A stretch of 64,000 bases of DNA, taken from the NCBI GenBank assembly GCA_021784555.1, contig JAJYHY010000002.1, forward strand, positions 17,604 through 81,603. The letters run 5' to 3'. Under the pieces are notes generated by a model. That model saw only the letters and a list, made by a program, of their open reading frames with translations. It ran no database searches and was not told where the DNA came from. The DNA comes from a bacterium. GTDB taxonomy: Bacteria; Verrucomicrobiota; Verrucomicrobiia; Limisphaerales; UBA8199. Shown in pieces: positions 1 through 64,000 of the stretch (positions within the stretch are counted from its first letter, which is position 1; each line of letters opens with the position of its first letter). Position numbers and translations under genes: made by a program.

Positions 1-22
1 CCTCCAGGGTAGGCTGGAGGAT

Positions 23-556
23 ATGGGCAAGGCATCACGAATTAGAGCTCAACGACGGCTGCGGCACGGCGGCGAAACAGCTCTGCTGCAGCGCGTACGA
101 AACCTGGGCCTTGCGCCGGAGGTGCGGGTGCTCAAAGACCCGGCTGGTTTGGAGAAGATGTCGGAGGTCATCGAGGAGTTCGCCGGGCCACTGCTGGAGC
201 ACTGTTCCCGAATGGACCAACGGCGCGGGGCCATTGGGCTGGCAGTAACGGCTTGGAACCTGAGCCTCTTGCCGGACGAGGAGCGCGAGAAGGAGTTGAG
301 CCAGCACATACTCCCGAAGACCGGGCCGGAGATGAAAGACATCCTCACGACGATGGTCAAGCGCAAGCAGGCTCTTTATCGGGACATCCAGCGATTAATC
401 CTCGATTACGAAATCACCGACAAGGGAAAGGACGCCTTGCGCCTGACCGTCATCTCCGCTGTTCCCCGCGACAAGATCCCGGCCGACCAACTTGACGGCA
501 TTCCGAGCCAGCCAGGCCGCGACTTGCAGCGTGGTCGTGAGCAACGCGGCCGGTAG
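23..556 (+). CDS. hypothetical protein
   Basis: 177-aa ORF with helical, charged composition; no family recognised; antisense ORFs in the same place look spurious. Confidence 0.5.
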   Translation: MGKASRIRAQRRLRHGGETALLQRVRNLGLAPEVRVLKDPAGLEKMSEVIEEFAGPLLEHCSRMDQRRGAIGLAVTAWNLSLLPDEEREKELSQHILPKTGPEMKDILTTMVKRKQALYRDIQRLILDYEITDKGKDALRLTVISAVPRDKIPADQLDGIPSQPGRDLQRGREQRGR

Positions 557-617
557 CGTCATCAGAGATGCGCACCGAAGGCGGGGTGCTGAAAAAGACC
601 TGTCGTGCAGGTCACTG

Positions 618-2204
618 TCACTGCAACTTCACGGGGATGCCCATCGTCTGGGAGAAAAGGCGGGAGAGGGTCTCCCCAGTGCGCTCGCCGGCAACATTCT
701 GGCCGAACTGGATCGTCGCCGATACGTCAAAGCTGTGGATCATCCGGCAGTAGGCCCCGTTCACCATCACCCCCAGCAATTCTCCGTGTTCGCTGAAAAC
801 CAAGTCGCCTCGCGACGGGTTGAATTTGCCAAACAGGCCTTTGATGAAGCTCCGGTCCAGCTTCAAGTATCCGGGTGTCGAGGTGTCCATTTGAAAGTTG
901 CATTCCCCATAATAACTTTCTCGCGCCCCCACCAGCACGGCTTGCTGGAACCGGAACGGGTCCGACGAAATTGTATAGACTTTGCACCCCAACTCTTGCG
1001 CTTCTTCCTTGGTTACCGGAATCAGCACCACACGCGGGTCCGGCCACGCAAACGACACGGAGCGGATGGGGACGGCGCGCGTCTTGCCCTCCAGCATTCC
1101 ACTCAGCCCATCCCAATCCCGGCCCGGGCTGGAGAAAGCCAAGGGCGTATCCTGGACGTGGCACAAGGCGAACGTCCGGGTGCCGTCAGTCACGAGAATC
1201 GTCTCGGTGGTTCGCCGTTTGTTCGAGCCCAAAAACCCGTTGCGGACGGCATGAAATGCGGCTTCGACCCGGTTGGAAAGGAAATCGCTGAAGATGGTGT
1301 TGGGAACCAGCGGCGTGTTTTGATGAATCTCCTTGGCCAACTCGCCGGAATTGGTCGCCAGGACTTTGACCCCCTGGGCTAATTGTTCCGCATGGTGAGC
1401 CAGTTGCGCGTTCTGTTTCCGTTGCGACTGCACCTCAGTTTGCATCTGGGCGACCTGCTGAGTGGCGGCTTGCGTCTGGGTCTCGGCGACCAGGAGCTTG
1501 CCGGTCAATTGCTCCTTCTCGGCCTGCACCACGGTGTTGCTGTCCGCCAGGTACGTGATCTGCCGTTGGAGGTCGGCGGCCTTGGCAACCTGCCTCTGGA
1601 CCTCATTTTTCATGGCGGAGAGTTTCTCCTTGGAGATGACATCCTGGATGTTGGCCTGGTGCAGTCTCTCGTTCAAGGCATCCAGCCGTTGTTGCGCGGA
1701 GACGTACTGATGTTCCAGGTAGCCTCGCTGTTCCTGAAGCTGCTGGGCCTCCGCATTCTGCGTGTTCAGCCCCTGCTTCAGGGTCTCAACCAGCCGTTCA
1801 CGTTCCACCAGCAAGGCTTCTCTTTGACTGGCCTCACGCCGTGCCTCGACCAGGAGGGCCTGTTTCTGACTGGCCTCTTGCTGAGCTTGGGCGAGCAGGG
1901 CCTGGTTGCGGCTAGCCTCCTCTTCGGCCTTGGCGAGCAGGGCCTGGTTGTTGCTGGCGGCCTCTTTGGCCTTGGCCAACTCCCGCAGGAGGGCCTGTTG
2001 GCCTTTTTGTTGCTCGTTCAAGGCCTGACGCATCACGGCGGCCAAGTCGTTCCTGCCGCTGTTCGTTTCGGTAGTTTGCGGCTCCAGCCTGCCCACGCGT
2101 TCAGTATCGGCGGGATTGCGAATCCGGTTGATATCGACGTTGGAAAACGCCAACAGGCTCAGCAACAGGAAGTCGCACATGACGATTAGGATGCTCCGGT
2201 TCAT
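618..2204 (-). CDS. membrane-anchored coiled-coil protein, possible degenerate trypsin-like C-terminal domain
   Basis: N-terminal TM (MNRSILIVMCDFLLLSLLAFSNV), long coiled coil with 14-aa repeats, C-terminal GDLVFSEHGELLGVMVNG; overlaps the upstream gene by 4 nt. Confidence 0.75.
   Translation of the reverse strand: MNRSILIVMCDFLLLSLLAFSNVDINRIRNPADTERVGRLEPQTTETNSGRNDLAAVMRQALNEQQKGQQALLRELAKAKEAASNNQALLAKAEEEASRNQALLAQAQQEASQKQALLVEARREASQREALLVERERLVETLKQGLNTQNAEAQQLQEQRGYLEHQYVSAQQRLDALNERLHQANIQDVISKEKLSAMKNEVQRQVAKAADLQRQITYLADSNTVVQAEKEQLTGKLLVAETQTQAATQQVAQMQTEVQSQRKQNAQLAHHAEQLAQGVKVLATNSGELAKEIHQNTPLVPNTIFSDFLSNRVEAAFHAVRNGFLGSNKRRTTETILVTDGTRTFALCHVQDTPLAFSSPGRDWDGLSGMLEGKTRAVPIRSVSFAWPDPRVVLIPVTKEEAQELGCKVYTISSDPFRFQQAVLVGARESYYGECNFQMDTSTPGYLKLDRSFIKGLFGKFNPSRGDLVFSEHGELLGVMVNGAYCRMIHSFDVSATIQFGQNVAGERTGETLSRLFSQTMGIPVKLQ
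1791..1958 (-). repeat. four tandem 42-bp / 14-aa coding repeats (ASxxQALLxxAxxE)
   Basis: ASNNQALLAKAEEE / ASRNQALLAQAQQE / ASQKQALLVEARRE / ASQREALLVERERL. Confidence 0.85.
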
Positions 2205-3913
2205 GAGGAAGCAGCGAGCCCCGAGGTGGTCACCGGCGCCGCGGTCTCGGCGGAATTGGCTTCCGCCTCCAGCAGCAACCGCCGCCGCAGTGGGCGCACG
2301 TTGAATATCTTGAGAACGGCCACGAAGATGATGCCGAAGGAAGTCGAGGAATAGGCCGCCATCAAGCTCAGCGTAATAATGCGAAACGACACCAATATGA
2401 GGCAGATAATCGTTCCCACAAAGCCGAGGTAAAGGCCGGCATCGAACAGGTTCTCCTCGTTTTCGAGGAGCTTGAGTTTGACACGCGCCACGACGCGCTG
2501 GCGCCGGATTTCCGCCAGCTTAATCATGCAGGCGGTGTAGATGAGCCCCTGCAGGACAAAAAACAGGAGCAGCGTTAAGAGACTGTATAATTGGTCATTC
2601 ATATTCAAGGTATGAGGGCCGGATTTTCCCATCGGGGCCGTTAGCGTTGCCAAGGACAAGCGCAGCCGGAACGGCAGTATGGCTCTCTGGCTTTGCTGAG
2701 CGAGAAACGGCTCGCTCAGCAGCAGTACCACCAACAGGAAACCGAACGCAAACAAAACTTCGCGCGCGAGGTGGAAACCGCGCACCTGCAGCGGCGCCTC
2801 CAGAGGCGAAATAGGACGGCGCATGAAATGGCCCGCCGCGGCTATCCAGAAGCCGCCGGAAAAATAGAGCAACCACTTCAAACCCAGCGCCAGCCAGGGC
2901 ATGCGCCAGGAGTAATCCACCGCGACGGTCGCAAACTGCGCAAAGGGCGTGTACTGTGTTAGCCGGTTCCAAAACGGCGCCGGATGCGGACGTTTCTCCC
3001 CCGCCACCATCGCCTTGAGCGCCCCGGCGCCCAACCGCGCGCTTTGGGCCAGGTCGTTGAAGCCCGTTTTGCTGTATCTCATCAAGTAGTTCCCGACGGC
3101 CGCCGGCTCGCCGGAAAGGCGCACCGTGGCGAACAGCAGCGGCAGTTGCTTGCCGGCATTGCGGACGCGATCCGCCAGCACACGCAGAGTCTGGGGACTC
3201 TCAATCTGGCTGACAAACACCACCAGTTGGTCCCAATTGAACCGCTGGCCCAACGACATCAAATCCAGCAGCAGTTGCTCGAGCGGCTGCGATCCCTTGC
3301 CGGCGTTTGCCTCCGCGGCCATTTCCGCAATCGCGGGGCTGAATCCAAGCCGACCCTGCTCCAGCAGCAGACCGCAAAGCGAGACCGCGGTGTCCAGGGC
3401 CTGGCCGGAGGCCGATGGCGAGGGAGAAAAGATAACCGTGTTAGTCAACAGCCGGCATCCCAGCAGCGCTTGCACACTGGCCTGGCGCGAGGTCGATAAG
3501 AACTCCAGCACCTTCGCCCGGCTTGAGTCGCGCACCAAAAAATCGGTTATCGGCTTGGTCCCAGCCGTCGCGGCGTCGTCATTCGTCCCAAAGAGACGGT
3601 CCAACAGCGGCGCCGCGCCGCCCCAACGCAATAGCTCCGGCTGCTCCATCGCCAGGTTCCCAACCGCAAGGCCCAGTTTCCGCGTCCCCGCGAGGTGTTG
3701 CTGTCGGGCGACTTCAAGGCACATCTCCGCCGCGCCCAATTGCTGTTCCTTGACCAGTGTCAAGCCCTCATCCACAATCGAAGGCGAACCCCTCCCCGCG
3801 ACGCTCAGCACCGTATCATCAATGGCCCGCAGGTGGGCCGGCATCAGCAGGCCACACACGAGCATCGCCAAACCGAGCAAGGCACACAGCGTAAACAAAA
3901 ACCAGCGACTCAT
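2201..3913 (-). CDS. multi-TM membrane protein, hypothetical
   Basis: 570-aa ORF with an N-terminal signal/TM and several C-terminal TM segments; overlaps the coiled-coil gene downstream. Confidence 0.7.
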   Translation of the reverse strand: MSRWFLFTLCALLGLAMLVCGLLMPAHLRAIDDTVLSVAGRGSPSIVDEGLTLVKEQQLGAAEMCLEVARQQHLAGTRKLGLAVGNLAMEQPELLRWGGAAPLLDRLFGTNDDAATAGTKPITDFLVRDSSRAKVLEFLSTSRQASVQALLGCRLLTNTVIFSPSPSASGQALDTAVSLCGLLLEQGRLGFSPAIAEMAAEANAGKGSQPLEQLLLDLMSLGQRFNWDQLVVFVSQIESPQTLRVLADRVRNAGKQLPLLFATVRLSGEPAAVGNYLMRYSKTGFNDLAQSARLGAGALKAMVAGEKRPHPAPFWNRLTQYTPFAQFATVAVDYSWRMPWLALGLKWLLYFSGGFWIAAAGHFMRRPISPLEAPLQVRGFHLAREVLFAFGFLLVVLLLSEPFLAQQSQRAILPFRLRLSLATLTAPMGKSGPHTLNMNDQLYSLLTLLLFFVLQGLIYTACMIKLAEIRRQRVVARVKLKLLENEENLFDAGLYLGFVGTIICLILVSFRIITLSLMAAYSSTSFGIIFVAVLKIFNVRPLRRRLLLEAEANSAETAAPVTTSGLAASS

Positions 3914-4063
3914 CGCGAATACACGCTCACTATCCTAAAACCCGGTACAATACAGGAAACTCAGGCCGGCGAAAGCTTAAATTTCGCGAGAAGGGTTTAC
4001 ATCCTTTGGGCCGCTTTTGGGAGTTGCTTCCTGGCGTGAATGCTGTTTTCTAGTGAGGGTGAA

Positions 4064-5302
4064 ATGCATTCTCCACTCCTGTTCGCAATGGCGATGAGCG
4101 CCGCGCTCGTTTCCAGGTCGGCTGCCGCCTTCAGCGTCGGGGTCAGTCCCGCACCTTCTTCCGCCACTGCGCCCTCCATCGTCGCGGAAAGGGCGAGGAC
4201 TGACCCAAACGCCTCATCCCGAACCTCTATGCGAGTCTATATTGGCACTTATACCGGCCCGAAGAGCCGGGGCATCTACATTGCGGCCTTCAATTTAGTG
4301 AGCGGCAGGCTCGGTAGGCCAACGCTTGCCGCCAGTACACCCAGCCCAAGCTTTCTCGCCCTCCATCCCAAGCTGCCCGTGCTTTATGCCGTGGGAGAGA
4401 CGAGCCAACTCGGCCCGAACAAGGAAGGAGCGGTCAGCGCCTTCCGCATTGAGGCGCAATCGGGAGAGTTGACGTTTCTGAACCGGGAACCGTCGGGAGG
4501 CCGGGGCCCCTGCCACCTCTCGGTGGATAGCGGCGGGAAATGGGTGTTGGTGGCCAACTACAGCAGCGGGAGCATCGCCGTCCTGCCGGTGGAGCCTGAC
4601 GGCAGACTCGGAGCGGCTCGCACGATTATGCAGCATCACGGATCGAGTGTGAACGCGAAGCGCCAGGCCGGCGCTCACGCGCACTTCATCACAACCGATC
4701 CGTCCGATTCCTTCGTGCTGGCCTGCGACCTGGGCCTGGACAAAGTCCTGGTTTATCGCTTCGACAGATTGACCGGGGCGCTCACGCCGAATATTCCGGG
4801 GGCGGCGGTGCTGGAGGCGGGGTCCGGCCCGCGGCACCTGGCGTTCCGTCCCGACGGGCGGCGGGTCTATGTCGTGAGCGAGATGGCAAGCACCGTAACG
4901 GCCTTTGACTATGACCCGGAGCGGGGCGCGCTTCATCAGTTCCAAACCGTCTCGACCATCCCGCGCGATTTCGGCGGTGACAATATCGCCGCCGAGGTCG
5001 CGGTTCATCCGTCAGGCAAATTCCTTTACGCCTCCAACCGCGGCCACGATACCATCGCGGTGTTCCGCATCGACCCGGCAACTGGCATGCTGACGCCGGT
5101 CGAATACCAATCGAGCTGGGGAAAGACGCCGCGCCATTTCGCTATCGACCCGACGGGCCGTTGGCTCCTGGCCGCCAATCAGGACTCGGATCGGATCGTC
5201 GTGTTCCGCATCAACCAGAGGAGCGGCCGCCTGCGCCCGACCGGCCAGGTGGTGGACGTGGGCGCGCCCGCGTGTGTTCTGTTTAGCGCGCCGAAGCTCT
5301 GA
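4064..5302 (+). CDS. 6-phosphogluconolactonase-like (lactonase, 7-bladed beta-propeller) with signal-peptide-like N-terminus
   Basis: MRVYIGTYTGPKSRGIYIAAFN...GPRHLAFRPDGRRVYVVSEM...TPRHFAIDPTGRWLLAANQDSD; the N-terminal segment contains palindromic repeat A copy 1. Confidence 0.85.
   Translation: MHSPLLFAMAMSAALVSRSAAAFSVGVSPAPSSATAPSIVAERARTDPNASSRTSMRVYIGTYTGPKSRGIYIAAFNLVSGRLGRPTLAASTPSPSFLALHPKLPVLYAVGETSQLGPNKEGAVSAFRIEAQSGELTFLNREPSGGRGPCHLSVDSGGKWVLVANYSSGSIAVLPVEPDGRLGAARTIMQHHGSSVNAKRQAGAHAHFITTDPSDSFVLACDLGLDKVLVYRFDRLTGALTPNIPGAAVLEAGSGPRHLAFRPDGRRVYVVSEMASTVTAFDYDPERGALHQFQTVSTIPRDFGGDNIAAEVAVHPSGKFLYASNRGHDTIAVFRIDPATGMLTPVEYQSSWGKTPRHFAIDPTGRWLLAANQDSDRIVVFRINQRSGRLRPTGQVVDVGAPACVLFSAPKL
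4137..4207 (+). repeat. palindromic repeat family A, copy 1 (inside CDS)
   Basis: TCGGGGTCAGTCCC...CGCGGAAAGGGCGAGGACTGACCC; 65 nt from GTCAG to GACCC, same as the other copies. Confidence 0.8.
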
Positions 5303-5505
5303 AAGCACGTCCTCAGCAGGTCGAGGGTGCGTAATGTCCCCCTCAGGTTAATTGAGAATCGAGAATGAAGTATTGAGGATTGGAAATTGATGGCAAAACG
5401 GGAGCGTTATGACACTGAGAGAACTGGATCAGCTTACAATCAAGGCCCTGATTTGTAGCGATCAACTCCTTGACGCCACCCGCCCGTTCAGGCCAGAGTC
5501 AGGGC

Positions 5506-6117
5506 ATGTACAAGATTATCGGAGCGGATGGAAAGGAGTACGGCCCGGTAACCGCGGACCAACTGCGTCAATGGATAGCCGAGGGCCGGGCAAATGCGCA
5601 GACGAAGGTGCTGCCGGATGGAGCCACGGAATGGATGGCTCTATCGGAGGTTGCTGAGTTCGCATCCTCTTTCCCCGCCAGCCCTCCGCCGCCGGTTCCG
5701 GAGTTGCCGCCCCAAAACGCGGCGGCAGTGGAGCAGGTGAGCGGGCCGGCGATCGGGCTGATGGCGGCGGCGGTGCTGGGATTCCTGGGCCAGGTAACGG
5801 GCATTCTTGTCCGGATGGCGGGCTTTTCGATGTGGCGCTCGGGCTACGGGATGATGCCACGCGGCATGCCCAACTGGGCAATGTTCATGTCGGGCACGCT
5901 TGGCTTCGCGCTGGGCCTGGTCGCCCTGGGCATGAGCGTTCTGGTCTTCGCCGCGGGGCTCCAGATGAAGCAGTTGCGCAATTACGGGCTGGCCATGGCC
6001 GGCAGCATTGCCGCCATGGTCCCCTGCGTTTCACCTTGTTGCTGGATCGGCCTGCCGATTGGGATTTGGGCGCTGGTCGTCCTGAGCAAGCCGGAGATAA
6101 AAGGCGCGTTCCATTGA
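5506..6117 (+). CDS. GYF_2 (DUF4339) domain membrane protein
   Basis: MYKIIGADGKEYGPVTADQLRQWIAEGRANAQTKVLPDGATEWMAL followed by TM segments. Confidence 0.8.
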   Translation: MYKIIGADGKEYGPVTADQLRQWIAEGRANAQTKVLPDGATEWMALSEVAEFASSFPASPPPPVPELPPQNAAAVEQVSGPAIGLMAAAVLGFLGQVTGILVRMAGFSMWRSGYGMMPRGMPNWAMFMSGTLGFALGLVALGMSVLVFAAGLQMKQLRNYGLAMAGSIAAMVPCVSPCCWIGLPIGIWALVVLSKPEIKGAFH

Positions 6118-6130
6118 GAGGGGAGGGGCG

Positions 6131-6580
6131 ATGAACGCCAGCAAATGCCGGACGCCTCCACGGATCGGAGACGCGCCCTCTGAAAGTATCCTCTTTTTCA
6201 TTGCCCTGGGGATGCTGGGGGCGGGCGCGGTTCTGATGCTGTTCTTGTATAATCCCGCCAAATTCGGGTTTTATCCTGAGTGCTATCTTTATCGGACCAC
6301 GGGCTTGTTATGTCCAGGCTGCGGTTCGCTGCGGGCGATGTATCAACTGTTCCACGGCCATTTGCTCACGGCGCTGCACGACAACATCCTCTTGGTGTGT
6401 TCACTCCCGCTGCTGATTTGGGGGACGGCGCGTTACATCGTGGCCCGGCTCAGAAACCTGCCCGCGCCCTTTGCCGTGCGCCCCTGGCTGGTCTGGTCCG
6501 CCGTAGGGGTGATGGTGGTGTTTGGAATCGTCCGCAATCTGCCGCTCGGACGCGCCATGGGATTGGCGCCTTACCCCTGA
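6131..6580 (+). CDS. DUF2752 domain-containing protein
   Basis: CYLYRTTGLLCPGCGSLRAMYQLFHGHLLTALHDN motif plus TMs. Confidence 0.85.
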   Translation: MNASKCRTPPRIGDAPSESILFFIALGMLGAGAVLMLFLYNPAKFGFYPECYLYRTTGLLCPGCGSLRAMYQLFHGHLLTALHDNILLVCSLPLLIWGTARYIVARLRNLPAPFAVRPWLVWSAVGVMVVFGIVRNLPLGRAMGLAPYP

Positions 6581-6713
6581 CACCGCGGCCAGTGACAAGG
6601 CCAAGTACCTGAGAGCCGACAGGGAAACGCCCAGGGCATAGCAGCGCATGATCTACCCGGCCGAGAATGAGCGGGGCCTTGACCTGGCGCAAGCCGGGGG
6701 CCATGCTTGCTTC

Positions 6714-6941
6714 GTGAAAACGATCTCACTTGATGAGGCAGAACGTCATTTCAGGGCGGTGTGTGAGGACGCGTTTTCCGGAGAAGTTATTCGGCTCAGG
6801 ATGGCGGATGGCTCGCTCCTGGAGTTGACTCACATAGGGGCGGGGGAATCAGGCATCCTCTCCGATGAGGAGCTTAATCGGTGCTATGAGGAAAGCGACT
6901 GGGCCGCTTTTGAGAGCCGGTGCGCCGCCGCCAGCCATTAG
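6714..6941 (+). CDS. small hypothetical protein (weakly antitoxin/Phd-like)
   Basis: VKTISLDEAERHFRAVCEDAFSGEVIRLRMADGSLLELT; GTG start proposed inside the longer ORF 6648..6941. Confidence 0.45.
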   Translation: MKTISLDEAERHFRAVCEDAFSGEVIRLRMADGSLLELTHIGAGESGILSDEELNRCYEESDWAAFESRCAAASH

Positions 6942-7089
6942 CCGTGGCGCCCTGGGAGATATGGACTTACGATTTCCCCGTTGAGGGAGCACATCCCTTT
7001 CGAGTTTTAGCAACTCTGCTCCTTCAACCGAGAGTCCCCCACTTCCGGCGTGACAACACGCGCCTTGCGTGGAACATTCTCGGACTTTT

Positions 7090-7824
7090 ATGAGAGTATT
7101 GAAGATAAGCAGCGTGCTGATGCTGGCGGCGGGCCTTTTGGTTGCCTGCGGGCAGAACGGCAAAAAGGAAGCCACAGAGACGGCGCCAGACACGAGCGCC
7201 ACGGTTGGGGAGCAATCGACAAATTCCTCCGGCAGCACCGGCACGGAGGATTCGCAAAACGCATTGAGCGGGACGAACGAGGTGGCGGTGATCAAGACCG
7301 GCATGGGCGAGATGGTGGTCGGCTTTTGGCCGGACGTGGCCCCGAACACGGTGGCGAATTTCAAGAAACTGGCCCGCCAAGGCTTCTATGACGGCACCTG
7401 CTTCCATCGTGTCGTCAAGGGCTTTATGATCCAGGGTGGCGACCCGTTGACCAAAGACCCCTCCAAAGAGGCCGAGTGGGGGACCGGCGGCCCCGGCTAC
7501 CACATCGATGCTGAGTTTAGCCACCGGCATCACGCGCGCGGCGTCATCTCCATGGCGCGCAACGGCGACCCCCGCGAACAGTACGGACAGCCGCCTCGCC
7601 CGCAATTCGCCAACAGCGCTGGCTCGCAATTTTTTATCTGCCAGGCCGATGACGGCTTTCTGGATGGGAAATATACCGACTTCGGCAAACTGATAAAGGG
7701 TTACGATGTTTTGGATAAGATCGCCAATGTGCCGGTCCGCCCCGTGGGCGGCGAGAACAGCCGGCCCATCAAGCGCGTGGATGTGATCAGCATCCGTATT
7801 GTCCCGGCCAACCAGGTGAAATGA
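7090..7824 (+). CDS. cyclophilin-type peptidyl-prolyl cis-trans isomerase, lipoprotein
   Basis: lipobox LLVAC near the N-terminus; FYDGTCFHRVVKGFMIQGGDPL...NSAGSQFFICQADDGFLDGKYTDFGKLIKG. Confidence 0.93.
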   Translation: MRVLKISSVLMLAAGLLVACGQNGKKEATETAPDTSATVGEQSTNSSGSTGTEDSQNALSGTNEVAVIKTGMGEMVVGFWPDVAPNTVANFKKLARQGFYDGTCFHRVVKGFMIQGGDPLTKDPSKEAEWGTGGPGYHIDAEFSHRHHARGVISMARNGDPREQYGQPPRPQFANSAGSQFFICQADDGFLDGKYTDFGKLIKGYDVLDKIANVPVRPVGGENSRPIKRVDVISIRIVPANQVK

Positions 7825-8351
7825 CTCCCTCCAACCAAGGAACAATCATGAGTGAGGTGGCAATAATTCAAACGAGTGAGGGCGAGATGGTGGTGGAATT
7901 CTGGCCGGAGGTGGCGCCCAAGACGGTCGAGAATTTCAAGAGGCTCGCGCAAGAGGGCTTTTACGACGGCACCTGTTTCCACCGGGTCATCCGCGATTTC
8001 ATGGTCCAGGGTGGCGACCCTTTGACCAAGGACCCGAGCCAGGAGGGATGCTGGGGCACGGGCGGACCCGGGTACCAGGTTAAAGCCGAGTTCAATGACC
8101 GGCACCATGATCGCGGCGTGCTTTCAATGGCCAGGTCCCAGGAACCGGATTCCGCTGGGAGCCAATTCTTCATTTGCCATGGCAACTCGCGGTTCCTCGA
8201 TCGCCAATACACCGCCTTTGGCAAGCTCATCAAGGGAGACGACGTGCTCGAAAAGATAGCCACCACCCCAACTCGCCCGCCGGACCGTCCGGTGAAGCGC
8301 GTGGTCGTAGAGAGCGTCAAAGTCAGCCCGGCGGAGACGGCGGGCGTCTAG
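7821..8351 (+). CDS. cyclophilin-type peptidyl-prolyl cis-trans isomerase
   Basis: FYDGTCFHRVIRDFMVQGGDPL...DSAGSQFFICHGNSRFLD; overlaps the upstream paralogue. Confidence 0.93.
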   Translation: MTPSNQGTIMSEVAIIQTSEGEMVVEFWPEVAPKTVENFKRLAQEGFYDGTCFHRVIRDFMVQGGDPLTKDPSQEGCWGTGGPGYQVKAEFNDRHHDRGVLSMARSQEPDSAGSQFFICHGNSRFLDRQYTAFGKLIKGDDVLEKIATTPTRPPDRPVKRVVVESVKVSPAETAGV

Positions 8352-8404
8352 CCCCTTGTCGAAGGACAGAGACAAACATGTTGTCGTTCCGATCAATTCC
8401 AATG

Positions 8405-8445
8405 ACCAATGATTAATGCTCAATTCTCAATGCTTAATGAGCGCT
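8405..8445. repeat. 7-nt-period AATGNNN array
   Basis: AATGACC AATGATT AATGCTC AATTCTC AATGCTT AATGAGC. Confidence 0.75.
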
Positions 8446-8464
8446 GTTCTCCGCAGGAGAACCT

Positions 8465-8539
8465 CACTTTCGCCGCGCCAGCGGCGAAAGTGCCTGGAGT
8501 CCTTGAATTTCAAGACATGTTGCAGAAAGGTCAAGTTTT
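8465..8539 (+). repeat. repeat family C copy 1 (12-bp stem hairpin plus conserved 43-nt tail)
   Basis: CACTTTCGCCGC-GCCA-GCGGCGAAAGTG, then gagtccttgaatttcaagacatgttgcagaaaggtcaagtttt; tail also found at 17291. Confidence 0.65.
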
Positions 8540-8587
8540 GCCGTTTGTGCGGAGAGGGCGAACCGGCCTCGGGTGTGACGCCAGCGG

Positions 8588-8665
8588 CATTTTTCATTGG
8601 GCATTGGGCATTCGCCATTATTCATTGGCGATGCCCAATGCCTAATGCCTCATGTGAAATGTTCA
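8588..8665. repeat. opposed AATG/CATT heptamer array with hairpin
   Basis: attgggcattgggcattcgccattattcattggcgatgcccaatgcctaatgcc. Confidence 0.65.
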
Positions 8666-8919
8666 ATGAGATGGAAAAGGTGCTCCGGGGCGCCTCGTTA
8701 GAGTTAGATCTGTGCCCCGCACACATGACCATTGAGGAACTCGCCGGTCTGCTGGCCGGCTTAGGGTGTCCGGTCGAGAAATCGACGGCTATGGCCGCCC
8801 AACTCGATAAGCGAGCCCGGCAGTTGGCGGAAGCCAAGGACCGCACCTATCAAGAGGCATTGGAGCACTTGCTTCGGCTCATGAGCCAGGGTTGGGCGGC
8901 CAAAGAACGAGGGTTTTGA
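8659..8919 (+). CDS. small hypothetical protein
   Basis: MFNEMEKVLRGASLELDLCPAHMTIEELAGLLAGLGCPVEKS...; the upstream part of the listed ORF is repeat DNA. Confidence 0.5.
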   Translation: MFNEMEKVLRGASLELDLCPAHMTIEELAGLLAGLGCPVEKSTAMAAQLDKRARQLAEAKDRTYQEALEHLLRLMSQGWAAKERGF

Positions 8920-8921
8920 AT

Positions 8922-9647
8922 ATGAGAGACGAAACGAAGGCGCTCAAAGAGCCGGGCGACTCCGGTGCCGAATCTGAATCACGAGGCGCCGCTCCGGAAG
9001 CGAACCCGGCCAAGATTGAGCCTTGGGAAACGGTCGGCTCGGAGCCGGCGGGCAATTTCCGAGTCTTCACCATCCGTTCGGATCGCCGCGTCTCGCCGCG
9101 AACGAAGCGGGTGCATGATTTCTACGTCATTGATTGTGTCGATTGGGTAAATGTCATCGCCACCACCGCCGCCGACGACCTGGTGATGGTGGAGCAGTAC
9201 CGGCACGGGTCAAACACGGTGGAACTGGAGATACCCGGGGGCATGATCGACCCTACCGACGCGTCGGCTGAGGTCGCCGGCGTCCGAGAACTCCGGGAAG
9301 AGACAGGCTATGAGGGCGAAAACGCTCGCATCCTCGGAGAGGTGTTTCCCAATCCGGCCATCATGAGCAACCGCTGTTTCACTATCCTGGTCGAGAACTG
9401 CGTCTGCCGCCACTCCATTCACCTCGATGACGGCGAGGACGTCCTGACCCGTCTGGTGCCTATTGCGGACATCCCGCGCCTGGTTGCCTCAGGCAAAATC
9501 CGCCACTCGCTCATCATCGCGGCGCTCTACCACTATGATCTTCGCCCTCATAACGTCGGGGTCAGTCCTGCACTTCTTTCCGCCACTCCACCTTCCCCTA
9601 CCGCGGAAAAAGTGAGGACTGACCCCGATGCCCAACTTCGGGCGTGA
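8922..9647 (+). CDS. NUDIX hydrolase (ADP-ribose pyrophosphatase-like)
   Basis: Nudix box GGMIDPTDASAEVAGVRELREETGYEG; C-terminus encoded by repeat A copy 2. Confidence 0.9.
   Translation: MRDETKALKEPGDSGAESESRGAAPEANPAKIEPWETVGSEPAGNFRVFTIRSDRRVSPRTKRVHDFYVIDCVDWVNVIATTAADDLVMVEQYRHGSNTVELEIPGGMIDPTDASAEVAGVRELREETGYEGENARILGEVFPNPAIMSNRCFTILVENCVCRHSIHLDDGEDVLTRLVPIADIPRLVASGKIRHSLIIAALYHYDLRPHNVGVSPALLSATPPSPTAEKVRTDPDAQLRA
9555..9628 (+). repeat. palindromic repeat family A, copy 2 (encodes C-terminus of NUDIX ORF)
   Basis: GTCGGGGTCAGTCCTGCACTTCTTTCCGC...CCGCGGAAAAAGTGAGGACTGACCCCGA. Confidence 0.9.
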
Positions 9648-9678
9648 CCCTATGGAGACGTTGTGACATGTTTCCGGT

Positions 9679-10542
9679 GTGACCACGATCGAAGCGATCA
9701 AACTCCTGGAACGGTTCCGCGATGGGAACGCCGGCCTGGAAGACGTGCTGCGCACGTTTCAGGCCGCGCCGGTGGCGGACATTGGGTTTGCCCAGGTGGA
9801 CGTGCATCGGGCGATTCGGCGAGGGTTCCCGGAGGTGATTTTCGGCGCGGGCAAATCCCCCGAGCAGGTGGTCACCATCGCCCAGCAGTTGCGTGAACAC
9901 GGGCAACGTGTTTTGGCGACGCGGGTTACGCTCGAGCACGCGCGGCTTTTTCTGAGACAATTCCCCGAGGCGGTTCATCACGAGGTCGCCCGGTGCCTGA
10001 GCCTGGACCCGCAGCCGTTGCCCAAACGCCCCGGAACGATTGCGGTGGTCTGCGCCGGCACGAGCGATTTGCCGGTGGCGGAGGAGGCGGCGGTGACGGC
10101 GGAAATTATGGGTAACCGGGTGGAACGGATCGCGGACGTGGGAGTATCCGGCGTTCACCGTTTGCTGGGACGGCTGGATGCTATCCAACGCGCGAACGTG
10201 GTGGTGGTGGTGGCCGGCATGGAAGGCGCCCTGCCGAGCGTGGTGACCGGCCTGGTCTGGCGCCCGGTCATCGCGGTGCCGACCAGCATTGGCTACGGGG
10301 CCAGCTTTGGAGGCCTGGCTCCTTTGCTGGGCATGCTCAACAGTTGCGCCAGCGGGATGACGGTCGTCAATATTGACAACGGGTTTGGGGCCGGCTATGC
10401 CGCCAGCCAGATCAACGCCTTGGCCGGCGCGGCGCCCCAACCGCGCGATTCCAATCCGAGAACGCAAGAGGCCCTGGACATCGGGGTCGCGGCCCAGGGC
10501 GGCGGCGGCCAACGCATGGCCGCGACCGCGGGAATTCCATGA
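9679..10542 (+). CDS. larB: nickel pincer cofactor biosynthesis protein LarB
   Basis: AIR-carboxylase-like: IAVVCAGTSDLPVAEEAAVTAEIMGNRVERIADVGVSGVHRLL...VVVVAGMEGALPSVVTGLVWRPVIAVPTSIGYGASFGG. Confidence 0.93.
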   Translation: MTTIEAIKLLERFRDGNAGLEDVLRTFQAAPVADIGFAQVDVHRAIRRGFPEVIFGAGKSPEQVVTIAQQLREHGQRVLATRVTLEHARLFLRQFPEAVHHEVARCLSLDPQPLPKRPGTIAVVCAGTSDLPVAEEAAVTAEIMGNRVERIADVGVSGVHRLLGRLDAIQRANVVVVVAGMEGALPSVVTGLVWRPVIAVPTSIGYGASFGGLAPLLGMLNSCASGMTVVNIDNGFGAGYAASQINALAGAAPQPRDSNPRTQEALDIGVAAQGGGGQRMAATAGIP

Positions 10543-11972
10543 AAACCCTCTACCTCGACCTCTTCAGCGGCATCAGTGGCGACATGTTCGTCGCGGCGCT
10601 GATTGATTTGGGGGTCGATGCGGGGCGCTTGGAGGAGGAATTGGAAAAACTGGGCCTGGACGGCTATCACCTGCACGTCACGCGTCAACACCGACTCGGC
10701 ATCGAAGGAGTCCGCTTTGACGTTCACCTGGAAGACAATGCCGAGACAGGCAGTCAGGAGAGAGGGCATTCTCACGGGCATCAACACGAGGGCGAACAAG
10801 AGCAGGAGCAAGAACAAGGGCAAGGGCAAGGGCAAGAGCAGGAGCACGGGCACCGACACGAACATTCCCACGGGCATTTCCATGGCCAGCATCGTCTGCG
10901 CGAGTGCGACGATTCGCCCACCCGTTCCCAGGCCCAAACCGCCTCCGGCGTCCTTCCTCCCGCACACGCGCACGCCCATGGCCGGACTTTCAGCGCAATT
11001 CGAGAGCTGTTGACCAACAGTCCTCTCAGCGATTGGGTGAGGGAGCAGGCGATCGCCGTCTTCCATCGAATCGCGGTGGCCGAGGGCAGGATTCACGGTC
11101 TGCCCCCGGACCAGGTCGCTTTTCACGAGGTCGGGGCGGTGGACTCGATCATTGACATTGTCGGCGCGTGCATCGGGCTGGACATGCTCGGCAGGCCCAG
11201 ACTGCTTGCCAGCCCGGTGGTAGAAGGGACAGGCTGGATTGAATGCGCGCATGGCCGTTTTCCGGTTCCGGCGCCCGCCACCCTCGCCATTCTGGGGGCG
11301 CGCGGGATTCCGGTCTCTCAATGCGACGAGCCTCATGAAATGGTGACACCTACGGGCGCCGCCTTGCTGGCCGAGTTGGTCCAGAGCTTCGGTCCCATGC
11401 GAAACGTGGTGGCGGAGCAGATCGGGTTTGGCCTGGGGGCGCGCGAGACCGAGAGCCGGCCCAATGCCCTGCGGGCAATTCTGGGCGAGGCAAAAAGCAC
11501 GGGAGAGGTTCAGGCGCATGATTGGGAGACCGACACCGTGATGATGCTGGAGACAAACCTGGATGACATCAGCGGAGAGATCGTAGGCCACGTGATAGAG
11601 AAGGCGCTGGCGGCGGGCGCCCTCGACGCCTTTCACTCCCCCATCCAGATGAAGAAGAATCGTCCAGGTGTGCTTTTAACGGTGCTCTGTGCCGAAACCG
11701 ATGCCGACACGTTCACTGAGTTGCTCTTGCGAGAGACCACCACGCTGGGCGTCCGGCGCCACCTTGCCGTGCGTCGCAAGCTGCGCCGGGACTTCACGGA
11801 AGTAAGCACGCCGTACGGCCAGGTGACGGTGAAGCTGGGACGGCTCGACGGCGAGATTGTTCAGGTCGCGCCGGAATACGAATCCTGCCGTCAAGCTGCG
11901 GAAACGGCGAAAGTGCCGTTGAAGCAGGTCTATAGCGCCGCCCTGGAAGGCCTTTCCCTGCCCTTGACATGA
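10539..11972 (+). CDS. larC: nickel pincer cofactor biosynthesis protein LarC
   Basis: MKTLYLDLFSGISGDMFVAALIDLGVD...VAFHEVGAVDSIIDIVGACIGLDML...METNLDDISGEIVGHV; overlaps larB. Confidence 0.95.
   Translation: MKTLYLDLFSGISGDMFVAALIDLGVDAGRLEEELEKLGLDGYHLHVTRQHRLGIEGVRFDVHLEDNAETGSQERGHSHGHQHEGEQEQEQEQGQGQGQEQEHGHRHEHSHGHFHGQHRLRECDDSPTRSQAQTASGVLPPAHAHAHGRTFSAIRELLTNSPLSDWVREQAIAVFHRIAVAEGRIHGLPPDQVAFHEVGAVDSIIDIVGACIGLDMLGRPRLLASPVVEGTGWIECAHGRFPVPAPATLAILGARGIPVSQCDEPHEMVTPTGAALLAELVQSFGPMRNVVAEQIGFGLGARETESRPNALRAILGEAKSTGEVQAHDWETDTVMMLETNLDDISGEIVGHVIEKALAAGALDAFHSPIQMKKNRPGVLLTVLCAETDADTFTELLLRETTTLGVRRHLAVRRKLRRDFTEVSTPYGQVTVKLGRLDGEIVQVAPEYESCRQAAETAKVPLKQVYSAALEGLSLPLT
10761..10892 (+). 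repeat. hexamer-derived low-complexity coding insertion (His/Gln/Glu rich) in larC
   Basis: SHGHQHEGEQEQEQEQGQGQGQEQEHGHRHEHSHGHFHGQH; DNA built of gagcag/gggcaa hexamers. Confidence 0.9.
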
Positions 11973-12220
11973 TTAGCGCTGAACTCCTGAAAATCCTCTG
12001 CTGCCCGGAAACACACCAGGGCCTGCACCCGGCCGAGGCCGGACTTATCGAAGAATTGAATGAGAAAATCGCCGCGGGCCGTCTCGCCAACCGCGCCGAC
12101 CAGACGGTGCAGCTTCCCATCGACGGCGGGCTCATCCGCGAGGACGGCAAATTCCTCTATCCCATCCGCGACAACATCCCCGTCATGCTCATAGACGAAG
12201 CCATCCCGCTGGGGGGCTGA
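11969..12220 (+). CDS. Trm112-like protein
   Basis: MISAELLKILCCPETHQGLHPA...LIREDGKFLYPIRDNIPVMLIDEAIPL. Confidence 0.85.
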   Translation: MISAELLKILCCPETHQGLHPAEAGLIEELNEKIAAGRLANRADQTVQLPIDGGLIREDGKFLYPIRDNIPVMLIDEAIPLGG

Positions 12221-13257
12221 TGCACCCACCTCCTGAACAGCCCCAACCGGCCGCTCCAGGAAAACCGGCCGTGCTGGTTACCGGCGGCGCCGGTTTTATC
12301 GGCTCGCACCTTGTTGAGCGGTTGCTCGCGGAGGGGAAACCGGTGGTCGTGATTGATGATCTCTCGACCGGGCGGCTCGAGAACCTGCGTGAGGTCGAAG
12401 GCCATCCCGCGCTCCGCGTCATTCAAAGCACCGTCTCGGCTTGCCCGCAGCTTGCGGAACTCGTTGGCGAGGCTGAATCCGTGTATCACTTGGCGGCGGC
12501 GGTCGGCGTCGAGTTGGTGGTACGCTCGCCGATTCGGGTGCTGGAGACCAACCTTCACGAAACCGAGGTGCTGCTGGAGGCGGCGGCGCGGCGGAGCGTT
12601 CCTGTGCTCCTCACCTCGACTTCGGAAGTCTATGGAAAGAGTCTCAAACCCGCGTTCAGCGAAGAGGACGACTTGCTCATCGGTCCGCCGCGCCAATCCC
12701 GCTGGAGTTATGCCTGCTCGAAGCTGATGGACGAATTCCTCGCCTTCGCCTTTTTCAAGGAGCGGAATCTGCCCATCGTCATCGCACGCCTCTTCAATAC
12801 CGTTGGCCCGCGCCAAACCGGGCGGTATGGGATGGTTTTGCCGCGCTTTATCGCCGCCGCCAAGGCCGGGCAGCCCTTGAAGGTTTTTGGGGATGGCAAG
12901 CAGACGCGCTGCTTTTGCTACGTTCAGGACACCGTTGATGCGCTGGTTGGTCTTCAAGACTGCCCGGGTGCTCGAGGCGGGGTGTTCAATATCGGCAGCA
13001 CCGAAGAAATCTCCATCCGGGATTTGGCGGCACTGGTCATCGAGATCCTCCATTCGCGATCACCCATTGAGTTTGTTCCCTACAATCAGGCCTACGAACC
13101 CGGTTTCGAGGACATGCGCCGCCGCAAACCGGTCGTGGACCGCCTCCAGGCCGTGCTCCATTCCCGGCCCTTGACTCCCCTGCGGCGGATTATCGAGCTG
13201 ACGGTGGCTCAAGCAGCTCGAGCAGACGCATTGCTGCCTCCGGCGTCTCCTCCTTAA
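12220..13257 (+). CDS. NAD-dependent epimerase/dehydratase (extended SDR, nucleotide-sugar type)
   Basis: VTGGAGFIGSHLVERLLAEGKPVVVIDDLSTG; YACSK; overlaps upstream gene. Confidence 0.92.
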   Translation: MHPPPEQPQPAAPGKPAVLVTGGAGFIGSHLVERLLAEGKPVVVIDDLSTGRLENLREVEGHPALRVIQSTVSACPQLAELVGEAESVYHLAAAVGVELVVRSPIRVLETNLHETEVLLEAAARRSVPVLLTSTSEVYGKSLKPAFSEEDDLLIGPPRQSRWSYACSKLMDEFLAFAFFKERNLPIVIARLFNTVGPRQTGRYGMVLPRFIAAAKAGQPLKVFGDGKQTRCFCYVQDTVDALVGLQDCPGARGGVFNIGSTEEISIRDLAALVIEILHSRSPIEFVPYNQAYEPGFEDMRRRKPVVDRLQAVLHSRPLTPLRRIIELTVAQAARADALLPPASPP

Positions 13258-13315
13258 TAGGGCGCCGGGCGGCCCCAGAAAGACTAATGGTTGAGCTTGA
13301 CTGGGGGCGTTTGGC

Positions 13316-13609
13316 TTGTATGGTTCATACGTGCAAAGCAAGACGTTCCCGCTGGCCATCCCAAACGAACTACTCAGCCAGGTGCGGCGGGCGGCCCGGA
13401 AGACCGGTCTCTCGATGGCCGAGACCATGCGCCAAAGCATGAGACTGGGCCTCGAGCGTCTGGTTCGCGGGTTAGCGCCAGAGCCGCGAGTCACGAACGT
13501 GGACCCTCTTCCGGATGAGGTCCTAGACCGCTACTACTCCCGCCCTGAGCGCGATGAGGCGGGACTGGCTCGTCTCATCAAAGCGCAAGCGACCGGGAGA
13601 CGGGATTGA
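13316..13609 (+). CDS. ribbon-helix-helix-type antitoxin candidate
   Basis: FPLAIPNELLSQVRRAARKTGLSMAETMRQSMRLGL; overlaps a PemK/MazF-like ORF. Confidence 0.65.
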   Translation: MYGSYVQSKTFPLAIPNELLSQVRRAARKTGLSMAETMRQSMRLGLERLVRGLAPEPRVTNVDPLPDEVLDRYYSRPERDEAGLARLIKAQATGRRD

Positions 13610-13920
13610 AAGCCTGGGAAATTTGGACGTGGGAGGGCCATCCGGTTGTGCTGGTCTCGAATCAGCGGCGGATCGATCGGAAGCAAAAGCTCGTGGTGTT
13701 GAAATGCCAGACTCTTTATTCGGGTGATCCCCCAGCCGGGGAGTTTGAAACCGTGCTAGGGCAGGAAGACGGATTGGAGCGGCCGACGGTATGCATTTGC
13801 GATCCGTTCTTCACCGCGCACAAATCTGAGATAAGCCAAAGACGCGGGGCTGTGTCATACGAACGGCAACGCGACATTTCACGGAAGATGGTTCAGGGCC
13901 TGGCGATCGCCGGGCTCTGA
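13606..13920 (+). CDS. PemK/MazF-like toxin candidate
   Basis: HPVVLVSNQRRIDRKQKLVVLKCQTL...EDGLERPTVCICDPFFTAHKSEISQRRGAVSYERQRDISRKM. Confidence 0.7.
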   Translation: MKAWEIWTWEGHPVVLVSNQRRIDRKQKLVVLKCQTLYSGDPPAGEFETVLGQEDGLERPTVCICDPFFTAHKSEISQRRGAVSYERQRDISRKMVQGLAIAGL

Positions 13921-13970
13921 GAAAAAGCCGGGGCATTGTTCCCGCCCCATTCGCCTGATAGGCTGCCCCG

Positions 13971-15263
13971 ATGAAAATGAACGTATCAGCGAGAGTCCTC
14001 ATCGCAATCTATTTGCTTCCTTTCGGTGTGCTTCACGCCAATGACCAGGGCGTGCGCCATCTGCTCGCCGATGCCCCGGCTCCCCCTCCAACCCATGCGC
14101 TCAAGCCGTGGCCAAGCCAGCCCCCCGCGGACTGCCCCTTCCCGAAATCACGGAGCATCATCGGGCTGGCGTTCACCGGACGCCACGCCGAGTACGCGCA
14201 TGCCGACACCTGGTATCCTTCGTGGGCCGCGGATGGCAACCTGTATTCTCCATGGACGGACGGAAGCGTCCATGGCCTCGGTTCGAGTTCATCAGGAGAA
14301 AACGCGACCACCGGCAACGCGACGATTCTTGGCGATGATCCTTTGCACTTGGTGATCACCAACCAAGGCGTATTTAACTCCAGCCCGCGTCCTTACGCGG
14401 GCCGGTACCCGTGCGGCAGCCTGGTCTATCGCGGCGTTTGGTATTATGGGACCTACTGTTTGGCCCCGAGCGGCATCGTTCGGCACGATGCAACCACCTA
14501 TAACTGGCCGTGGCTGGGCCCGTTTGTCGGGTTCCGGTGGTCCACCGATTACGGGAGGACATGGACCCAGACGCCCTGCACGCCGGCCCACCCGCTCTTT
14601 GGAGAACAGGGGCTGCATGGTGAGCCGGTCAAGATTGGCTCGCCTCATTTTGTCGATCTCGGCAAAGAGTTGGAATACTCCCCTGATGGCAAGGCCTACC
14701 TCGTGGCCCATGGCGCCAGCGACGGCACAAACCGCCGCTTCGCTTATGACAGTTGGATCACCGGCGATGAGATCTATCTGCTCCGGGTGACGCCCAGCAT
14801 CGCGAACATGAATGACGCCAGGAAATACGAATTCTTCGCCGGACGCGACGAGAACGGGGCTGCCCGCTGGTCTCACGATTTCGCCCGGATTCAGCCCATC
14901 GCGGCGTGGCGGGACCATGCCGGCTGTGTCACCATGACCTATGACGCCCCTCTGCGCAAATACCTGCTCTGCGTGACCGACGGCGGCAATACGGTTTCCC
15001 GTTTCAGCAGCTACATTTTGGAATCGGATGCTATCAGCGGGCCGTGGAAGCTCGCCGCTTATCTCAAGGACTTCGGCGAGCAGGCCTACTTCGTCAATAT
15101 TCCTTCCAAGTTTATTGGCGCTGACGGTCGCACGGTCTGGCTCTGCTACGCCGCCAATTTCAGTTCCGGCTGGGGCGGCGTCACCTTCGCTTCCCGCCCG
15201 CCCGGCAGCCGCTACGGGATGTGCCTGCAAGAGGCGCGGCTCCTGTCGCCAACGGACCGGTGA
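13971..15263 (+). CDS. secreted glycosidase-like / DUF4185-like beta-propeller protein
   Basis: signal peptide; WSTDYGRTWTQTPCTPAHPLFGE, ILESDAISGPWKLAAYLKDFGEQAYFVNIPSKF. Confidence 0.55.
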   Translation: MKMNVSARVLIAIYLLPFGVLHANDQGVRHLLADAPAPPPTHALKPWPSQPPADCPFPKSRSIIGLAFTGRHAEYAHADTWYPSWAADGNLYSPWTDGSVHGLGSSSSGENATTGNATILGDDPLHLVITNQGVFNSSPRPYAGRYPCGSLVYRGVWYYGTYCLAPSGIVRHDATTYNWPWLGPFVGFRWSTDYGRTWTQTPCTPAHPLFGEQGLHGEPVKIGSPHFVDLGKELEYSPDGKAYLVAHGASDGTNRRFAYDSWITGDEIYLLRVTPSIANMNDARKYEFFAGRDENGAARWSHDFARIQPIAAWRDHAGCVTMTYDAPLRKYLLCVTDGGNTVSRFSSYILESDAISGPWKLAAYLKDFGEQAYFVNIPSKFIGADGRTVWLCYAANFSSGWGGVTFASRPPGSRYGMCLQEARLLSPTDR

Positions 15264-15308
15264 TTGCCAGCCCAAGTATCCCACAGACTGTCCGCCGACT
15301 CATGAACG

Positions 15309-16757
15309 TCAGTCCTTCCAGGGCTGTGATTCCACTTTGAAGGCGTAGGCTTGCCGGCACGGGCGCCGGGTTTGGTCCTGAAGCGCCGCCGGCAGCTCTA
15401 TCACCAAGCCGTCCGCGTCCTGGCGCCATCTCAAAGCCGGCTTCCAGCCGAGCAGGTGGATTTGAGAGCCTGGTATCGCCTTGACCAATGTCGTTCGCAG
15501 CGACCGGCCAGGCCATTTGAGGCAAATGACATAGACGGTCTTCCTGTCCTTGGAACGTGTAAAGCGCAAGTTGGCCCCCTCGTGATAGCGGAAGTAGGGC
15601 CGCGTGGCGTAAATGCATTCGCCATTGACTTTCAGCCAGTCGCCGACATAGGTCACTCGGTCAATCATCTGCTTGGGCCACCTGCCGGTCGGGTCCGGTC
15701 CGAAGCCAACCTCGAAGTTGCCCCCCTTGGCGACGATGTCGATAAGGCTGCTGAGCACCCACTCCTTGGGCTTGTAGGTGTCATGCTGCTTGTAAGAGAA
15801 ACCGGTGCCGCAAGGGTAGATCACCTGCCAGGGGCGGTTGATGCGGTTGGGGTCTTCGGGAATGGTCGCCTCCGGCGTTTCATAATCCCCGTAATTGCCG
15901 ATGCCTCGGTTGCGCAGCAGGATATGGGGCTGGAGGCGGCGCGCCAGCTTGGCAATCCCATACGCATCGTTCTGTGCCGCCTTGGGCCAACTGATATCCA
16001 AAGAGAGCATGTCAATTGGGCCATACCAGGTGAGCAGTTCCGTGATCTGCTCGCGTTCCTTCTGGATAAAGGCCGCCCAACGTTGGGGCTGCGATTGTTT
16101 GGTGAAGGCTGGATCGTACCAATAATTCCGGTTATCCCAGCCAAAATCCCAGTCGTGCCAGTCAATGTGCGAGAAATAGAAAGCGATGCCCAAGCCGTGC
16201 GCGCGAGCCGCCTTCACCACTTGGCCAATGATATCCTTCTTGTAAGGCGTCTCCGCGATGCTGAAGTGATTGGTCACCTCCACGTAACTGCCATCCGGCA
16301 TCTTCTCGAAGCCCCTCTGCCACGTCCGCGTTGGCCATAGGCAAAATCCCTCGTGATGTTTCGTGGTGATGGTGAAGAATTTCATGCCGGCGGCTTGCAT
16401 GATGTCCATCCATTGGTTCGCGTCGAAATTGGTGGGATCGAATCGCTCGTAGGAAGAGAAATAGTTCTTGAGCCAGGGCTTGTCGCCGAGGTGCTCGGTG
16501 ATAATCCACGACTCACGCCCGTTGAACAGGGTGTAGAGACCCCAATGAATGCGAAGCCCCCACTTCCAGTCCATCCACCGGTTTAGGGCCGCCTCTCCGG
16601 CGTGCCGGTAGTTCGGGTCCTCCACGCGGTAGCCCGGGTATCTCTGTCGAAGCCGCTGTTCCTCCCGCGCGCTGATGGGGTGATCGGCCGGTTGCTGAGC
16701 AGCTAGCACGAATGGGGAGATTAGAAGGAAAGCCGCGACAAGGGTATGCATTTTCAT
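15309..16757 (-). CDS. alpha-L-fucosidase family (GH29-like), secreted
   Basis: signal peptide; WGLRIHWGLYTLFNGRESWIITEH, AAGMKFFTITTKHHEGFCLWPTRT, LLTWYGPIDMLSLDISW. Confidence 0.88.
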   Translation of the reverse strand: MKMHTLVAAFLLISPFVLAAQQPADHPISAREEQRLRQRYPGYRVEDPNYRHAGEAALNRWMDWKWGLRIHWGLYTLFNGRESWIITEHLGDKPWLKNYFSSYERFDPTNFDANQWMDIMQAAGMKFFTITTKHHEGFCLWPTRTWQRGFEKMPDGSYVEVTNHFSIAETPYKKDIIGQVVKAARAHGLGIAFYFSHIDWHDWDFGWDNRNYWYDPAFTKQSQPQRWAAFIQKEREQITELLTWYGPIDMLSLDISWPKAAQNDAYGIAKLARRLQPHILLRNRGIGNYGDYETPEATIPEDPNRINRPWQVIYPCGTGFSYKQHDTYKPKEWVLSSLIDIVAKGGNFEVGFGPDPTGRWPKQMIDRVTYVGDWLKVNGECIYATRPYFRYHEGANLRFTRSKDRKTVYVICLKWPGRSLRTTLVKAIPGSQIHLLGWKPALRWRQDADGLVIELPAALQDQTRRPCRQAYAFKVESQPWKD

Positions 16758-16815
16758 GCCCCGGAGTCTGGGGATAATCCTCTAAGGATTCAAGCGCGGG
16801 TTTTCAGCACCAGAC

Positions 16816-16936
16816 GCCACTAACATTTGAGAGATTCGTTGGCTCGCGCCGGCGCCATTTTTGTGTTCCGGAGGAACACACGATAGTAGCCGTTACGCGG
16901 TCCTCGCAATGGCTCACGTGGCCAAATGTTAGTGGC
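16816..16936. repeat. 121-bp MITE-like element with 14-bp perfect terminal inverted repeats
   Basis: GCCACTAACATTTG ... CAAATGTTAGTGGC; internal hairpin TGTGTTCC-GGA-GGAACACA. Confidence 0.6.
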
Positions 16937-17081
16937 ATTGGATTGAAAATCTGCGGTACGAAGAATTTTCTCGTGCGCCCCAAGATGGGAAAGAGACCGG
17001 ATAAGGCAGGGCGTAAGCGCCGCCTGCAAGAGTAGTTAAAACCCCGATTGAGGAGGTTCAGCCGGCACAGGATGGTACGAC

Positions 17082-17252
17082 ATGTTTGGATGGGCTGTAG
17101 TATTCTTTATAATCGCCATCATCGCCGCCATTTTTGGTTTTGGCGGCATCGCAGGCGCCGCAGCGAGTATCGCGGTGATCCTGTTTTGGGTGGCGTTGGC
17201 GCTATTCGTCCTCTCGCTGCTGGTGAGCATGTTCAGCGGCCGGAGGCCATAA
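17082..17252 (+). CDS. DUF1328 (UPF0391) small membrane protein; not in supplied ORF track
   Basis: translated by hand: [56 protein letters not shown]. Confidence 0.92.
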
Positions 17253-17290
17253 TTGGCCACCGTCGAACTTTCACGCCAGGAGGGCCTGTA

Positions 17291-17333
17291 GAGTCCTAGA
17301 AGTTCAAAACACGTTGCAGACAGGTCAAGTTTT
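17291..17333 (+). repeat. repeat family C copy 2
   Basis: gagtcctagaagttcaaaacacgttgcagacaggtcaagtttt; 38/43 identical to 8497..8539 by eye. Confidence 0.65.
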
Positions 17334-17339
17334 TGGGAA

Positions 17340-17395
17340 GACACGAATTTCACGAATTGACGCGAATTCGTGGTAATTCGTGCAATTCGTGTCAA
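17340..17395. repeat. CACGAATT / AATTCGTG inverted tandem array
   Basis: gacacgaatttcacgaattgacgcgaattcgtggtaattcgtgcaattcgtgtc. Confidence 0.7.
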
Positions 17396-17439
17396 AGCGG
17401 GTCTGAGGCTGCCCTCGCTAGATCGTTCAGCGGCCTTTT

Positions 17440-17515
17440 TGGTGGAGCCGAGGCGATTCGAACGCCCGACCTTCTCGTTGCGAACGAGACGCTCTGCCAA
17501 CTGAGCTACGACCCC
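17440..17515 (-). tRNA. tRNA-Ala(CGC)
   Basis: reverse complement GGGGTCGTAGCTCAGTTGGCAGAGCGTCTCGTTCGCAACGAGAAGGTCGGGCGTTCGAATCGCCTCGGCTCCACCA; anticodon loop TTCGCAA, encoded CCA. Confidence 0.95.
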
Positions 17516-17605
17516 AACCACTTCACAGCCAAGCACTTACAACCGCCTGATCGGACTGAAAATTTTCCCTTTCACGACCCCCTTTCACGACGTATCTTCT
17601 GGTGC

Positions 17606-18667
17606 ATGAAAGAGACGCACGCACGCAACGGCGAATTTGGCCGCGTGGCTGAAAATCTGTTCCGATATTCTTCAAGCGGGGTTTACTATGCCCGCTTCCA
17701 GGCAAATGGCAAGGACATTTGTCGGAGTTTGCGCACAACAGATCGCGCCTTGGCCAAACGGCGGCTTGCCGATGAGATGGAGAAGGCTTCGAAGGTTGAC
17801 CCCAACATGGGAAAGCTGTCGCTCAGCGAGTTGCTTCGGCTTTACGATGAACATCTCGCGCAGTGCGCGCCAAAAACGGTGGCGACGCGGCGCTCGATCG
17901 CGAGATGTTTCAAGGAAACCTGGCGGCATGGACTGGAGCTTGCGGTTCAACAAATCAATGCCGGCCAACTCGAGCTCTGGCTCGCCGGCAAGAAGCGGGA
18001 GGTCAAGACCGCGACCTTCAACGAATACGCGAGGTTCCTTCGCCAGTTGTTCAACCTTGCGCTGAAGCTGCGCGCGATCGCCGCTTCCCCGGCCGCCGAC
18101 CTCCACGGAATTCGCGTCGAAAGCCCGATTCGCGCGACCCCCACCTGGGAGCAATTCCATCAGATCGTGAAGGACATCCGGGATCTAAAGCTGAACCGTG
18201 ATGCCGAGGACACCGCCGACCTCGTGGAGTTCATGGGGTTAGCAGGCGTCGGAACGGCAGAATGCGCCAACCTCCGAGGAGAGCACATCGATCTGGCGAA
18301 GAAGCGAATTAACCTCTACCGCGCAAAGACCGACACCGGCTACTCAATTCCGATATTTCCGCAGCTCTTGCCCTTCCTGCAGAAACTGGAGGCCAACGGG
18401 CGTATCCGCCTGGGGCAGACTGTCTTTGCGGTGAAGGATCCAAAGAAATCGTTGGCGGCGGCCTGCAAACGGCTGAACATGGCACACTTTTCGCCGCGCT
18501 CCCTACGTCGCTGTTTCATCACCCGCGCCATCGAGATGGGGATCGATTTCAAAACGATCTCGGCGTGGCAGGGACACCGCGACGGTGGAGTTCTTATCGC
18601 CAAGACCTACGGCCACTTGCGCAGCGAGCACAGCGAAGCGATGGCGCAACGGTTGGTCGCCCAGTGA
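17606..18667 (+). CDS. tyrosine recombinase/integrase-like protein
   Basis: N-terminal SAM-like domain, FSPRSLRRCFITRAIEMGIDFKTISAWQGHRDGGVLIAKTYGHL; the ORF-track start at 17333 runs through the tRNA, so the ATG at 17606 is preferred. Confidence 0.85.
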   Translation: MKETHARNGEFGRVAENLFRYSSSGVYYARFQANGKDICRSLRTTDRALAKRRLADEMEKASKVDPNMGKLSLSELLRLYDEHLAQCAPKTVATRRSIARCFKETWRHGLELAVQQINAGQLELWLAGKKREVKTATFNEYARFLRQLFNLALKLRAIAASPAADLHGIRVESPIRATPTWEQFHQIVKDIRDLKLNRDAEDTADLVEFMGLAGVGTAECANLRGEHIDLAKKRINLYRAKTDTGYSIPIFPQLLPFLQKLEANGRIRLGQTVFAVKDPKKSLAAACKRLNMAHFSPRSLRRCFITRAIEMGIDFKTISAWQGHRDGGVLIAKTYGHLRSEHSEAMAQRLVAQ

Positions 18668-19184
18668 CCGCCTCACGCGCCGCCCCGGTGCCCGTTTGCC
18701 TCGAGCACCGGCGCTTTGGCGCGGATCGAGAAAGCGTCGCAGCCGACACCGTTCAGCACGCGGTCGGTACTACGCGTAATGGACCGTTGAGCTTTTGTCT
18801 TGTCCCATGCTAAGTGCTGAAAGGGGGCAGGCTGTCCCAAAGGCTTCATGCCTTCTAAGTCGAAACCGGTTTTTGGCTCCAAATGGTCTCAGCGAGGTAT
18901 CACCCAGACCCACAATAAGTTACGCCGCTTTTTGGGAGGCACTTTTCGGACCCATTTACCCCCCAAAAGGCCCCGAAAATGGGCAAGTAGTGTCAGATCG
19001 CAGCATCAGATCTGGCCGTTGTCGCTTATTCCACAATCCGGCTTTTTGTTGCCATGGCGTCAGGTCGTCAGGTTCCCGCCGTGAGAGACGACCGGTTGGC
19101 CTTTTGGAACCAGGATGCTGACCGCGCAACACTCAAGGTTTAGACTACCGGCAGGGCCGGAACCGCAGGGTCAACGAGGCGCTG

Positions 19185-19427
19185 GTGCAGAATGTGGAGA
19201 CGGCGCGTGCGGTGCTTACAACCGCACCGCAGGGCCAGGCAGTCGACGCGCAGTTCCTGAAGTGGCTGATGGGTCACCAGAAGGAGGCCGGCGACTTTAC
19301 GGCGGTTTCCGGGTTGGTGGATCAGCTCAACGATAATTCGGCGGGCAGGATGACGACGCGGGAGATTGCGGCGCGGGTGCAGCAGGCGCAGCAGGCCGGG
19401 ACCGCGAGGGCAACGGCGTCCGGGTAG
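19185..19427 (+). CDS. small hypothetical protein
   Basis: 80-aa ORF with plausible composition, followed by a terminator-like hairpin. Confidence 0.5.
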   Translation: MQNVETARAVLTTAPQGQAVDAQFLKWLMGHQKEAGDFTAVSGLVDQLNDNSAGRMTTREIAARVQQAQQAGTARATASG

Positions 19428-19459
19428 CGGGCGAACAGGCAAAAAGCCGCAGCAAAAAG

Positions 19460-19486
19460 CCGCGGCCCAGCAACGGGCCGCGGTTT
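19460..19486. terminator. intrinsic terminator-like hairpin between convergent genes
   Basis: CCGCGGCCC-AGCAAC-GGGCCGCGG-TTT. Confidence 0.7.
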
Positions 19487-19503
19487 AGTGGTGTTTGGGG
19501 GGG

Positions 19504-20592
19504 CTAGTGACGCGCGTGGTTCCGGTTCCTGCAGAAGCGCCTGAAGTCCTCGTTGCTGAGGGAGGCGCTCAGGAACTCGATGTCTTTTGCGGTCAGCTCT
19601 GCCGGTGGATGTGCGGGCGGGTTAGTGTGTGACATCAGCTCGTCTGCGATGGCCTTGGCGATTGGGAGGCCCGTGAGGTTCTCCACCCAGGCGAATTGGC
19701 CGTTTGCGTTAGCCTCAAGGAAGACCGGCTCTCCTTTAAGGGGAACGATGAAGTCGAAGCAGGCGAAATTCAGGTTGAACTCGCGCATGTAGTCATGGAT
19801 GCGGCTGTGAAGATTCGGAGCTTCCGTGGCCGTGTGAGTGAGATTTTGGGTGTCGAACCTGTAGTCGTCGGCGGTGAGGTCTCCGGGGCGCGCCTGGATG
19901 CGGCACGTGAATATTCTGTCGCCGACGCAGGTCACCCGCAGCTCGCATGCCTTGGGGATGAATGGCTGGAAGGTTGTCGACAGGTTGGCGATCTTGTCTT
20001 TCACGGCCAGAAGTTCGGCACGGGTGACGCGACGTGTAAACAGGCCGTAGCTGGTCTGCGTGCCCGTGCCCTGGGCGGCCGACAAGGCGCCGAGGCTCTT
20101 TATGGCGAGGTCGCAATTGCTCTTTGCGGCGAACCGAAGGGCGGCGTCCGGGCTGTTTGTCACGAGAGTCTCCGGTACGCGGAAGCCAACCTTGGCAGCG
20201 ACCTTGAGCTGAAGCATCTTGCGGTGAGCGATTCTGGCGTGGAAGGGGTTGTTGATCCAAGGGACGTGGGGAAGGAGGGCGTATAGGTTATCGAGAATCT
20301 CCCGGAACTCGGATTGGACGTAGTCGAGTGAGCCGGCATCGAGTTGGAAATGGCCGACTTGTGGCGTTTCCGGTTTGCGGTACCAGACCGCCTGCACATC
20401 CTGAAGGTTGAACTTCCGTCCGCTGTCCTTGATGTGCAGGGAGCCTGTGCCGAGAGCCGGCTCAATCGTGAGGTCAAGGTTCTGGGCGATGTCTTCGGTG
20501 TTGAGGCGAACCCAGGGCGCTCCGGCTGCGTCCAAGTGGCGGGTCACGGCCCCGATGTGGCCGTCCGGCTTGCTGGTGATAATGAGAATCAT
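19504..20592 (-). CDS. ATP-grasp ligase of MvdD/graspetide-maturase type
   Basis: MILIITSKPDGHIGAVTRHLDAAGAPWVRLNTEDI...VQAVWYRKPETP...FDFIVPLKGEPVFLEANANGQFAWVENLTGLPIAKAIADEL. Confidence 0.85.
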   Translation of the reverse strand: MILIITSKPDGHIGAVTRHLDAAGAPWVRLNTEDIAQNLDLTIEPALGTGSLHIKDSGRKFNLQDVQAVWYRKPETPQVGHFQLDAGSLDYVQSEFREILDNLYALLPHVPWINNPFHARIAHRKMLQLKVAAKVGFRVPETLVTNSPDAALRFAAKSNCDLAIKSLGALSAAQGTGTQTSYGLFTRRVTRAELLAVKDKIANLSTTFQPFIPKACELRVTCVGDRIFTCRIQARPGDLTADDYRFDTQNLTHTATEAPNLHSRIHDYMREFNLNFACFDFIVPLKGEPVFLEANANGQFAWVENLTGLPIAKAIADELMSHTNPPAHPPAELTAKDIEFLSASLSNEDFRRFCRNRNHARH

Positions 20593-20662
20593 ATGTTGAT
20601 GTTACGGCCCGCCGCAGGCTGTCCCACGGCGGGCCACTTGGTTAGCAGTCAGTCCCGGTCAA

Positions 20663-20890
20663 CTAGTCGTCTTTCTTCGTGTCGGTGCGCGATTTGCTGA
20701 TGATCCCGCCGACGGATTCCTCGTACTGGCAGGTGCTGTACCCGCGGGAGGACGCGAATCTCGTCAGTTGGGACACCGGATCGTAGGCGAATGCCGCCTC
20801 GCGATCGGAGTCTTGGATGGTGATGTGATAGGGCAGTGCCGCCATGAGCGGGACCAGCCCTCCGGTTTCCATTTGCTTTGTTACTTGCAT
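20663..20890 (-). CDS. putative graspetide (ATP-grasp-modified RiPP) precursor peptide
   Basis: 75 aa directly upstream of the ATP-grasp gene: ...DREAAFAYDPVSQLTRFASSRGYSTCQYEESVGGIISKSRTDTKKDD; YDPxxQ motif and S/T/K plus D-rich tail. Confidence 0.7.
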   Translation of the reverse strand: MQVTKQMETGGLVPLMAALPYHITIQDSDREAAFAYDPVSQLTRFASSRGYSTCQYEESVGGIISKSRTDTKKDD

Positions 20891-21058
20891 TGTTTTTATG
20901 TTTCGATTTACTGCTTTGTCCGGCGGTCGTTGTTCTCACCCCGAGAACCTGATCCGCCGAACTACGTTAAAATTGCGGTGGGCTGATTTGTTGGTCAGGA
21001 TGGCAACATCCGGCAAGAGACGGCAGGAAGCGACACGAAACGACAGGAGCGGAAATCG

Positions 21059-22561
21059 ATGGCACGGCGGACGAAGTCTGTGGGGAAGCGGCGGGGCAAG
21101 CGGTCTCCGGGTAGAAAGCTTGTACCGGAGGAGGTGCTGTGGATTGAGGGCCAAATTGCCAAGAGGGGGTGGAACAAGACCGAGTTTTACGCTGCCTATG
21201 AGACTGCTAACAAAGGCAAGCCGCTGCCGCGTGACCCCAAGCGCCAACTTCAACGGATTTTCCAGGAGAAGGACCCCACGCCCTTGACGCCGCTGGTCCA
21301 GGCGAACCTCGCAGCGACGCTGAGCATGACGTTTGAGGACTTCGATGCGGGACTGAGGGGCTGTTTGGCTGTGCGAGGCGGTCGTCGGAAGGGAGCGGTG
21401 CCGGACCAGGGCAGCAGGATAATTGGTGCGGAGACAGCCGGAGCAAACGCCAGTGTGATCGAGCGTTTTCAGGAATCCGCGCAGAGATTCGATGAACAAC
21501 TTCTGGCCGACTATTTGACAGGCGTGGGGTTTGCGGAGTGGATGGGCAATAGAGACGATTGGGAGAAGACTGTTCGGCAAGGTAGAGAGTGGCTGGAAGC
21601 GCATCCTGAGGACCTCTACTGTCGTGGAATGTTCCTTTGGTCCATTTTGAACAAGGGTAACCCGAGCGAGATGGTTGGTATCCTCAAAGAGACCGGGCGG
21701 TGGCTGGCTTCTGCTCTACCGCCCGCTGCGGGTTCTGCTGGCCATTACGATTCGGGAGATTGGCAGCGGATGCTTGAAGAGAGGATCTCGCAGCTCAGCA
21801 GCGGGAGCGTCGAGCACCCTAGCTTCGTGCGTTGGCATTTGGAGGATACGCTCGCAAGGGCTGCTCTGCTTCGGTGCCTGAGATTCCAGGAAGGGCGTTC
21901 ACAGCTTCAGAGCGAGTTCACGAAGCTGGGCGGCGATGTGGAGAAGCAGATGCCGATTAGGGCACTGTTCGGCTCGACCAAACCGGGGGAAGTGGATTCC
22001 TGGGTGGCCGCAGCGGTGGCGCAGGCGGATCGGTGGGCTGGTTTCGAGCAGGAAAGCGGCTTAGCACGGTTGTGCCTGATTTGGTTTACTGGACAACAGG
22101 GCCAGGTCGACAGGATGCAGTTTGTAATCGAGCAGTCGCGCCGGTGGCTTGAGCGGAACCCGAGGCATACCTTTGTGCGATGGGCGACGCTCTGGCTGGC
22201 TGGGCTCTGTCCGGAGTGCGAGGCGACTACGCAGCTCATCGAAGAATCGGCGTTGTGGCTGGCGGGGGATGCGCCCGACGACGAGCGGTTGGCGCGGATG
22301 GGATTCTTGTGGCTGGTGGGAGCGAAAGGAACCGCCGAGCAGGTGCGACAAGGGGCCGCGCAAACTGCGAGGTGGCTAAAAGCGCACCCAGCGGATGATT
22401 TCATCCGCGTCGTGTACCTTCTGTTTCTCATCCGACGGAGGGCGGCGCCTGAAGAGCGAAAGAGGGTGATTGGAGAAACGCGCAGGTGGCTGCGGCAGCA
22501 CGGTGATGCTTATGGAATCACGGGGCTGGCCTTGCGCCTCTGTGAATGTGCGCGCAGCTGA
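21059..22561 (+). CDS. HTH-like N-terminus plus TPR-like helical-repeat protein
   Basis: repeat units RRWLERNPRHTFVRWATLWLAGLC / LWLAGDAPDDERLARMGFLWLVGAKGT / RWLKAHPADDFIRVVYLLFLIRRRA / RRWLRQHGDAYGI. Confidence 0.7.
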   Translation: MARRTKSVGKRRGKRSPGRKLVPEEVLWIEGQIAKRGWNKTEFYAAYETANKGKPLPRDPKRQLQRIFQEKDPTPLTPLVQANLAATLSMTFEDFDAGLRGCLAVRGGRRKGAVPDQGSRIIGAETAGANASVIERFQESAQRFDEQLLADYLTGVGFAEWMGNRDDWEKTVRQGREWLEAHPEDLYCRGMFLWSILNKGNPSEMVGILKETGRWLASALPPAAGSAGHYDSGDWQRMLEERISQLSSGSVEHPSFVRWHLEDTLARAALLRCLRFQEGRSQLQSEFTKLGGDVEKQMPIRALFGSTKPGEVDSWVAAAVAQADRWAGFEQESGLARLCLIWFTGQQGQVDRMQFVIEQSRRWLERNPRHTFVRWATLWLAGLCPECEATTQLIEESALWLAGDAPDDERLARMGFLWLVGAKGTAEQVRQGAAQTARWLKAHPADDFIRVVYLLFLIRRRAAPEERKRVIGETRRWLRQHGDAYGITGLALRLCECARS

Positions 22562-22579
22562 TGACGCTCGCGTGGATGC

Positions 22580-23173
22580 ATGAAGTTTAGCTTCGTATCG
22601 TTTGCGGTGATAGTCTTGGCGGTCGTAGTGTCTGGGTTTGCATCTTTCGTGGACGGAACCCTCACCAGCAAGCGGGTGACCATGGGGTTCCTGAACCACG
22701 GCGGGATGTGGGGCGATCTTATCATCATGTCGACAGTCGCCGGATTCGTGGTCCCTCACCTTGTCAGGAGCCGAGTTGTCGTTCTTTCGGCGTTGTGCAT
22801 CGCAGTTGCGGTTACTGTGATTGCCCACCATCAGTGGGGGAGGTGGGACACGACCACTGGGCACATGTTTCCTGCGCACTCGGGGGGTAAATGGTACTTG
22901 GACATCAGTGTGGCTGGATGGCTGCATGTGCTTGTAATGACCGCGTTGCTGACCATCATGCTGGTCTATGCGGCATCCCCCTTGCCGGTCAGGGTCATCG
23001 TCGTTGTATCGGTCCTGGTCACGATGCATCTTTTCTTGGCCATGGTACAGCCGGGGTGGTTCTGCACAGGGCAACTGTGGACGTGGAGGAATTTCGGCCC
23101 GCCGCTGGTGGCATCGGGGATGGTTTGGGCCGTCGCTGTGTGGAAGATTCGACTGGCTGATGGGGGCTTCTAG
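22580..23173 (+). CDS. multi-TM membrane protein, hypothetical
   Basis: 197 aa, several hydrophobic helices, 18 bp after the preceding gene. Confidence 0.6.
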   Translation: MKFSFVSFAVIVLAVVVSGFASFVDGTLTSKRVTMGFLNHGGMWGDLIIMSTVAGFVVPHLVRSRVVVLSALCIAVAVTVIAHHQWGRWDTTTGHMFPAHSGGKWYLDISVAGWLHVLVMTALLTIMLVYAASPLPVRVIVVVSVLVTMHLFLAMVQPGWFCTGQLWTWRNFGPPLVASGMVWAVAVWKIRLADGGF

Positions 23174-23600
23174 AAGCGGAGAAGGTGCTGTCTCTGATGA
23201 ACTTCGGGCTCGCGGAGCTGGCACTGGACCCCGGTGTTTTCCAGTTGGGGTGGCGAGTCAGCGGCCGGTGAGGTCGTGGCTAGGGCGGGGGCGTGGAGTT
23301 CGACTACGGTCCATTGGCGGGGCCTTTGCGGAGGCGGTTGGGGATGAGGCGGTCGTGGCGTAAGCGGGTGCCAACGTGGAAAGCAGCGCCGTCAACGTAG
23401 ATGGCGAGGTAGGGGTGGGGGACCGCGACGTCGGTGTGGAGAGGGGTGGCGCGCCGTCGCCTGGGGCTACGGCCACTTGGGTTTGGGAGTTGAAGCCGTG
23501 TTGCTGGAACAGGCGGAGGAAGCGCAGTTCCAGGGGAGAGCCAACGCCAGCGGCAAATGCCTCCACCCAGGGGCGTGGGTTGTGGTGTCGCGCTGTTCGA
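23170..23600 (-). pseudogene. frameshifted nuclease-like (Vsr/DUF559-type) C-terminal domain remnant
   Basis: three frames together read NPRPWVEAFAAGVGSPLELRFLRLFQQHGFNSQTQVAVAP | LHTDVAVPHPYLAIYVDGAAFHVGTRLRHDRLIPNRLRKG | WTVVELHAPAL. Confidence 0.65.
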
Positions 23601-23695
23601 GCGGAGCGGCGTCCGGTAGGTTTCGCGGATCGCGGTCTGCCTGCATTCTGCGACGCGAGAGCCCCAACCAGCGGAGTCGGAAAGGGACGAATAGC

Positions 23696-24112
23696 TCAGG
23701 CCGTAGTTGTGCGCGGCGAGAGATCATCGGTTCCGTCGGAATTGCGAGGAGCGAAACGTGTCTGGAGTTTGGCGAGGAGGTCGTAAAGAGGTCGGTCGCT
23801 TTTGGTCGGGCCAGCCCACCAGGCGAGGACTTCGAGGGCGGCGTTCTTCAAGCAGTGGTCGAATCGGCGGAGTTCCAGGCCGCCATCGCCGACGAAACCG
23901 GTGGGATCGGGTTGCCCGGCGAGCCAGAAGAGGAAATTGCGCGCGGCCTGGCTCCCTCCGGTGTCTTCGCAGGCGGCGCGGTAAAGCAAATCCAACTCCT
24001 TTTCCGGCACGGGCGCCGGGGGCATCCTCAGCAGGCGCTTAAGCTCGGCAAGAACGGCGTCCCGTTCGGGTTTGGCTTGGCCGGCGGGAATGTCGAGGGA
24101 GATTCTGGTCAT
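23696..24112 (-). CDS. hypothetical protein (DUF7673-like)
   Basis: LLYRAACEDTGGSQAARNFLFWLAGQPD...RRFDHCLKNAALEVLAWWA. Confidence 0.5.
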   Translation of the reverse strand: MTRISLDIPAGQAKPERDAVLAELKRLLRMPPAPVPEKELDLLYRAACEDTGGSQAARNFLFWLAGQPDPTGFVGDGGLELRRFDHCLKNAALEVLAWWAGPTKSDRPLYDLLAKLQTRFAPRNSDGTDDLSPRTTTA

Positions 24113-24277
24113 GGTAGTTGTCCTTTGCTCCCGATTTCGGTCCAGCTTTTCGGCTGCGTGCGAGGCTGAATCACATCAGGAGACCGGGAAAGAGATGAGG
24201 ATTGATTTTGGGGCTCAATTCCTCGAAAGCCGTGAACGGTAGTAAGAACCGCGAGGGGAACTGGCCGAGGGCATCGG

Positions 24278-24586
24278 TCAGCTCTGCGGGTCATCCTGTT
24301 TCTCGTGGGCCTGCTCGAAGATCCACGTGTGCGCTGTGTCTGCGACCTTGGCGACGAGGAGCAGATCGTCGCGGCCAAAGGAGGAAGTGGAAGCCCACTG
24401 GTCCTGCTCTTTGTCCTTGTAGAGTCGTGGGGCGCCGAAATAATCACAGTCATTGATGGTAGCCAAATCAAAGCGTACCCGGTTGGGGCTGGCGCCTGGA
24501 TATGGGAGGGAGCATGATGCCTCAGAACAGGAGAGTAGAGCTGCGATGGCCGGACCGTGCCGATTGGGGCGTCGAGGCGGGGCCAA
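24278..24586 (-). CDS. hypothetical accessory protein
   Basis: RVRFDLATINDCDYFGAPRLYKDKEQDQWASTSSFGRDDLLLVAKVADTAHTWIFEQAHEKQ; protein-like composition. Confidence 0.5.
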   Translation of the reverse strand: MAPPRRPNRHGPAIAALLSCSEASCSLPYPGASPNRVRFDLATINDCDYFGAPRLYKDKEQDQWASTSSFGRDDLLLVAKVADTAHTWIFEQAHEKQDDPQS

Positions 24587-24629
24587 GATTGAGAATTGCG
24601 GGTTGCCGATCCGGTTGGTTGAAGCGCGG

Positions 24630-25670
24630 TCAGTTTTTCTTTAGCCAGGCTTCGATTTCGTCCTTGGCGTAACCGGCGGATTTCAACAACTCGGTGGTTG
24701 AGGCTTCAACCCTGGACCGGAGTTTTGTGTCAGTTTCGAGGCGGCTGTCCACATTCTCTATGTTTTGGATCGCTGCGAGGAGGTCGAGTGCAAGTTCTTT
24801 CTCTCCCGGCGGCGGCTCGGTTTGGGTCTTAATTTTAGAGAGGCCTGAGGTGTCGGTGAGAGGGGATGCATATGGGCGGAACAAAAAGCTTAGCGAGACC
24901 ATGTCGGGCGAACCTGGTTCGACGGAGTAGCAGTACCCGCGCTGCATTTGGATGCTCCACGGGTTCAGTTCCCTGATCAGCCGTAGCAGCCATTTCCCGA
25001 CGCCTAGCCCGAAGAGGGTGAAGAAGTCCGATTCCGAGAGTGCTCCGAAGAAAGTGCAGTCAGCAATATCCTGTCCAGCCGCTGAGGGAATGATCTCGAT
25101 CAGGCGGGCTGCAAAGTCGGGATGGTCGGTGCTGTTCGCACGAACGCAACCGGATAGTTTCTGCATGTCTTCTTCCTCGACCAAGTCCTTGCTCACTCGT
25201 GAGGTGACGAAGAGCAGCCATGGCTCCGTTCTGGAATTGAGTTGGTACTCCATCAGGACGTTGAGGGCATCGTAGTAGCTCGGTCCGCTCTTGCCTTTGC
25301 TGCCGGGGGGCGACACCGACTCACATAGGTCTAAATTCACGACGTCGAAGTCGCCGTAATTTTGGAGATGCCGGTAGGCTTGCGATTGCCTGTTCGCGAT
25401 CTGCTGGAACAGGTCGTGGATGACAGTCGAGGCTCGCCAGATGCCCGGCAGGCTGTTCACTTCGTTGGTGGCGACATTCAACCACGTGTTTGGCTGTGAG
25501 GCGCCGTAGGACTCGTGAAGCCCGAGGTACTTTACATGTTTTCCGAAGCGTAAAAGACATTGGTGCAGCATGCGCACATCCAGGAGGTCATCCCCGGGCA
25601 GGGATAGGTAGTGGAGGGGCCTGTCGTCCTTAAATTTCAGGAACTTGGTGCAGAGCTTTCTGATGTCCAC
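24630..25670 (-). CDS. uncharacterised protein adjacent to a DNA methyltransferase
   Basis: 346-aa ORF; RPLHYLSLPGDDLLDVRMLHQCLLRFGKHVKYLGL...DFDVVNLDLCESVSPPG. Confidence 0.75.
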   Translation of the reverse strand: MDIRKLCTKFLKFKDDRPLHYLSLPGDDLLDVRMLHQCLLRFGKHVKYLGLHESYGASQPNTWLNVATNEVNSLPGIWRASTVIHDLFQQIANRQSQAYRHLQNYGDFDVVNLDLCESVSPPGSKGKSGPSYYDALNVLMEYQLNSRTEPWLLFVTSRVSKDLVEEEDMQKLSGCVRANSTDHPDFAARLIEIIPSAAGQDIADCTFFGALSESDFFTLFGLGVGKWLLRLIRELNPWSIQMQRGYCYSVEPGSPDMVSLSFLFRPYASPLTDTSGLSKIKTQTEPPPGEKELALDLLAAIQNIENVDSRLETDTKLRSRVEASTTELLKSAGYAKDEIEAWLKKN

Positions 25671-25864
25671 GTTCCATCTTCCAGCAAACGTGCCTGCCGG
25701 AGGATTGGCGCGACTTAACGCTCAGTACACTACGCTACCGCCTTTTCTGGCTGCCGGGGGAACTTACCCGGCCGCAGAATCGGCCGACGCTCCGGTTAGC
25801 CAACTCGCCGATAATCCAGTGCTGGACTGATCGGATTCTGGCTCTCATCCGCAAGCGGAAGCCG

Positions 25865-27058
25865 CTAGAGGACTGATGCCAGGCTACTGAAAAAACATCG
25901 ACTGCTGCAGAAACATCGGTGCCCATCCTCAATTTTAGGCCGGTTTTCGCAAAAACTCCGAAAACTCACGCCGGATCCAAGATCCAGCGCCGGCAGCTCG
26001 ATTGCCTTATTGGCGTGTTCGCGGCTTTCAACGTGCGAGCGGAGCAGGCTGTGCCGGATGTTGACCATGTCCCTATGCGATTTGGCCGTCAGCAAGCACA
26101 GCTCGAGGGCGTACGTCCGCGAGTAATCGTACCGGTTAAGGTAGGGCGGTGAGGTAATGATGGCGGCCACCCGGCCCTCGTACCGCACCGGGAGACACAT
26201 CTCCCGCGCATCGCCCTGCCTAACGACAGCCTTTGTCTTTGGCTCCTGTCCGAACGTCCGCAGCTCTGAGAGGTCGGCCGCCATCCTGCCCAGTATCGAG
26301 CGCAAGGCCTCCCGCACTGGCGGAATTTTCTTGTCCACCAGGCGAAGGAACTGTCCGTCCTTCGAAGTGCGGCTGACACTCTCCAGGATACTGAGCAATC
26401 CCAGCAGGAGAAAATGCCGGAACGGGGGCTGAAACTTCTCAGTTTCTTCCTTGAAAAACAGCAACTCGGCCTGGGTTTCCTTCGTAAAGGCCAAATTGAT
26501 GATGCGCACGTCGCGCGGGAAGGTGGACTTTGGCTCTCGAAATGGCGCCTCCAGTAGTTTCTGGCTCGCGCTGAGTATTTCATCCAGGTCCGGCCATTTG
26601 GTCAATTTGGCCCTGGCGACAAAGACGGAGGTGGGCAGGATATCAACCCCGATGCCGTGCAGGCCCAATTCCTGAGCGGCCAGAAGCGTTGTGCCACAGC
26701 CGACGAACGGGTCAAAGACAATGTCTCCCTTTTGCAGACCGAATTGGCGAACCAGGCGTACAACCAACTCGCGGGAAAAACCCTCCTTGTATTTGAACCA
26801 GTTATAGACCGGCAGGCCTTTGTTAGGGACATAAGTCACCAGCCGCCGCCAATCCAGGCGATGTTCGAATGCGTCGCGGTACTTTTGCTCAAGGCGGACT
26901 CGCTCCCGCTGCGAAGGGCTGCCTGTTGCTATCGGAAGCGGACTGAGGTTTCGTTTGGTCCCCGCGGCCGGAACCTCCAGGAACGTCAGTTGTTCCGCAT
27001 CCTTGAGCACGAGCGCCCGGTCAGGTTCCGGCAGATTAGAGTTTGAGGCTAATTTCAT
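25865..27058 (-). CDS. DNA methyltransferase with TSPPY motif (N4-cytosine/N6-adenine class), atypical C-terminus
   Basis: FDPFVGCGTTLLAAQELGLHGIGVDI and IITSPPYLNRYDYSRTYALEL. Confidence 0.85.
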   Translation of the reverse strand: MKLASNSNLPEPDRALVLKDAEQLTFLEVPAAGTKRNLSPLPIATGSPSQRERVRLEQKYRDAFEHRLDWRRLVTYVPNKGLPVYNWFKYKEGFSRELVVRLVRQFGLQKGDIVFDPFVGCGTTLLAAQELGLHGIGVDILPTSVFVARAKLTKWPDLDEILSASQKLLEAPFREPKSTFPRDVRIINLAFTKETQAELLFFKEETEKFQPPFRHFLLLGLLSILESVSRTSKDGQFLRLVDKKIPPVREALRSILGRMAADLSELRTFGQEPKTKAVVRQGDAREMCLPVRYEGRVAAIITSPPYLNRYDYSRTYALELCLLTAKSHRDMVNIRHSLLRSHVESREHANKAIELPALDLGSGVSFRSFCENRPKIEDGHRCFCSSRCFFSSLASVL

Positions 27059-27372
27059 CTGGCAGATGCAATTCGGAACCGGTGTGGATTGCGGGATCGT
27101 AGTTCATCCAGAGGGATTCGGTGCGCTCGCCTTTGGAGGAGTTGCAAAGGCGCGCACCGGCATCGACACGGCGCCAATCCCCGTAAAGGCGATCCATCAG
27201 GGGGCAGGAGTAGCCGGAAAGAGCCACGGCGCCGCGAACCGAATGGAGAAGACCGGCGAGTTGTTCGTGTTCGGCGTCTGTCATTTCATAGCCATAGGCC
27301 TTTGAATCGCCGCGCGATTCATGCGGATAGGGCGGGTCGCAATATAGATTCCGCCCGCCGCGCGCCTCGATT
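27036..27372 (-). pseudogene. 5'-truncated Dam-like DNA adenine methylase
   Basis: reads EARGGRNLYCDPPYPHESRGDSKAYGYEMTDAEHEQLAGLLHSVRGAVALSGYSCPLMDRLYGDWRR...SSKGERTESLWMN; in-frame TAA immediately upstream and no motif I found. Confidence 0.75.
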
Positions 27373-27785
27373 TAGATTCGGCGCCGTGGTTCTGCGCCAG
27401 ACTTTGTCCTGGTGCGCTGCTCATTGCTGCTTCGTCGGAAAGCATGCGAGCGCGACCCGGTTTAGGCAAGGCCGGAATGTGCTCCGGACCATTCGACGAC
27501 TCGAGAGCTTGGCGGTTGGCAAGCCTTGCAGGCGGAAGGACCGCCGGAGGTAGGCCGGGCGGCAAACCGGTCATCCCTGGCAACGATGGGATTTGTCAGA
27601 GGGCGCGATTATCAGGTCTCTATTCCTGCACGGCGTGCTTGATTGCCAGGGCGCCATTGCCCCCGTCGCAAACCGTTGCTTTACGGTTTGCAGTCCGTCC
27701 GCCTGCCACGTAACTTACGGACATGAACGAGACGTCGTACTTCCGGCTCGTTGAGCTTTCGCTGATGCCCCAAAGCTGACGCCAC

Positions 27786-27980
27786 ATGGACTGGATGGCC
27801 ATCTGGACGGTGCTCCTGTCGTTGCTTGCAAGCTTGGGCGAAATGCTATCCCGACACGAGAAGAGGATTTTCCGGGACATATTCAATCGCTACTTGCCGC
27901 TTTACCTTGGAATCAACGGCACCTTCGCGCTCGCGAGCATCGCCCAACTGTTCTTCAAACCCGAACAGAAGTCTCATTAG
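27786..27980 (+). CDS. small hypothetical membrane protein
   Basis: 64-aa ORF with two hydrophobic segments. Confidence 0.35.
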   Translation: MDWMAIWTVLLSLLASLGEMLSRHEKRIFRDIFNRYLPLYLGINGTFALASIAQLFFKPEQKSH

Positions 27981-28086
27981 CCGCGGTCAAAAAATGGCCA
28001 GGAATTAACAACCACAGTGTAGCCGCCGGGCGGCGGATGCCCCAAACTGTGACGGCAGATCTGGGAATCTTTGATGTCGCCATGGT

Positions 28087-28953
28087 ATGACCGCCAGTCC
28101 GAGCAGCAAACTTAATGCAAACCCATTTGGGCGGCCGCGAGATTTTCTTCAAAACAGGTTTGTCTATCTGAGGGTCTCCGCCCGCGGCGGAGGTCTCACC
28201 ATCGGCGTTAACCTGAACCCGGACAGGAAGTGCAACTTCGAGTGCGTTTATTGTGAGATTGATCGCCTCGCACCGCCCAAGGCGCCCCGGTTGGACGTGG
28301 AGCTCATGGCCGCCGAGTTGAGCCAGACTCTGGCCCTGGTCCGTGGAGGCAACCTCCGCAGCCTGCGGGCCTATCGCTCTTTGCCGGACGAGTTGCTGCA
28401 ATTGCGCCATGTTGCCCTCAGCGGCGACGGCGAGCCCACGCTCTGCCCGGAGTTCCCCGAGGCCATTCAGGCCGTCATGCATGTTCGTGCCCTGGCCGGA
28501 TTTGCCTTTTTTAAGGTGGTGCTTCTCACCAACGGAGCGGGACTGGGTTTGCCGCACGTCCAACAGACCATTGCCCACTTCACGCGGGCAGACCAAATCT
28601 GGATTAAGCTCGATGGCGGCACCCAGGCCTACCTCAACCGAATCAACGGCACCCGCGTGCCCCTGGAGCGTATCTTGTCGAATATCCTTTCACTGGGACG
28701 CCAAAGGCCCGTGGTTATCCAGAGCCTCTTCCCCAGCCACCTGGGCGAGCCCCCTCCCGCCGAGGAAATCGAACGCTATGCCCACCGCCTGCTCGAGTTG
28801 AAGCAGGCCGGAGCCGAGATCTCTCTGGTCCGCATCTATTCGGCGCTCCATCCCACTCGGCTTCCGGAGTACGGCCACCTGCCGCTCAAGGAACTCTCCC
28901 GCATCGCCCAAGCCGTGCGCCAGATAGCCGACCTCAACGCTGAGGTCTCCTGA
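28087..28953 (+). CDS. radical SAM protein
   Basis: CNFECVYCEID CxxxCxxC motif; HVALSGDGEPTLCPEF. Confidence 0.92.
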   Translation: MTASPSSKLNANPFGRPRDFLQNRFVYLRVSARGGGLTIGVNLNPDRKCNFECVYCEIDRLAPPKAPRLDVELMAAELSQTLALVRGGNLRSLRAYRSLPDELLQLRHVALSGDGEPTLCPEFPEAIQAVMHVRALAGFAFFKVVLLTNGAGLGLPHVQQTIAHFTRADQIWIKLDGGTQAYLNRINGTRVPLERILSNILSLGRQRPVVIQSLFPSHLGEPPPAEEIERYAHRLLELKQAGAEISLVRIYSALHPTRLPEYGHLPLKELSRIAQAVRQIADLNAEVS

Positions 28954-28966
28954 AACAGCCCTCCGT

Positions 28967-29347
28967 ATGAGAACTGATGGCCAAAACTACCTGCAGGAGC
29001 TTGCCAGCCTCCCGCCCGACACCTTTGAAAACCGCTTCTCCAGAATCTCGACCCGGCTTGGCCTGGGCCGCGCCCTCGGTCGCGATGCGCTGGCGCGGCT
29101 TTTCGAGGCGGCCCTTTCCGCCGCCCTGTGCAATATCGCCATAAATGGACTGGGCGGGTGTGAGGGCGAAATCAGGCCCGGCCAGGAATGCAATCGCATC
29201 CGGCTGGAACAGGAGTTTATGGCCGCACGCGATCAGCTTTATCGCTCGCGCGACTGGCGCAAGCTGGCGAGCGCAAAGCGAGACCCCGCCAGCCGGGTGT
29301 TTCTGACGGTGTGTGTAGCGGAAGAGAACCTGGCGAGTGGGCATTAG
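28967..29347 (+). CDS. hypothetical protein
   Basis: 126-aa ORF closely following the radical SAM gene. Confidence 0.5.
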   Translation: MRTDGQNYLQELASLPPDTFENRFSRISTRLGLGRALGRDALARLFEAALSAALCNIAINGLGGCEGEIRPGQECNRIRLEQEFMAARDQLYRSRDWRKLASAKRDPASRVFLTVCVAEENLASGH

Positions 29348-29412
29348 CCATTGATCATTTGGCATTGCCAATGCCTAATGGCAAATGCCCAATGCGTAAT
29401 GAAAAATGCCGC
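29344..29412. repeat. 7-nt-period AATG/CATT array with opposed halves
   Basis: cattagccattgatcatttggcattgccaatgcctaatggcaaatgcccaatgcgtaatgaaaaatgcc, starting at the stop of the preceding gene. Confidence 0.7.
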
Positions 29413-29455
29413 GGGGCGCGCCGGCAAGCCGGTAACCTCAACGCTCGGCAGGCGC

Positions 29456-30193
29456 CTATTCCCCGGCGCCAACTCTGCACAACTCGATCAGGAGCCGGGC
29501 ATTGGCCGGCGCCCGGACTTTGACATCGTTATTGAAATACGCATAGACCGTTTTACCTTTGGCGGCCTGCGCGCGGATATGCTCGACCCACGGCGCCAGC
29601 TCCTCACGCGTGTAATCGTGGGCGGCGCCGCCTGTCAGACCGTGGAACCGGATATAGACCAAGTCCGCCGTGACGGTCAGGTTCCTCGGCATGAGCTGGG
29701 AGCTGACCGAGACATGGGCGGCGCCGTGCCGGTGCAACGTCTCGAAGATTTCCTCATCCAGCCAGGAGCCGTGCCGGAACTCCACGGCGTGATGGTAAGC
29801 GCGGGGGAGTTGAGAGAGGAAGGCGTCAAGCTTGCCAGCGTCTTTGTGGAACATGGGCGGGAGTTGCCAAAGAATCACCCCGATACGGCGCTGAAGTGGG
29901 CGGATGCGGTCGAAGAAGCCATCGAGCGCCTCGCCGGCATCGACCAGTTTCTTCATGTGCGTAATGAACCGGCTCCCTTTTGCCGCATAGACAAATCCGG
30001 CGGGCGCTTTGTCCCGCCAGCCTTCGACCATCTTCGCCGCCGGCAGTCGATAAAAGGTGAGATTGATCTCAACCGTCGAAAACTGAGAGGCGTAAAACTC
30101 GAAATGGCGCGATGCGGACAGGCCCGCCGGGTAAAAGCTCCTCTCCCAGCTCTTGTAGGACCAGCCGCTCGTTCCGATGTAGATTCGCTTCAC
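29456..30193 (-). CDS. DUF72 domain-containing protein
   Basis: VKRIYIGTSGWSYKSWERSFYP...FYASQFSTVEINLTFYRLP; GTG start overlapping the TGA of the upstream gene. Confidence 0.93.
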   Translation of the reverse strand: MKRIYIGTSGWSYKSWERSFYPAGLSASRHFEFYASQFSTVEINLTFYRLPAAKMVEGWRDKAPAGFVYAAKGSRFITHMKKLVDAGEALDGFFDRIRPLQRRIGVILWQLPPMFHKDAGKLDAFLSQLPRAYHHAVEFRHGSWLDEEIFETLHRHGAAHVSVSSQLMPRNLTVTADLVYIRFHGLTGGAAHDYTREELAPWVEHIRAQAAKGKTVYAYFNNDVKVRAPANARLLIELCRVGAGE

Positions 30194-31788
30194 CAGGCTC
30201 CGCGAATAGCCGGCTTGAGCGTCCAGCTTTGGAGCCGGGCCAACGCCAGGAGTTTCGGGGCACGAAAATCCGCCTTGTGGATAATCCAACCGCCGAACAG
30301 GCCCGGCGTATCCTTCGCAATGTGGCGGGCGGGGAGCAGTTCCGGCTCCGGGCCCAGCGCGACTCCGCCCTCGAGCGGCAGTCGGCCATCGCGCAGGTGG
30401 GCATCATACACGCCGGCCATTGCGACCAGGAACCGCGCTGGCGAGATCGGGTCCGCCCCGATAAAGACGCGCGCCGCGACACGGTGCTGGGTCTGGATGA
30501 AGTTGACGACGTCGCGCAAGGCATCACGGAAGGCCGGCCACGCGATATGGGTCAGTTGGCCGGAGGTGGAGGGCGCACTGTCTGGACCGAACAGGCCGCG
30601 AGCCGGGAGAGGAAAAGAAGGCGCTGCTCCGCCGAGGAGCGTGTCGTCGGCAAGGGCAAGCAACTCGAACTGGTCGGCAACCGAGTAGCTTCGATTGCCG
30701 AGGGTTTGGAAATTCACTGCCGTGTTGCCATTGGCAACGAGATTCGAGGCCAGCGTTGCCAAATCTCCGGCCGATGCGCCGGTAGAGCGTACGAGGTCGG
30801 GATAAACTTCGGGCAAATCGCTGGCGGTGATGAAGCGCACACCGGGGAACGAGCGGATGTAATCGATGTATTGCCCGAAGCGCGCGAAGGCGCCGTCGAT
30901 GTCCGCCTGGGACCGCTCCGGCGGGGCCTTCCATTGCTCGCGAGGCGGGTTGGCGCCGCGGCTGAAGTTGACCGCGTCCCAGAACTTCTGGTGGATGAAT
31001 TCGCAGGGATGATAATAGATGCTGATCAGGCCGCCTCCCGCCTTGCGGAGCCGTTGGACGACGGCGGCAAAGGCCCGTTCACCGGGTTGAACCGCGGCCG
31101 GATCGTGCAGTTCCATTCGCGTGCAGTTCTCACCCATATTGAAAACCGTCAGGGCATTTTCATACCAGAAGGGCTGGTGGTTGAGCCCTACGTCATCCCC
31201 CTCATCGACGTAACAGGGCACTCCGTGTGGGGCGACGCCGATCTGCTTGAGCGCGGCTACGGCTTGAGGCGCCCAGGAGGAGCCCGGCTGTCCGTAACAG
31301 GCCAGGGTCTTCACCGAGAAAATCCTCCGCACGTCCGCCGCGCCGGGACCTTCGCGCCGCACGAACTCCGCTATCCCGTCCAGCCAGCCGCAATCGGCCA
31401 GGTACTCCGTTGGGGTGGGATGGACGGAATGGAAATTGGAGTGATAAGCGATGGTGTGCTTCCGGAGCGCGTTAATCACATCGAAGCGTCCGCGCCGCTC
31501 CAGCGTCCGGGCCTTTTCGCCAACGACCTTGAAGGTGGCGCGGATGTGGCGCTCGGTCAGCATCTCCGCGATTCGCTTGGCGGAGTCATCCGATGCCGGG
31601 AGCATGTAATCTTCGGTGTCGAACCAGAGGATAACGTCAATTCTGGGCTGTTGGGCCAAGGCGCAAAGCCCAAGGAACAACGGCACAAGCAAAGAGATGA
31701 GCAGTCGAAGGATGCGGGCATTAGGTTTCATGCCACCAGTGTTATCCCGCGGGCAGGTGGCTGGCAAGCGCAGGTTAGCATTTGCCAT
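30190..31788 (-). CDS. secreted polysaccharide-deacetylase-like (NodB-like) protein
   Basis: RIDVILWFDTEDYMLPASDDSAKRIAEMLTERHIRATFKVVGEKARTLERRGR...HTIAYHSNFHS. Confidence 0.7.
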   Translation of the reverse strand: MANANLRLPATCPRDNTGGMKPNARILRLLISLLVPLFLGLCALAQQPRIDVILWFDTEDYMLPASDDSAKRIAEMLTERHIRATFKVVGEKARTLERRGRFDVINALRKHTIAYHSNFHSVHPTPTEYLADCGWLDGIAEFVRREGPGAADVRRIFSVKTLACYGQPGSSWAPQAVAALKQIGVAPHGVPCYVDEGDDVGLNHQPFWYENALTVFNMGENCTRMELHDPAAVQPGERAFAAVVQRLRKAGGGLISIYYHPCEFIHQKFWDAVNFSRGANPPREQWKAPPERSQADIDGAFARFGQYIDYIRSFPGVRFITASDLPEVYPDLVRSTGASAGDLATLASNLVANGNTAVNFQTLGNRSYSVADQFELLALADDTLLGGAAPSFPLPARGLFGPDSAPSTSGQLTHIAWPAFRDALRDVVNFIQTQHRVAARVFIGADPISPARFLVAMAGVYDAHLRDGRLPLEGGVALGPEPELLPARHIAKDTPGLFGGWIIHKADFRAPKLLALARLQSWTLKPAIRGAW

Positions 31789-34142
31789 CCATTGTGATTG
31801 TGCCCACGATAGGCGCGATGAAGCTTATCCGACTCGATGAATTGCTCGCGATAGCCTGGCTCGCCGCTCCGGCCTGTATTTGCGGCGCCCACCCCGTTGC
31901 CGGCACCGCGCCATTGACCCTGCAAGGCGACCTTGCCTCGAACATGGTGGCGGGCGTGGACCGATTCCTGTTGCGCAAGCTGGATGAATCGTCCGCGACG
32001 CGCTCACGGTTCTGGCACCGGGATTTTTCCTCATGGACAGCCTACGAGCAATCGCTGGCAACCAACCGGCAGCGCCTGGAGTATATCCTCGGCGCGCGCG
32101 ACCACCGAGTGCGTCACGTCGAACTCGAACTCATTGCCACCCCGAACCGCTCGGCGCTCCGCGGGCGCGGCCACGGCTACCAGGTGTTTGCCGTGCGCTG
32201 GCCGGCATTCGGAGACGTGACGGGCCAAGGGTTGCTGCTGACGCCAACCCATGGCACGCCCATCGCCAATGTGGTCGCCATCCCCGACGCGGACCAGACC
32301 CCCGAACAGCTCGCCGGATTGGCCGGCGGGATTGCGCCCGAAAGCCAATTTGCGCGGCGCCTGGCCGAAAGCGGCTGCCGGGTGATCGTACCCGTGCTGA
32401 TCAACCGGCACATCGACGCTCAACGGAAGCTCTCCAACCGGGAGTTCATTTATCGGCCGGCCTACGAACTGGGCCGGCATATCATCGGCTACGAGATCGA
32501 AAAGGTATTGGCGGCCATTGACTGGCTCAGAAGGGAAACGCCGGGCGCCGCTATCAAGACCGGCGTCATCGGCTGGGGCGAGGGCGGTTTGCTCGCCTTT
32601 TACGCCGGCGCGCTCGACACCCGCATCGCCGCGACGTCCGTTAGCGGTTACTTCGAGGAGCGCCGCCAGGTTATCTGGCGGCAGCCGGTGACTCGGAACG
32701 TCTTTGGGCTGCTGGAAGAGTTTGGGGATGCGGAGGTGGCGGCGATGATCGCTCCCCGCGCCCTGATCATCGAAGCCGCGCATGGGCCGGAAGTAACGAT
32801 GCCCGGCGGCGATGCCTACACCCCGGCGCAACGGGGCTGCGGCGCGCCCGGCGTCCTCCGCTCTCCCAGGCTGCAAAACGTCCGCCGTGAATTTGAGCGA
32901 GCCCGCTCGTTGGTGGCCGCATTGCGCCCATCGCCGCGCCTGGAGTTGGTCGTGACCGGAGAATCCGGGCAAGGGCCGTTTGGCAGTGAAGAGGCGTTGC
33001 GAGGCTTCCTTGGCGCGCTGGCTGACAATGCTCGTCTGGCGCCGGAGGGGGCGCCGCCCACAAACCTGTGGCCGGACTTTGATCCGGCGGTGCGGCAGGC
33101 CGAGCAATTGCATGAGTTGGACCGCCACAACCAGCGCCTGCTGGCTGAGAGCCCGTACGTACGCCGGAAGTTTATGGCCGAACTGGACACCTCTTCGCCA
33201 GCCAAATTCCGGCAAACCGCTGCCTGGTATCGCAACTATTTCTACCGCCAGGTGATTGGCCGTTTCGATGAGCCCCTCCTGCCGGCCAATCCCCGTTCAC
33301 GGCAGATATACGACACACCGCAATTCACCGGCTACCGGGTGGTGCTCGACGTGTTTCCCGACGTTGTCGCCGAGGGGATTCTGCTGGTGCCGAAGGACCT
33401 CAAGCCTGGTGAACGGCGCCCGGTCGTAGTCTGCCAGCACGGCTTGGAGGGCCGTCCGCGGGAAACGATCAACGGCAACAGCCACTACTATCACAATTTC
33501 GCCGCCAGGCTTTGCGAGCAGGGGTTCATCACCTTCTCGCCTCAGGGCCTCTTCATTTTCGAGGATCGGTTCCGCACACTTCAGCGCAAGGCCAATCCGC
33601 TGGGCAAGACCTTGTACTCGATCATGGTGCCTCAACACCAGCAGATCACCGACTGGCTCAAAACGCTGCCCTTCGTCGATCCGGCGCGAATTGCCTTTTA
33701 CGGCCTGAGCTACGGCGGCAAGACGGCGATGCGCGTGCCGGCGCTGGTGACAAACTATTGCCTCTCCATCTGCTCCGGAGACTTTAACGACTGGGTATGG
33801 AAGTGCGCTTCGACTCTCAGCCCCTACAGTTATGTGCGGCTGCCTGAATACGAAATCTTCGAGTTCGACCTGGGCGACACCTTCAATTACTCGCAGATGG
33901 CCGCCTTGATCGCTCCGCGCCCGTTTATGGTGGAACGAGGGCATTTCGATGGGGTGGCGCCGGACGACAGAGTGGCTTACGAGTTTGCCAATGTCCGTTA
34001 CCTGTATGAAGCGCGATTAGGTCTCCACGACCAGTGCCGCATCGAATGGTTCAACGGGCCGCACACCATCCATGGCGTGGGGACTTTCCAATTCCTCCAC
34101 CAGCACCTGGATTGGCCTCGCCAGGGGTCGGCAACGCAATAG
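31782..34142 (+). CDS. secreted alpha/beta hydrolase (acetyl xylan esterase/dienelactone hydrolase-like)
   Basis: VVCQHGLEGRPRE, RIAFYGLSYGGKTAMRVPAL. Confidence 0.75.
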   Translation: MPSIVIVPTIGAMKLIRLDELLAIAWLAAPACICGAHPVAGTAPLTLQGDLASNMVAGVDRFLLRKLDESSATRSRFWHRDFSSWTAYEQSLATNRQRLEYILGARDHRVRHVELELIATPNRSALRGRGHGYQVFAVRWPAFGDVTGQGLLLTPTHGTPIANVVAIPDADQTPEQLAGLAGGIAPESQFARRLAESGCRVIVPVLINRHIDAQRKLSNREFIYRPAYELGRHIIGYEIEKVLAAIDWLRRETPGAAIKTGVIGWGEGGLLAFYAGALDTRIAATSVSGYFEERRQVIWRQPVTRNVFGLLEEFGDAEVAAMIAPRALIIEAAHGPEVTMPGGDAYTPAQRGCGAPGVLRSPRLQNVRREFERARSLVAALRPSPRLELVVTGESGQGPFGSEEALRGFLGALADNARLAPEGAPPTNLWPDFDPAVRQAEQLHELDRHNQRLLAESPYVRRKFMAELDTSSPAKFRQTAAWYRNYFYRQVIGRFDEPLLPANPRSRQIYDTPQFTGYRVVLDVFPDVVAEGILLVPKDLKPGERRPVVVCQHGLEGRPRETINGNSHYYHNFAARLCEQGFITFSPQGLFIFEDRFRTLQRKANPLGKTLYSIMVPQHQQITDWLKTLPFVDPARIAFYGLSYGGKTAMRVPALVTNYCLSICSGDFNDWVWKCASTLSPYSYVRLPEYEIFEFDLGDTFNYSQMAALIAPRPFMVERGHFDGVAPDDRVAYEFANVRYLYEARLGLHDQCRIEWFNGPHTIHGVGTFQFLHQHLDWPRQGSATQ

Positions 34143-34156
34143 ATGGGGTAGTGTAT

Positions 34157-35350
34157 ATGAGCTGTTCTGGAACCGAAAGAGTTGTTAGCCTGCTGAAGAC
34201 GTTGGTTGCATTCGATACGGTAAGCGAACACAGCGATTATCAGTGCGCCGCGTTCGTGGAGTCCCAGCTTAGCCAATCTGGCGCGCGCACTGGAATCATC
34301 AGTGAAGAGGTTGGAGGGGTTCAGAAATGCTCTGTTTACGGAGTATTTGGGCCAATGAACGAACGTGGGCTTGTTGTCTGCGGTCATCTCGACACTGTTC
34401 CATTTGAAGGTCAAGAGGGTTGGCAGAGCCCACCACTGGGGTTGTCGCGTCGCGGTGACAGGCTCCACGGCCGTGGAACGGCTGACATGAAGGGGTTTAT
34501 AGCACAGTGTTTGGCGGCAGCGCCCTTACTCAAGCGTGAATCCCTAAGGCGGCCTATCATCTTTCTCTTTACCTGTGATGAGGAATTAGGTGGCGCCGGT
34601 TCACGGCGGCTATGTCCACGGCTGGAGAACCTCTTGCCATGCAAGTTGCCGCTAGAAGGATGGATTGGAGAACCGACCGCCTACCGTGTGCTGTCAGCGC
34701 AAAAGGGCTACATCACTTTCAACGTTGTAGTTCGTGGGGTTGGCGGCCACAGCAGCACACCCGACAATGGGTGTAATGCGATTACCGCGGCGGCTATCGT
34801 TGTCGAGGCCATGGCGCGCCTGGACCGGGCCTGGGCAACAGGGGTGGGATCCGTGAAAGATCCGGCCTTTCAAGGCTCGCCAACCAGCCGCTTAAATGTA
34901 GCGCGCATCTGCGGCGGTAGCGCCTTGAACATGATCCCCGAATCTTGCGAATTGGCAGTGAGTATTCGCGTGGTTCCGACAGACAATACCGGCGCTTTGC
35001 TTCAGCAAGTGCGGGACGAGATGCATTCGGCTTTGCAGCGCGCCTACGCGAGCGTCCCAGTGACACCGTCGCTTCAGGTCTCAACGCCGGTGATCACTCC
35101 TGGCATGGCCTCATCGGGAAATGCGAGTATTGAACGGTTGTTGAAAAAGCAGCTTGGGCAAGCAGCCCGAGAAGGAGCGCCGTTCGCAACTGATGCAGGC
35201 AGCTTGGCGGAGATTGGCTGTGAGTGCGCGGTCTGCGGGCCGGGGCAGTTAGAGCAGGCCCATCAGGCTAACGAGTTCATTGGAATCCAGCCGCTATTGT
35301 CGGGGGTTGATTTAATCGTAAACGTATGTCAGGCGTGGTCCGGACTATGA
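34157..35350 (+). CDS. M20 family peptidase, acetylornithine deacetylase-like
   Basis: GLVVCGHLDTVPFEGQEGWQSPPLGLSRRGDRLHGRGTADMKGFIAQCL; ATG at 34157 preferred over 34034. Confidence 0.88.
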   Translation: MSCSGTERVVSLLKTLVAFDTVSEHSDYQCAAFVESQLSQSGARTGIISEEVGGVQKCSVYGVFGPMNERGLVVCGHLDTVPFEGQEGWQSPPLGLSRRGDRLHGRGTADMKGFIAQCLAAAPLLKRESLRRPIIFLFTCDEELGGAGSRRLCPRLENLLPCKLPLEGWIGEPTAYRVLSAQKGYITFNVVVRGVGGHSSTPDNGCNAITAAAIVVEAMARLDRAWATGVGSVKDPAFQGSPTSRLNVARICGGSALNMIPESCELAVSIRVVPTDNTGALLQQVRDEMHSALQRAYASVPVTPSLQVSTPVITPGMASSGNASIERLLKKQLGQAAREGAPFATDAGSLAEIGCECAVCGPGQLEQAHQANEFIGIQPLLSGVDLIVNVCQAWSGL

Positions 35351-35360
35351 CCAGATTCAT

Positions 35361-35486
35361 CGCAACTGCTCAGGCCGAGCCGCCGGACGCATGCGATAGG
35401 AGCGCGGACGCCCTCGTCCGCGTCTCCGGAAAGCCGCGGTCGCGGACGAAGGCGTCCGCGCTCCAATCACCACCTGGGCAGTTGCG
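35361..35486 (+). repeat. repeat family B copy 1
   Basis: CGCAACTGCTCAGG...GATAGGAGCGCGGACGCCCTCGTCCGCGTC...GGACGAAGGCGTCCGCGCTCC...CCTGGGCAGTTGCG. Confidence 0.9.
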
Positions 35487-35488
35487 AC

Positions 35489-36349
35489 TCACCCCACCGC
35501 GGGGTCCGCGATAGCCGCTGTGGCCTGCGGAACGGTTGCCGACAGGGCGGTTCCCAGGCGCATTCGTGTGAGATTTCGAAGGGCGGTGAACCCGAGCCGT
35601 CCGACTGTTGCGGTGGCGATCTCGTTCTGTTCCGGCGCATCCCAAATGACGGAAAACTCGCCCGGCACAAGCAGTAGATCCTCGGCCAGGCAGATTGCCG
35701 CTGTTGGCTCGGTGCAAACCAGCGGACCGATGCACCGGCTTTCCGCGCCCGGACGCAACAAGCCCCAACCCTTGATTTGACCTTGGGCCGGCCAGACGAG
35801 CGCGGCGTAGCTGCCGGTCGCCAGTAGTCGCAGCAATCTCGGGCGAGGAACCCCAACGGCAGCCGCGTCGATCTTTTCAACGGAGGGCCAATCCTGTTCT
35901 GACATCTCCCGCGTGGTCGCAACATGCTCCGGCAGGAGTGGCCTACGCGCCGGAGGTCGCCGCCATCGTGTGATCCGCCATTCCGGGGCAAAGCCCAGCC
36001 GCTCGTACAAGGGCTGACCGGCGGGGGTGGCATCGAGTCGCACGCACCGCACACCCGAATCCCGCAGGTGACTAAGCGCCCGCCGCATCAAGGCCGTTGC
36101 AATGCCCTGTCGGCGGTGCTCGGGATGCACGAGCATCATGCCGATCCAGGCCAGGGCTTGGCCATAAGCAGTCGTTGTGACCGTTCCCACAAGCTGTCCG
36201 TTCCGCATTGCTACGAAGCAGCCGACGGGCTCCAATCGAAGCAGTTGCTGCCAATCCTCCCGCCTCTGGTTCCATCCCGCCAGTCGCCGCAATTCATCGG
36301 CCGCCACCACGTCCGTTTCCTCCATTCGACGCAAGGAAAAATCAGCCAT
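35489..36349 (-). CDS. GNAT family N-acetyltransferase
   Basis: VGTVTTTAYGQALAWIGMMLVHPEHRRQGIATALMRRALSHL. Confidence 0.92.
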   Translation of the reverse strand: MADFSLRRMEETDVVAADELRRLAGWNQRREDWQQLLRLEPVGCFVAMRNGQLVGTVTTTAYGQALAWIGMMLVHPEHRRQGIATALMRRALSHLRDSGVRCVRLDATPAGQPLYERLGFAPEWRITRWRRPPARRPLLPEHVATTREMSEQDWPSVEKIDAAAVGVPRPRLLRLLATGSYAALVWPAQGQIKGWGLLRPGAESRCIGPLVCTEPTAAICLAEDLLLVPGEFSVIWDAPEQNEIATATVGRLGFTALRNLTRMRLGTALSATVPQATAAIADPAVG

Positions 36350-37418
36350 TCAACCACTTATCTCCGTTTTCCCTAACAAATGCATCATCCTTAAGCTGCG
36401 GGTAGGCTTGGCAGACCCGGTCGATTTCCTCAGCCTGCCCCGCCGAAAGCCGTAGGCCGGGCTCCAGGCACCAAGTCCCCTCGAGCAACCCTTGGCGCCG
36501 GAGCATTTCGTGAATGCCTGGAATGCAGCCGGCAAAGCCGTTGGCCGCGTCGAACACGGCTGCATTGCAGTCCATCACCTGTGCGCCAAGAGAGAGCAAC
36601 TCCGCCGGAATGCTCCTGGTTGAGCGAGCTCGCCGGCATTGCTCGAACAGTTCGACTGCCCGACGGGTCCAAAACGCCCAATGGCCCAGCAGACCGCCTG
36701 CGATTCGCACATGCGCTTCACCACAACGCCCCGGCAGAACATACTCGGTGAGCAGGTCGGGAATGATGTTATCATCATTGCCGGTGTAAAGAGCCACTTC
36801 CCCCGCGCGCCCAACCTCGGCTACTGCCCGCACAACATCGAGCGTCTGGTAACGGTTAAAGGGGGCAATCTTGATGGCAACTACGTTCGGAATCTCAAGA
36901 AAGCGCCGCCAGAACGCGGGCGACAGTGCCCTGCCGCCGACTGCGGGCTGGAGATAGAAACCGAACAGGGGCAGCTCACGGGCAACTGCAACGCAATGTC
37001 CTATCAGCTCCTGGTCGTCTGACTCCCGGAAAGCCCCGAGCGAGAGGAGGCCCGCATGAAACCCAAGCCTCCGAGCCAGGATGGCTTCGGAAACCGCCTG
37101 GCCGGTGCGACCGCAAACGCCGGCGATACGCACCGTCTGCCTGCGGGCATCTGTGTCGCACTGGCTGAGGGTGGCCGAGGCCAGTTCAAGCACCGGCTTT
37201 AGAAGCCCGTGCTTGGGATCGCGAATGGCGAACTGAGTCGTGTGAACGGCGAGGGCCAAACCGCCTGCTCCCGCGGCATGATAGTAGCGCGTGAGGGCGC
37301 GCTGCCTGCGCTCGTCCAACCTGTGGGCCGGTGTAAGCGCCAGTGGATGAGCCGGTATCACTTGGCCCTCCAGAAGCGCTGCCTGAACCCAGCGGGGCGG
37401 TGAAGGAAAGGAGGACAT
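36342..37418 (-). CDS. dihydrodipicolinate synthase (DapA)-like family protein
   Basis: RALTRYYHAAGAGGLALAVHTTQF...VVAIKIAPFNRYQTLDVVRAV...LYTGNDDNI. Confidence 0.8.
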   Translation of the reverse strand: MSSFPSPPRWVQAALLEGQVIPAHPLALTPAHRLDERRQRALTRYYHAAGAGGLALAVHTTQFAIRDPKHGLLKPVLELASATLSQCDTDARRQTVRIAGVCGRTGQAVSEAILARRLGFHAGLLSLGAFRESDDQELIGHCVAVARELPLFGFYLQPAVGGRALSPAFWRRFLEIPNVVAIKIAPFNRYQTLDVVRAVAEVGRAGEVALYTGNDDNIIPDLLTEYVLPGRCGEAHVRIAGGLLGHWAFWTRRAVELFEQCRRARSTRSIPAELLSLGAQVMDCNAAVFDAANGFAGCIPGIHEMLRRQGLLEGTWCLEPGLRLSAGQAEEIDRVCQAYPQLKDDAFVRENGDKWLNG

Positions 37419-37420
37419 GT

Positions 37421-38469
37421 TCAATACTGGCCGTTGCGAATCTCGAAGTGGGTGGGCCGCTGGAGGTAGGCGCCTTTCCTGCTGACCCAATGCGCCGTCC
37501 AGCGAAGCACGGCCTCGAGGGAAGTGGGCGGCGGGCCGAGAACAGCGCATAGTTTGGAGGCATTGCTGAGCAACGCGGCCTCGCTCTCGTGGCCTGTAAA
37601 CCTGGGGGAGCGCGAGAGCAGCTCCCCAAGACGTTCTGCGACGGCCCTGACCCGGAAAGGCGCCGGGCCGGTAAGGTTCCACGAAACGGCAGGTGAGGAG
37701 CTTAACGCCAGCGCGCGCAGAATCATCTCATTGGCATCGCCCTGCCAGACGCAATTGAACCAGCCGTTGGAGAGATCGATGGGTTCCCCGGCCATAACTT
37801 TACGCGCGATATCAACCAGCACCCCGTACCGCAACTCGACGGCATAGTTGAGCCGCATCAAAGCTACCGGCGTTCCCTGGGCCATCGAGAAGTGTTGGAA
37901 TATCCGCTCACGCGCCACAGCCGAATTGGCGTATTCGCCCAGCGGGGTTAGTGCGTTATCCTCGCGCGCTCCTCCGCTGGCGACAGGCACCGGGGGATAT
38001 ACGTTGCCGGTGGAGAGGGCAACGAACCGGGCCTGCGAGTACCGCTCGGCGACCCTGGCGGGCACAATCGTATTGGTCGCCCATGTCGCGACCGGGTTCC
38101 TGGTGGTGCCGAATTTCAGACCCACAAGGTAGAGCACCTCCTTTGCCTCAGGCAAGCCGCTGAGCGATTGCGCATTCAGCAGGTCGGCTTTGTAAGTGGC
38201 AACCCCGTTCACCTCCAGCCATCGGCGCGACTCTTCGTCCGAGAATCGGCTTACCGCTATCACCCCCAAACGGTGGTTGGCCTGGTCGGCGGCGCGTTTG
38301 GCCAGCACGCAAAGCGTCGGCCCCATCTTGCCGCCAGCCCCTACACGACCAGCGGACCCGACATCGTGCGGATGAAATCCACGAGCACCGGTCGGGGCCG
38401 AGTGAGAAACGCATCCAGTTCTGAGGTGTCGTCAATGGCCTCAGGCGGCTCAGGTGGCATGGCGGTCAT
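37421..38469 (-). pseudogene. NAD-dependent epimerase/dehydratase with apparent 1-nt frameshift near 38341
   Basis: MTAMPPEPPEAIDDTSELDAFLTRPRPVLVDFIRTMSGPLVV(*) in one frame joins VGAGGKMGPTLCVLAKRAADQ in the next; nucleotide-binding Gly-rich motif straddles the shift. Confidence 0.65.
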
Positions 38470-38895
38470 ATCAGGTAAGGCGGGCCCGCGCGGGGTTGAC
38501 ATGCGGGTAGTCGCAGGCGTCGTTCTGATAGATGACCTGTCGCCGGTTGTAACGGCTCGTAACGTGATACATGGGTCTGGGATATTCAATCCGCACCTGA
38601 CGCGGCGTGCATGGTCCGACTGTGCCAAGGAGGCCGGTGTGCCGTCAAGGCGGAAGCAGCATCGAAGAGCAGGAAATCCCACATTGATTACCGCCAAAAT
38701 GTGAGTTATGCACGACGACACGATTTTTTGCGGATAGACCTCACAGAAGCAAACAAAGGCAACAAAGAACGCGCGCCGTCATCGCGCTCCGTTGTCGAGG
38801 AATGCGCAATCAAATCTGTCGTCGTGTATAGTGGATTCGCCGATGGCGGTGCTGAGTGGTGATGGGCGCAAATACAGTGACGTGCCGACGGGGGC

Positions 38896-38945
38896 CGCTC
38901 CTCCGCAATCGCAAATCGCAAATCTAAAACCGCAAATCGTGAATG
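38896..38945. repeat. heptamer (AAATCGC/AAATCTA) array
   Basis: cgcaatcgcaaatcgcaaatctaaaaccgcaaatcgtgaatgcg. Confidence 0.7.
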
Positions 38946-38971
38946 CGTCACCGAACTTACGCCCTGGAGCA

Positions 38972-39451
38972 CTAAGCCCCTTCGGTATTCGGGGTGGCGT
39001 AGGCGCGGGCCTGGACTTCGAAGAAGCTATGAAGGAAGAGGGCATTATCGGCGACGGCCTTCTCGATGAGCTGCGGGAGCAGGAACAATTCGGAGCTGTT
39101 GATGACCGCGTGAACGCTCTGCTGGAAGGCCTGCATCGGAGTGAATGTCTGGAACGAGTCGCCAAGCAGGATGACGGTGGCTTGGCGGCGTTGGGACATG
39201 GGCATGGTTTGCAGCGCGCGCAGGGTGAGGTTCTCCGCCAACGTCGTGGCGGCGAACAGTTCCTCGACTATCACGACCTGGTAACGGACTTGGTTGAACC
39301 GGATGAGGAAATCGCCGTGGGTGGCGGCGGTGTGGACCTTAAACCCCAGCGTGTTGAGGGCGGTTTTGGCCGCCTCAAGCCATTCCGGGTTTGAAAAGGC
39401 AAGGAGGGCTGGCTTGTCGGTAGCGCTGATGAAATCGAAGTTTGTGGCCAT
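38972..39451 (-). CDS. hypothetical protein, receiver-like fold possible
   Basis: MATNFDFISATDKPALLAFSNPEWLEAAKTALNTLGFKVHTAATHGDFLIRFNQVRYQVVIVEE; next to pilT genes. Confidence 0.6.
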   Translation of the reverse strand: MATNFDFISATDKPALLAFSNPEWLEAAKTALNTLGFKVHTAATHGDFLIRFNQVRYQVVIVEELFAATTLAENLTLRALQTMPMSQRRQATVILLGDSFQTFTPMQAFQQSVHAVINSSELFLLPQLIEKAVADNALFLHSFFEVQARAYATPNTEGA

Positions 39452-39455
39452 AGGA

Positions 39456-40661
39456 TTACTTAAGGCGCAGCTTAATAGGGGAGACGGGAGATTCACCGTT
39501 GGGAGCCTCCTGGCGAACCTTCATGCGGAGTGAATTCATGGTGGAAGTGTTCTCTCCTCGAGCCTTCTTGATCTGGTCGATACCGCGCATCACCGGGCCG
39601 CGCTTGGTGCAGTAAAGCACGGCGGTCTCCTCAGTGATGTTGCCGGCTTCGTAGGCCTCCAGCGCGGAGAAATCGAATGTGCGCCAGCCAAAAGCCTGGC
39701 TGGCTTCGGCGATTTCGTAAAAGCTTTTGCCCTCGCTTTCGCCCAGCCGGATGGACTCCTGCACGCGCAAGTTGCTGCCCATAATCTCCAGCAGGGCAAA
39801 CCGCCCCCCGCCCACTTTTGGGACCAGGCGCTGGCTGACGACCCAGCGCAACGTGTCGGCCAGGCGGGCACGCAACTGCTCCTGCTCCTCGGTTTCGAAC
39901 ATGCCCAGAATGCGATTGATGGTTTGGCCCGCGTCAATGGTGTGCAGGGTGCTCAGCACGAGGTGGCCGGTCTCGGCGGCGCTGAGCGCGATCTTCACGG
40001 TTTCGCGATCGCGCATCTCACCCACCAGAATCACCTTGGGCGCCTGGCGCAGCGCGGCTCGTAGGCCGCTGGCGAAGTTGTCGAAGTCCGTGCCCAATTC
40101 GCGCTGGTTGAAGGTCGCTTTGTCATGGGTATGAACGAATTCGACGGGGTCCTCCAGCGTAATGATATGGACCGGCTTGGTATGGTTGATCATGTTCAGG
40201 ACCGCCGCCAGCGTCGTGGATTTGCCCGAACCGGTCGCGCCGGTGACGAGCACCAAACCGGTCTGTTCGGCGGGAATCTGCTTGATGATCTCTGGAAACC
40301 CCAGCGTGTCCAACGTCGGGATAGCGGTATTGAGCTTGCGCGAGACGATGGAGTAACTGCCGCGCTGGGAAAAGACGTTGATACGGAACCGGGCGCGCTC
40401 TGCCAGCGTATAGGCGGTATCGCAGGAGCCGTGGCGCAGCAGGTCGGCGAGGTGCCACTGATTATCCCCGATGAGATTCAACGCGATCGTCTCCGTCTGA
40501 AAAGGGGTGAGCCTCTCGATGGGCGGGTCGCATTTGACGGGCTTGAGCTCTCCAAAGGATTCGACCTGAAGCGGTTTATCCACGGTAAAGATCAGGTCGG
40601 ACACCTCGGGCTGGGAGTCCAGCATGGTCGTCAGCAGATAGTCGAGTTCGGGCCGGCGCAT
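39456..40661 (-). CDS. PilT/PilU-type twitching motility ATPase
   Basis: GLVLVTGATGSGKSTTLAAVLNMINHTKPVHIITLEDPVEFVH. Confidence 0.93.
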   Translation of the reverse strand: MRRPELDYLLTTMLDSQPEVSDLIFTVDKPLQVESFGELKPVKCDPPIERLTPFQTETIALNLIGDNQWHLADLLRHGSCDTAYTLAERARFRINVFSQRGSYSIVSRKLNTAIPTLDTLGFPEIIKQIPAEQTGLVLVTGATGSGKSTTLAAVLNMINHTKPVHIITLEDPVEFVHTHDKATFNQRELGTDFDNFASGLRAALRQAPKVILVGEMRDRETVKIALSAAETGHLVLSTLHTIDAGQTINRILGMFETEEQEQLRARLADTLRWVVSQRLVPKVGGGRFALLEIMGSNLRVQESIRLGESEGKSFYEIAEASQAFGWRTFDFSALEAYEAGNITEETAVLYCTKRGPVMRGIDQIKKARGENTSTMNSLRMKVRQEAPNGESPVSPIKLRLK

Positions 40662-40670
40662 AGGGATGAA

Positions 40671-41765
40671 CTAGGTCTCGTCCTCCTCGGGAGGGTGGGG
40701 CAGGAAGGGCTTGAATTTCTTCTTGTCGAGGGCCTTGTCATAGGCCTCTTCGGGAGCAATGCGTTTCATCCGCAAATGCTCCATAATGGCGTCGTCCAGC
40801 GGTTGGTTGCCCAACTTTTTGCCCACCTGGATCATGCCGGGGATCTGGTGAGTCTTGCCTTCGCGGACAAGGTTGGCGATGGCGGTGGTGAAGACGAGGA
40901 TCTCCAGGGCGGCCACGCGGCCCTTCTTATCGATGCGTTTGAAGAGGTTTTGCGCCACCACGCCTTTGAGGGCCTCCGAAAGCGTAGCGCGAATCTTGTT
41001 TTGCTGGTCGGCGGGAAAGACGTCGATGATGCGGTCCACCGTTTTGGCGGCGCTTGGGGTGTGCAGGGTGCCAAAAACAAGATGGCCGGTGCTGGCGGCC
41101 ACCAGCGCCAGTTCGATAGTCTCCAAATCGCGCAGTTCCCCTACCAGGATAATATCCGGGTCCTCGCGCAGAGCGCCGCGCAGAGCCGCGGCAAAGGATT
41201 TGGTATGCACACCCACTTCGCGATGGTTGACCAGGCAGTTCTTGCTTTCATGGACGAACTCGATGGGGTCTTCAACCGTTATCACATGATCCTTCCGGTT
41301 CTTATTCGCGTAATCGACCATCGCCGCCAGCGTCGTCGATTTGCCTGACCCAGTCGGGCCGGTGACCACGACCAACCCGCGATGGAGCATGGCAAATTTC
41401 TTGAGCACGGGCGGCAGGGGCGCGTCGAACGTTTCAAAATCCTCAAACGACAGGACCTTGCTCGGGATCTGGCGGAACACGGCGGCGATGCCGTATTTCT
41501 GGTTGAAGAAATTGGCGCGAAATCGCGACACCTTCGGGATTTCGTAACCGAAATCGACATCCCCCGTTTCCTCAAAGACCTTGATTTTGAATTCCGGGGC
41601 GATCTCGTAAAGCATCTTCTTGAGTTCGTCGTTGTCCATGGGAGGGTGCTCCACGCGCTGCAGCTCGCCGTTGATGCGCAACATCGGATTGTTGCCCGAA
41701 GAGAGGTGCAGGTCGGAGGCCTTCTGCTCGAACATCAGGTTAAAAAATGCGTCGATTTTCGCCAT
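40671..41765 (-). CDS. PilT-type twitching motility ATPase
   Basis: GLVVVTGPTGSGKSTTLAAMVDYANKNRKDHVITVEDPIEFVH; tandem paralogue. Confidence 0.93.
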   Translation of the reverse strand: MAKIDAFFNLMFEQKASDLHLSSGNNPMLRINGELQRVEHPPMDNDELKKMLYEIAPEFKIKVFEETGDVDFGYEIPKVSRFRANFFNQKYGIAAVFRQIPSKVLSFEDFETFDAPLPPVLKKFAMLHRGLVVVTGPTGSGKSTTLAAMVDYANKNRKDHVITVEDPIEFVHESKNCLVNHREVGVHTKSFAAALRGALREDPDIILVGELRDLETIELALVAASTGHLVFGTLHTPSAAKTVDRIIDVFPADQQNKIRATLSEALKGVVAQNLFKRIDKKGRVAALEILVFTTAIANLVREGKTHQIPGMIQVGKKLGNQPLDDAIMEHLRMKRIAPEEAYDKALDKKKFKPFLPHPPEEDET

Positions 41766-41818
41766 AGATACGCTATGCTTGGTGGTTTGTTAGCTAAATC
41801 CGCACCATCGACGCAGGA

Positions 41819-43033
41819 TTGAACCATCTAAGACGCAAAATCGCCGACGAAATCGGCGCGCAAGGGGTTATCTCCTTCGCCCGGTTCATGGAGCTCGCCC
41901 TCTACTGTCCTGTTTATGGATACTATGAGGCTCAGAAGGAGACGATTGGCCGGCGCGGCGATTATTACACCAGCGTCAGCGTCGGCAGCCTCTTTGGGGA
42001 ACTGCTGGCCTCCCAATTCGCTCATTGGCTGGACGAGGACAGGCCGCAGTTGGTCGAGGCGGGGGCGCACACGGGCTACTTGGCGCGGGATGTCCTGTGG
42101 TGGTTTCGAGAGCATCGCCCGGACCTGTTCGAGCGCCTTGAATACTGGATTATTGAGCCGTCCACGCGGCGCCGGCGGTGGCAGGAGGACACACTCGCGG
42201 CATTTGCCGGACGCGTGCGCTGGGCGTCTGAAATCGGCGGAGTGGGACCGCCCTCCGCTTTTGGCGACCGGGGCAGAATACGGGGCGTCATCTTCTGCAA
42301 TGAACTGCTCGACAGCTTTCCGGTCCGCCGGTTCGGTTGGGATGCGCAAGAGCGCACCACGTTTGAGTGGGGCGTGCGCCTGGAGGGCGCGGAATTCGCC
42401 TGGGCCAAAATGCCTGACTCCGATTGCAGTTCGTCGGCGCCGACCCTCGGCCAGTCACCGGCCGTCGCTGGGGCCCGCTCCGATGAAGCGCAACAAGACC
42501 CATGCGCCCCGGAAGTTCCCGCTGACGTACTGGCGGTCTTGCCTGCCGACTATACCCTCGAGATCTGCCCTAAGGCCGTAGCCTGGTGGCGCCAGGCGGC
42601 GAGGGCGCTCTCACGCGGCCGGCTCCTGACCTTTGACTATGGCTTCAGCGTGATGGAAAGATTGACACCGGAAAGGCTGCGCGGGACATGCCGGGCGTAC
42701 TATAAACACAGGCTCACCAACAACCTCCTGGCCAATCCCGGCGAGCAGGACCTCACCGCCCACGTGGATTTTGACGTAATCCAGGCCGTTGGCGAGGAGG
42801 CGGGGCTGAAGACCGAGACCTTCGAAAGCCAGGCCCAATTCCTGACCCGAATCGCTTCCCGGATTTGGAGCGGTGAAACCAGTTTCGGCCAATGGACCCC
42901 GGCCAAGACACGCCAGTTTCAGACATTGACCCACCCCAACCACCTGGGGGCTGCCTTCAGGGTCCTGGTGCAACAGACTGCCTCAATCAAAACAGCCGAC
43001 ATTGATGCATGGGCCGGCGGAACGTCGGAGTGA
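41819..43033 (+). CDS. class I SAM-dependent methyltransferase, MidA/NDUFAF7 (DUF185) family
   Basis: ISFARFMELALYCPVYGYYEAQKETIGRRGDYYTSVSVGSLFGELLASQF...RGVIFCNELLDSFPVRRF. Confidence 0.9.
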   Translation: MNHLRRKIADEIGAQGVISFARFMELALYCPVYGYYEAQKETIGRRGDYYTSVSVGSLFGELLASQFAHWLDEDRPQLVEAGAHTGYLARDVLWWFREHRPDLFERLEYWIIEPSTRRRRWQEDTLAAFAGRVRWASEIGGVGPPSAFGDRGRIRGVIFCNELLDSFPVRRFGWDAQERTTFEWGVRLEGAEFAWAKMPDSDCSSSAPTLGQSPAVAGARSDEAQQDPCAPEVPADVLAVLPADYTLEICPKAVAWWRQAARALSRGRLLTFDYGFSVMERLTPERLRGTCRAYYKHRLTNNLLANPGEQDLTAHVDFDVIQAVGEEAGLKTETFESQAQFLTRIASRIWSGETSFGQWTPAKTRQFQTLTHPNHLGAAFRVLVQQTASIKTADIDAWAGGTSE

Positions 43034-43122
43034 TGGAGTGATGGAAAACCCGACACTCCAACACTCCAACACTCCATCACTCCATCACTCCAACACTCCA
43101 TCACTCCATCACTCCATGGCTC
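43028..43122. repeat. 8-nt-period CACTCCAW array with inverted leading half
   Basis: ggagtgatggagtgatgg aaaacccg (CACTCCAA/CACTCCAT)n. Confidence 0.9.
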
Positions 43123-43130
43123 CATGCAGA

Positions 43131-44180
43131 TTATCCCAGCCAACGCGGATTATGCGCCGTAGCGTCGAAGTTGGCGGTCGTCTTGAACGGCTCGTATTGG
43201 CCGCCTTCACCCGCGTCGGCGGTCTTGGCCAGCAACGCATCCACCGCCGACTGGCTCAATGGCTTGAATGAACGTGCCGCCCCGATGGCCTGGCCCAGAA
43301 GCTCTTGACTGTCAATGCCTGTGATAATCGTCGAAGCCGGCAGGTTGAGTGCATAGTGGAGGCACTCAACCGGTGTCACGGTGTGGCTGCGCAGGATGAC
43401 ACCGCTGCCCATGGATTTCATCCCGAGAACGCCGATGCCCTGCTCGACCAGGACCGGAACGACCTGGTGCTGAAAACTCCGGAAATGGGCGTCCATGACG
43501 TTGAGGGGCATCTGTACGGCATCGAAGCGGAAATCGTGAGCGGCGGCAACCTGCAACATACGCAGATGGACGAGCGGGTCCTTGTGCCCGGTAAAGCCGA
43601 TAAACCGGACCTTGCCGGCCTTCTTAGCCTCCAGCATCGCTTCCATCCCGCCGCCCGGGGCGAAGATGCGGTCCGGGTCTTCCATCCGAATCACCTCGTG
43701 AAATTGCATCAGATCGACGTGGCCGGTTTGCAGGCGCTCCAGCGACTGTTCGATTTGCCGCGCGGCGGCGGATTTGGTGCGGCCATCGATCTTGGTCATA
43801 AGAAAGACCTTTTCACGGTAGCCGTCCCGTAGCGCTTTGCCCATCCGAATCTCGCTCCCCCCGTTATGGTAATCCCAGGAGTTGTCCATGAAAGTGATGC
43901 CGCGCTCGATGGCGTCTCGAATCAGGCGAATGCCTTCCTGCTCATCGCGCGGGTTGCCAATGTGGAAGCCTCCAAGGCCCAACGCGGAGATTTGTTCCCC
44001 CGTCCGGCCCAATGGCCGGCGGGGCACGCCCTCCCGCCGCTCGTCGGCCCAGCCCGTTCCGCCTGCGCCGAACACCAGCCCGGCCGCTATGGCGTTGCGC
44101 ACAAATTCACGGCGGGTCACTCGGCTCGCGCCATTCCTCAGAGTCGAGTCCTCGTTGGTGGGGTCAAGGGTCAATGTCAT
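43131..44180 (-). CDS. aldo/keto reductase with TAT-type signal
   Basis: VTRREFVRNAIAAGLVFGAGG; RRPLGRTGEQISALGLGGFHIG...VDLMQFHEV. Confidence 0.9.
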   Translation of the reverse strand: MTLTLDPTNEDSTLRNGASRVTRREFVRNAIAAGLVFGAGGTGWADERREGVPRRPLGRTGEQISALGLGGFHIGNPRDEQEGIRLIRDAIERGITFMDNSWDYHNGGSEIRMGKALRDGYREKVFLMTKIDGRTKSAAARQIEQSLERLQTGHVDLMQFHEVIRMEDPDRIFAPGGGMEAMLEAKKAGKVRFIGFTGHKDPLVHLRMLQVAAAHDFRFDAVQMPLNVMDAHFRSFQHQVVPVLVEQGIGVLGMKSMGSGVILRSHTVTPVECLHYALNLPASTIITGIDSQELLGQAIGAARSFKPLSQSAVDALLAKTADAGEGGQYEPFKTTANFDATAHNPRWLG

Positions 44181-44265
44181 CCCATACCTTCGCGCTTCAT
44201 TGCAACGTGTCAAGCCGGTGCATTGCCTTCCCGGAACCCTCGTGCCTTGCCGATCTGCGCCCCGC

Positions 44266-44895
44266 TTAGGACCTTCCGCGGCCGCCTTCGCGCGAGCGAT
44301 GCATTTGGCGCAAGGCCCGCCGCAGCGACTCGATTTCTTGTTCGTCGGTGTCCTTTTGTCTCTCGGCCAACTCAAGCGTCTCGAGGACCTCCTCCATGTC
44401 TTCGAGGGCCGCTCTTAAGGCGTCGATGATCCGGTTGGCCTCGTCGATGGCGTGCTGAACGGACGTGGCGGATGCCGGGCGCCGTTCGCGGTGTTCAGGC
44501 CGGCGCGTAACCGGCGCTCTGCGTTGGGCCTGAGGGAATGCGGCCGCGCGAGCGGGTTCAGGTTCCGCAAACTCCGGGGTTGCTGCACCAGCCGAACCGG
44601 GCTGACCTCCCTCGCTCGTTTCAATGGCCTCCGCCTGGGACAATTCCGCCTCCTGTGCCTCAAGTTGCGCGGCGTCATCCTGACGCGCTTCCTGCGCGTC
44701 GGCCAACTCGTCCAGTGTGGGAGGAGGTGGCGGCCCAAGCTCCGGCCGACTCTCGGAACGGGATGCCCGTCGAACGCCTCCGCGACGACCGCGTCCGCCT
44801 CGACGCCGCCCCCGAGATGGGGCGGGGGATTCGGGCCGGTCGGGATTCTGGATACCGCTGTTAAGCTCTTCGTTGGGACCCATGTCTCGATTCAA
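44266..44895 (-). CDS. hypothetical protein, Arg/Glu/Ala-rich, low-complexity N-terminus
   Basis: SRGRRRGGRGRRGGVRRASR...coiled-coil C-terminus. Confidence 0.5.
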   Translation of the reverse strand: MNRDMGPNEELNSGIQNPDRPESPAPSRGRRRGGRGRRGGVRRASRSESRPELGPPPPPTLDELADAQEARQDDAAQLEAQEAELSQAEAIETSEGGQPGSAGAATPEFAEPEPARAAAFPQAQRRAPVTRRPEHRERRPASATSVQHAIDEANRIIDALRAALEDMEEVLETLELAERQKDTDEQEIESLRRALRQMHRSREGGRGRS

Positions 44896-45118
44896 ATTTG
44901 CGCCTCAAAAACGCCAAATGCAATGGCAATCTGGGCGGCTATCCAAGCCGCCCCAGACCTCAACCGCTAATCCACGCTAATAAACGCTAATCAATGAAGG
45001 GGTCTTTTTCACGTCTCTCGTGCGGTGCCCCGGAACTTGACGCGACCACAGCGGGTTTCGCGATTCCAGGACGGTATTGTGGCGAGCAAATTAGGTGGAC
45101 GCAAACTAAATGTTTTCG

Positions 45119-45249
45119 CGTAACTGCTCAGGTGGTGATAGGAGCGCGGACGCCCTCGTCCGCGTCCCGTCTCCAGAAGGCTGCAGTCGCGGAAGAGGGC
45201 GTCCGCGCTCCTATCGCGTGCGTCTGCCAGCTTGACCTGGGCAGTTACG
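45119..45249 (+). repeat. repeat family B copy 2
   Basis: CGTAACTGCTCAGG...GATAGGAGCGCGGACGCCCTCGTCCGCG...GAGGGCGTCCGCGCTCCTATC...CCTGGGCAGTTACG. Confidence 0.9.
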
Positions 45250-45271
45250 TTTTCACAGAATAGGACCCAGT

Positions 45272-46741
45272 ATGAGCAAATACAGTGTGATATGGAGGAG
45301 GTTGGCGGCTCTGGGTTCGGTCCTTTTCCTGTGCCTTGGCCTTCCCGTCCTCCAGGCGCAAACCAACTCCAGGCATTCCCGTCCCCCGGCCCCTCGCCGC
45401 CCGAACATTCTCCTGATTCTGGCGGACAACTTGGGCTGCGGGGACCTGGGTTGCTATGGCCAGACAAAGATTCAAACGCCCAACATCGACAAACTGGCGA
45501 GCGAGGGCATGCGCTTCACCGGCTTTTACGCCGGTGCGCCCGCCGGGGCCCCCTCGCGTTGCGCCCTGATGAGCGGGCTGGACACCGGCCACACTCCCGT
45601 GCGCACAAAGACCAGTGCGACGCTCCCGTCAAGCTGCATGACAGTGGCGCTGATGTTGAAGCAGGGTGGGTATGCGACGGGGTTCATTGGGAAATGGGGC
45701 TTGGGCGCCCCGGGCACCAGCGGCAGTCCTCAGCGCCAAGGCTTTGAGGAAGTCGTAGGATACGTCGATCCAGCCCAAGCGGAAGATTATTATCCTTACA
45801 GTCTGAGCCGGTATGGTCCCCGAGTAACTGCCCACCAGGTCATCCTGGCGGGAAATGCCGGGGGCAGGCAAGGAGACTACGCTCCCAAACTTTTCACCAT
45901 CGCCGCGCTCAATTTCCTGCGCATTCATAAGCCGGACCAATTCAATCGCCATCAGTCCTTCTTCCTCTGCCTTGCCTATCCCATCCCGCACGCCAATCCG
46001 ATGGTGGCCCGGAGCGGCGGCAACGGGACGCAGGTCCCCGGCGATGGCCAATACTCCGACCGGGACTGGTCGCCCGCCCAGAAGGACAGGGCGGCCATGA
46101 TTACCCGCTTGGACGGCTATGTCGGGCAGATCATGGCTCAACTCAAACGCCTCCAACTCGACGAGAACACCCTGGTCGTTTTCACCAGCGCTCGCGGCCC
46201 CGCCACAGACATCGGCGCGGACATCAAGCTGTCCCAAAGCGCCGGACCCTTGCCGGGCGCCAATACCGATCTCTACGAAGGAGGCATTCGCGTGCCCTTC
46301 CTCGCGCGCTGGGCCGGCACTATTGCCCCCGGCCAGGTCAACGATCAGCCCGCCGCGCTCTGGGACTTTCTTCCCACCGCGGACGACATCGCCCGGCTCA
46401 AACCGCCCAAGGGGATCGATGGCCTTTCGCTCCTGCCTGTCCTCTTGAGCCAGGCGCGGGCCGTCCACCATAAATTCCTCTATTGGGAGTCATTTGCCCA
46501 CGGCTTTCAACAGGCGGTCCGCATGGGCGACTGGAAAGCCCTCCGGCTCAAGCCGGGGCAACCCTTGGAACTGTTCAACCTGAAAAAAGACCCCGCCGAA
46601 AGGCACAACGTGGCCAAGCAAAACCCCGGGGTGGTCAAAAGAATCGAGACGTACCTCAAAACCGCGCGAACCGAACCGGGACGCTGGACCGTCAAACCGG
46701 GGGAAGCCGTCGAGGGGGCGGACAAACCGGGCGGGACTTAG
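45272..46741 (+). CDS. sulfatase (arylsulfatase-like), secreted
   Basis: RRPNILLILADNLGCGDLGCYGQTKIQTPNIDKLASEGMRFTGFYAGAPAGAPSRCALMSG. Confidence 0.93.
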   Translation: MSKYSVIWRRLAALGSVLFLCLGLPVLQAQTNSRHSRPPAPRRPNILLILADNLGCGDLGCYGQTKIQTPNIDKLASEGMRFTGFYAGAPAGAPSRCALMSGLDTGHTPVRTKTSATLPSSCMTVALMLKQGGYATGFIGKWGLGAPGTSGSPQRQGFEEVVGYVDPAQAEDYYPYSLSRYGPRVTAHQVILAGNAGGRQGDYAPKLFTIAALNFLRIHKPDQFNRHQSFFLCLAYPIPHANPMVARSGGNGTQVPGDGQYSDRDWSPAQKDRAAMITRLDGYVGQIMAQLKRLQLDENTLVVFTSARGPATDIGADIKLSQSAGPLPGANTDLYEGGIRVPFLARWAGTIAPGQVNDQPAALWDFLPTADDIARLKPPKGIDGLSLLPVLLSQARAVHHKFLYWESFAHGFQQAVRMGDWKALRLKPGQPLELFNLKKDPAERHNVAKQNPGVVKRIETYLKTARTEPGRWTVKPGEAVEGADKPGGT

Positions 46742-46748
46742 GTCAAAG

Positions 46749-46850
46749 CGTAACTGCCCAGGTAGCCGATAGGAGCGCGGAGGCCCTCGTCCGCGTCTCC
46801 GGGGCGACATAGTCGCGAACGAGGGCATCCGCGCTCCTATCGCATGTGCC
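46749..46850 (+). repeat. repeat family B copy 3 (right end degenerate)
   Basis: CGTAACTGCCCAGG...GATAGGAGCGCGGAGGCCCTCGTCCGCGTC...GAGGGCATCCGCGCTCCTATC. Confidence 0.85.
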
Positions 46851-46892
46851 TCCTGCAACCGGATATGTTCTTTTCAGCACAGTCCGAGAAGC

Positions 46893-46932
46893 CGCGACAG
46901 TAAAATACGCGGCCGCGCATTTTATTGTCGCG
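46893..46932. repeat. 40-bp near-perfect palindrome centred on GCGGCCGC
   Basis: CGCGACAGTAAAATACGCGGCCGCGCATTTTATTGTCGCG. Confidence 0.85.
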
Positions 46933-47112
46933 TCAAAAAGCACTGTCCCGCTCCAGGCATTCGCAATTCCACCGCCAATGAGAAATTCGGCTGGGGCCGT
47001 ACCCGCGCCGCTTCCAACTGTGATGGGAGTAGTCGCCAAGAAATTACTCTGCCATACATAGCAAAAAGGATTCTCGTCCAGGCGACGGACTGATTATGTT
47101 GCTTCGTCCTGT

Positions 47113-48375
47113 ATGCCACATATCGAGGCCTCATCCAACGCGGTTCAGGCGCCGGAGAAGACGCGCGACCCCTACGCGGTGCTTCGGAACCGCGACCTAG
47201 TGCTTTACCTGATCGGGCGTTTCGCCGCCTCGATTGGGCAGCAGATGCTCATCGTGGCCGTCGGTTGGGAACTTTACCAACGAACCCATTCCTATATTGC
47301 CCTGTGCCTGGTGGGGCTGGTTCAGACCCTTCCGATAGTCCTGTTCACCCTCCCGGCGGGGCACGTCGCCGATAATTACGAGCGGAAGCGGGTCATCATT
47401 TGGATGACCTTTGTCACTGTTTGCACCAGCATCGGTCTCACGCTTATCTCCGCCTACAACGCCCCGGTTGCGTGGATTTATGGCTGCCTGTTTCTGGCCG
47501 CCAGCGCCCGCACGTTCCAGTGGCCGGCCAGTTCCGCTTTCCTGCCCAACCTCGTCGAGCGCGAGGAGTTCTCCCGCGCCATCGCCTGGAGCAGCGGCAG
47601 CTTTCAGTTGTCCTCGGTTGCGGGTCCGGCGGCGGCAGGAGGCTTGATTGCCTTGATGCATCATGCCGCGCCGGTTTATGCCCTGAACGCCGTGGCGGCC
47701 TTGACCTGCCTGACCCTGATGGCCGCGGTGCGGCGGCGGCACGTCGTTGCGGTTAAAGAGCGGATGAGCAGGCACCGGCTGCTGGTCGGGGTGAGATTCG
47801 TCGTTGCCAACCGTGTTATTCTCGGCGTCATCACCCTGGACTTGTTCGCCGTTCTGTTTGGGGGCGCCACCTCCATCCTGCCCGCGTACGCCAAGGACAT
47901 TCTGCTGGTCGGGCCGGTCGGCTACGGATTCCTCTCTGCCGCGCTCCCCGCCGGCTCGCTGGTCTGCGCCCTGTTCCTGGCCCACCGGCGTCCGCTCCAG
48001 AAGGCGGGGCGGACGATGTTGCTGGCGGTCACCGGCTTTGGGGTTGCCACGATTGGCTTTGGGGTCTCCCGATGGTTTTGGCTCTCCTTTTTGATGCTCC
48101 TGCTCTGCGGTGTCATGGACAACATAAGCGTCGTGGTGCGGCACACCCTCGTTCAGCTCCTTACCCCGGACGAGAAACGGGGCCGCGTCTCGGCCGTCAA
48201 TGCCCTTTTCATTGGCACCTCCAATGAAATGGGCGGGTTCGAATCGGCTTTTGTCGCCTACCTGCTTGGCCCGGTCTTTTCGGTGGTCTCCGGGGGCATC
48301 GGGACAATTCTGGTGGTGGCGGCGGTCGCGCTGATCTGGCCGGAGATCCGGAAGTATGGACGGCTGGACAGTTGA
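47113..48375 (+). CDS. MFS transporter
   Basis: 12-TM pattern; GRFAASIGQQMLIVAVGWELYQRTHSYIALCLVGLVQTLPIVLFTLPAGHVADNYERKRVI. Confidence 0.92.
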   Translation: MPHIEASSNAVQAPEKTRDPYAVLRNRDLVLYLIGRFAASIGQQMLIVAVGWELYQRTHSYIALCLVGLVQTLPIVLFTLPAGHVADNYERKRVIIWMTFVTVCTSIGLTLISAYNAPVAWIYGCLFLAASARTFQWPASSAFLPNLVEREEFSRAIAWSSGSFQLSSVAGPAAAGGLIALMHHAAPVYALNAVAALTCLTLMAAVRRRHVVAVKERMSRHRLLVGVRFVVANRVILGVITLDLFAVLFGGATSILPAYAKDILLVGPVGYGFLSAALPAGSLVCALFLAHRRPLQKAGRTMLLAVTGFGVATIGFGVSRWFWLSFLMLLLCGVMDNISVVVRHTLVQLLTPDEKRGRVSAVNALFIGTSNEMGGFESAFVAYLLGPVFSVVSGGIGTILVVAAVALIWPEIRKYGRLDS

Positions 48376-48471
48376 CGCGGCATCGACTTGTTGTTGCCCT
48401 GTTTACGCCGACGGTATAAGGTTCGGGTTAGTCTGTTACACAACTCATCTGAAACACAGCATAATTGACGC

Positions 48472-49917
48472 ATGAAATCTTCATTGCTCACTCGTCGTTC
48501 CTTCCTCCAACGAACACTCCTTGCCTCCGCCGCGGTTTCCGCGACACGAATCATCCCGGCGCCGAACCTGGTGGCCGCCAGCCCCGGCGACCGCATCAAG
48601 GTGGTTCAAGTCGGTTGCGGCGGGCGCGGACTGAGCGCCCACCTGCGCTGGCTGGTGACCCAGAGCAAGGACCACGTCGTGGGAATCGTGGATGCGGATG
48701 AGCGGCGCATCGCCGCTTCCAAACGCTGGATGGAGCGGCAGGGGGTCAACTGCGCCGACCTCAAGACCTACAACGATTACCGGGTGATGTTCGACAAAAT
48801 CGGCAACGAAATCGACGCCATATTCGTTGCCACTCCCAACCATCACCATGCGCTGCCCTCGCTCATCGCCATGGAGCTGAACAAGGGCGTCTATTGCGAA
48901 AAGCCGCTCTGCCATGACATCCACGAGGCGCGCACGCTGCGGGCAATGGCCGCCCGATCCAAGGCGCCAACCCAGATGGGCAACCAGGGCCATTGCATGG
49001 ACGGCTACCGCCGGCTTTGCGAGTTCGTCTGGTCGGGACTGGTGGGGCACATCACTGAAACCCACAGTTGGAGCGACCGCGCCAACGGCGGCACCGGGCC
49101 GCGCCCGGCCCCCATTCCCGTTCCCAAAGGGATGCACTGGGATAATTGGATTGGGCCCGCCCCTTATCGCGAGTTTCACACCGATCTTCACCCGCACGAG
49201 TGGCACGGCTGGTACGATTTCGGCAATGGCTCCATCGGCAACATGGGCTGTCACATCATGGATGGCGTCTATTGGGCGCTGAACCTTGGCTATCCCAACA
49301 GCTTCGAGGCGGAGGAAATCAACGGCGGCACCGACGAACGCTACCCGATCGGCACGCGCATTCGGTGGGATTTCCCCGCGCGCGGTGAAATGCCCGAAGT
49401 CAAAGTCTATTGGTATGACGGCATGAAGCCGGGTGTCAATGGCAAGGCGGTTGGCACGTATGACCTGGTCAAAGGCGGCGCGCGCAATGTCCCGCCCCTG
49501 CTGGAGGAGCTCCAGAAGAAGTATCCCGAGGAGGTCTTCGACTCCAACGGCACGCTCTACGTCGGCACCAAGGGAATCCTCTCCACGGACACCTATGGCA
49601 GCCATCCGCACCTGGTCCCATTCGATACCACGGAGGAGATCACTCGGAAAATCCCCAGGCTGCTGCCGAGGCCGGAGAATATCATGGACAATTTCCTCGA
49701 TGCCTGCCGCCAAGGCAAGAAGCAGACCGCCGCCAGCTTCGAGTACGGCGCCCGGCTGACCGAGCTCATCCTTACTGGCAACCTGACCCAATATGCCGGA
49801 GCGGGCAAGACACTGGTCTGGGACGGCCCCAACGCACGCGTCACCAATTATGAAGAGTTGAACCAGTTCATCCGCCGGCCCTATCGTACAGGCTGGCAAC
49901 GCGGGGCGCTGGAGTGA
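48472..49917 (+). CDS. Gfo/Idh/MocA family oxidoreductase with TAT-type signal
   Basis: TRRSFLQRTLLASAAVSA; IDAIFVATPNHHHALPSLIAMELNKGVYCEKPLCHDIHEAR. Confidence 0.93.
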   Translation: MKSSLLTRRSFLQRTLLASAAVSATRIIPAPNLVAASPGDRIKVVQVGCGGRGLSAHLRWLVTQSKDHVVGIVDADERRIAASKRWMERQGVNCADLKTYNDYRVMFDKIGNEIDAIFVATPNHHHALPSLIAMELNKGVYCEKPLCHDIHEARTLRAMAARSKAPTQMGNQGHCMDGYRRLCEFVWSGLVGHITETHSWSDRANGGTGPRPAPIPVPKGMHWDNWIGPAPYREFHTDLHPHEWHGWYDFGNGSIGNMGCHIMDGVYWALNLGYPNSFEAEEINGGTDERYPIGTRIRWDFPARGEMPEVKVYWYDGMKPGVNGKAVGTYDLVKGGARNVPPLLEELQKKYPEEVFDSNGTLYVGTKGILSTDTYGSHPHLVPFDTTEEITRKIPRLLPRPENIMDNFLDACRQGKKQTAASFEYGARLTELILTGNLTQYAGAGKTLVWDGPNARVTNYEELNQFIRRPYRTGWQRGALE

Positions 49918-49930
49918 GGGAGTGCTGGGG

Positions 49931-50070
49931 GGGAAGCGGATAGGGATGAGGGATGGGGGGTGATGGATGATGGGTTCAAGACCTCCAGCATCCAAAGGCC
50001 CACATGCACCCAACCGGTCCCCCAGCCCACCAATCCTTCAATCCAATAATCCATCAATCCATTCATCCGG
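49931..50070. repeat. degenerate 7/8-nt-period GGATGATG...AATCCATC opposed arrays
   Basis: gggatgagggatggggggtgatggatgatgg ... ccaatccttcaatccaataatccatcaatccattcatcc. Confidence 0.65.
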
Positions 50071-50086
50071 CGCTGGAGCGAGCGAG

Positions 50087-50857
50087 TCAGCGGTTGATCT
50101 GCCGGGCCTTCATGGCTCCGCAACGGGTTACGGCCAGTAGGTCCGCCTCGCGCACCGCCAGTTCGAAGGGGTGAGTTTGCGAGGCGGTGCGCTCGAGCAC
50201 CCATTGCCTGAATTCCTGCGGATGTTCGGCAAAGAGGCGCTCCAGGCGCCAGGCGGATTCCACCAAGAGCCTCTCGCCGACTTCCTCGGACCCGATGGTG
50301 ACAACCTCGCCGTGCCGGCCTTTGAACCAGCCTTCGGGCATTTGGACCAACGAGCGGTCCGGGTGAACGGCCCGCCATAGCAACCGCACCAGGGCCGCCC
50401 GCAACGAAAACACCCCAGACCCAAATGGTCCGTGGTTTTGCCACGCGGGGTCTTCTTCGCTCAGAATGGCTAATTCCAGCCCCCGCCCAGTCAGCCGCCA
50501 GCCAAAAAATCGCTGCGGTCCGGGCCATGTCCCGGCCCGATTGAAGCGCGGGCGCAGGCGGCGCAGCAGTTCTGATTCCCTGGTCAGGGCGGAGGCTTCA
50601 TCAGGCCACTCTTCGAGGTCAATTCGCTCGACGGCCCGCACCAGTCTCAAATGACGGCGCGGCAGCCGCTCCGGGTTGGCAACGCGATAGGCGCCCAGCC
50701 GCCGGCGCAGGTTCTTCGCTTTGCCAACATACAGCACCACCCCGGCGCCGTCCCGCATGAGATAGACGCCCGGACCCTGCGGCGCGCTCCGGAAAAACTC
50801 CACCCCCAATCTCTCAACCAGGGGACGAGGGTCCGGCAATAGCAGCGTCTGGCGCAT
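50087..50857 (-). CDS. GIY-YIG nuclease domain protein (UvrC N-terminal-like)
   Basis: GPGVYLMRDGAGVVLYVGKAKNLRRRLGAYR...ESELLRRLRPRFNRAG. Confidence 0.88.
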   Translation of the reverse strand: MRQTLLLPDPRPLVERLGVEFFRSAPQGPGVYLMRDGAGVVLYVGKAKNLRRRLGAYRVANPERLPRRHLRLVRAVERIDLEEWPDEASALTRESELLRRLRPRFNRAGTWPGPQRFFGWRLTGRGLELAILSEEDPAWQNHGPFGSGVFSLRAALVRLLWRAVHPDRSLVQMPEGWFKGRHGEVVTIGSEEVGERLLVESAWRLERLFAEHPQEFRQWVLERTASQTHPFELAVREADLLAVTRCGAMKARQINR

Positions 50858-50861
50858 TCAC

Positions 50862-52307
50862 TCAGGTCACGCTCAATTCGCGCTGAATCCCGAATTTCTC
50901 GATGCGTTTGCGCAGTGTGGCGCGGGTAATGCCCAGCAGCTTTGCGGCCCGGACCTGGTTGCCGTCCGTTTCTTTCAGGGCTTGGATAACCAGTTCGCGC
51001 TCAATGGCCGGAATTATCTTGAACTTCGGGTCCTTCTTGGCCCAATGAAACAATTGCTGGCCCAGGACCGCCACATCCGAATCTCCCTGAATCGACGTGA
51101 CCGGCGGCGGTGGCGCGCTTGCGCCCGGAGCGGCCTCCCGTCCGGCAATCTCAGCGGGAAGATCGCCTGGCAAGATGGCATCCCACTTCGCTATTACCAG
51201 TGCGCGGCGGATGGCGTTCTCCAGTTCCCGTACGTTTCCGGGCCAGTGGTAATGTTCCAGTGCCTTAATTGCCGCGGTGGTGATCGACTTGGGGCCTGAC
51301 TGCTGCTCGCGGGCGAAGGTCTTGAGGAAATAGTTTACAAGGAGTCGAATGTCCCCCGGGCGCTCGCGCAGAGGCGGGATGTGCAAGCGCACCACGTTGA
51401 GCCGGTAGAAGAGGTCCTCGCGGAATTGGCGCGTGGCGACCGCCTGCTCCAACGGTTTGTTGGTCGCCGCGATTATGCGGACATCGACCTTGATGGGCTG
51501 GTTGCCGCCTACCCGCTCGAAGGTTCCCGACTGGAGCACGCGCAGAATCTTGGTCTGGGTGGCGGGAGTCATGTCGCCAATTTCGTCCAGGAAAAGCGTT
51601 CCCCGGTTGCACTGCTCGAACTTGCCGATCCGCTGGAGTGTGGCGCCCGTAAACGCGCCCCGCTCATGCCCGAACAATTCGCTCTCCAGCAACTGCTCCG
51701 GAATCGCCGCGCAGTTGACCGCCAGGAACGGCTGCGAGACGCGGCGGCTGTGGTGGTAGATGGCCCTGGCGACCAATTCCTTGCCGGTGCCGCTTTCGCC
51801 AGTGATGAGGGCCGTGGCGTCGGAGGCGGCGAGTTGGCCAATGAGCTTGAAGACCTGCTGCATCGGCTCGCTGCGGCCAATAATGCCCTGTTCATAATCC
51901 TCCTGTTCAAGCAGCGGTTGGTAGGAAACGACGTGCTTCATGTCGCGGGCCGCCTTAAGGGCGTGGGCGACAAGGTCTTTGAGCTTGGGCACGTCAAACG
52001 GCTTGAGCAGGTAATCGTAAGCGCCGAGTTTGAGGGCCTCAATGGCGGCCTGCGTCGTGCCGTACGCGGTCATGAGGATCACCAGGAGTTTGGAATCCAG
52101 TTGCCGGAGCCGGCGCAAGGTGTCCAGGCCCGTGATGCCTCCCATGCGGATGTCCATCATCACCAGGTCGGGTTTGAACTTGGGGATGAGTCTCAAGGCC
52201 TCCTCGCCGCTCGAGGCGGTCTCCAACTCGATTTCCGGCAAATCAAAGATCCGCTGAAACGAGTATCTGACATCTTCTTCGTCATCGACCAGCAATAGTC
52301 TGCTCAT
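50862..52307 (-). CDS. sigma-54-dependent response regulator (NtrC/AtoC family)
   Basis: receiver domain; GESGTGKELVARAIYHHSRR, GAFTGA, C-terminal Fis-type HTH. Confidence 0.95.
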   Translation of the reverse strand: MSRLLLVDDEEDVRYSFQRIFDLPEIELETASSGEEALRLIPKFKPDLVMMDIRMGGITGLDTLRRLRQLDSKLLVILMTAYGTTQAAIEALKLGAYDYLLKPFDVPKLKDLVAHALKAARDMKHVVSYQPLLEQEDYEQGIIGRSEPMQQVFKLIGQLAASDATALITGESGTGKELVARAIYHHSRRVSQPFLAVNCAAIPEQLLESELFGHERGAFTGATLQRIGKFEQCNRGTLFLDEIGDMTPATQTKILRVLQSGTFERVGGNQPIKVDVRIIAATNKPLEQAVATRQFREDLFYRLNVVRLHIPPLRERPGDIRLLVNYFLKTFAREQQSGPKSITTAAIKALEHYHWPGNVRELENAIRRALVIAKWDAILPGDLPAEIAGREAAPGASAPPPPVTSIQGDSDVAVLGQQLFHWAKKDPKFKIIPAIERELVIQALKETDGNQVRAAKLLGITRATLRKRIEKFGIQRELSVT

Positions 52308-52329
52308 GCCACCATCTTATGGCGGTTCG

Positions 52330-52366
52330 TAATGATTTGCGATTTTAGATTTGCGATTTGCGATTG
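52330..52366. repeat. heptamer array (GATTTGC/GATTTTA)
   Basis: tgatttgcgattttagatttgcgatttgcgattg. Confidence 0.8.
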
Positions 52367-52482
52367 CCCGCTTCGCGGAGAGATGCCAGGGAGGAACCGG
52401 GCCTTGAGGCGCTCCTCCAGGACGAACCTTGGCCGAGTTCGATACAAATCGGAAATGAGGCGTCCGGAGCCAAAGTGGGTTT

Positions 52483-52506
52483 GAGCACACCTTGCAAGGT
52501 GTGCTC
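52483..52506. repeat. 24-bp perfect palindrome, copy 1
   Basis: GAGCACACCTTGCAAGGTGTGCTC. Confidence 0.95.
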
Positions 52507-52601
52507 GCCCTCCGGGCTGCCACACCGCCACCCGCAGGGGTGCGGTTAGCGAGGGCGCGGCGGGTGCGCCAGAGAGTAGGCTGAAGGGGCGGGGCAGGTT
52601 A

Positions 52602-52631
52602 TATGAGCACACCTTGCAAGGTGTGCTCATA
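52602..52631. repeat. same palindrome, copy 2, 30 bp perfect
   Basis: TATGAGCACACCTTGCAAGGTGTGCTCATA. Confidence 0.95.
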
Positions 52632-53175
52632 CAAGTCAAGCCCCTCTCGAGCCGAGGCTGCGGTGTTCCCGGTGGTGTCAACTTCGCCGAGTCGCATAAG
52701 ACCGTATCGAGTTCGTGTCGCAGGCGTTGCTTCGCCCGGTGTTCTACGGACTATCTGTTCACTTCCAGTTGCTCTCCACGTCGCGTTGCCGGGACGCGGT
52801 TTCTTTCAGTTGTCTGGCGGAAAGCTCCGCCAGGGAGGGACTTTCACCCTCCGGTGCGCGCCCGCTTCCCAAGCGCACTATCGCCGGCTTCCCAGCCGGC
52901 AGGCCGCTGAAATGGTCGCGGTCGGCGGGCTGGGAAGCCCGCGACACAGCAGACTTGGAAGTCTGCGCTACGCGGTGCGGACTTTGTCACTGGCCGTGGC
53001 GGTGTTCCCGGTGGTGTCGACTTCGCCGAGAAACGGCAGCCGCTCGCTTCCTCTGGAAATGTCCAAACTGCGGGGGGTGCCGCGCCACGACGCTACCACG
53101 TGCGTCGCTTGGCGTTGGCGCGCACGTCGCGGCGCCGGATGCCCCGACGCAAGGTCCCGGCCTGAGCAGTTATGA

Positions 53176-53232
53176 ATCGCAAACCTAAACTCGCAAATTC
53201 ACAGGAACCGCAAATCTAAAATCGCAAATAGC
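53176..53232. repeat. heptamer array in inverse orientation
   Basis: cgcaaacctaaactcgcaaattcacaggaaccgcaaatctaaaatcgcaaatag. Confidence 0.75.
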
Positions 53233-53256
53233 CACAATCCGCGCTATGATACGAAA

Positions 53257-54384
53257 ATGGAAATCCGTGATTTTGATCTTACCAGGTTAATGAAGACGGT
53301 CTTCGACCCTAAACCGGGCGAGCGCGTCGGCGTTTTCATCGACCTTGAACCACCTCAACACGTCGCCAGGGCCAGGTTCCTGGAGCGGACGGACTTGTCC
53401 ACGCAACGAATCGCGCACGAGGTCTTTTACCGTGGACTGCTCGACCGCAAGAACGAGCTGCCCTTGGGCGCGATCGAATTCTATGCCTACGCGCCGACTG
53501 GCGGCAGCAACCTGGACCTGCCGGAAACCGTGGTTAACCTGGAGGGAAAAACCTTGCGTCTGGAACAGGATGTCCTTGCCCATCTCGATATTGTCCTCTA
53601 TCTCTCGACCTACTCGGCAACCGCTCCCCTGACCGCCATGGCCAAGCGGATGGGATTCCGGGGCGCCACCATGCACGGCTGCAACGAGACCATCCTGGGC
53701 ACCGGTTTGGCCAGGGACTACGCGGAGGTATCCGCAAAGGCGGAGCGGTTCCGTCAGGCCCTAACCCGCTGTGACGAGGTCAGCGTCGAGTTCCAGACCC
53801 TCGGCGCCCAATACCGGCTCACCCTGGAACTCGGGCGTCAGGAGGCGCAAAAGAGCCATGGCCTTTGCCGTTCCCCCGGCGAGATAGCCAACCTGCCCGC
53901 CGGAGAAATCTATTGGGTGCCCACCGGTGCTTATGGCCGATTCCCGATGAGATTCAAGGAAGACGGCACCCTCGCCTTGATGACCGTCGCCGCCGGCAGA
54001 ATTCAAGACGCCATCCTGCTCCGCGGCAATCCTCGAACCATGGAGCAGGCCCTGGCCTTGTATCGCACCGACCCGGCCACCGGCCAATTGGGCGAGCTGG
54101 GACTGGGCACACAGGTGTTGCCGGCCGCGGGCGCCGACATCCAGGATGAAAAAATCCTGGGCACCATGCACGTCGCCACCGGCCGCGACGACCATCTGGG
54201 AGGCGATCTCGGCCCCGGCAAGTTCAAGGATAAACGCCACGCCACTCACGAGGACATTCTCTTCGCCCCGCACAAGACCCCGGAAATCAACCTCAATGGC
54301 GTCTGGATGAAGAAGGACAGCCAGACCGTTTTGCTCATCAAGGACTACCAGCCAACCGATTTCGTAAAGCAGGTCGCCTTGTGA
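53257..54384 (+). CDS. M29 aminopeptidase-like protein
   Basis: LGELGLGTQVLPAAGADIQDEKILGTMHVATGRDDHLGGDLGPGKFKDKRHATHEDILF. Confidence 0.6.
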   Translation: MEIRDFDLTRLMKTVFDPKPGERVGVFIDLEPPQHVARARFLERTDLSTQRIAHEVFYRGLLDRKNELPLGAIEFYAYAPTGGSNLDLPETVVNLEGKTLRLEQDVLAHLDIVLYLSTYSATAPLTAMAKRMGFRGATMHGCNETILGTGLARDYAEVSAKAERFRQALTRCDEVSVEFQTLGAQYRLTLELGRQEAQKSHGLCRSPGEIANLPAGEIYWVPTGAYGRFPMRFKEDGTLALMTVAAGRIQDAILLRGNPRTMEQALALYRTDPATGQLGELGLGTQVLPAAGADIQDEKILGTMHVATGRDDHLGGDLGPGKFKDKRHATHEDILFAPHKTPEINLNGVWMKKDSQTVLLIKDYQPTDFVKQVAL

Positions 54385-54397
54385 CCGCCAATCCACA

Positions 54398-54470
54398 TCG
54401 GGGTCAGTCCGGCACTTTTTCCGTCTCTTCCAATCTCCATCCCCGCGGAAAAAGTGAGGACTGACCCCGA
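54398..54470 (+). repeat. palindromic repeat family A, copy 3 (intergenic)
   Basis: TCGGGGTCAGTCCGGCACTTTTTCCG...CGCGGAAAAAGTGAGGACTGACCCCGA, flanked by the 19-bp direct repeat GCCTTGTGACCGCCAATCC (54376..54394 and 54484..54502). Confidence 0.95.
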
Positions 54471-54488
54471 CGCCTTTAACCGTGCCTT

Positions 54489-55226
54489 GTGACCGCCAAT
54501 CCGTACGAAACCGACCGTTACCGGCAGGAATACCTCCTCTTGCATTTCGGCGGGCCGGAAGACCTTTGCCCCCATGACTTCGTGCCGCGCGCCTTCTTGC
54601 ATTTTCACGAACGCATCCGGCGCGAGTGCCTCCTGCCCGTCCCCAGGACCGGGCTGAAAACGGGGCTGGACCTGGGTTGCGCCGTCGGGCGCTTCACCTT
54701 CGAACTGGCGCGTGTCCTGGACCGGGTCCTTGGCATCGACAACTCGCGAGTCTTTATCCAGACGGCGCGACGGATGGCCCGCCAACACACCGTGACGGCC
54801 CGCCTCAAAGTGTCCGGCGCGGAGTTCGTCCGCCGGCCATTGAAACTCCCCAAGGCGCTGGAGCACGGCAGAGTGGAGTTTCAGCAAGCAGACGCCGCAG
54901 ATTTGAGTCGCTTTGCCCCGGATACCTTCCAGGTTGTCGCCGCCATTAACCTGCTCTGCCGCCTTCCGGAGCCCCGCCGTTTCCTCGAACAGCTTCACCG
55001 CATTGTCGCGCCGGGAGGCCAGCTTGTCCTGGGCACGCCCCTTAGCTGGCAGGAGGAATATACGCCGCGCCGCAAATGGCTCTCCGCGCAGGACATCCAG
55101 CGCCTGCTGCGTCCACACTTCACCTTGGCACGCACCCGCGACCTCCCCTTCCTGATCCGCGAGCACCATCGCAAATACCAGTTGGGAATCTCCGCAGTGC
55201 GTGTGTTTGTCCGAAACCCACCCTGA
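54489..55226 (+). CDS. class I SAM methyltransferase, similar to OvoA-type 4-mercaptohistidine N1-methyltransferase family
   Basis: MTANPYETDRYRQEYLLLHFGG...GLDLGCAVGRFTFELARVLDRVLGIDNSRVFI; GTG start. Confidence 0.75.
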   Translation: MTANPYETDRYRQEYLLLHFGGPEDLCPHDFVPRAFLHFHERIRRECLLPVPRTGLKTGLDLGCAVGRFTFELARVLDRVLGIDNSRVFIQTARRMARQHTVTARLKVSGAEFVRRPLKLPKALEHGRVEFQQADAADLSRFAPDTFQVVAAINLLCRLPEPRRFLEQLHRIVAPGGQLVLGTPLSWQEEYTPRRKWLSAQDIQRLLRPHFTLARTRDLPFLIREHHRKYQLGISAVRVFVRNPP

Positions 55227-55227
55227 G

Positions 55228-55262
55228 TGATTTGCGATTTTAGATTTGCGATTTGCGATTTG
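55228..55262. repeat. heptamer array (GATTTGC/GATTTTA)
   Basis: tgatttgcgattttagatttgcgatttgcgattt, beginning right after the stop codon. Confidence 0.85.
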
Positions 55263-55491
55263 TGCGCCGGCCTGGCGCGCCTCCTCATTATCACCTGCGG
55301 GGGCTCGCCCGGAGCCTGAAGAGGTGTCAGAGAGAGGCCGGGCATTCAACGCGAGCCACAACTCCGGAGCGCCCCCGCAACAAATCCGTGCTGACCCCGG
55401 GGGTCACGGAACGGGCCGGACGTTCTGGCATCCCTTTTGGGATAAAGAAACGAGCCATTCGACGGCTGAACCTCGACTGACCCTGACAAAA

Positions 55492-55525
55492 ATCGCAAAT
55501 CGCAAATCTAAAATCAAAAATCACA
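55492..55525. repeat. heptamer array in inverse orientation
   Basis: aaatcgcaaatcgcaaatctaaaatcaaaaatcac next to the frr stop. Confidence 0.85.
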
Positions 55526-56081
55526 CGGTCATAATCTCCTTCTCTTTCCGTTCCAGATGGCCATCGACTTTGGCCGTGTATTCATCGGTCAGTTTCTGAA
55601 GTTCCTTCTCGGCCTGATCGACTTCATCCTCGGTAATCCCGCTGTCGTGAGCGTGTTTCTTGAGTTGGTCCATCGCGTCGCGCCTGACGTGGCGGATGGC
55701 TACCCGCGCGTCTTCGGCCATTTTTCTGACAATCTTGACGAATTCCTGGCGCCGTTCCTCGCTCAGTTCGGGGAAAAACAGCCGGATGGCCTTGCCGTGA
55801 ATAGCCGGATTGAGGCCCAGGTTGCTCTTCTGGATTGCCTTTTCAATCGGGTGCAACGAGTTCGCATCCCACGGCTGGATGGTCAGAGTCCGCGGTTCGG
55901 GCGTGGTGATGCCCGCCAACTCTCGAATCCGCATTTGCGAGCCATAGACCTCCACCAGAATATTCTCGACCAGGGCCGGGGAGGCCTTGCCGGTGCGCAC
56001 CCCGGCAAACTCATTAATGACCACCTGCTCGGTCTTGCTCATCTTATCTTCCGCCTCGAGTAAAAAGTCGTCTATTGCCAT
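55521..56081 (-). CDS. frr: ribosome recycling factor
   Basis: VINEFAGVRTGKASPALVENILVEVYGSQMRIRELAGITTPEPRTLTIQPWD; ATG at 56081, not 56390. Confidence 0.96.
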   Translation of the reverse strand: MAIDDFLLEAEDKMSKTEQVVINEFAGVRTGKASPALVENILVEVYGSQMRIRELAGITTPEPRTLTIQPWDANSLHPIEKAIQKSNLGLNPAIHGKAIRLFFPELSEERRQEFVKIVRKMAEDARVAIRHVRRDAMDQLKKHAHDSGITEDEVDQAEKELQKLTDEYTAKVDGHLERKEKEIMTV

Positions 56082-56365
56082 AAAAATAAGAGCATTAGCA
56101 GAGGCAGGAGGGGATGTATAGCGCGAGATAACATATCTACGTATCAGGATACGTTGATTTTTCGGTTGAATCTCCCCCTCCTTCCGCGTACTCTCTTTTG
56201 GAAAGCGACGGTTGGCGTCGCACTCCAAACGCTGCGCGAGGGACCGATGGCGCTGGATGGACGGGCGGCGTGGGAGCTGGCGGAGCCTTTGGAGTGCGGC
56301 GCGGACCGCCGCTTTGGCTTTCGGCCAACAACATAAGAATTGCTGGGAATTGATTTGGCTGAGTT

Positions 56366-59300
56366 GTGAAAACCGAACTAAACAAAACATCCGAACTGGA
56401 ACGGTTGCTCCGGGAACGCATCCTGATTCTCGACGGCGCGATGGGCACCATGATTCAGCGTTGCGGGCTGGAGGAGGCGGCGTTTCGTGGCGAAAGGTTC
56501 AAGGATTGGCCGCGCGACCTCAAGGGCAACAACGACCTTCTGAGCCTGACGCGACCCGGCGTTATCCAGTCCGTTCACCGGCAGTATCTCGAAGCCGGAG
56601 CGGATATCATCGAGACGAACACGTTCAATTCCAATTCGATTTCGATGGCCGATTATGGCCTGGAGGGGCTGGCCTACGAGCTGAATCTCGCTGGCGCAAA
56701 GATTGCCAGGGCCGCCTCAGCATCATTCCTTGCCCTCCACCCGGAGCGGGCCTGTTTCGTGGCCGGCACCCTCGGCCCAACGAGCAAGACCGCCTCCATT
56801 TCACCGGACGTGCAGAATGCCGCCTTTCGGGCCATCACCTTCGACCGATTGGTGGCGGCTTATTCCGAACAAATCCGGGGGCTGGTGGACGGAGGCGTGG
56901 ACATCTTGCTGGTGGAGACGGTGTTTGATTCACTGAACGCGAAGGCCGCCCTGTTCGCCATCGACGCGTATTTCGAGGGAACGGGCCGGCGCCTGCCAGT
57001 CATGGTGTCCTTTACCATCACGGACCTGAGCGGGCGCACGCTCTCAGGCCAGACGGTGGAGGCGTTCTGGAACTCGGTTTCAAATCATCGGCTCTTGAGC
57101 GTGGGCATCAATTGCGCGCTTGGGCCCAAGGAGATGCGTCCGTTTGTTGAGGAATTGGCAGGGGTGGCGGACATTTTTGTGAGCGCGCATCCGAACGCCG
57201 GTCTGCCGAACCCGATGTTGCCGACCGGCTTTCCAGAGACGCCGGAGACCTTCGCCCCACAGCTCCGGGACTGGGCCCAGGCCGGGTGGCTCAACCTGGT
57301 TGGGGGCTGTTGCGGCACGACGCCGGAGCATATCCGGGTGCTGGCGGAGATGGTGCGGGGATTGCCCCCGCGGGTTCCGGCGAAGGTCGCGCCCTATACC
57401 CGGCTGAGCGGCCTGGAGGCGCTGACCCTTCGGCCTGATACCAATTTCGTCAATATCGGCGAGCGGACCAACGTGACCGGGTCGCCCAAGTTCGCGAAGT
57501 TGGTCCTGGCTGGCGATTACGAGGCGGGGCTGGCCGTCGCCAAGCAGCAGGTCGAGAACGGCGCGCAGATCATCGATGTGAACCTGGACGAGGCGATGCT
57601 CGACTCGCAGAAGGCGATGACCACGTTCCTGAACCTGGTAGCGGCGGAGCCGGACATAGCGCGCGTGCCGGTGATGATCGACAGCTCGAAATGGACGGTC
57701 ATTGAGGCGGGACTTAAATGTCTCCAGGGCAAAGGGGTGGTCAATTCTATCAGCCTGAAGGAGGGTGAGGAGAAGTTCAAAAGCCAGGCGCGGCTGATTC
57801 GGGGTTACGGCGCCGCGGTGGTGGTCATGGCCTTTGACGAACGGGGCCAGGCCGATTCCTTCGAGCGCCGAATCGAAGTCTGCGAGCGGTCCTATCGAAT
57901 TCTGACACAGGAAATCGGTCTCCCGCCCCAGGACATCATTTTCGATCCGAACGTCTTGACGGTTGCCACTGGCATGGAGGAGCACAACAATTACGCCGTC
58001 GATTTCATTCGCGCCACGCGCTGGATCAAGCAGAACCTGCCATTGGCCCGGGTCAGCGGCGGGATTAGCAACATTTCCTTTTCCTTCCGCGGCAACAACC
58101 CGGTGCGCGAGGCGATGCACTCGGCCTTCCTCTACCATGCCATCAGGGCCGGCCTGGACATGGGGATTGTCAACGCGGGCATGCTCGGGGTCTATGAAGA
58201 GATACCAAAAGACCTGCTGGAGCTGGTGGAGGACGTGCTGCTTAACCGGCGCCCCGACGCTACCGAACGTCTGGTCAAGTTCGCCGATTCTGTCAAGAGC
58301 CAAGGCAAGGCCGAAGTCCAGCAGGACGAATGGCGGAGCGGGACGGTCGATGAGCGGCTGAGCCACGCCCTGGTCAAGGGCATCGTCGATTACATCGACC
58401 AGGACACCGAGGAGGCGCGGCGGAAGTATGGCCGTCCGCTGGCGGTGATAGAAGGCCCGCTGATGGCGGGGATGAACATCGTGGGAGAGTTGTTTGGCTC
58501 GGGCCGGATGTTTCTGCCGCAGGTGGTCAAGAGCGCGCGGGTGATGAAAAAGGCGGTGGCCTATCTGCTGCCGTTCATGGAGGCCGAAAAGCTGGCCTCC
58601 GGCAATCATCGCGCCCAGGGCCGCATCCTGATGGCGACGGTCAAAGGCGACGTTCACGACATTGGCAAGAACATCGTGGGCGTGGTGCTCGGCTGCAACA
58701 ATTACGAGATTATCGACCTGGGGGTCATGGTGCCTTCGGAAAAAATCCTGCAAGTCGCGCGCGAGAAGGACGTGGACCTGGTGGGCCTGAGCGGCCTGAT
58801 CACGCCTTCGCTCGATGAAATGGTTCACGTGGCCAAGGAGATGCAGCGCCAGGGATTCTCCCTTCCGCTGCTTATCGGAGGCGCCACGACCAGCAAGGCG
58901 CATACGGCGGTGAAGATCGCTCCCGGCTATTCCCATCCGGTGGTTCACGTCCTGGACGCCTCACGGGCGGTCGGGATAGTGGCAAAGCTGATGAATCCCG
59001 AACTCAAGCCGGCCTTCCTCGAAGAGCTCCGCGGCGGCTACGAGCAGCTCCGCAAACAGCATGGCGAACCCCGCGCCAAACCGCTCCTTTCGCTGGCTGA
59101 GGCGCGAGCGCGGCGCCTCTCCATTGAGTGGCGGCCGGAGCAGCTTCCCAGGCCGGAATTCACGGGGGTACGAGTGCTGGCATCGGATGCCCGCGCGGCG
59201 GCGGCCTCGGACGGGGTTGCGGGGCGCAACGGCGAAGGGCCAAAGCAAGAGCAGGGGAAAGGGAAAGAGCAAGAGCAGGAGCAAGAGGCTTTGAACGGGG

Positions 59301-60250
59301 CGGGCGGGCGGAACGGCGAGAGGCCGGCGCCGAGCGTTATTCGATTGGAAGACCTGGTCCCCTATATTGACTGGTCGCCGTTCTTCCACACCTGGGAGAT
59401 GCGCGGGCGCTATCCGGCGATTCTGGAGAACCCGGAGGCCGAAAAGCTCTTCGAAGACGCGCAGGCGCTCCTGGACCAGATCGTCGCGAAAAACCTCCTC
59501 GTCGCTCGCGGGGTCTATGGGTTTTTCCCGGCTAATTCGGTCGGCGACGACGTGGAGCTTTACTCCAACGGTTCCCGCGCCCATCCGCTGGCCACCTTCC
59601 ATTTCCTGCGACAGCAGATGGACAAGCCCCAGGACCAATTCAACCTCTGCCTGGCCGATTTCGTCGCGCCCAAGACCCTCAAAACGTCCGCGCTCGCGCC
59701 GCTCCCGGATTATATCGGGGCGTTCGCGGTCAGCGCCGGCTTTGGCGCGGAGGAACTGTGCCGGCAATTCGAGCGCGACCACGACGACTACAATTCCATC
59801 ATGACCAAGGCCCTGGCCGACCGCCTGGCCGAGGCCTTCGCCGAATTCCTCCACGAACGGGTGCGGCGCCAGTGGGGCTACGGCAAAGATGAAAACCTGG
59901 CCAAAGAGGACCTCCTCCGCGAGCGCTACCGCGGCATCCGGCCCGCCGCCGGCTATCCCGCCTGCCCCGACCATACCGAGAAATGGACGCTCTGGAAGCT
60001 GCTCGACGTAGAAAAGAACACCGGCATCCGGCTCACGGAAAGCTGCGCGATGTGGCCGGGCGCCAGCGTCAGCGGCCTCTACTTCGCGCATGAGCGGTCA
60101 AAATATTTTGGCGTGGGCAAGATCGACCGCGCTCAGGTCCTCGATTATCAAGGCCGCAAGCAAATGGACCTCCGCGCGCTGGAACGCTGGCTGGGGCCAT
60201 GTCTGGACTACGAGCCGGAGCCCGCTGTGGATTTGCGATTTGCGATTTAG
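56366..60250 (+). CDS. metH: cobalamin-dependent methionine synthase
   Basis: [65 protein letters not shown], activation domain. Confidence 0.97.
59242..59289 (+). repeat. hexamer-derived KEQEQ low-complexity insertion in metH
   Basis: [15 protein letters not shown], flanked by near-duplicate GRNGEGP / GGRNGERP. Confidence 0.85.
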
Positions 60251-60306
60251 GGGAATTTGCGATTTTAGATTTGCGATTTTAGATTTGCGATTTGCGATTT
60301 GCGGTT
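60233..60306. repeat. heptamer array (GATTTGC/GATTTTA), overlapping the metH stop
   Basis: gatttgcgatttgcgatttaggggaatttgcgattttagatttgcgattttagatttgcgatttgcgatttgcgg. Confidence 0.9.
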
Positions 60307-60333
60307 TGGCGGCGCGTTTGAGAGCCTGGGGCC

Positions 60334-60687
60334 ATGAACGAAGCTGAGTTGAAGCAGAGAACAAAGAAGTTTGCCTTGCGCGTCTTGAGGCTCGTGGCGG
60401 CGTTGCCGCGAACGACGGAGGGCCGCGCCATCGGAGGCCAGTTGGTCCGCAGCGGCACTTCCGTGGGCGCCAACTATCGCGCTGCCTGCCGTGGACGTTC
60501 GAAGGCCGAGTTTATCTCCAAGCTGGGGACCGTAGAGGAAGAAGCCGACGAGTCCGCATACTGGATGGAGCTGATCGTTGAAGCAGGCCTGTTGAAGGCA
60601 CAGCGCGTGAGAGCACTGCTCGATGAGGCAACCGAACTCACAGCTATCATGGTTGCGTCCCGCATCTCGTCCTCACGGCGTCCTTAA
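60334..60687 (+). CDS. four-helix-bundle protein (23S rRNA intervening-sequence/S23-type family)
   Basis: LVRSGTSVGANYRAACRGRSKAEFISKLGTVEEEADESAYWMELIVEAGLL. Confidence 0.93.
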   Translation: MNEAELKQRTKKFALRVLRLVAALPRTTEGRAIGGQLVRSGTSVGANYRAACRGRSKAEFISKLGTVEEEADESAYWMELIVEAGLLKAQRVRALLDEATELTAIMVASRISSSRRP

Positions 60688-60758
60688 ATCGCAAATCGCA
60701 AATCTAAAATCGCAAATTGCCCTAAATCGCAAATCGCAAATCAAAAATCTAAAATCCT
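60685..60758. repeat. heptamer array in inverse orientation
   Basis: taaatcgcaaatcgcaaatctaaaatcgcaaattgccctaaatcgcaaatcgcaaatcaaaaatctaaaatcc. Confidence 0.9.
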
Positions 60759-61876
60759 CACCACGGTTTCCGCTTGTTCATCTCGGTAACGATGGTCCGG
60801 CGCAGGGCCAGGGCGTCGATGCTGCCGGTCTCGCTGTAAAGGATCTTGCCTTCGGGCGACATCAGGACCGTGTAGGGGACGGCGCCCTGCCAGTCCGGGT
60901 TGAAGGCGTCGATGAGTTTGTCCCGGTCGGCACTGGCGAAGATGAGGTTCCGGCACGAGGCCTGTTCCTTCTTCAGAAAGCCGAGCACGCTCTGCCGCTC
61001 CTCTGGACGGTTCATCGAAACGGTCACCAGCTCGAACTCGCGATGCCGGTACATGCGGTTCATGGTCACGAACTCATGGAACTCGGCCATGCATGAGGGG
61101 CACCACGTCGCCCAGAAGTTGACCAGGCGGAACTTGCCGGAAGCGTTCTTGCGCAGCGCCCGGAGGGCCTGGGCATCCGCGGGGGCGAGGGACACCGGCT
61201 CGGCCGCCAATTGCGCCATGTAGGCCCTGACCGAGGCCTCCTTGCCGGCCCATTTGGTGGAGCACCCGATCACTCGGGTATGGGTGACCTGCGGCTGGCG
61301 GCCAGCCAGCAGCGCGTCAATGGCGTCGCGGACATAATGGCGTTTCACGTATTGAACTCGCTCCGAGTCGTCAATGGCGCCGACGTAACGGAGTTTGCGC
61401 GCCGAATCGAAGACGAATGCGTGCGGCGTGGCCACGGGCCCGTAAGCGCGCGCGGTTGCCTCGGTGTCGCCGTCATAGAGATAGGGATAGTTGAAGTGCC
61501 GGGCGCGGGCGCGGAGCTTCATTTCCGCGAAAGAATCGCTCAGGTCGGTCCAGCCCAGTTCATCGAGCCGAATGGCCTTTGGGTCATTGGGCATGATGGC
61601 CACTACCGCCACGCCTTTGTCCTTGTAGTCGGCAACCAATTGCTTGATGCGTGGCTCATAGTACTGCGCCGTCGGGCAATGGTCGCAAGTGAATATGATG
61701 ACCAGGGCCTTGGCCCCGGCAAAGGATTTCAACGAATATTGGCGCCCATCCACACCCGGCAGGTTGAAGTCGGGCGCAGGCGAACCCAATGGGAGTGTCC
61801 GGGGCTGAAAATCCTCGGCGCATACCGCGCCCGGCAACGTGGCCGCGAGCAAGAAGGAAAACAGGAGCGATTTCAT
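60758..61876 (-). CDS. secreted tandem thioredoxin-fold protein (peroxiredoxin-like plus TlpA-like)
   Basis: signal peptide; PAPDFNLPGVDGRQYSLKSFAGAKALVIIFTCDHCPTAQYYEPRI and FRLVNFWATWCPSCMAEFHEF. Confidence 0.9.
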   Translation of the reverse strand: MKSLLFSFLLAATLPGAVCAEDFQPRTLPLGSPAPDFNLPGVDGRQYSLKSFAGAKALVIIFTCDHCPTAQYYEPRIKQLVADYKDKGVAVVAIMPNDPKAIRLDELGWTDLSDSFAEMKLRARARHFNYPYLYDGDTEATARAYGPVATPHAFVFDSARKLRYVGAIDDSERVQYVKRHYVRDAIDALLAGRQPQVTHTRVIGCSTKWAGKEASVRAYMAQLAAEPVSLAPADAQALRALRKNASGKFRLVNFWATWCPSCMAEFHEFVTMNRMYRHREFELVTVSMNRPEERQSVLGFLKKEQASCRNLIFASADRDKLIDAFNPDWQGAVPYTVLMSPEGKILYSETGSIDALALRRTIVTEMNKRKPW

Positions 61877-61933
61877 ATCCTGGTAGATTACCCGCCGTGC
61901 GAGAGCCTGCAAGCCGGAGGATCTGCGATTTAA

Positions 61934-61961
61934 CGACGCGGCCGCGTAATTTATTGTCGCG
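61934..61961. repeat. half-copy of GCGGCCGC palindrome family
   Basis: cgacgcggccgcgtaatttattgtcgcg; 22/24 to the right half of 46893..46932. Confidence 0.7.
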
Positions 61962-62262
61962 CCCAGTGGCGGGTGCAGCCCCGGCCAGGGCGATTGCCAA
62001 GGCGCGCCGGTCCGATGCCAAGGCGAGGAATGAGCCTGCTTGCGCAAGCGAGTATAGATCCCTCCGCTCCTTCCAGTCACTTCCTTCTTCTGTCACCGTA
62101 GGGGACTGTCTTCGCTGAGGTGCGCACGCCACTTATATTTTTTCATTTTTTTGCTTGATCCAATCCCGGCCACGTGATAATAGTCGGCCAAGTTCCCTCA
62201 TCCGGCGCCGAAGGCAACCTCCCCTAGCGGCCGAAAGAGAGACGAACAAAAGAACTATCCTT

Positions 62263-64000
62263 ATGAACAAACGCAACCTAATCAAAGGAAAAACGAGAAT
62301 CCCAATTGCCCTTATGGGGGCACTCGGTTTGAGTTGCGCCGCCGCCCTGGCGGGCAGCTTCACCGATGACTTCAACACCAACCCCACCAACGTGGACTTT
62401 GGCGGGACACTTTGGGATGGCTTTACGGCCTCCCACACCGGCAGCGCCAACTGGCAGACGAACGGCGGCGCCGGTCCCTTCGGCAACACCGCCAACGGCC
62501 CCGTCAGCGGGGTCAACGGCGACGGCTTTCTCCAACTGACTTTCGCCAGCACCCAGTGCGGGGCGAGTGCCACCCTTTCCAGCTACCTAAGCGGGTGCGT
62601 GCTCTTTCCGGACTTTGACCACGGACAGGTTGTGGCCGGTTTTACCTTCGAATGCGACATGCGCGTCGGCAACGGCAACCCCAACCCGGCCGACGGTTTC
62701 AGCCTCAATTATGTGCGCGCAAACGATCCGGTTCTCCTGGCTCTGGAAGCCGGCGACACCTTCCCGCAAATGAACAACACCGGGCCCTCGCCCAATGGCG
62801 GCCAGTTCTCCGACAACGGCAGCTCGGGCGACATCAGCCTCATGGAGGAAGGCACCAAAACCGGCCTCAGCCTCGGATTCGACATGTGGGACAGCGGGGA
62901 TTACACCATTCCACCCGCCGCGCCCGCCATCGGCACGGAGTTGCCCGGCATCACGCACGATGGCATCGGGCTGGACGTCCGCATCGACAACGTCCTGCAA
63001 GAAACGGTGCCCATGCCCAATGGCACGACGCAGACGCGGACCATCAACGGCATCACCGCCACCACTTTCGATGAGCACGGCAACCCCTTGTATGCCACCG
63101 ACACCACCGGGGCGAACGCCGCCACCGATCCAACGTCGCTTGAAACCGGGCCGCATGATGGTACCGGCTGCGATTCACACCTGAAGTGGGTGCATTTGAA
63201 AGTGGTGATGGACACCAACGGCGTCCTGAACGTCTTCTGGAAGGGCACGCAGATCGTCAAGGACCTCCAGACCACCTACTTCCCCTCGCCGGGCCGGCTC
63301 CTCTTTGCCTCCCGCGTCGGCGGCAATACCGCTAACATTGAGATCGACAACATCCAGCTCACCACCATCCCCTCCGCTACCGTCCTCTTCGGCCAGTTGG
63401 TGGGCTTCCCTGACGGGTTCTCTATCGAGGCGGAGGATTCGGGCAGTACCATCGTTGATACCACCAAGCCGGTCACGATTAAGATCAACGGCGTGACCGC
63501 GACCGACACTCCGACGCTGACCAAGAACCAGGCGATAACGACCATCACCTATCATGGCGGCATCCCGGCTCTCATGCCTCCGGGCTCGACCAACACCGTC
63601 GATGTGGTCGTGCATGACACCAACGGCAATGCCATCGATAGCGGAGCGCGCCCCTTCGTTATCCCGAGCTACGAGACAATCCCCGGCAGCGATGCTGTCA
63701 CCGGCGTGGACGCCAGCAAAGTCGGTTTCCAGTATCGGCCTTGGCAGTCCGCCGATTACGGCCTGAGCGGCCACGGCGAGCCAAACCATATCTGGTGGGC
63801 CAATGAGCAGCTTGCCGGATTGCATGGCGCCAACAACGCCAACACTTCCGGCGCGACCGACAATGGCTATTTTGATGTCACCACCCCCATCAACTATAAC
63901 ATTGCCGCCACGGCCGGCACCCAGGGCACCAACGACATCGGCAACTTCACCACCGCCAACGGCTACCCCGACGCCACCTTCCCGGGCATCCCCGGCGCCA
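62263..64000 (+). CDS. large secreted protein, concanavalin/L-type-lectin-like N-terminal region, open at window end; absent from ORF track
   Basis: translated by hand: MNKRNLIKGKTRIPIALMGALGLSCAAALAGSFTDDFNTNPTNVDFGG...; no stop before 64000. Confidence 0.85.
   Translation, partial: MNKRNLIKGKTRIPIALMGALGLSCAAALAGSFTDDFNTNPTNVDFGGTLWDGFTASHTGSANWQTNGGAGPFGNTANGPVSGVNGDGFLQLTFASTQCGASATLSSYLSGCVLFPDFDHGQVVAGFTFECDMRVGNGNPNPADGFSLNYVRANDPVLLALEAGDTFPQMNNTGPSPNGGQFSDNGSSGDISLMEEGTKTGLSLGFDMWDSGDYTIPPAAPAIGTELPGITHDGIGLDVRIDNVLQETVPMPNGTTQTRTINGITATTFDEHGNPLYATDTTGANAATDPTSLETGPHDGTGCDSHLKWVHLKVVMDTNGVLNVFWKGTQIVKDLQTTYFPSPGRLLFASRVGGNTANIEIDNIQLTTIPSATVLFGQLVGFPDGFSIEAEDSGSTIVDTTKPVTIKINGVTATDTPTLTKNQAITTITYHGGIPALMPPGSTNTVDVVVHDTNGNAIDSGARPFVIPSYETIPGSDAVTGVDASKVGFQYRPWQSADYGLSGHGEPNHIWWANEQLAGLHGANNANTSGATDNGYFDVTTPINYNIAATAGTQGTNDIGNFTTANGYPDATFPGIPGA

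Follow-up and report, generated by a model that had tools for sequence, protein, structure and literature searches.

A putative two-gene graspetide locus with a conserved precursor family in Verrucomicrobiota

We analyzed a window of 64,000 nucleotides from a Verrucomicrobiota genome in which two neighboring genes on the minus strand encode an ATP-grasp ligase and, ahead of it, a small peptide (Table 1). The original prediction had proposed the pair as a graspetide locus, and its description of the two genes was accurate throughout: both sets of coordinates are exact, the ligase carries the quoted motifs MILIITSKPDGHIGAVTRHL, VWYRKP, and EANANGQFAWVENLTGLPIAKAIADEL, and the small open reading frame (ORF) carries YDPVSQ along with the tail SRGYSTCQYEESVGGIISKSRTDTKKDD. 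The gap from precursor to ligase, given there as about 70 bp, is 70 nt in the window and 70 to 83 nt over the three homologous loci that we found. The hairpin in this gap sits at the same position in all three (z = −3.1 in the window, −5.3 and −5.2 in the relatives), and its stem sequence in the window differs from that of the relatives. From the short gap with its hairpin and the terminator-like hairpin past the ligase, we read the precursor and ligase as a putative two-gene operon, although a search for a sigma-70-like promoter found none.

Table 1. Features of the candidate locus, in window coordinates
Feature	Position	Strand	Remarks
Precursor peptide gene, 75 aa	20663..20890	-	Family common to two relatives; homologs in the same place in G048 and G092; dN/dS 0.32-0.51
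Leader motif PLMAALPY, residues 14-21	20828..20851	-	PL[MI]AALP[YF] in 3/3; predicted role
Leader motif YDPVSQL, residues 36-42	20765..20785	-	Y[DN]PxxQL in 3/3; common to tgmA-type precursors
Predicted core, residues 52-75: STCQYEESVGGIISKSRTDTKKDD	20666..20737	-	Invariant positions in 3/3
G+C-rich hairpin between precursor and ligase, no U tract	20606..20635	-	Putative function
Graspetide synthetase, MvdD/tgmB-like ATP-grasp ligase, 362 aa	19504..20592	-	PF21068; TIGR04187, 237 bits; catalytic residues intact
Intrinsic terminator-like hairpin with T-rich tail CTTTTTGCTG, just past ligase stop	19460..19483	-	10 pairs, 9 of them G-C

Ligase and precursor families

The N terminus of the ligase matches the MvdD pre-ATP-grasp domain in Pfam (PF21068; 51.4 bits, E = 1.4e-13, cut-off of 27), and the match to the RimK ATP-grasp domain is weak (PF08443; 22 bits). 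Among NCBIfam models, TIGR04187 (GRASP_SAV_5884, or tgmB) scores highest (237 bits, E = 2.8e-70), followed by MvdC (180 bits), MvdD (158 bits), and grasp-with-spasm (97 bits), versus 34 bits and E = 2.6e-8 for rimK_fam. The ligase does not reach the curated cut-off of TIGR04187 (350 bits), nor that of any other graspetide ligase model in NCBIfam; it therefore belongs to the enzyme class as a divergent representative and formally to none of those models. Its best PDB matches are microviridin and graspetide ligases (5ig8, 7mgv or CdnC, 5ig9, 7m4s, and 9bou; E = 1e-28 to 1e-31), with RimK-type chains appearing only at 6e-4. The catalytic residues are intact: K125, K165, R219, D243, R245, D280, E293, and N295 are identical throughout an alignment of 20 graspetide-type ligases and E. 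coli RimK, while the graspetide ligases all share R72 (in the W/Y-x-R-R/K-P motif) and G298, neither of which is found in E. coli RimK. The triplet D243-Y-R245 is the counterpart of the DFR or DxR motif, which has been described as critical to the activity of graspetide synthetases (PMC13097080). In a maximum-likelihood tree, the window ligase and two relatives form a fully supported clade with a long stem. The tree gives no support for any sister group or for a union with the tgmB clade, and E. coli RimK lies on a very long outgroup branch. An AlphaFold model of the ligase from three sequences was of unusable quality (pLDDT, 37.5), and defense-gene models matched neither the ligase nor the flanking proteins without known family.

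Close ligases occur in only 3 of 320 genomes of the same order (G000, G048, and G092), where the ligases of the two relatives are 58% identical to that of the window at E values of <1e-125; one further genome of these 320, G263, encodes a distant graspetide ligase. Strong matches to a profile of the small ORFs (E = 1e-39 to 1e-42) are confined to G000, G048, and G092, and the next-best match (2e-4) lies inside a 2,117-residue frame. Weak matches elsewhere (E = 2e-4 to 0.1), mostly within long or broken frames, were judged to be due to chance. In each of them the small ORF precedes its ligase at an equivalent position and on the same strand. The original prediction had set a test beforehand, namely, that homologous ligases should be accompanied by a conserved small ORF at this site, and it holds in all three genomes of the 320 that have such a ligase. 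The dN/dS values of the small ORF are 0.32, 0.51, and 0.32, and DNA identity among the three loci is 56 to 83% within it versus 42 to 47% upstream. By these measures the small ORF is a real gene under purifying selection, in a family of three known members, two of which are close to each other.

The precursor has no family in NCBIfam or Pfam and no match in the plasmids searched. TIGR04186 (GRASP_targ, or tgmA; curated cut-off of 25 bits) matches neither the precursor nor anything else in its own genome, and the control genomes are equally without a match. These results are consistent with the novel core of the original prediction and with a precursor family that is new relative to the libraries searched. 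As judged by these searches, then, the enzyme class is known and the precursor family is absent from the libraries.

Leader motifs and predicted core

Of the window's 725 stop-to-stop frames that are 50 aa or longer, the small ORF alone contains the motif Y[DN]PxxQ, and this motif arises in 0.1% of shuffled copies of the window peptide (0.007 to 0.1% over the family precursors); its presence is therefore beyond chance. The original prediction had likened it to a YDPxTQ-type leader motif of ATP-grasp targets, a lead that proved productive: all 14 of the tgmA-type precursors that we compared, encoded beside tgmB-type ligases on actinobacterial plasmids, carry [YWLI]DxxxQ ahead of the core, this being a feature derived here from those same 14 precursors. 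The window sequence YDPVSQ fits the pattern, and the two relatives have YNPxTQ, a D/N exchange. A profile comparison between the window family and tgmA-type precursors aligns exactly this YDPxxQ-type motif, with weak statistics (P = 0.0055), and the likely precursor at a distant locus of the same class contains YYDQRTQL (L011). Farther toward the N terminus, PLMAALPY and its counterpart PLIAALPF both match Phhx(1,2)h, a leader motif that contacts the ligase and is present in about half of known precursors (Makarova et al., PMC8939145). Within the window family, P-[FY]-x-[LI] sits 16 residues ahead of Y[DN]PxxQ; a Streptomyces precursor (L051) has PFAL 19 residues ahead of YDRKQQ.

In the predicted core, S52, T53, S59, S65, D70, T71, K73, D74, and D75 are invariant in all three precursors, and the acids at positions 57 and 58 are kept as E or D. 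The resulting donor/acceptor pattern is STx3[ED][ED]S ... S ... DTxKDD, with conservation that reaches the last residue. The locus has two of the features by which the graspetide class is recognized, namely, an MvdD-type pre-ATP-grasp domain with the catalytic residues and an adjoining precursor that combines a leader motif with a core of Ser/Thr/Lys and Asp/Glu residues; the third, omega-ester or omega-amide rings between side chains of the product, is predicted. We consider it likely, at a probability of roughly 85%, that this is a minimal two-gene graspetide locus, related to tgmAB and without tgmC, whose ligase would form rings from Ser/Thr (perhaps Lys) to Asp/Glu.

Three other explanations bear on the same evidence. 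The ligase could act like RimK, adding free amino acids to the conserved C terminus of the small peptide (KKDD) or to another protein. Its ATP-grasp half does weakly match RimK in both Pfam and NCBIfam, its catalytic residues are common to RimK, and the C terminus is the most conserved part of the peptide. Against this stand the good match of the N-terminal MvdD pre-ATP-grasp domain, the scores of the graspetide models, which exceed that of rimK_fam 3 to 7 times, the graspetide-type R72 and G298, the position of RimK far outside in the tree, and the conservation of internal S, T, E, and D positions in addition to the terminal ones. The original prediction had named grouping with RimK- or glutathione-type enzymes as the outcome that would count against it; the ligase has the MvdD pre-ATP-grasp domain and does not group with RimK, and we regard a RimK-like activity as very unlikely. 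A slimmer chance still attaches to the small ORF being a linked regulator or leader ORF and not the substrate, with the ligase modifying a peptide encoded elsewhere. The small ORF has no family-model match, and its link to the ligase is drawn from sequence, which would suit such a role; the exact co-occurrence in 3 of 320 genomes at the same position and strand, the conserved donors and acceptors, and the tgmA-like leader motifs argue for a substrate, and a profile search found no second peptide copy above background elsewhere in the genome.

Somewhat easier to entertain, though still improbable, is a synthetase that needs a partner protein, unlinked or neighboring, as rosaritide does. Partner-dependent graspetide systems exist (PMC13097080), and a divergent gene for a 500-aa protein of no known family, at 21059-22561, is adjacent to the pair and could be such a partner. 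The gene upstream of the pair in G048 is not homologous to it, however, and hence no partner is conserved beside the pair.

For the preferred reading, a two-gene graspetide locus, we infer the reaction, ring pattern, export, and role of the locus as follows. The precursor would probably be made in excess over the ligase, and the intergenic hairpin may set the ratio between them. The ligase would bind the leader through PL[MI]AALP[YF] and Y[DN]PxxQ, as suggested by their conservation and by the precedents of microviridin and fuscimiditide. Graspetide synthetases phosphorylate Asp or Glu, after which Ser, Thr, or Lys attacks and one water is lost per ring (PMC13097080). Here the ligase, with ATP, would phosphorylate acidic side chains (Asp or Glu) in the core, which neighboring Ser/Thr residues (possibly Lys73) would then attack to give esters (possibly an amide), again at the cost of one water per ring. 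One cluster might join S52/T53 with E57/E58, a plesiocin-like pair across a three-residue loop, and another might join S65/T71/K73 with D70/D74/D75; we hold both assignments with low confidence. Such local rings are one among several possible donor-acceptor pairings. Fuscimiditide and amycolimiditide, products of related enzymes, have nested ester crosslinks (PMC12291112), which makes a long nested ST...DD hairpin and a pair of local units equally possible. A general protease and an exporter encoded elsewhere would then cut the leader and export the product. A bolder version, which we offer tentatively and think rather doubtful, is that the locus represents an undescribed graspetide group in Verrucomicrobiota, a methyltransferase-free, tgm-like two-gene system in which the STx3[ED][ED]S...DTxKDD core would fold into a tight plesiocin-like unit and a C-terminal Thr/Lys-Asp unit that differ in their crosslinks, and an intergenic RNA hairpin would set the enzyme level.

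Related systems and genomic setting

The known system closest to this locus is tgmAB(C) of Actinomycetota, which pairs a TIGR04186 precursor with a TIGR04187 ligase, the latter being the top-scoring model for the window ligase. In both, the precursor is encoded directly upstream of the ligase and has a leader in which P-[FWY]-x-[LIV] precedes [YWLI]DxxxQ. Unlike tgmAB(C), the window pair scores below the curated cut-offs, lacks the PIMT-type methyltransferase (tgmC), belongs to another phylum, and has a core with paired ST...EE and DTxKDD. The genes adjoin or overlap in the tgm loci that we examined, and so there is little or no intergenic gap, in contrast to the gap of 70 to 83 nt with its hairpin in the window family. 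The graspimiditides fuscimiditide and amycolimiditide are made by ligases related to those of tgmAB(C).

The microviridin ligases MvdC and MvdD (MdnB and MdnC) belong to the same fold family and include the nearest structures (5ig8, 5ig9, and 7mgv), but the window locus has one ligase, not two, and no adjacent acetyltransferase or ABC transporter. Microviridins form graspetide group 1, with the core motif TxKxPSDx[ED][DE]; in an alignment, both this core and the PFFARFL leader are absent from all three precursors. Plesiocin has the core motif TTxxxxEE, and the window family resembles it in placing a hydroxyl-donor pair before an acid pair (STxxx[ED][ED]). The window family differs in its loop of 3 rather than 4 residues, in its single unit rather than tandem repeats, and in its second, different C-terminal cluster.

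No tgmC methyltransferase, protease, transporter, or tailoring enzyme was recognized next to the gene pair, in line with the original prediction, which had seen no transporter or protease nearby. Graspetide groups 27, 28, and 35 are likewise reported to consist of a synthetase and precursor only (PMC13097080). The 500-aa protein at 21059-22561 is encoded on the plus strand, divergently from the precursor. We compared the genes encoded divergently upstream in the window and in G048 as a possible shared regulator and rejected this, the two being unrelated. The placement of the locus in an accessory region stood in part: a tyrosine integrase gene (17606-18667) adjoins a tRNA-Ala gene (17440-17515), and GC skew is strong over 19 to 25 kb (+0.14 to +0.25), which sets this stretch apart within the window, but a search around the integrase turned up no attachment-site repeat. 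By its skew and the nearby integrase and tRNA-Ala, the stretch from 19000 to 25000 is likely an inserted segment. A 346-aa protein of no known family (24630-25670, minus strand) is encoded beside a type II DNA methyltransferase-like gene (25865-27058, minus strand; PADLOC E = 5.7e-64), the sole match to a defense model among the genes checked; the two are possibly a restriction-modification pair.

Graspetides are a source of protease inhibitors and of peptide-stapling enzymes, and a three-member family whose leader and core are conserved right through the final residue offers a small, testable system of one enzyme and one peptide. That tgmA-like leader motifs recur in different phyla suggests an older origin for the leader contact than for the core designs. 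The main text of two graspetide surveys does not name Verrucomicrobiota. Graspetide-type ligases are present in about 1% of the sampled genomes of the same order and class, accompanied by several unrelated precursor types. At the same-order locus in G263 (L004), a distant MvdD-like ligase (1501-2457, plus strand) directly follows a 432-aa protein (157-1455, plus strand) with an M43 metalloprotease domain (Pfam E = 6.9e-15) and about six LKFKEDQPS repeats in its C-terminal part, an arrangement suggestive of a protease to which a graspetide repeat core has been fused. Elsewhere in the class, a 118-aa ORF in G348 (L012, 1145-1501, plus strand) with LGTxxHTxxxAExxDSD-type repeats lies ahead of a graspetide-type ligase and is a probable multi-core precursor. 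Two further loci of the same class, L013 (1255-1491, plus strand) and L014 (2465-2722, minus strand), have another common precursor type, with the leader TPFL[FL]R[FY]A and the C terminus KK[CA]DIEKGED[MQ]KDRRMW.
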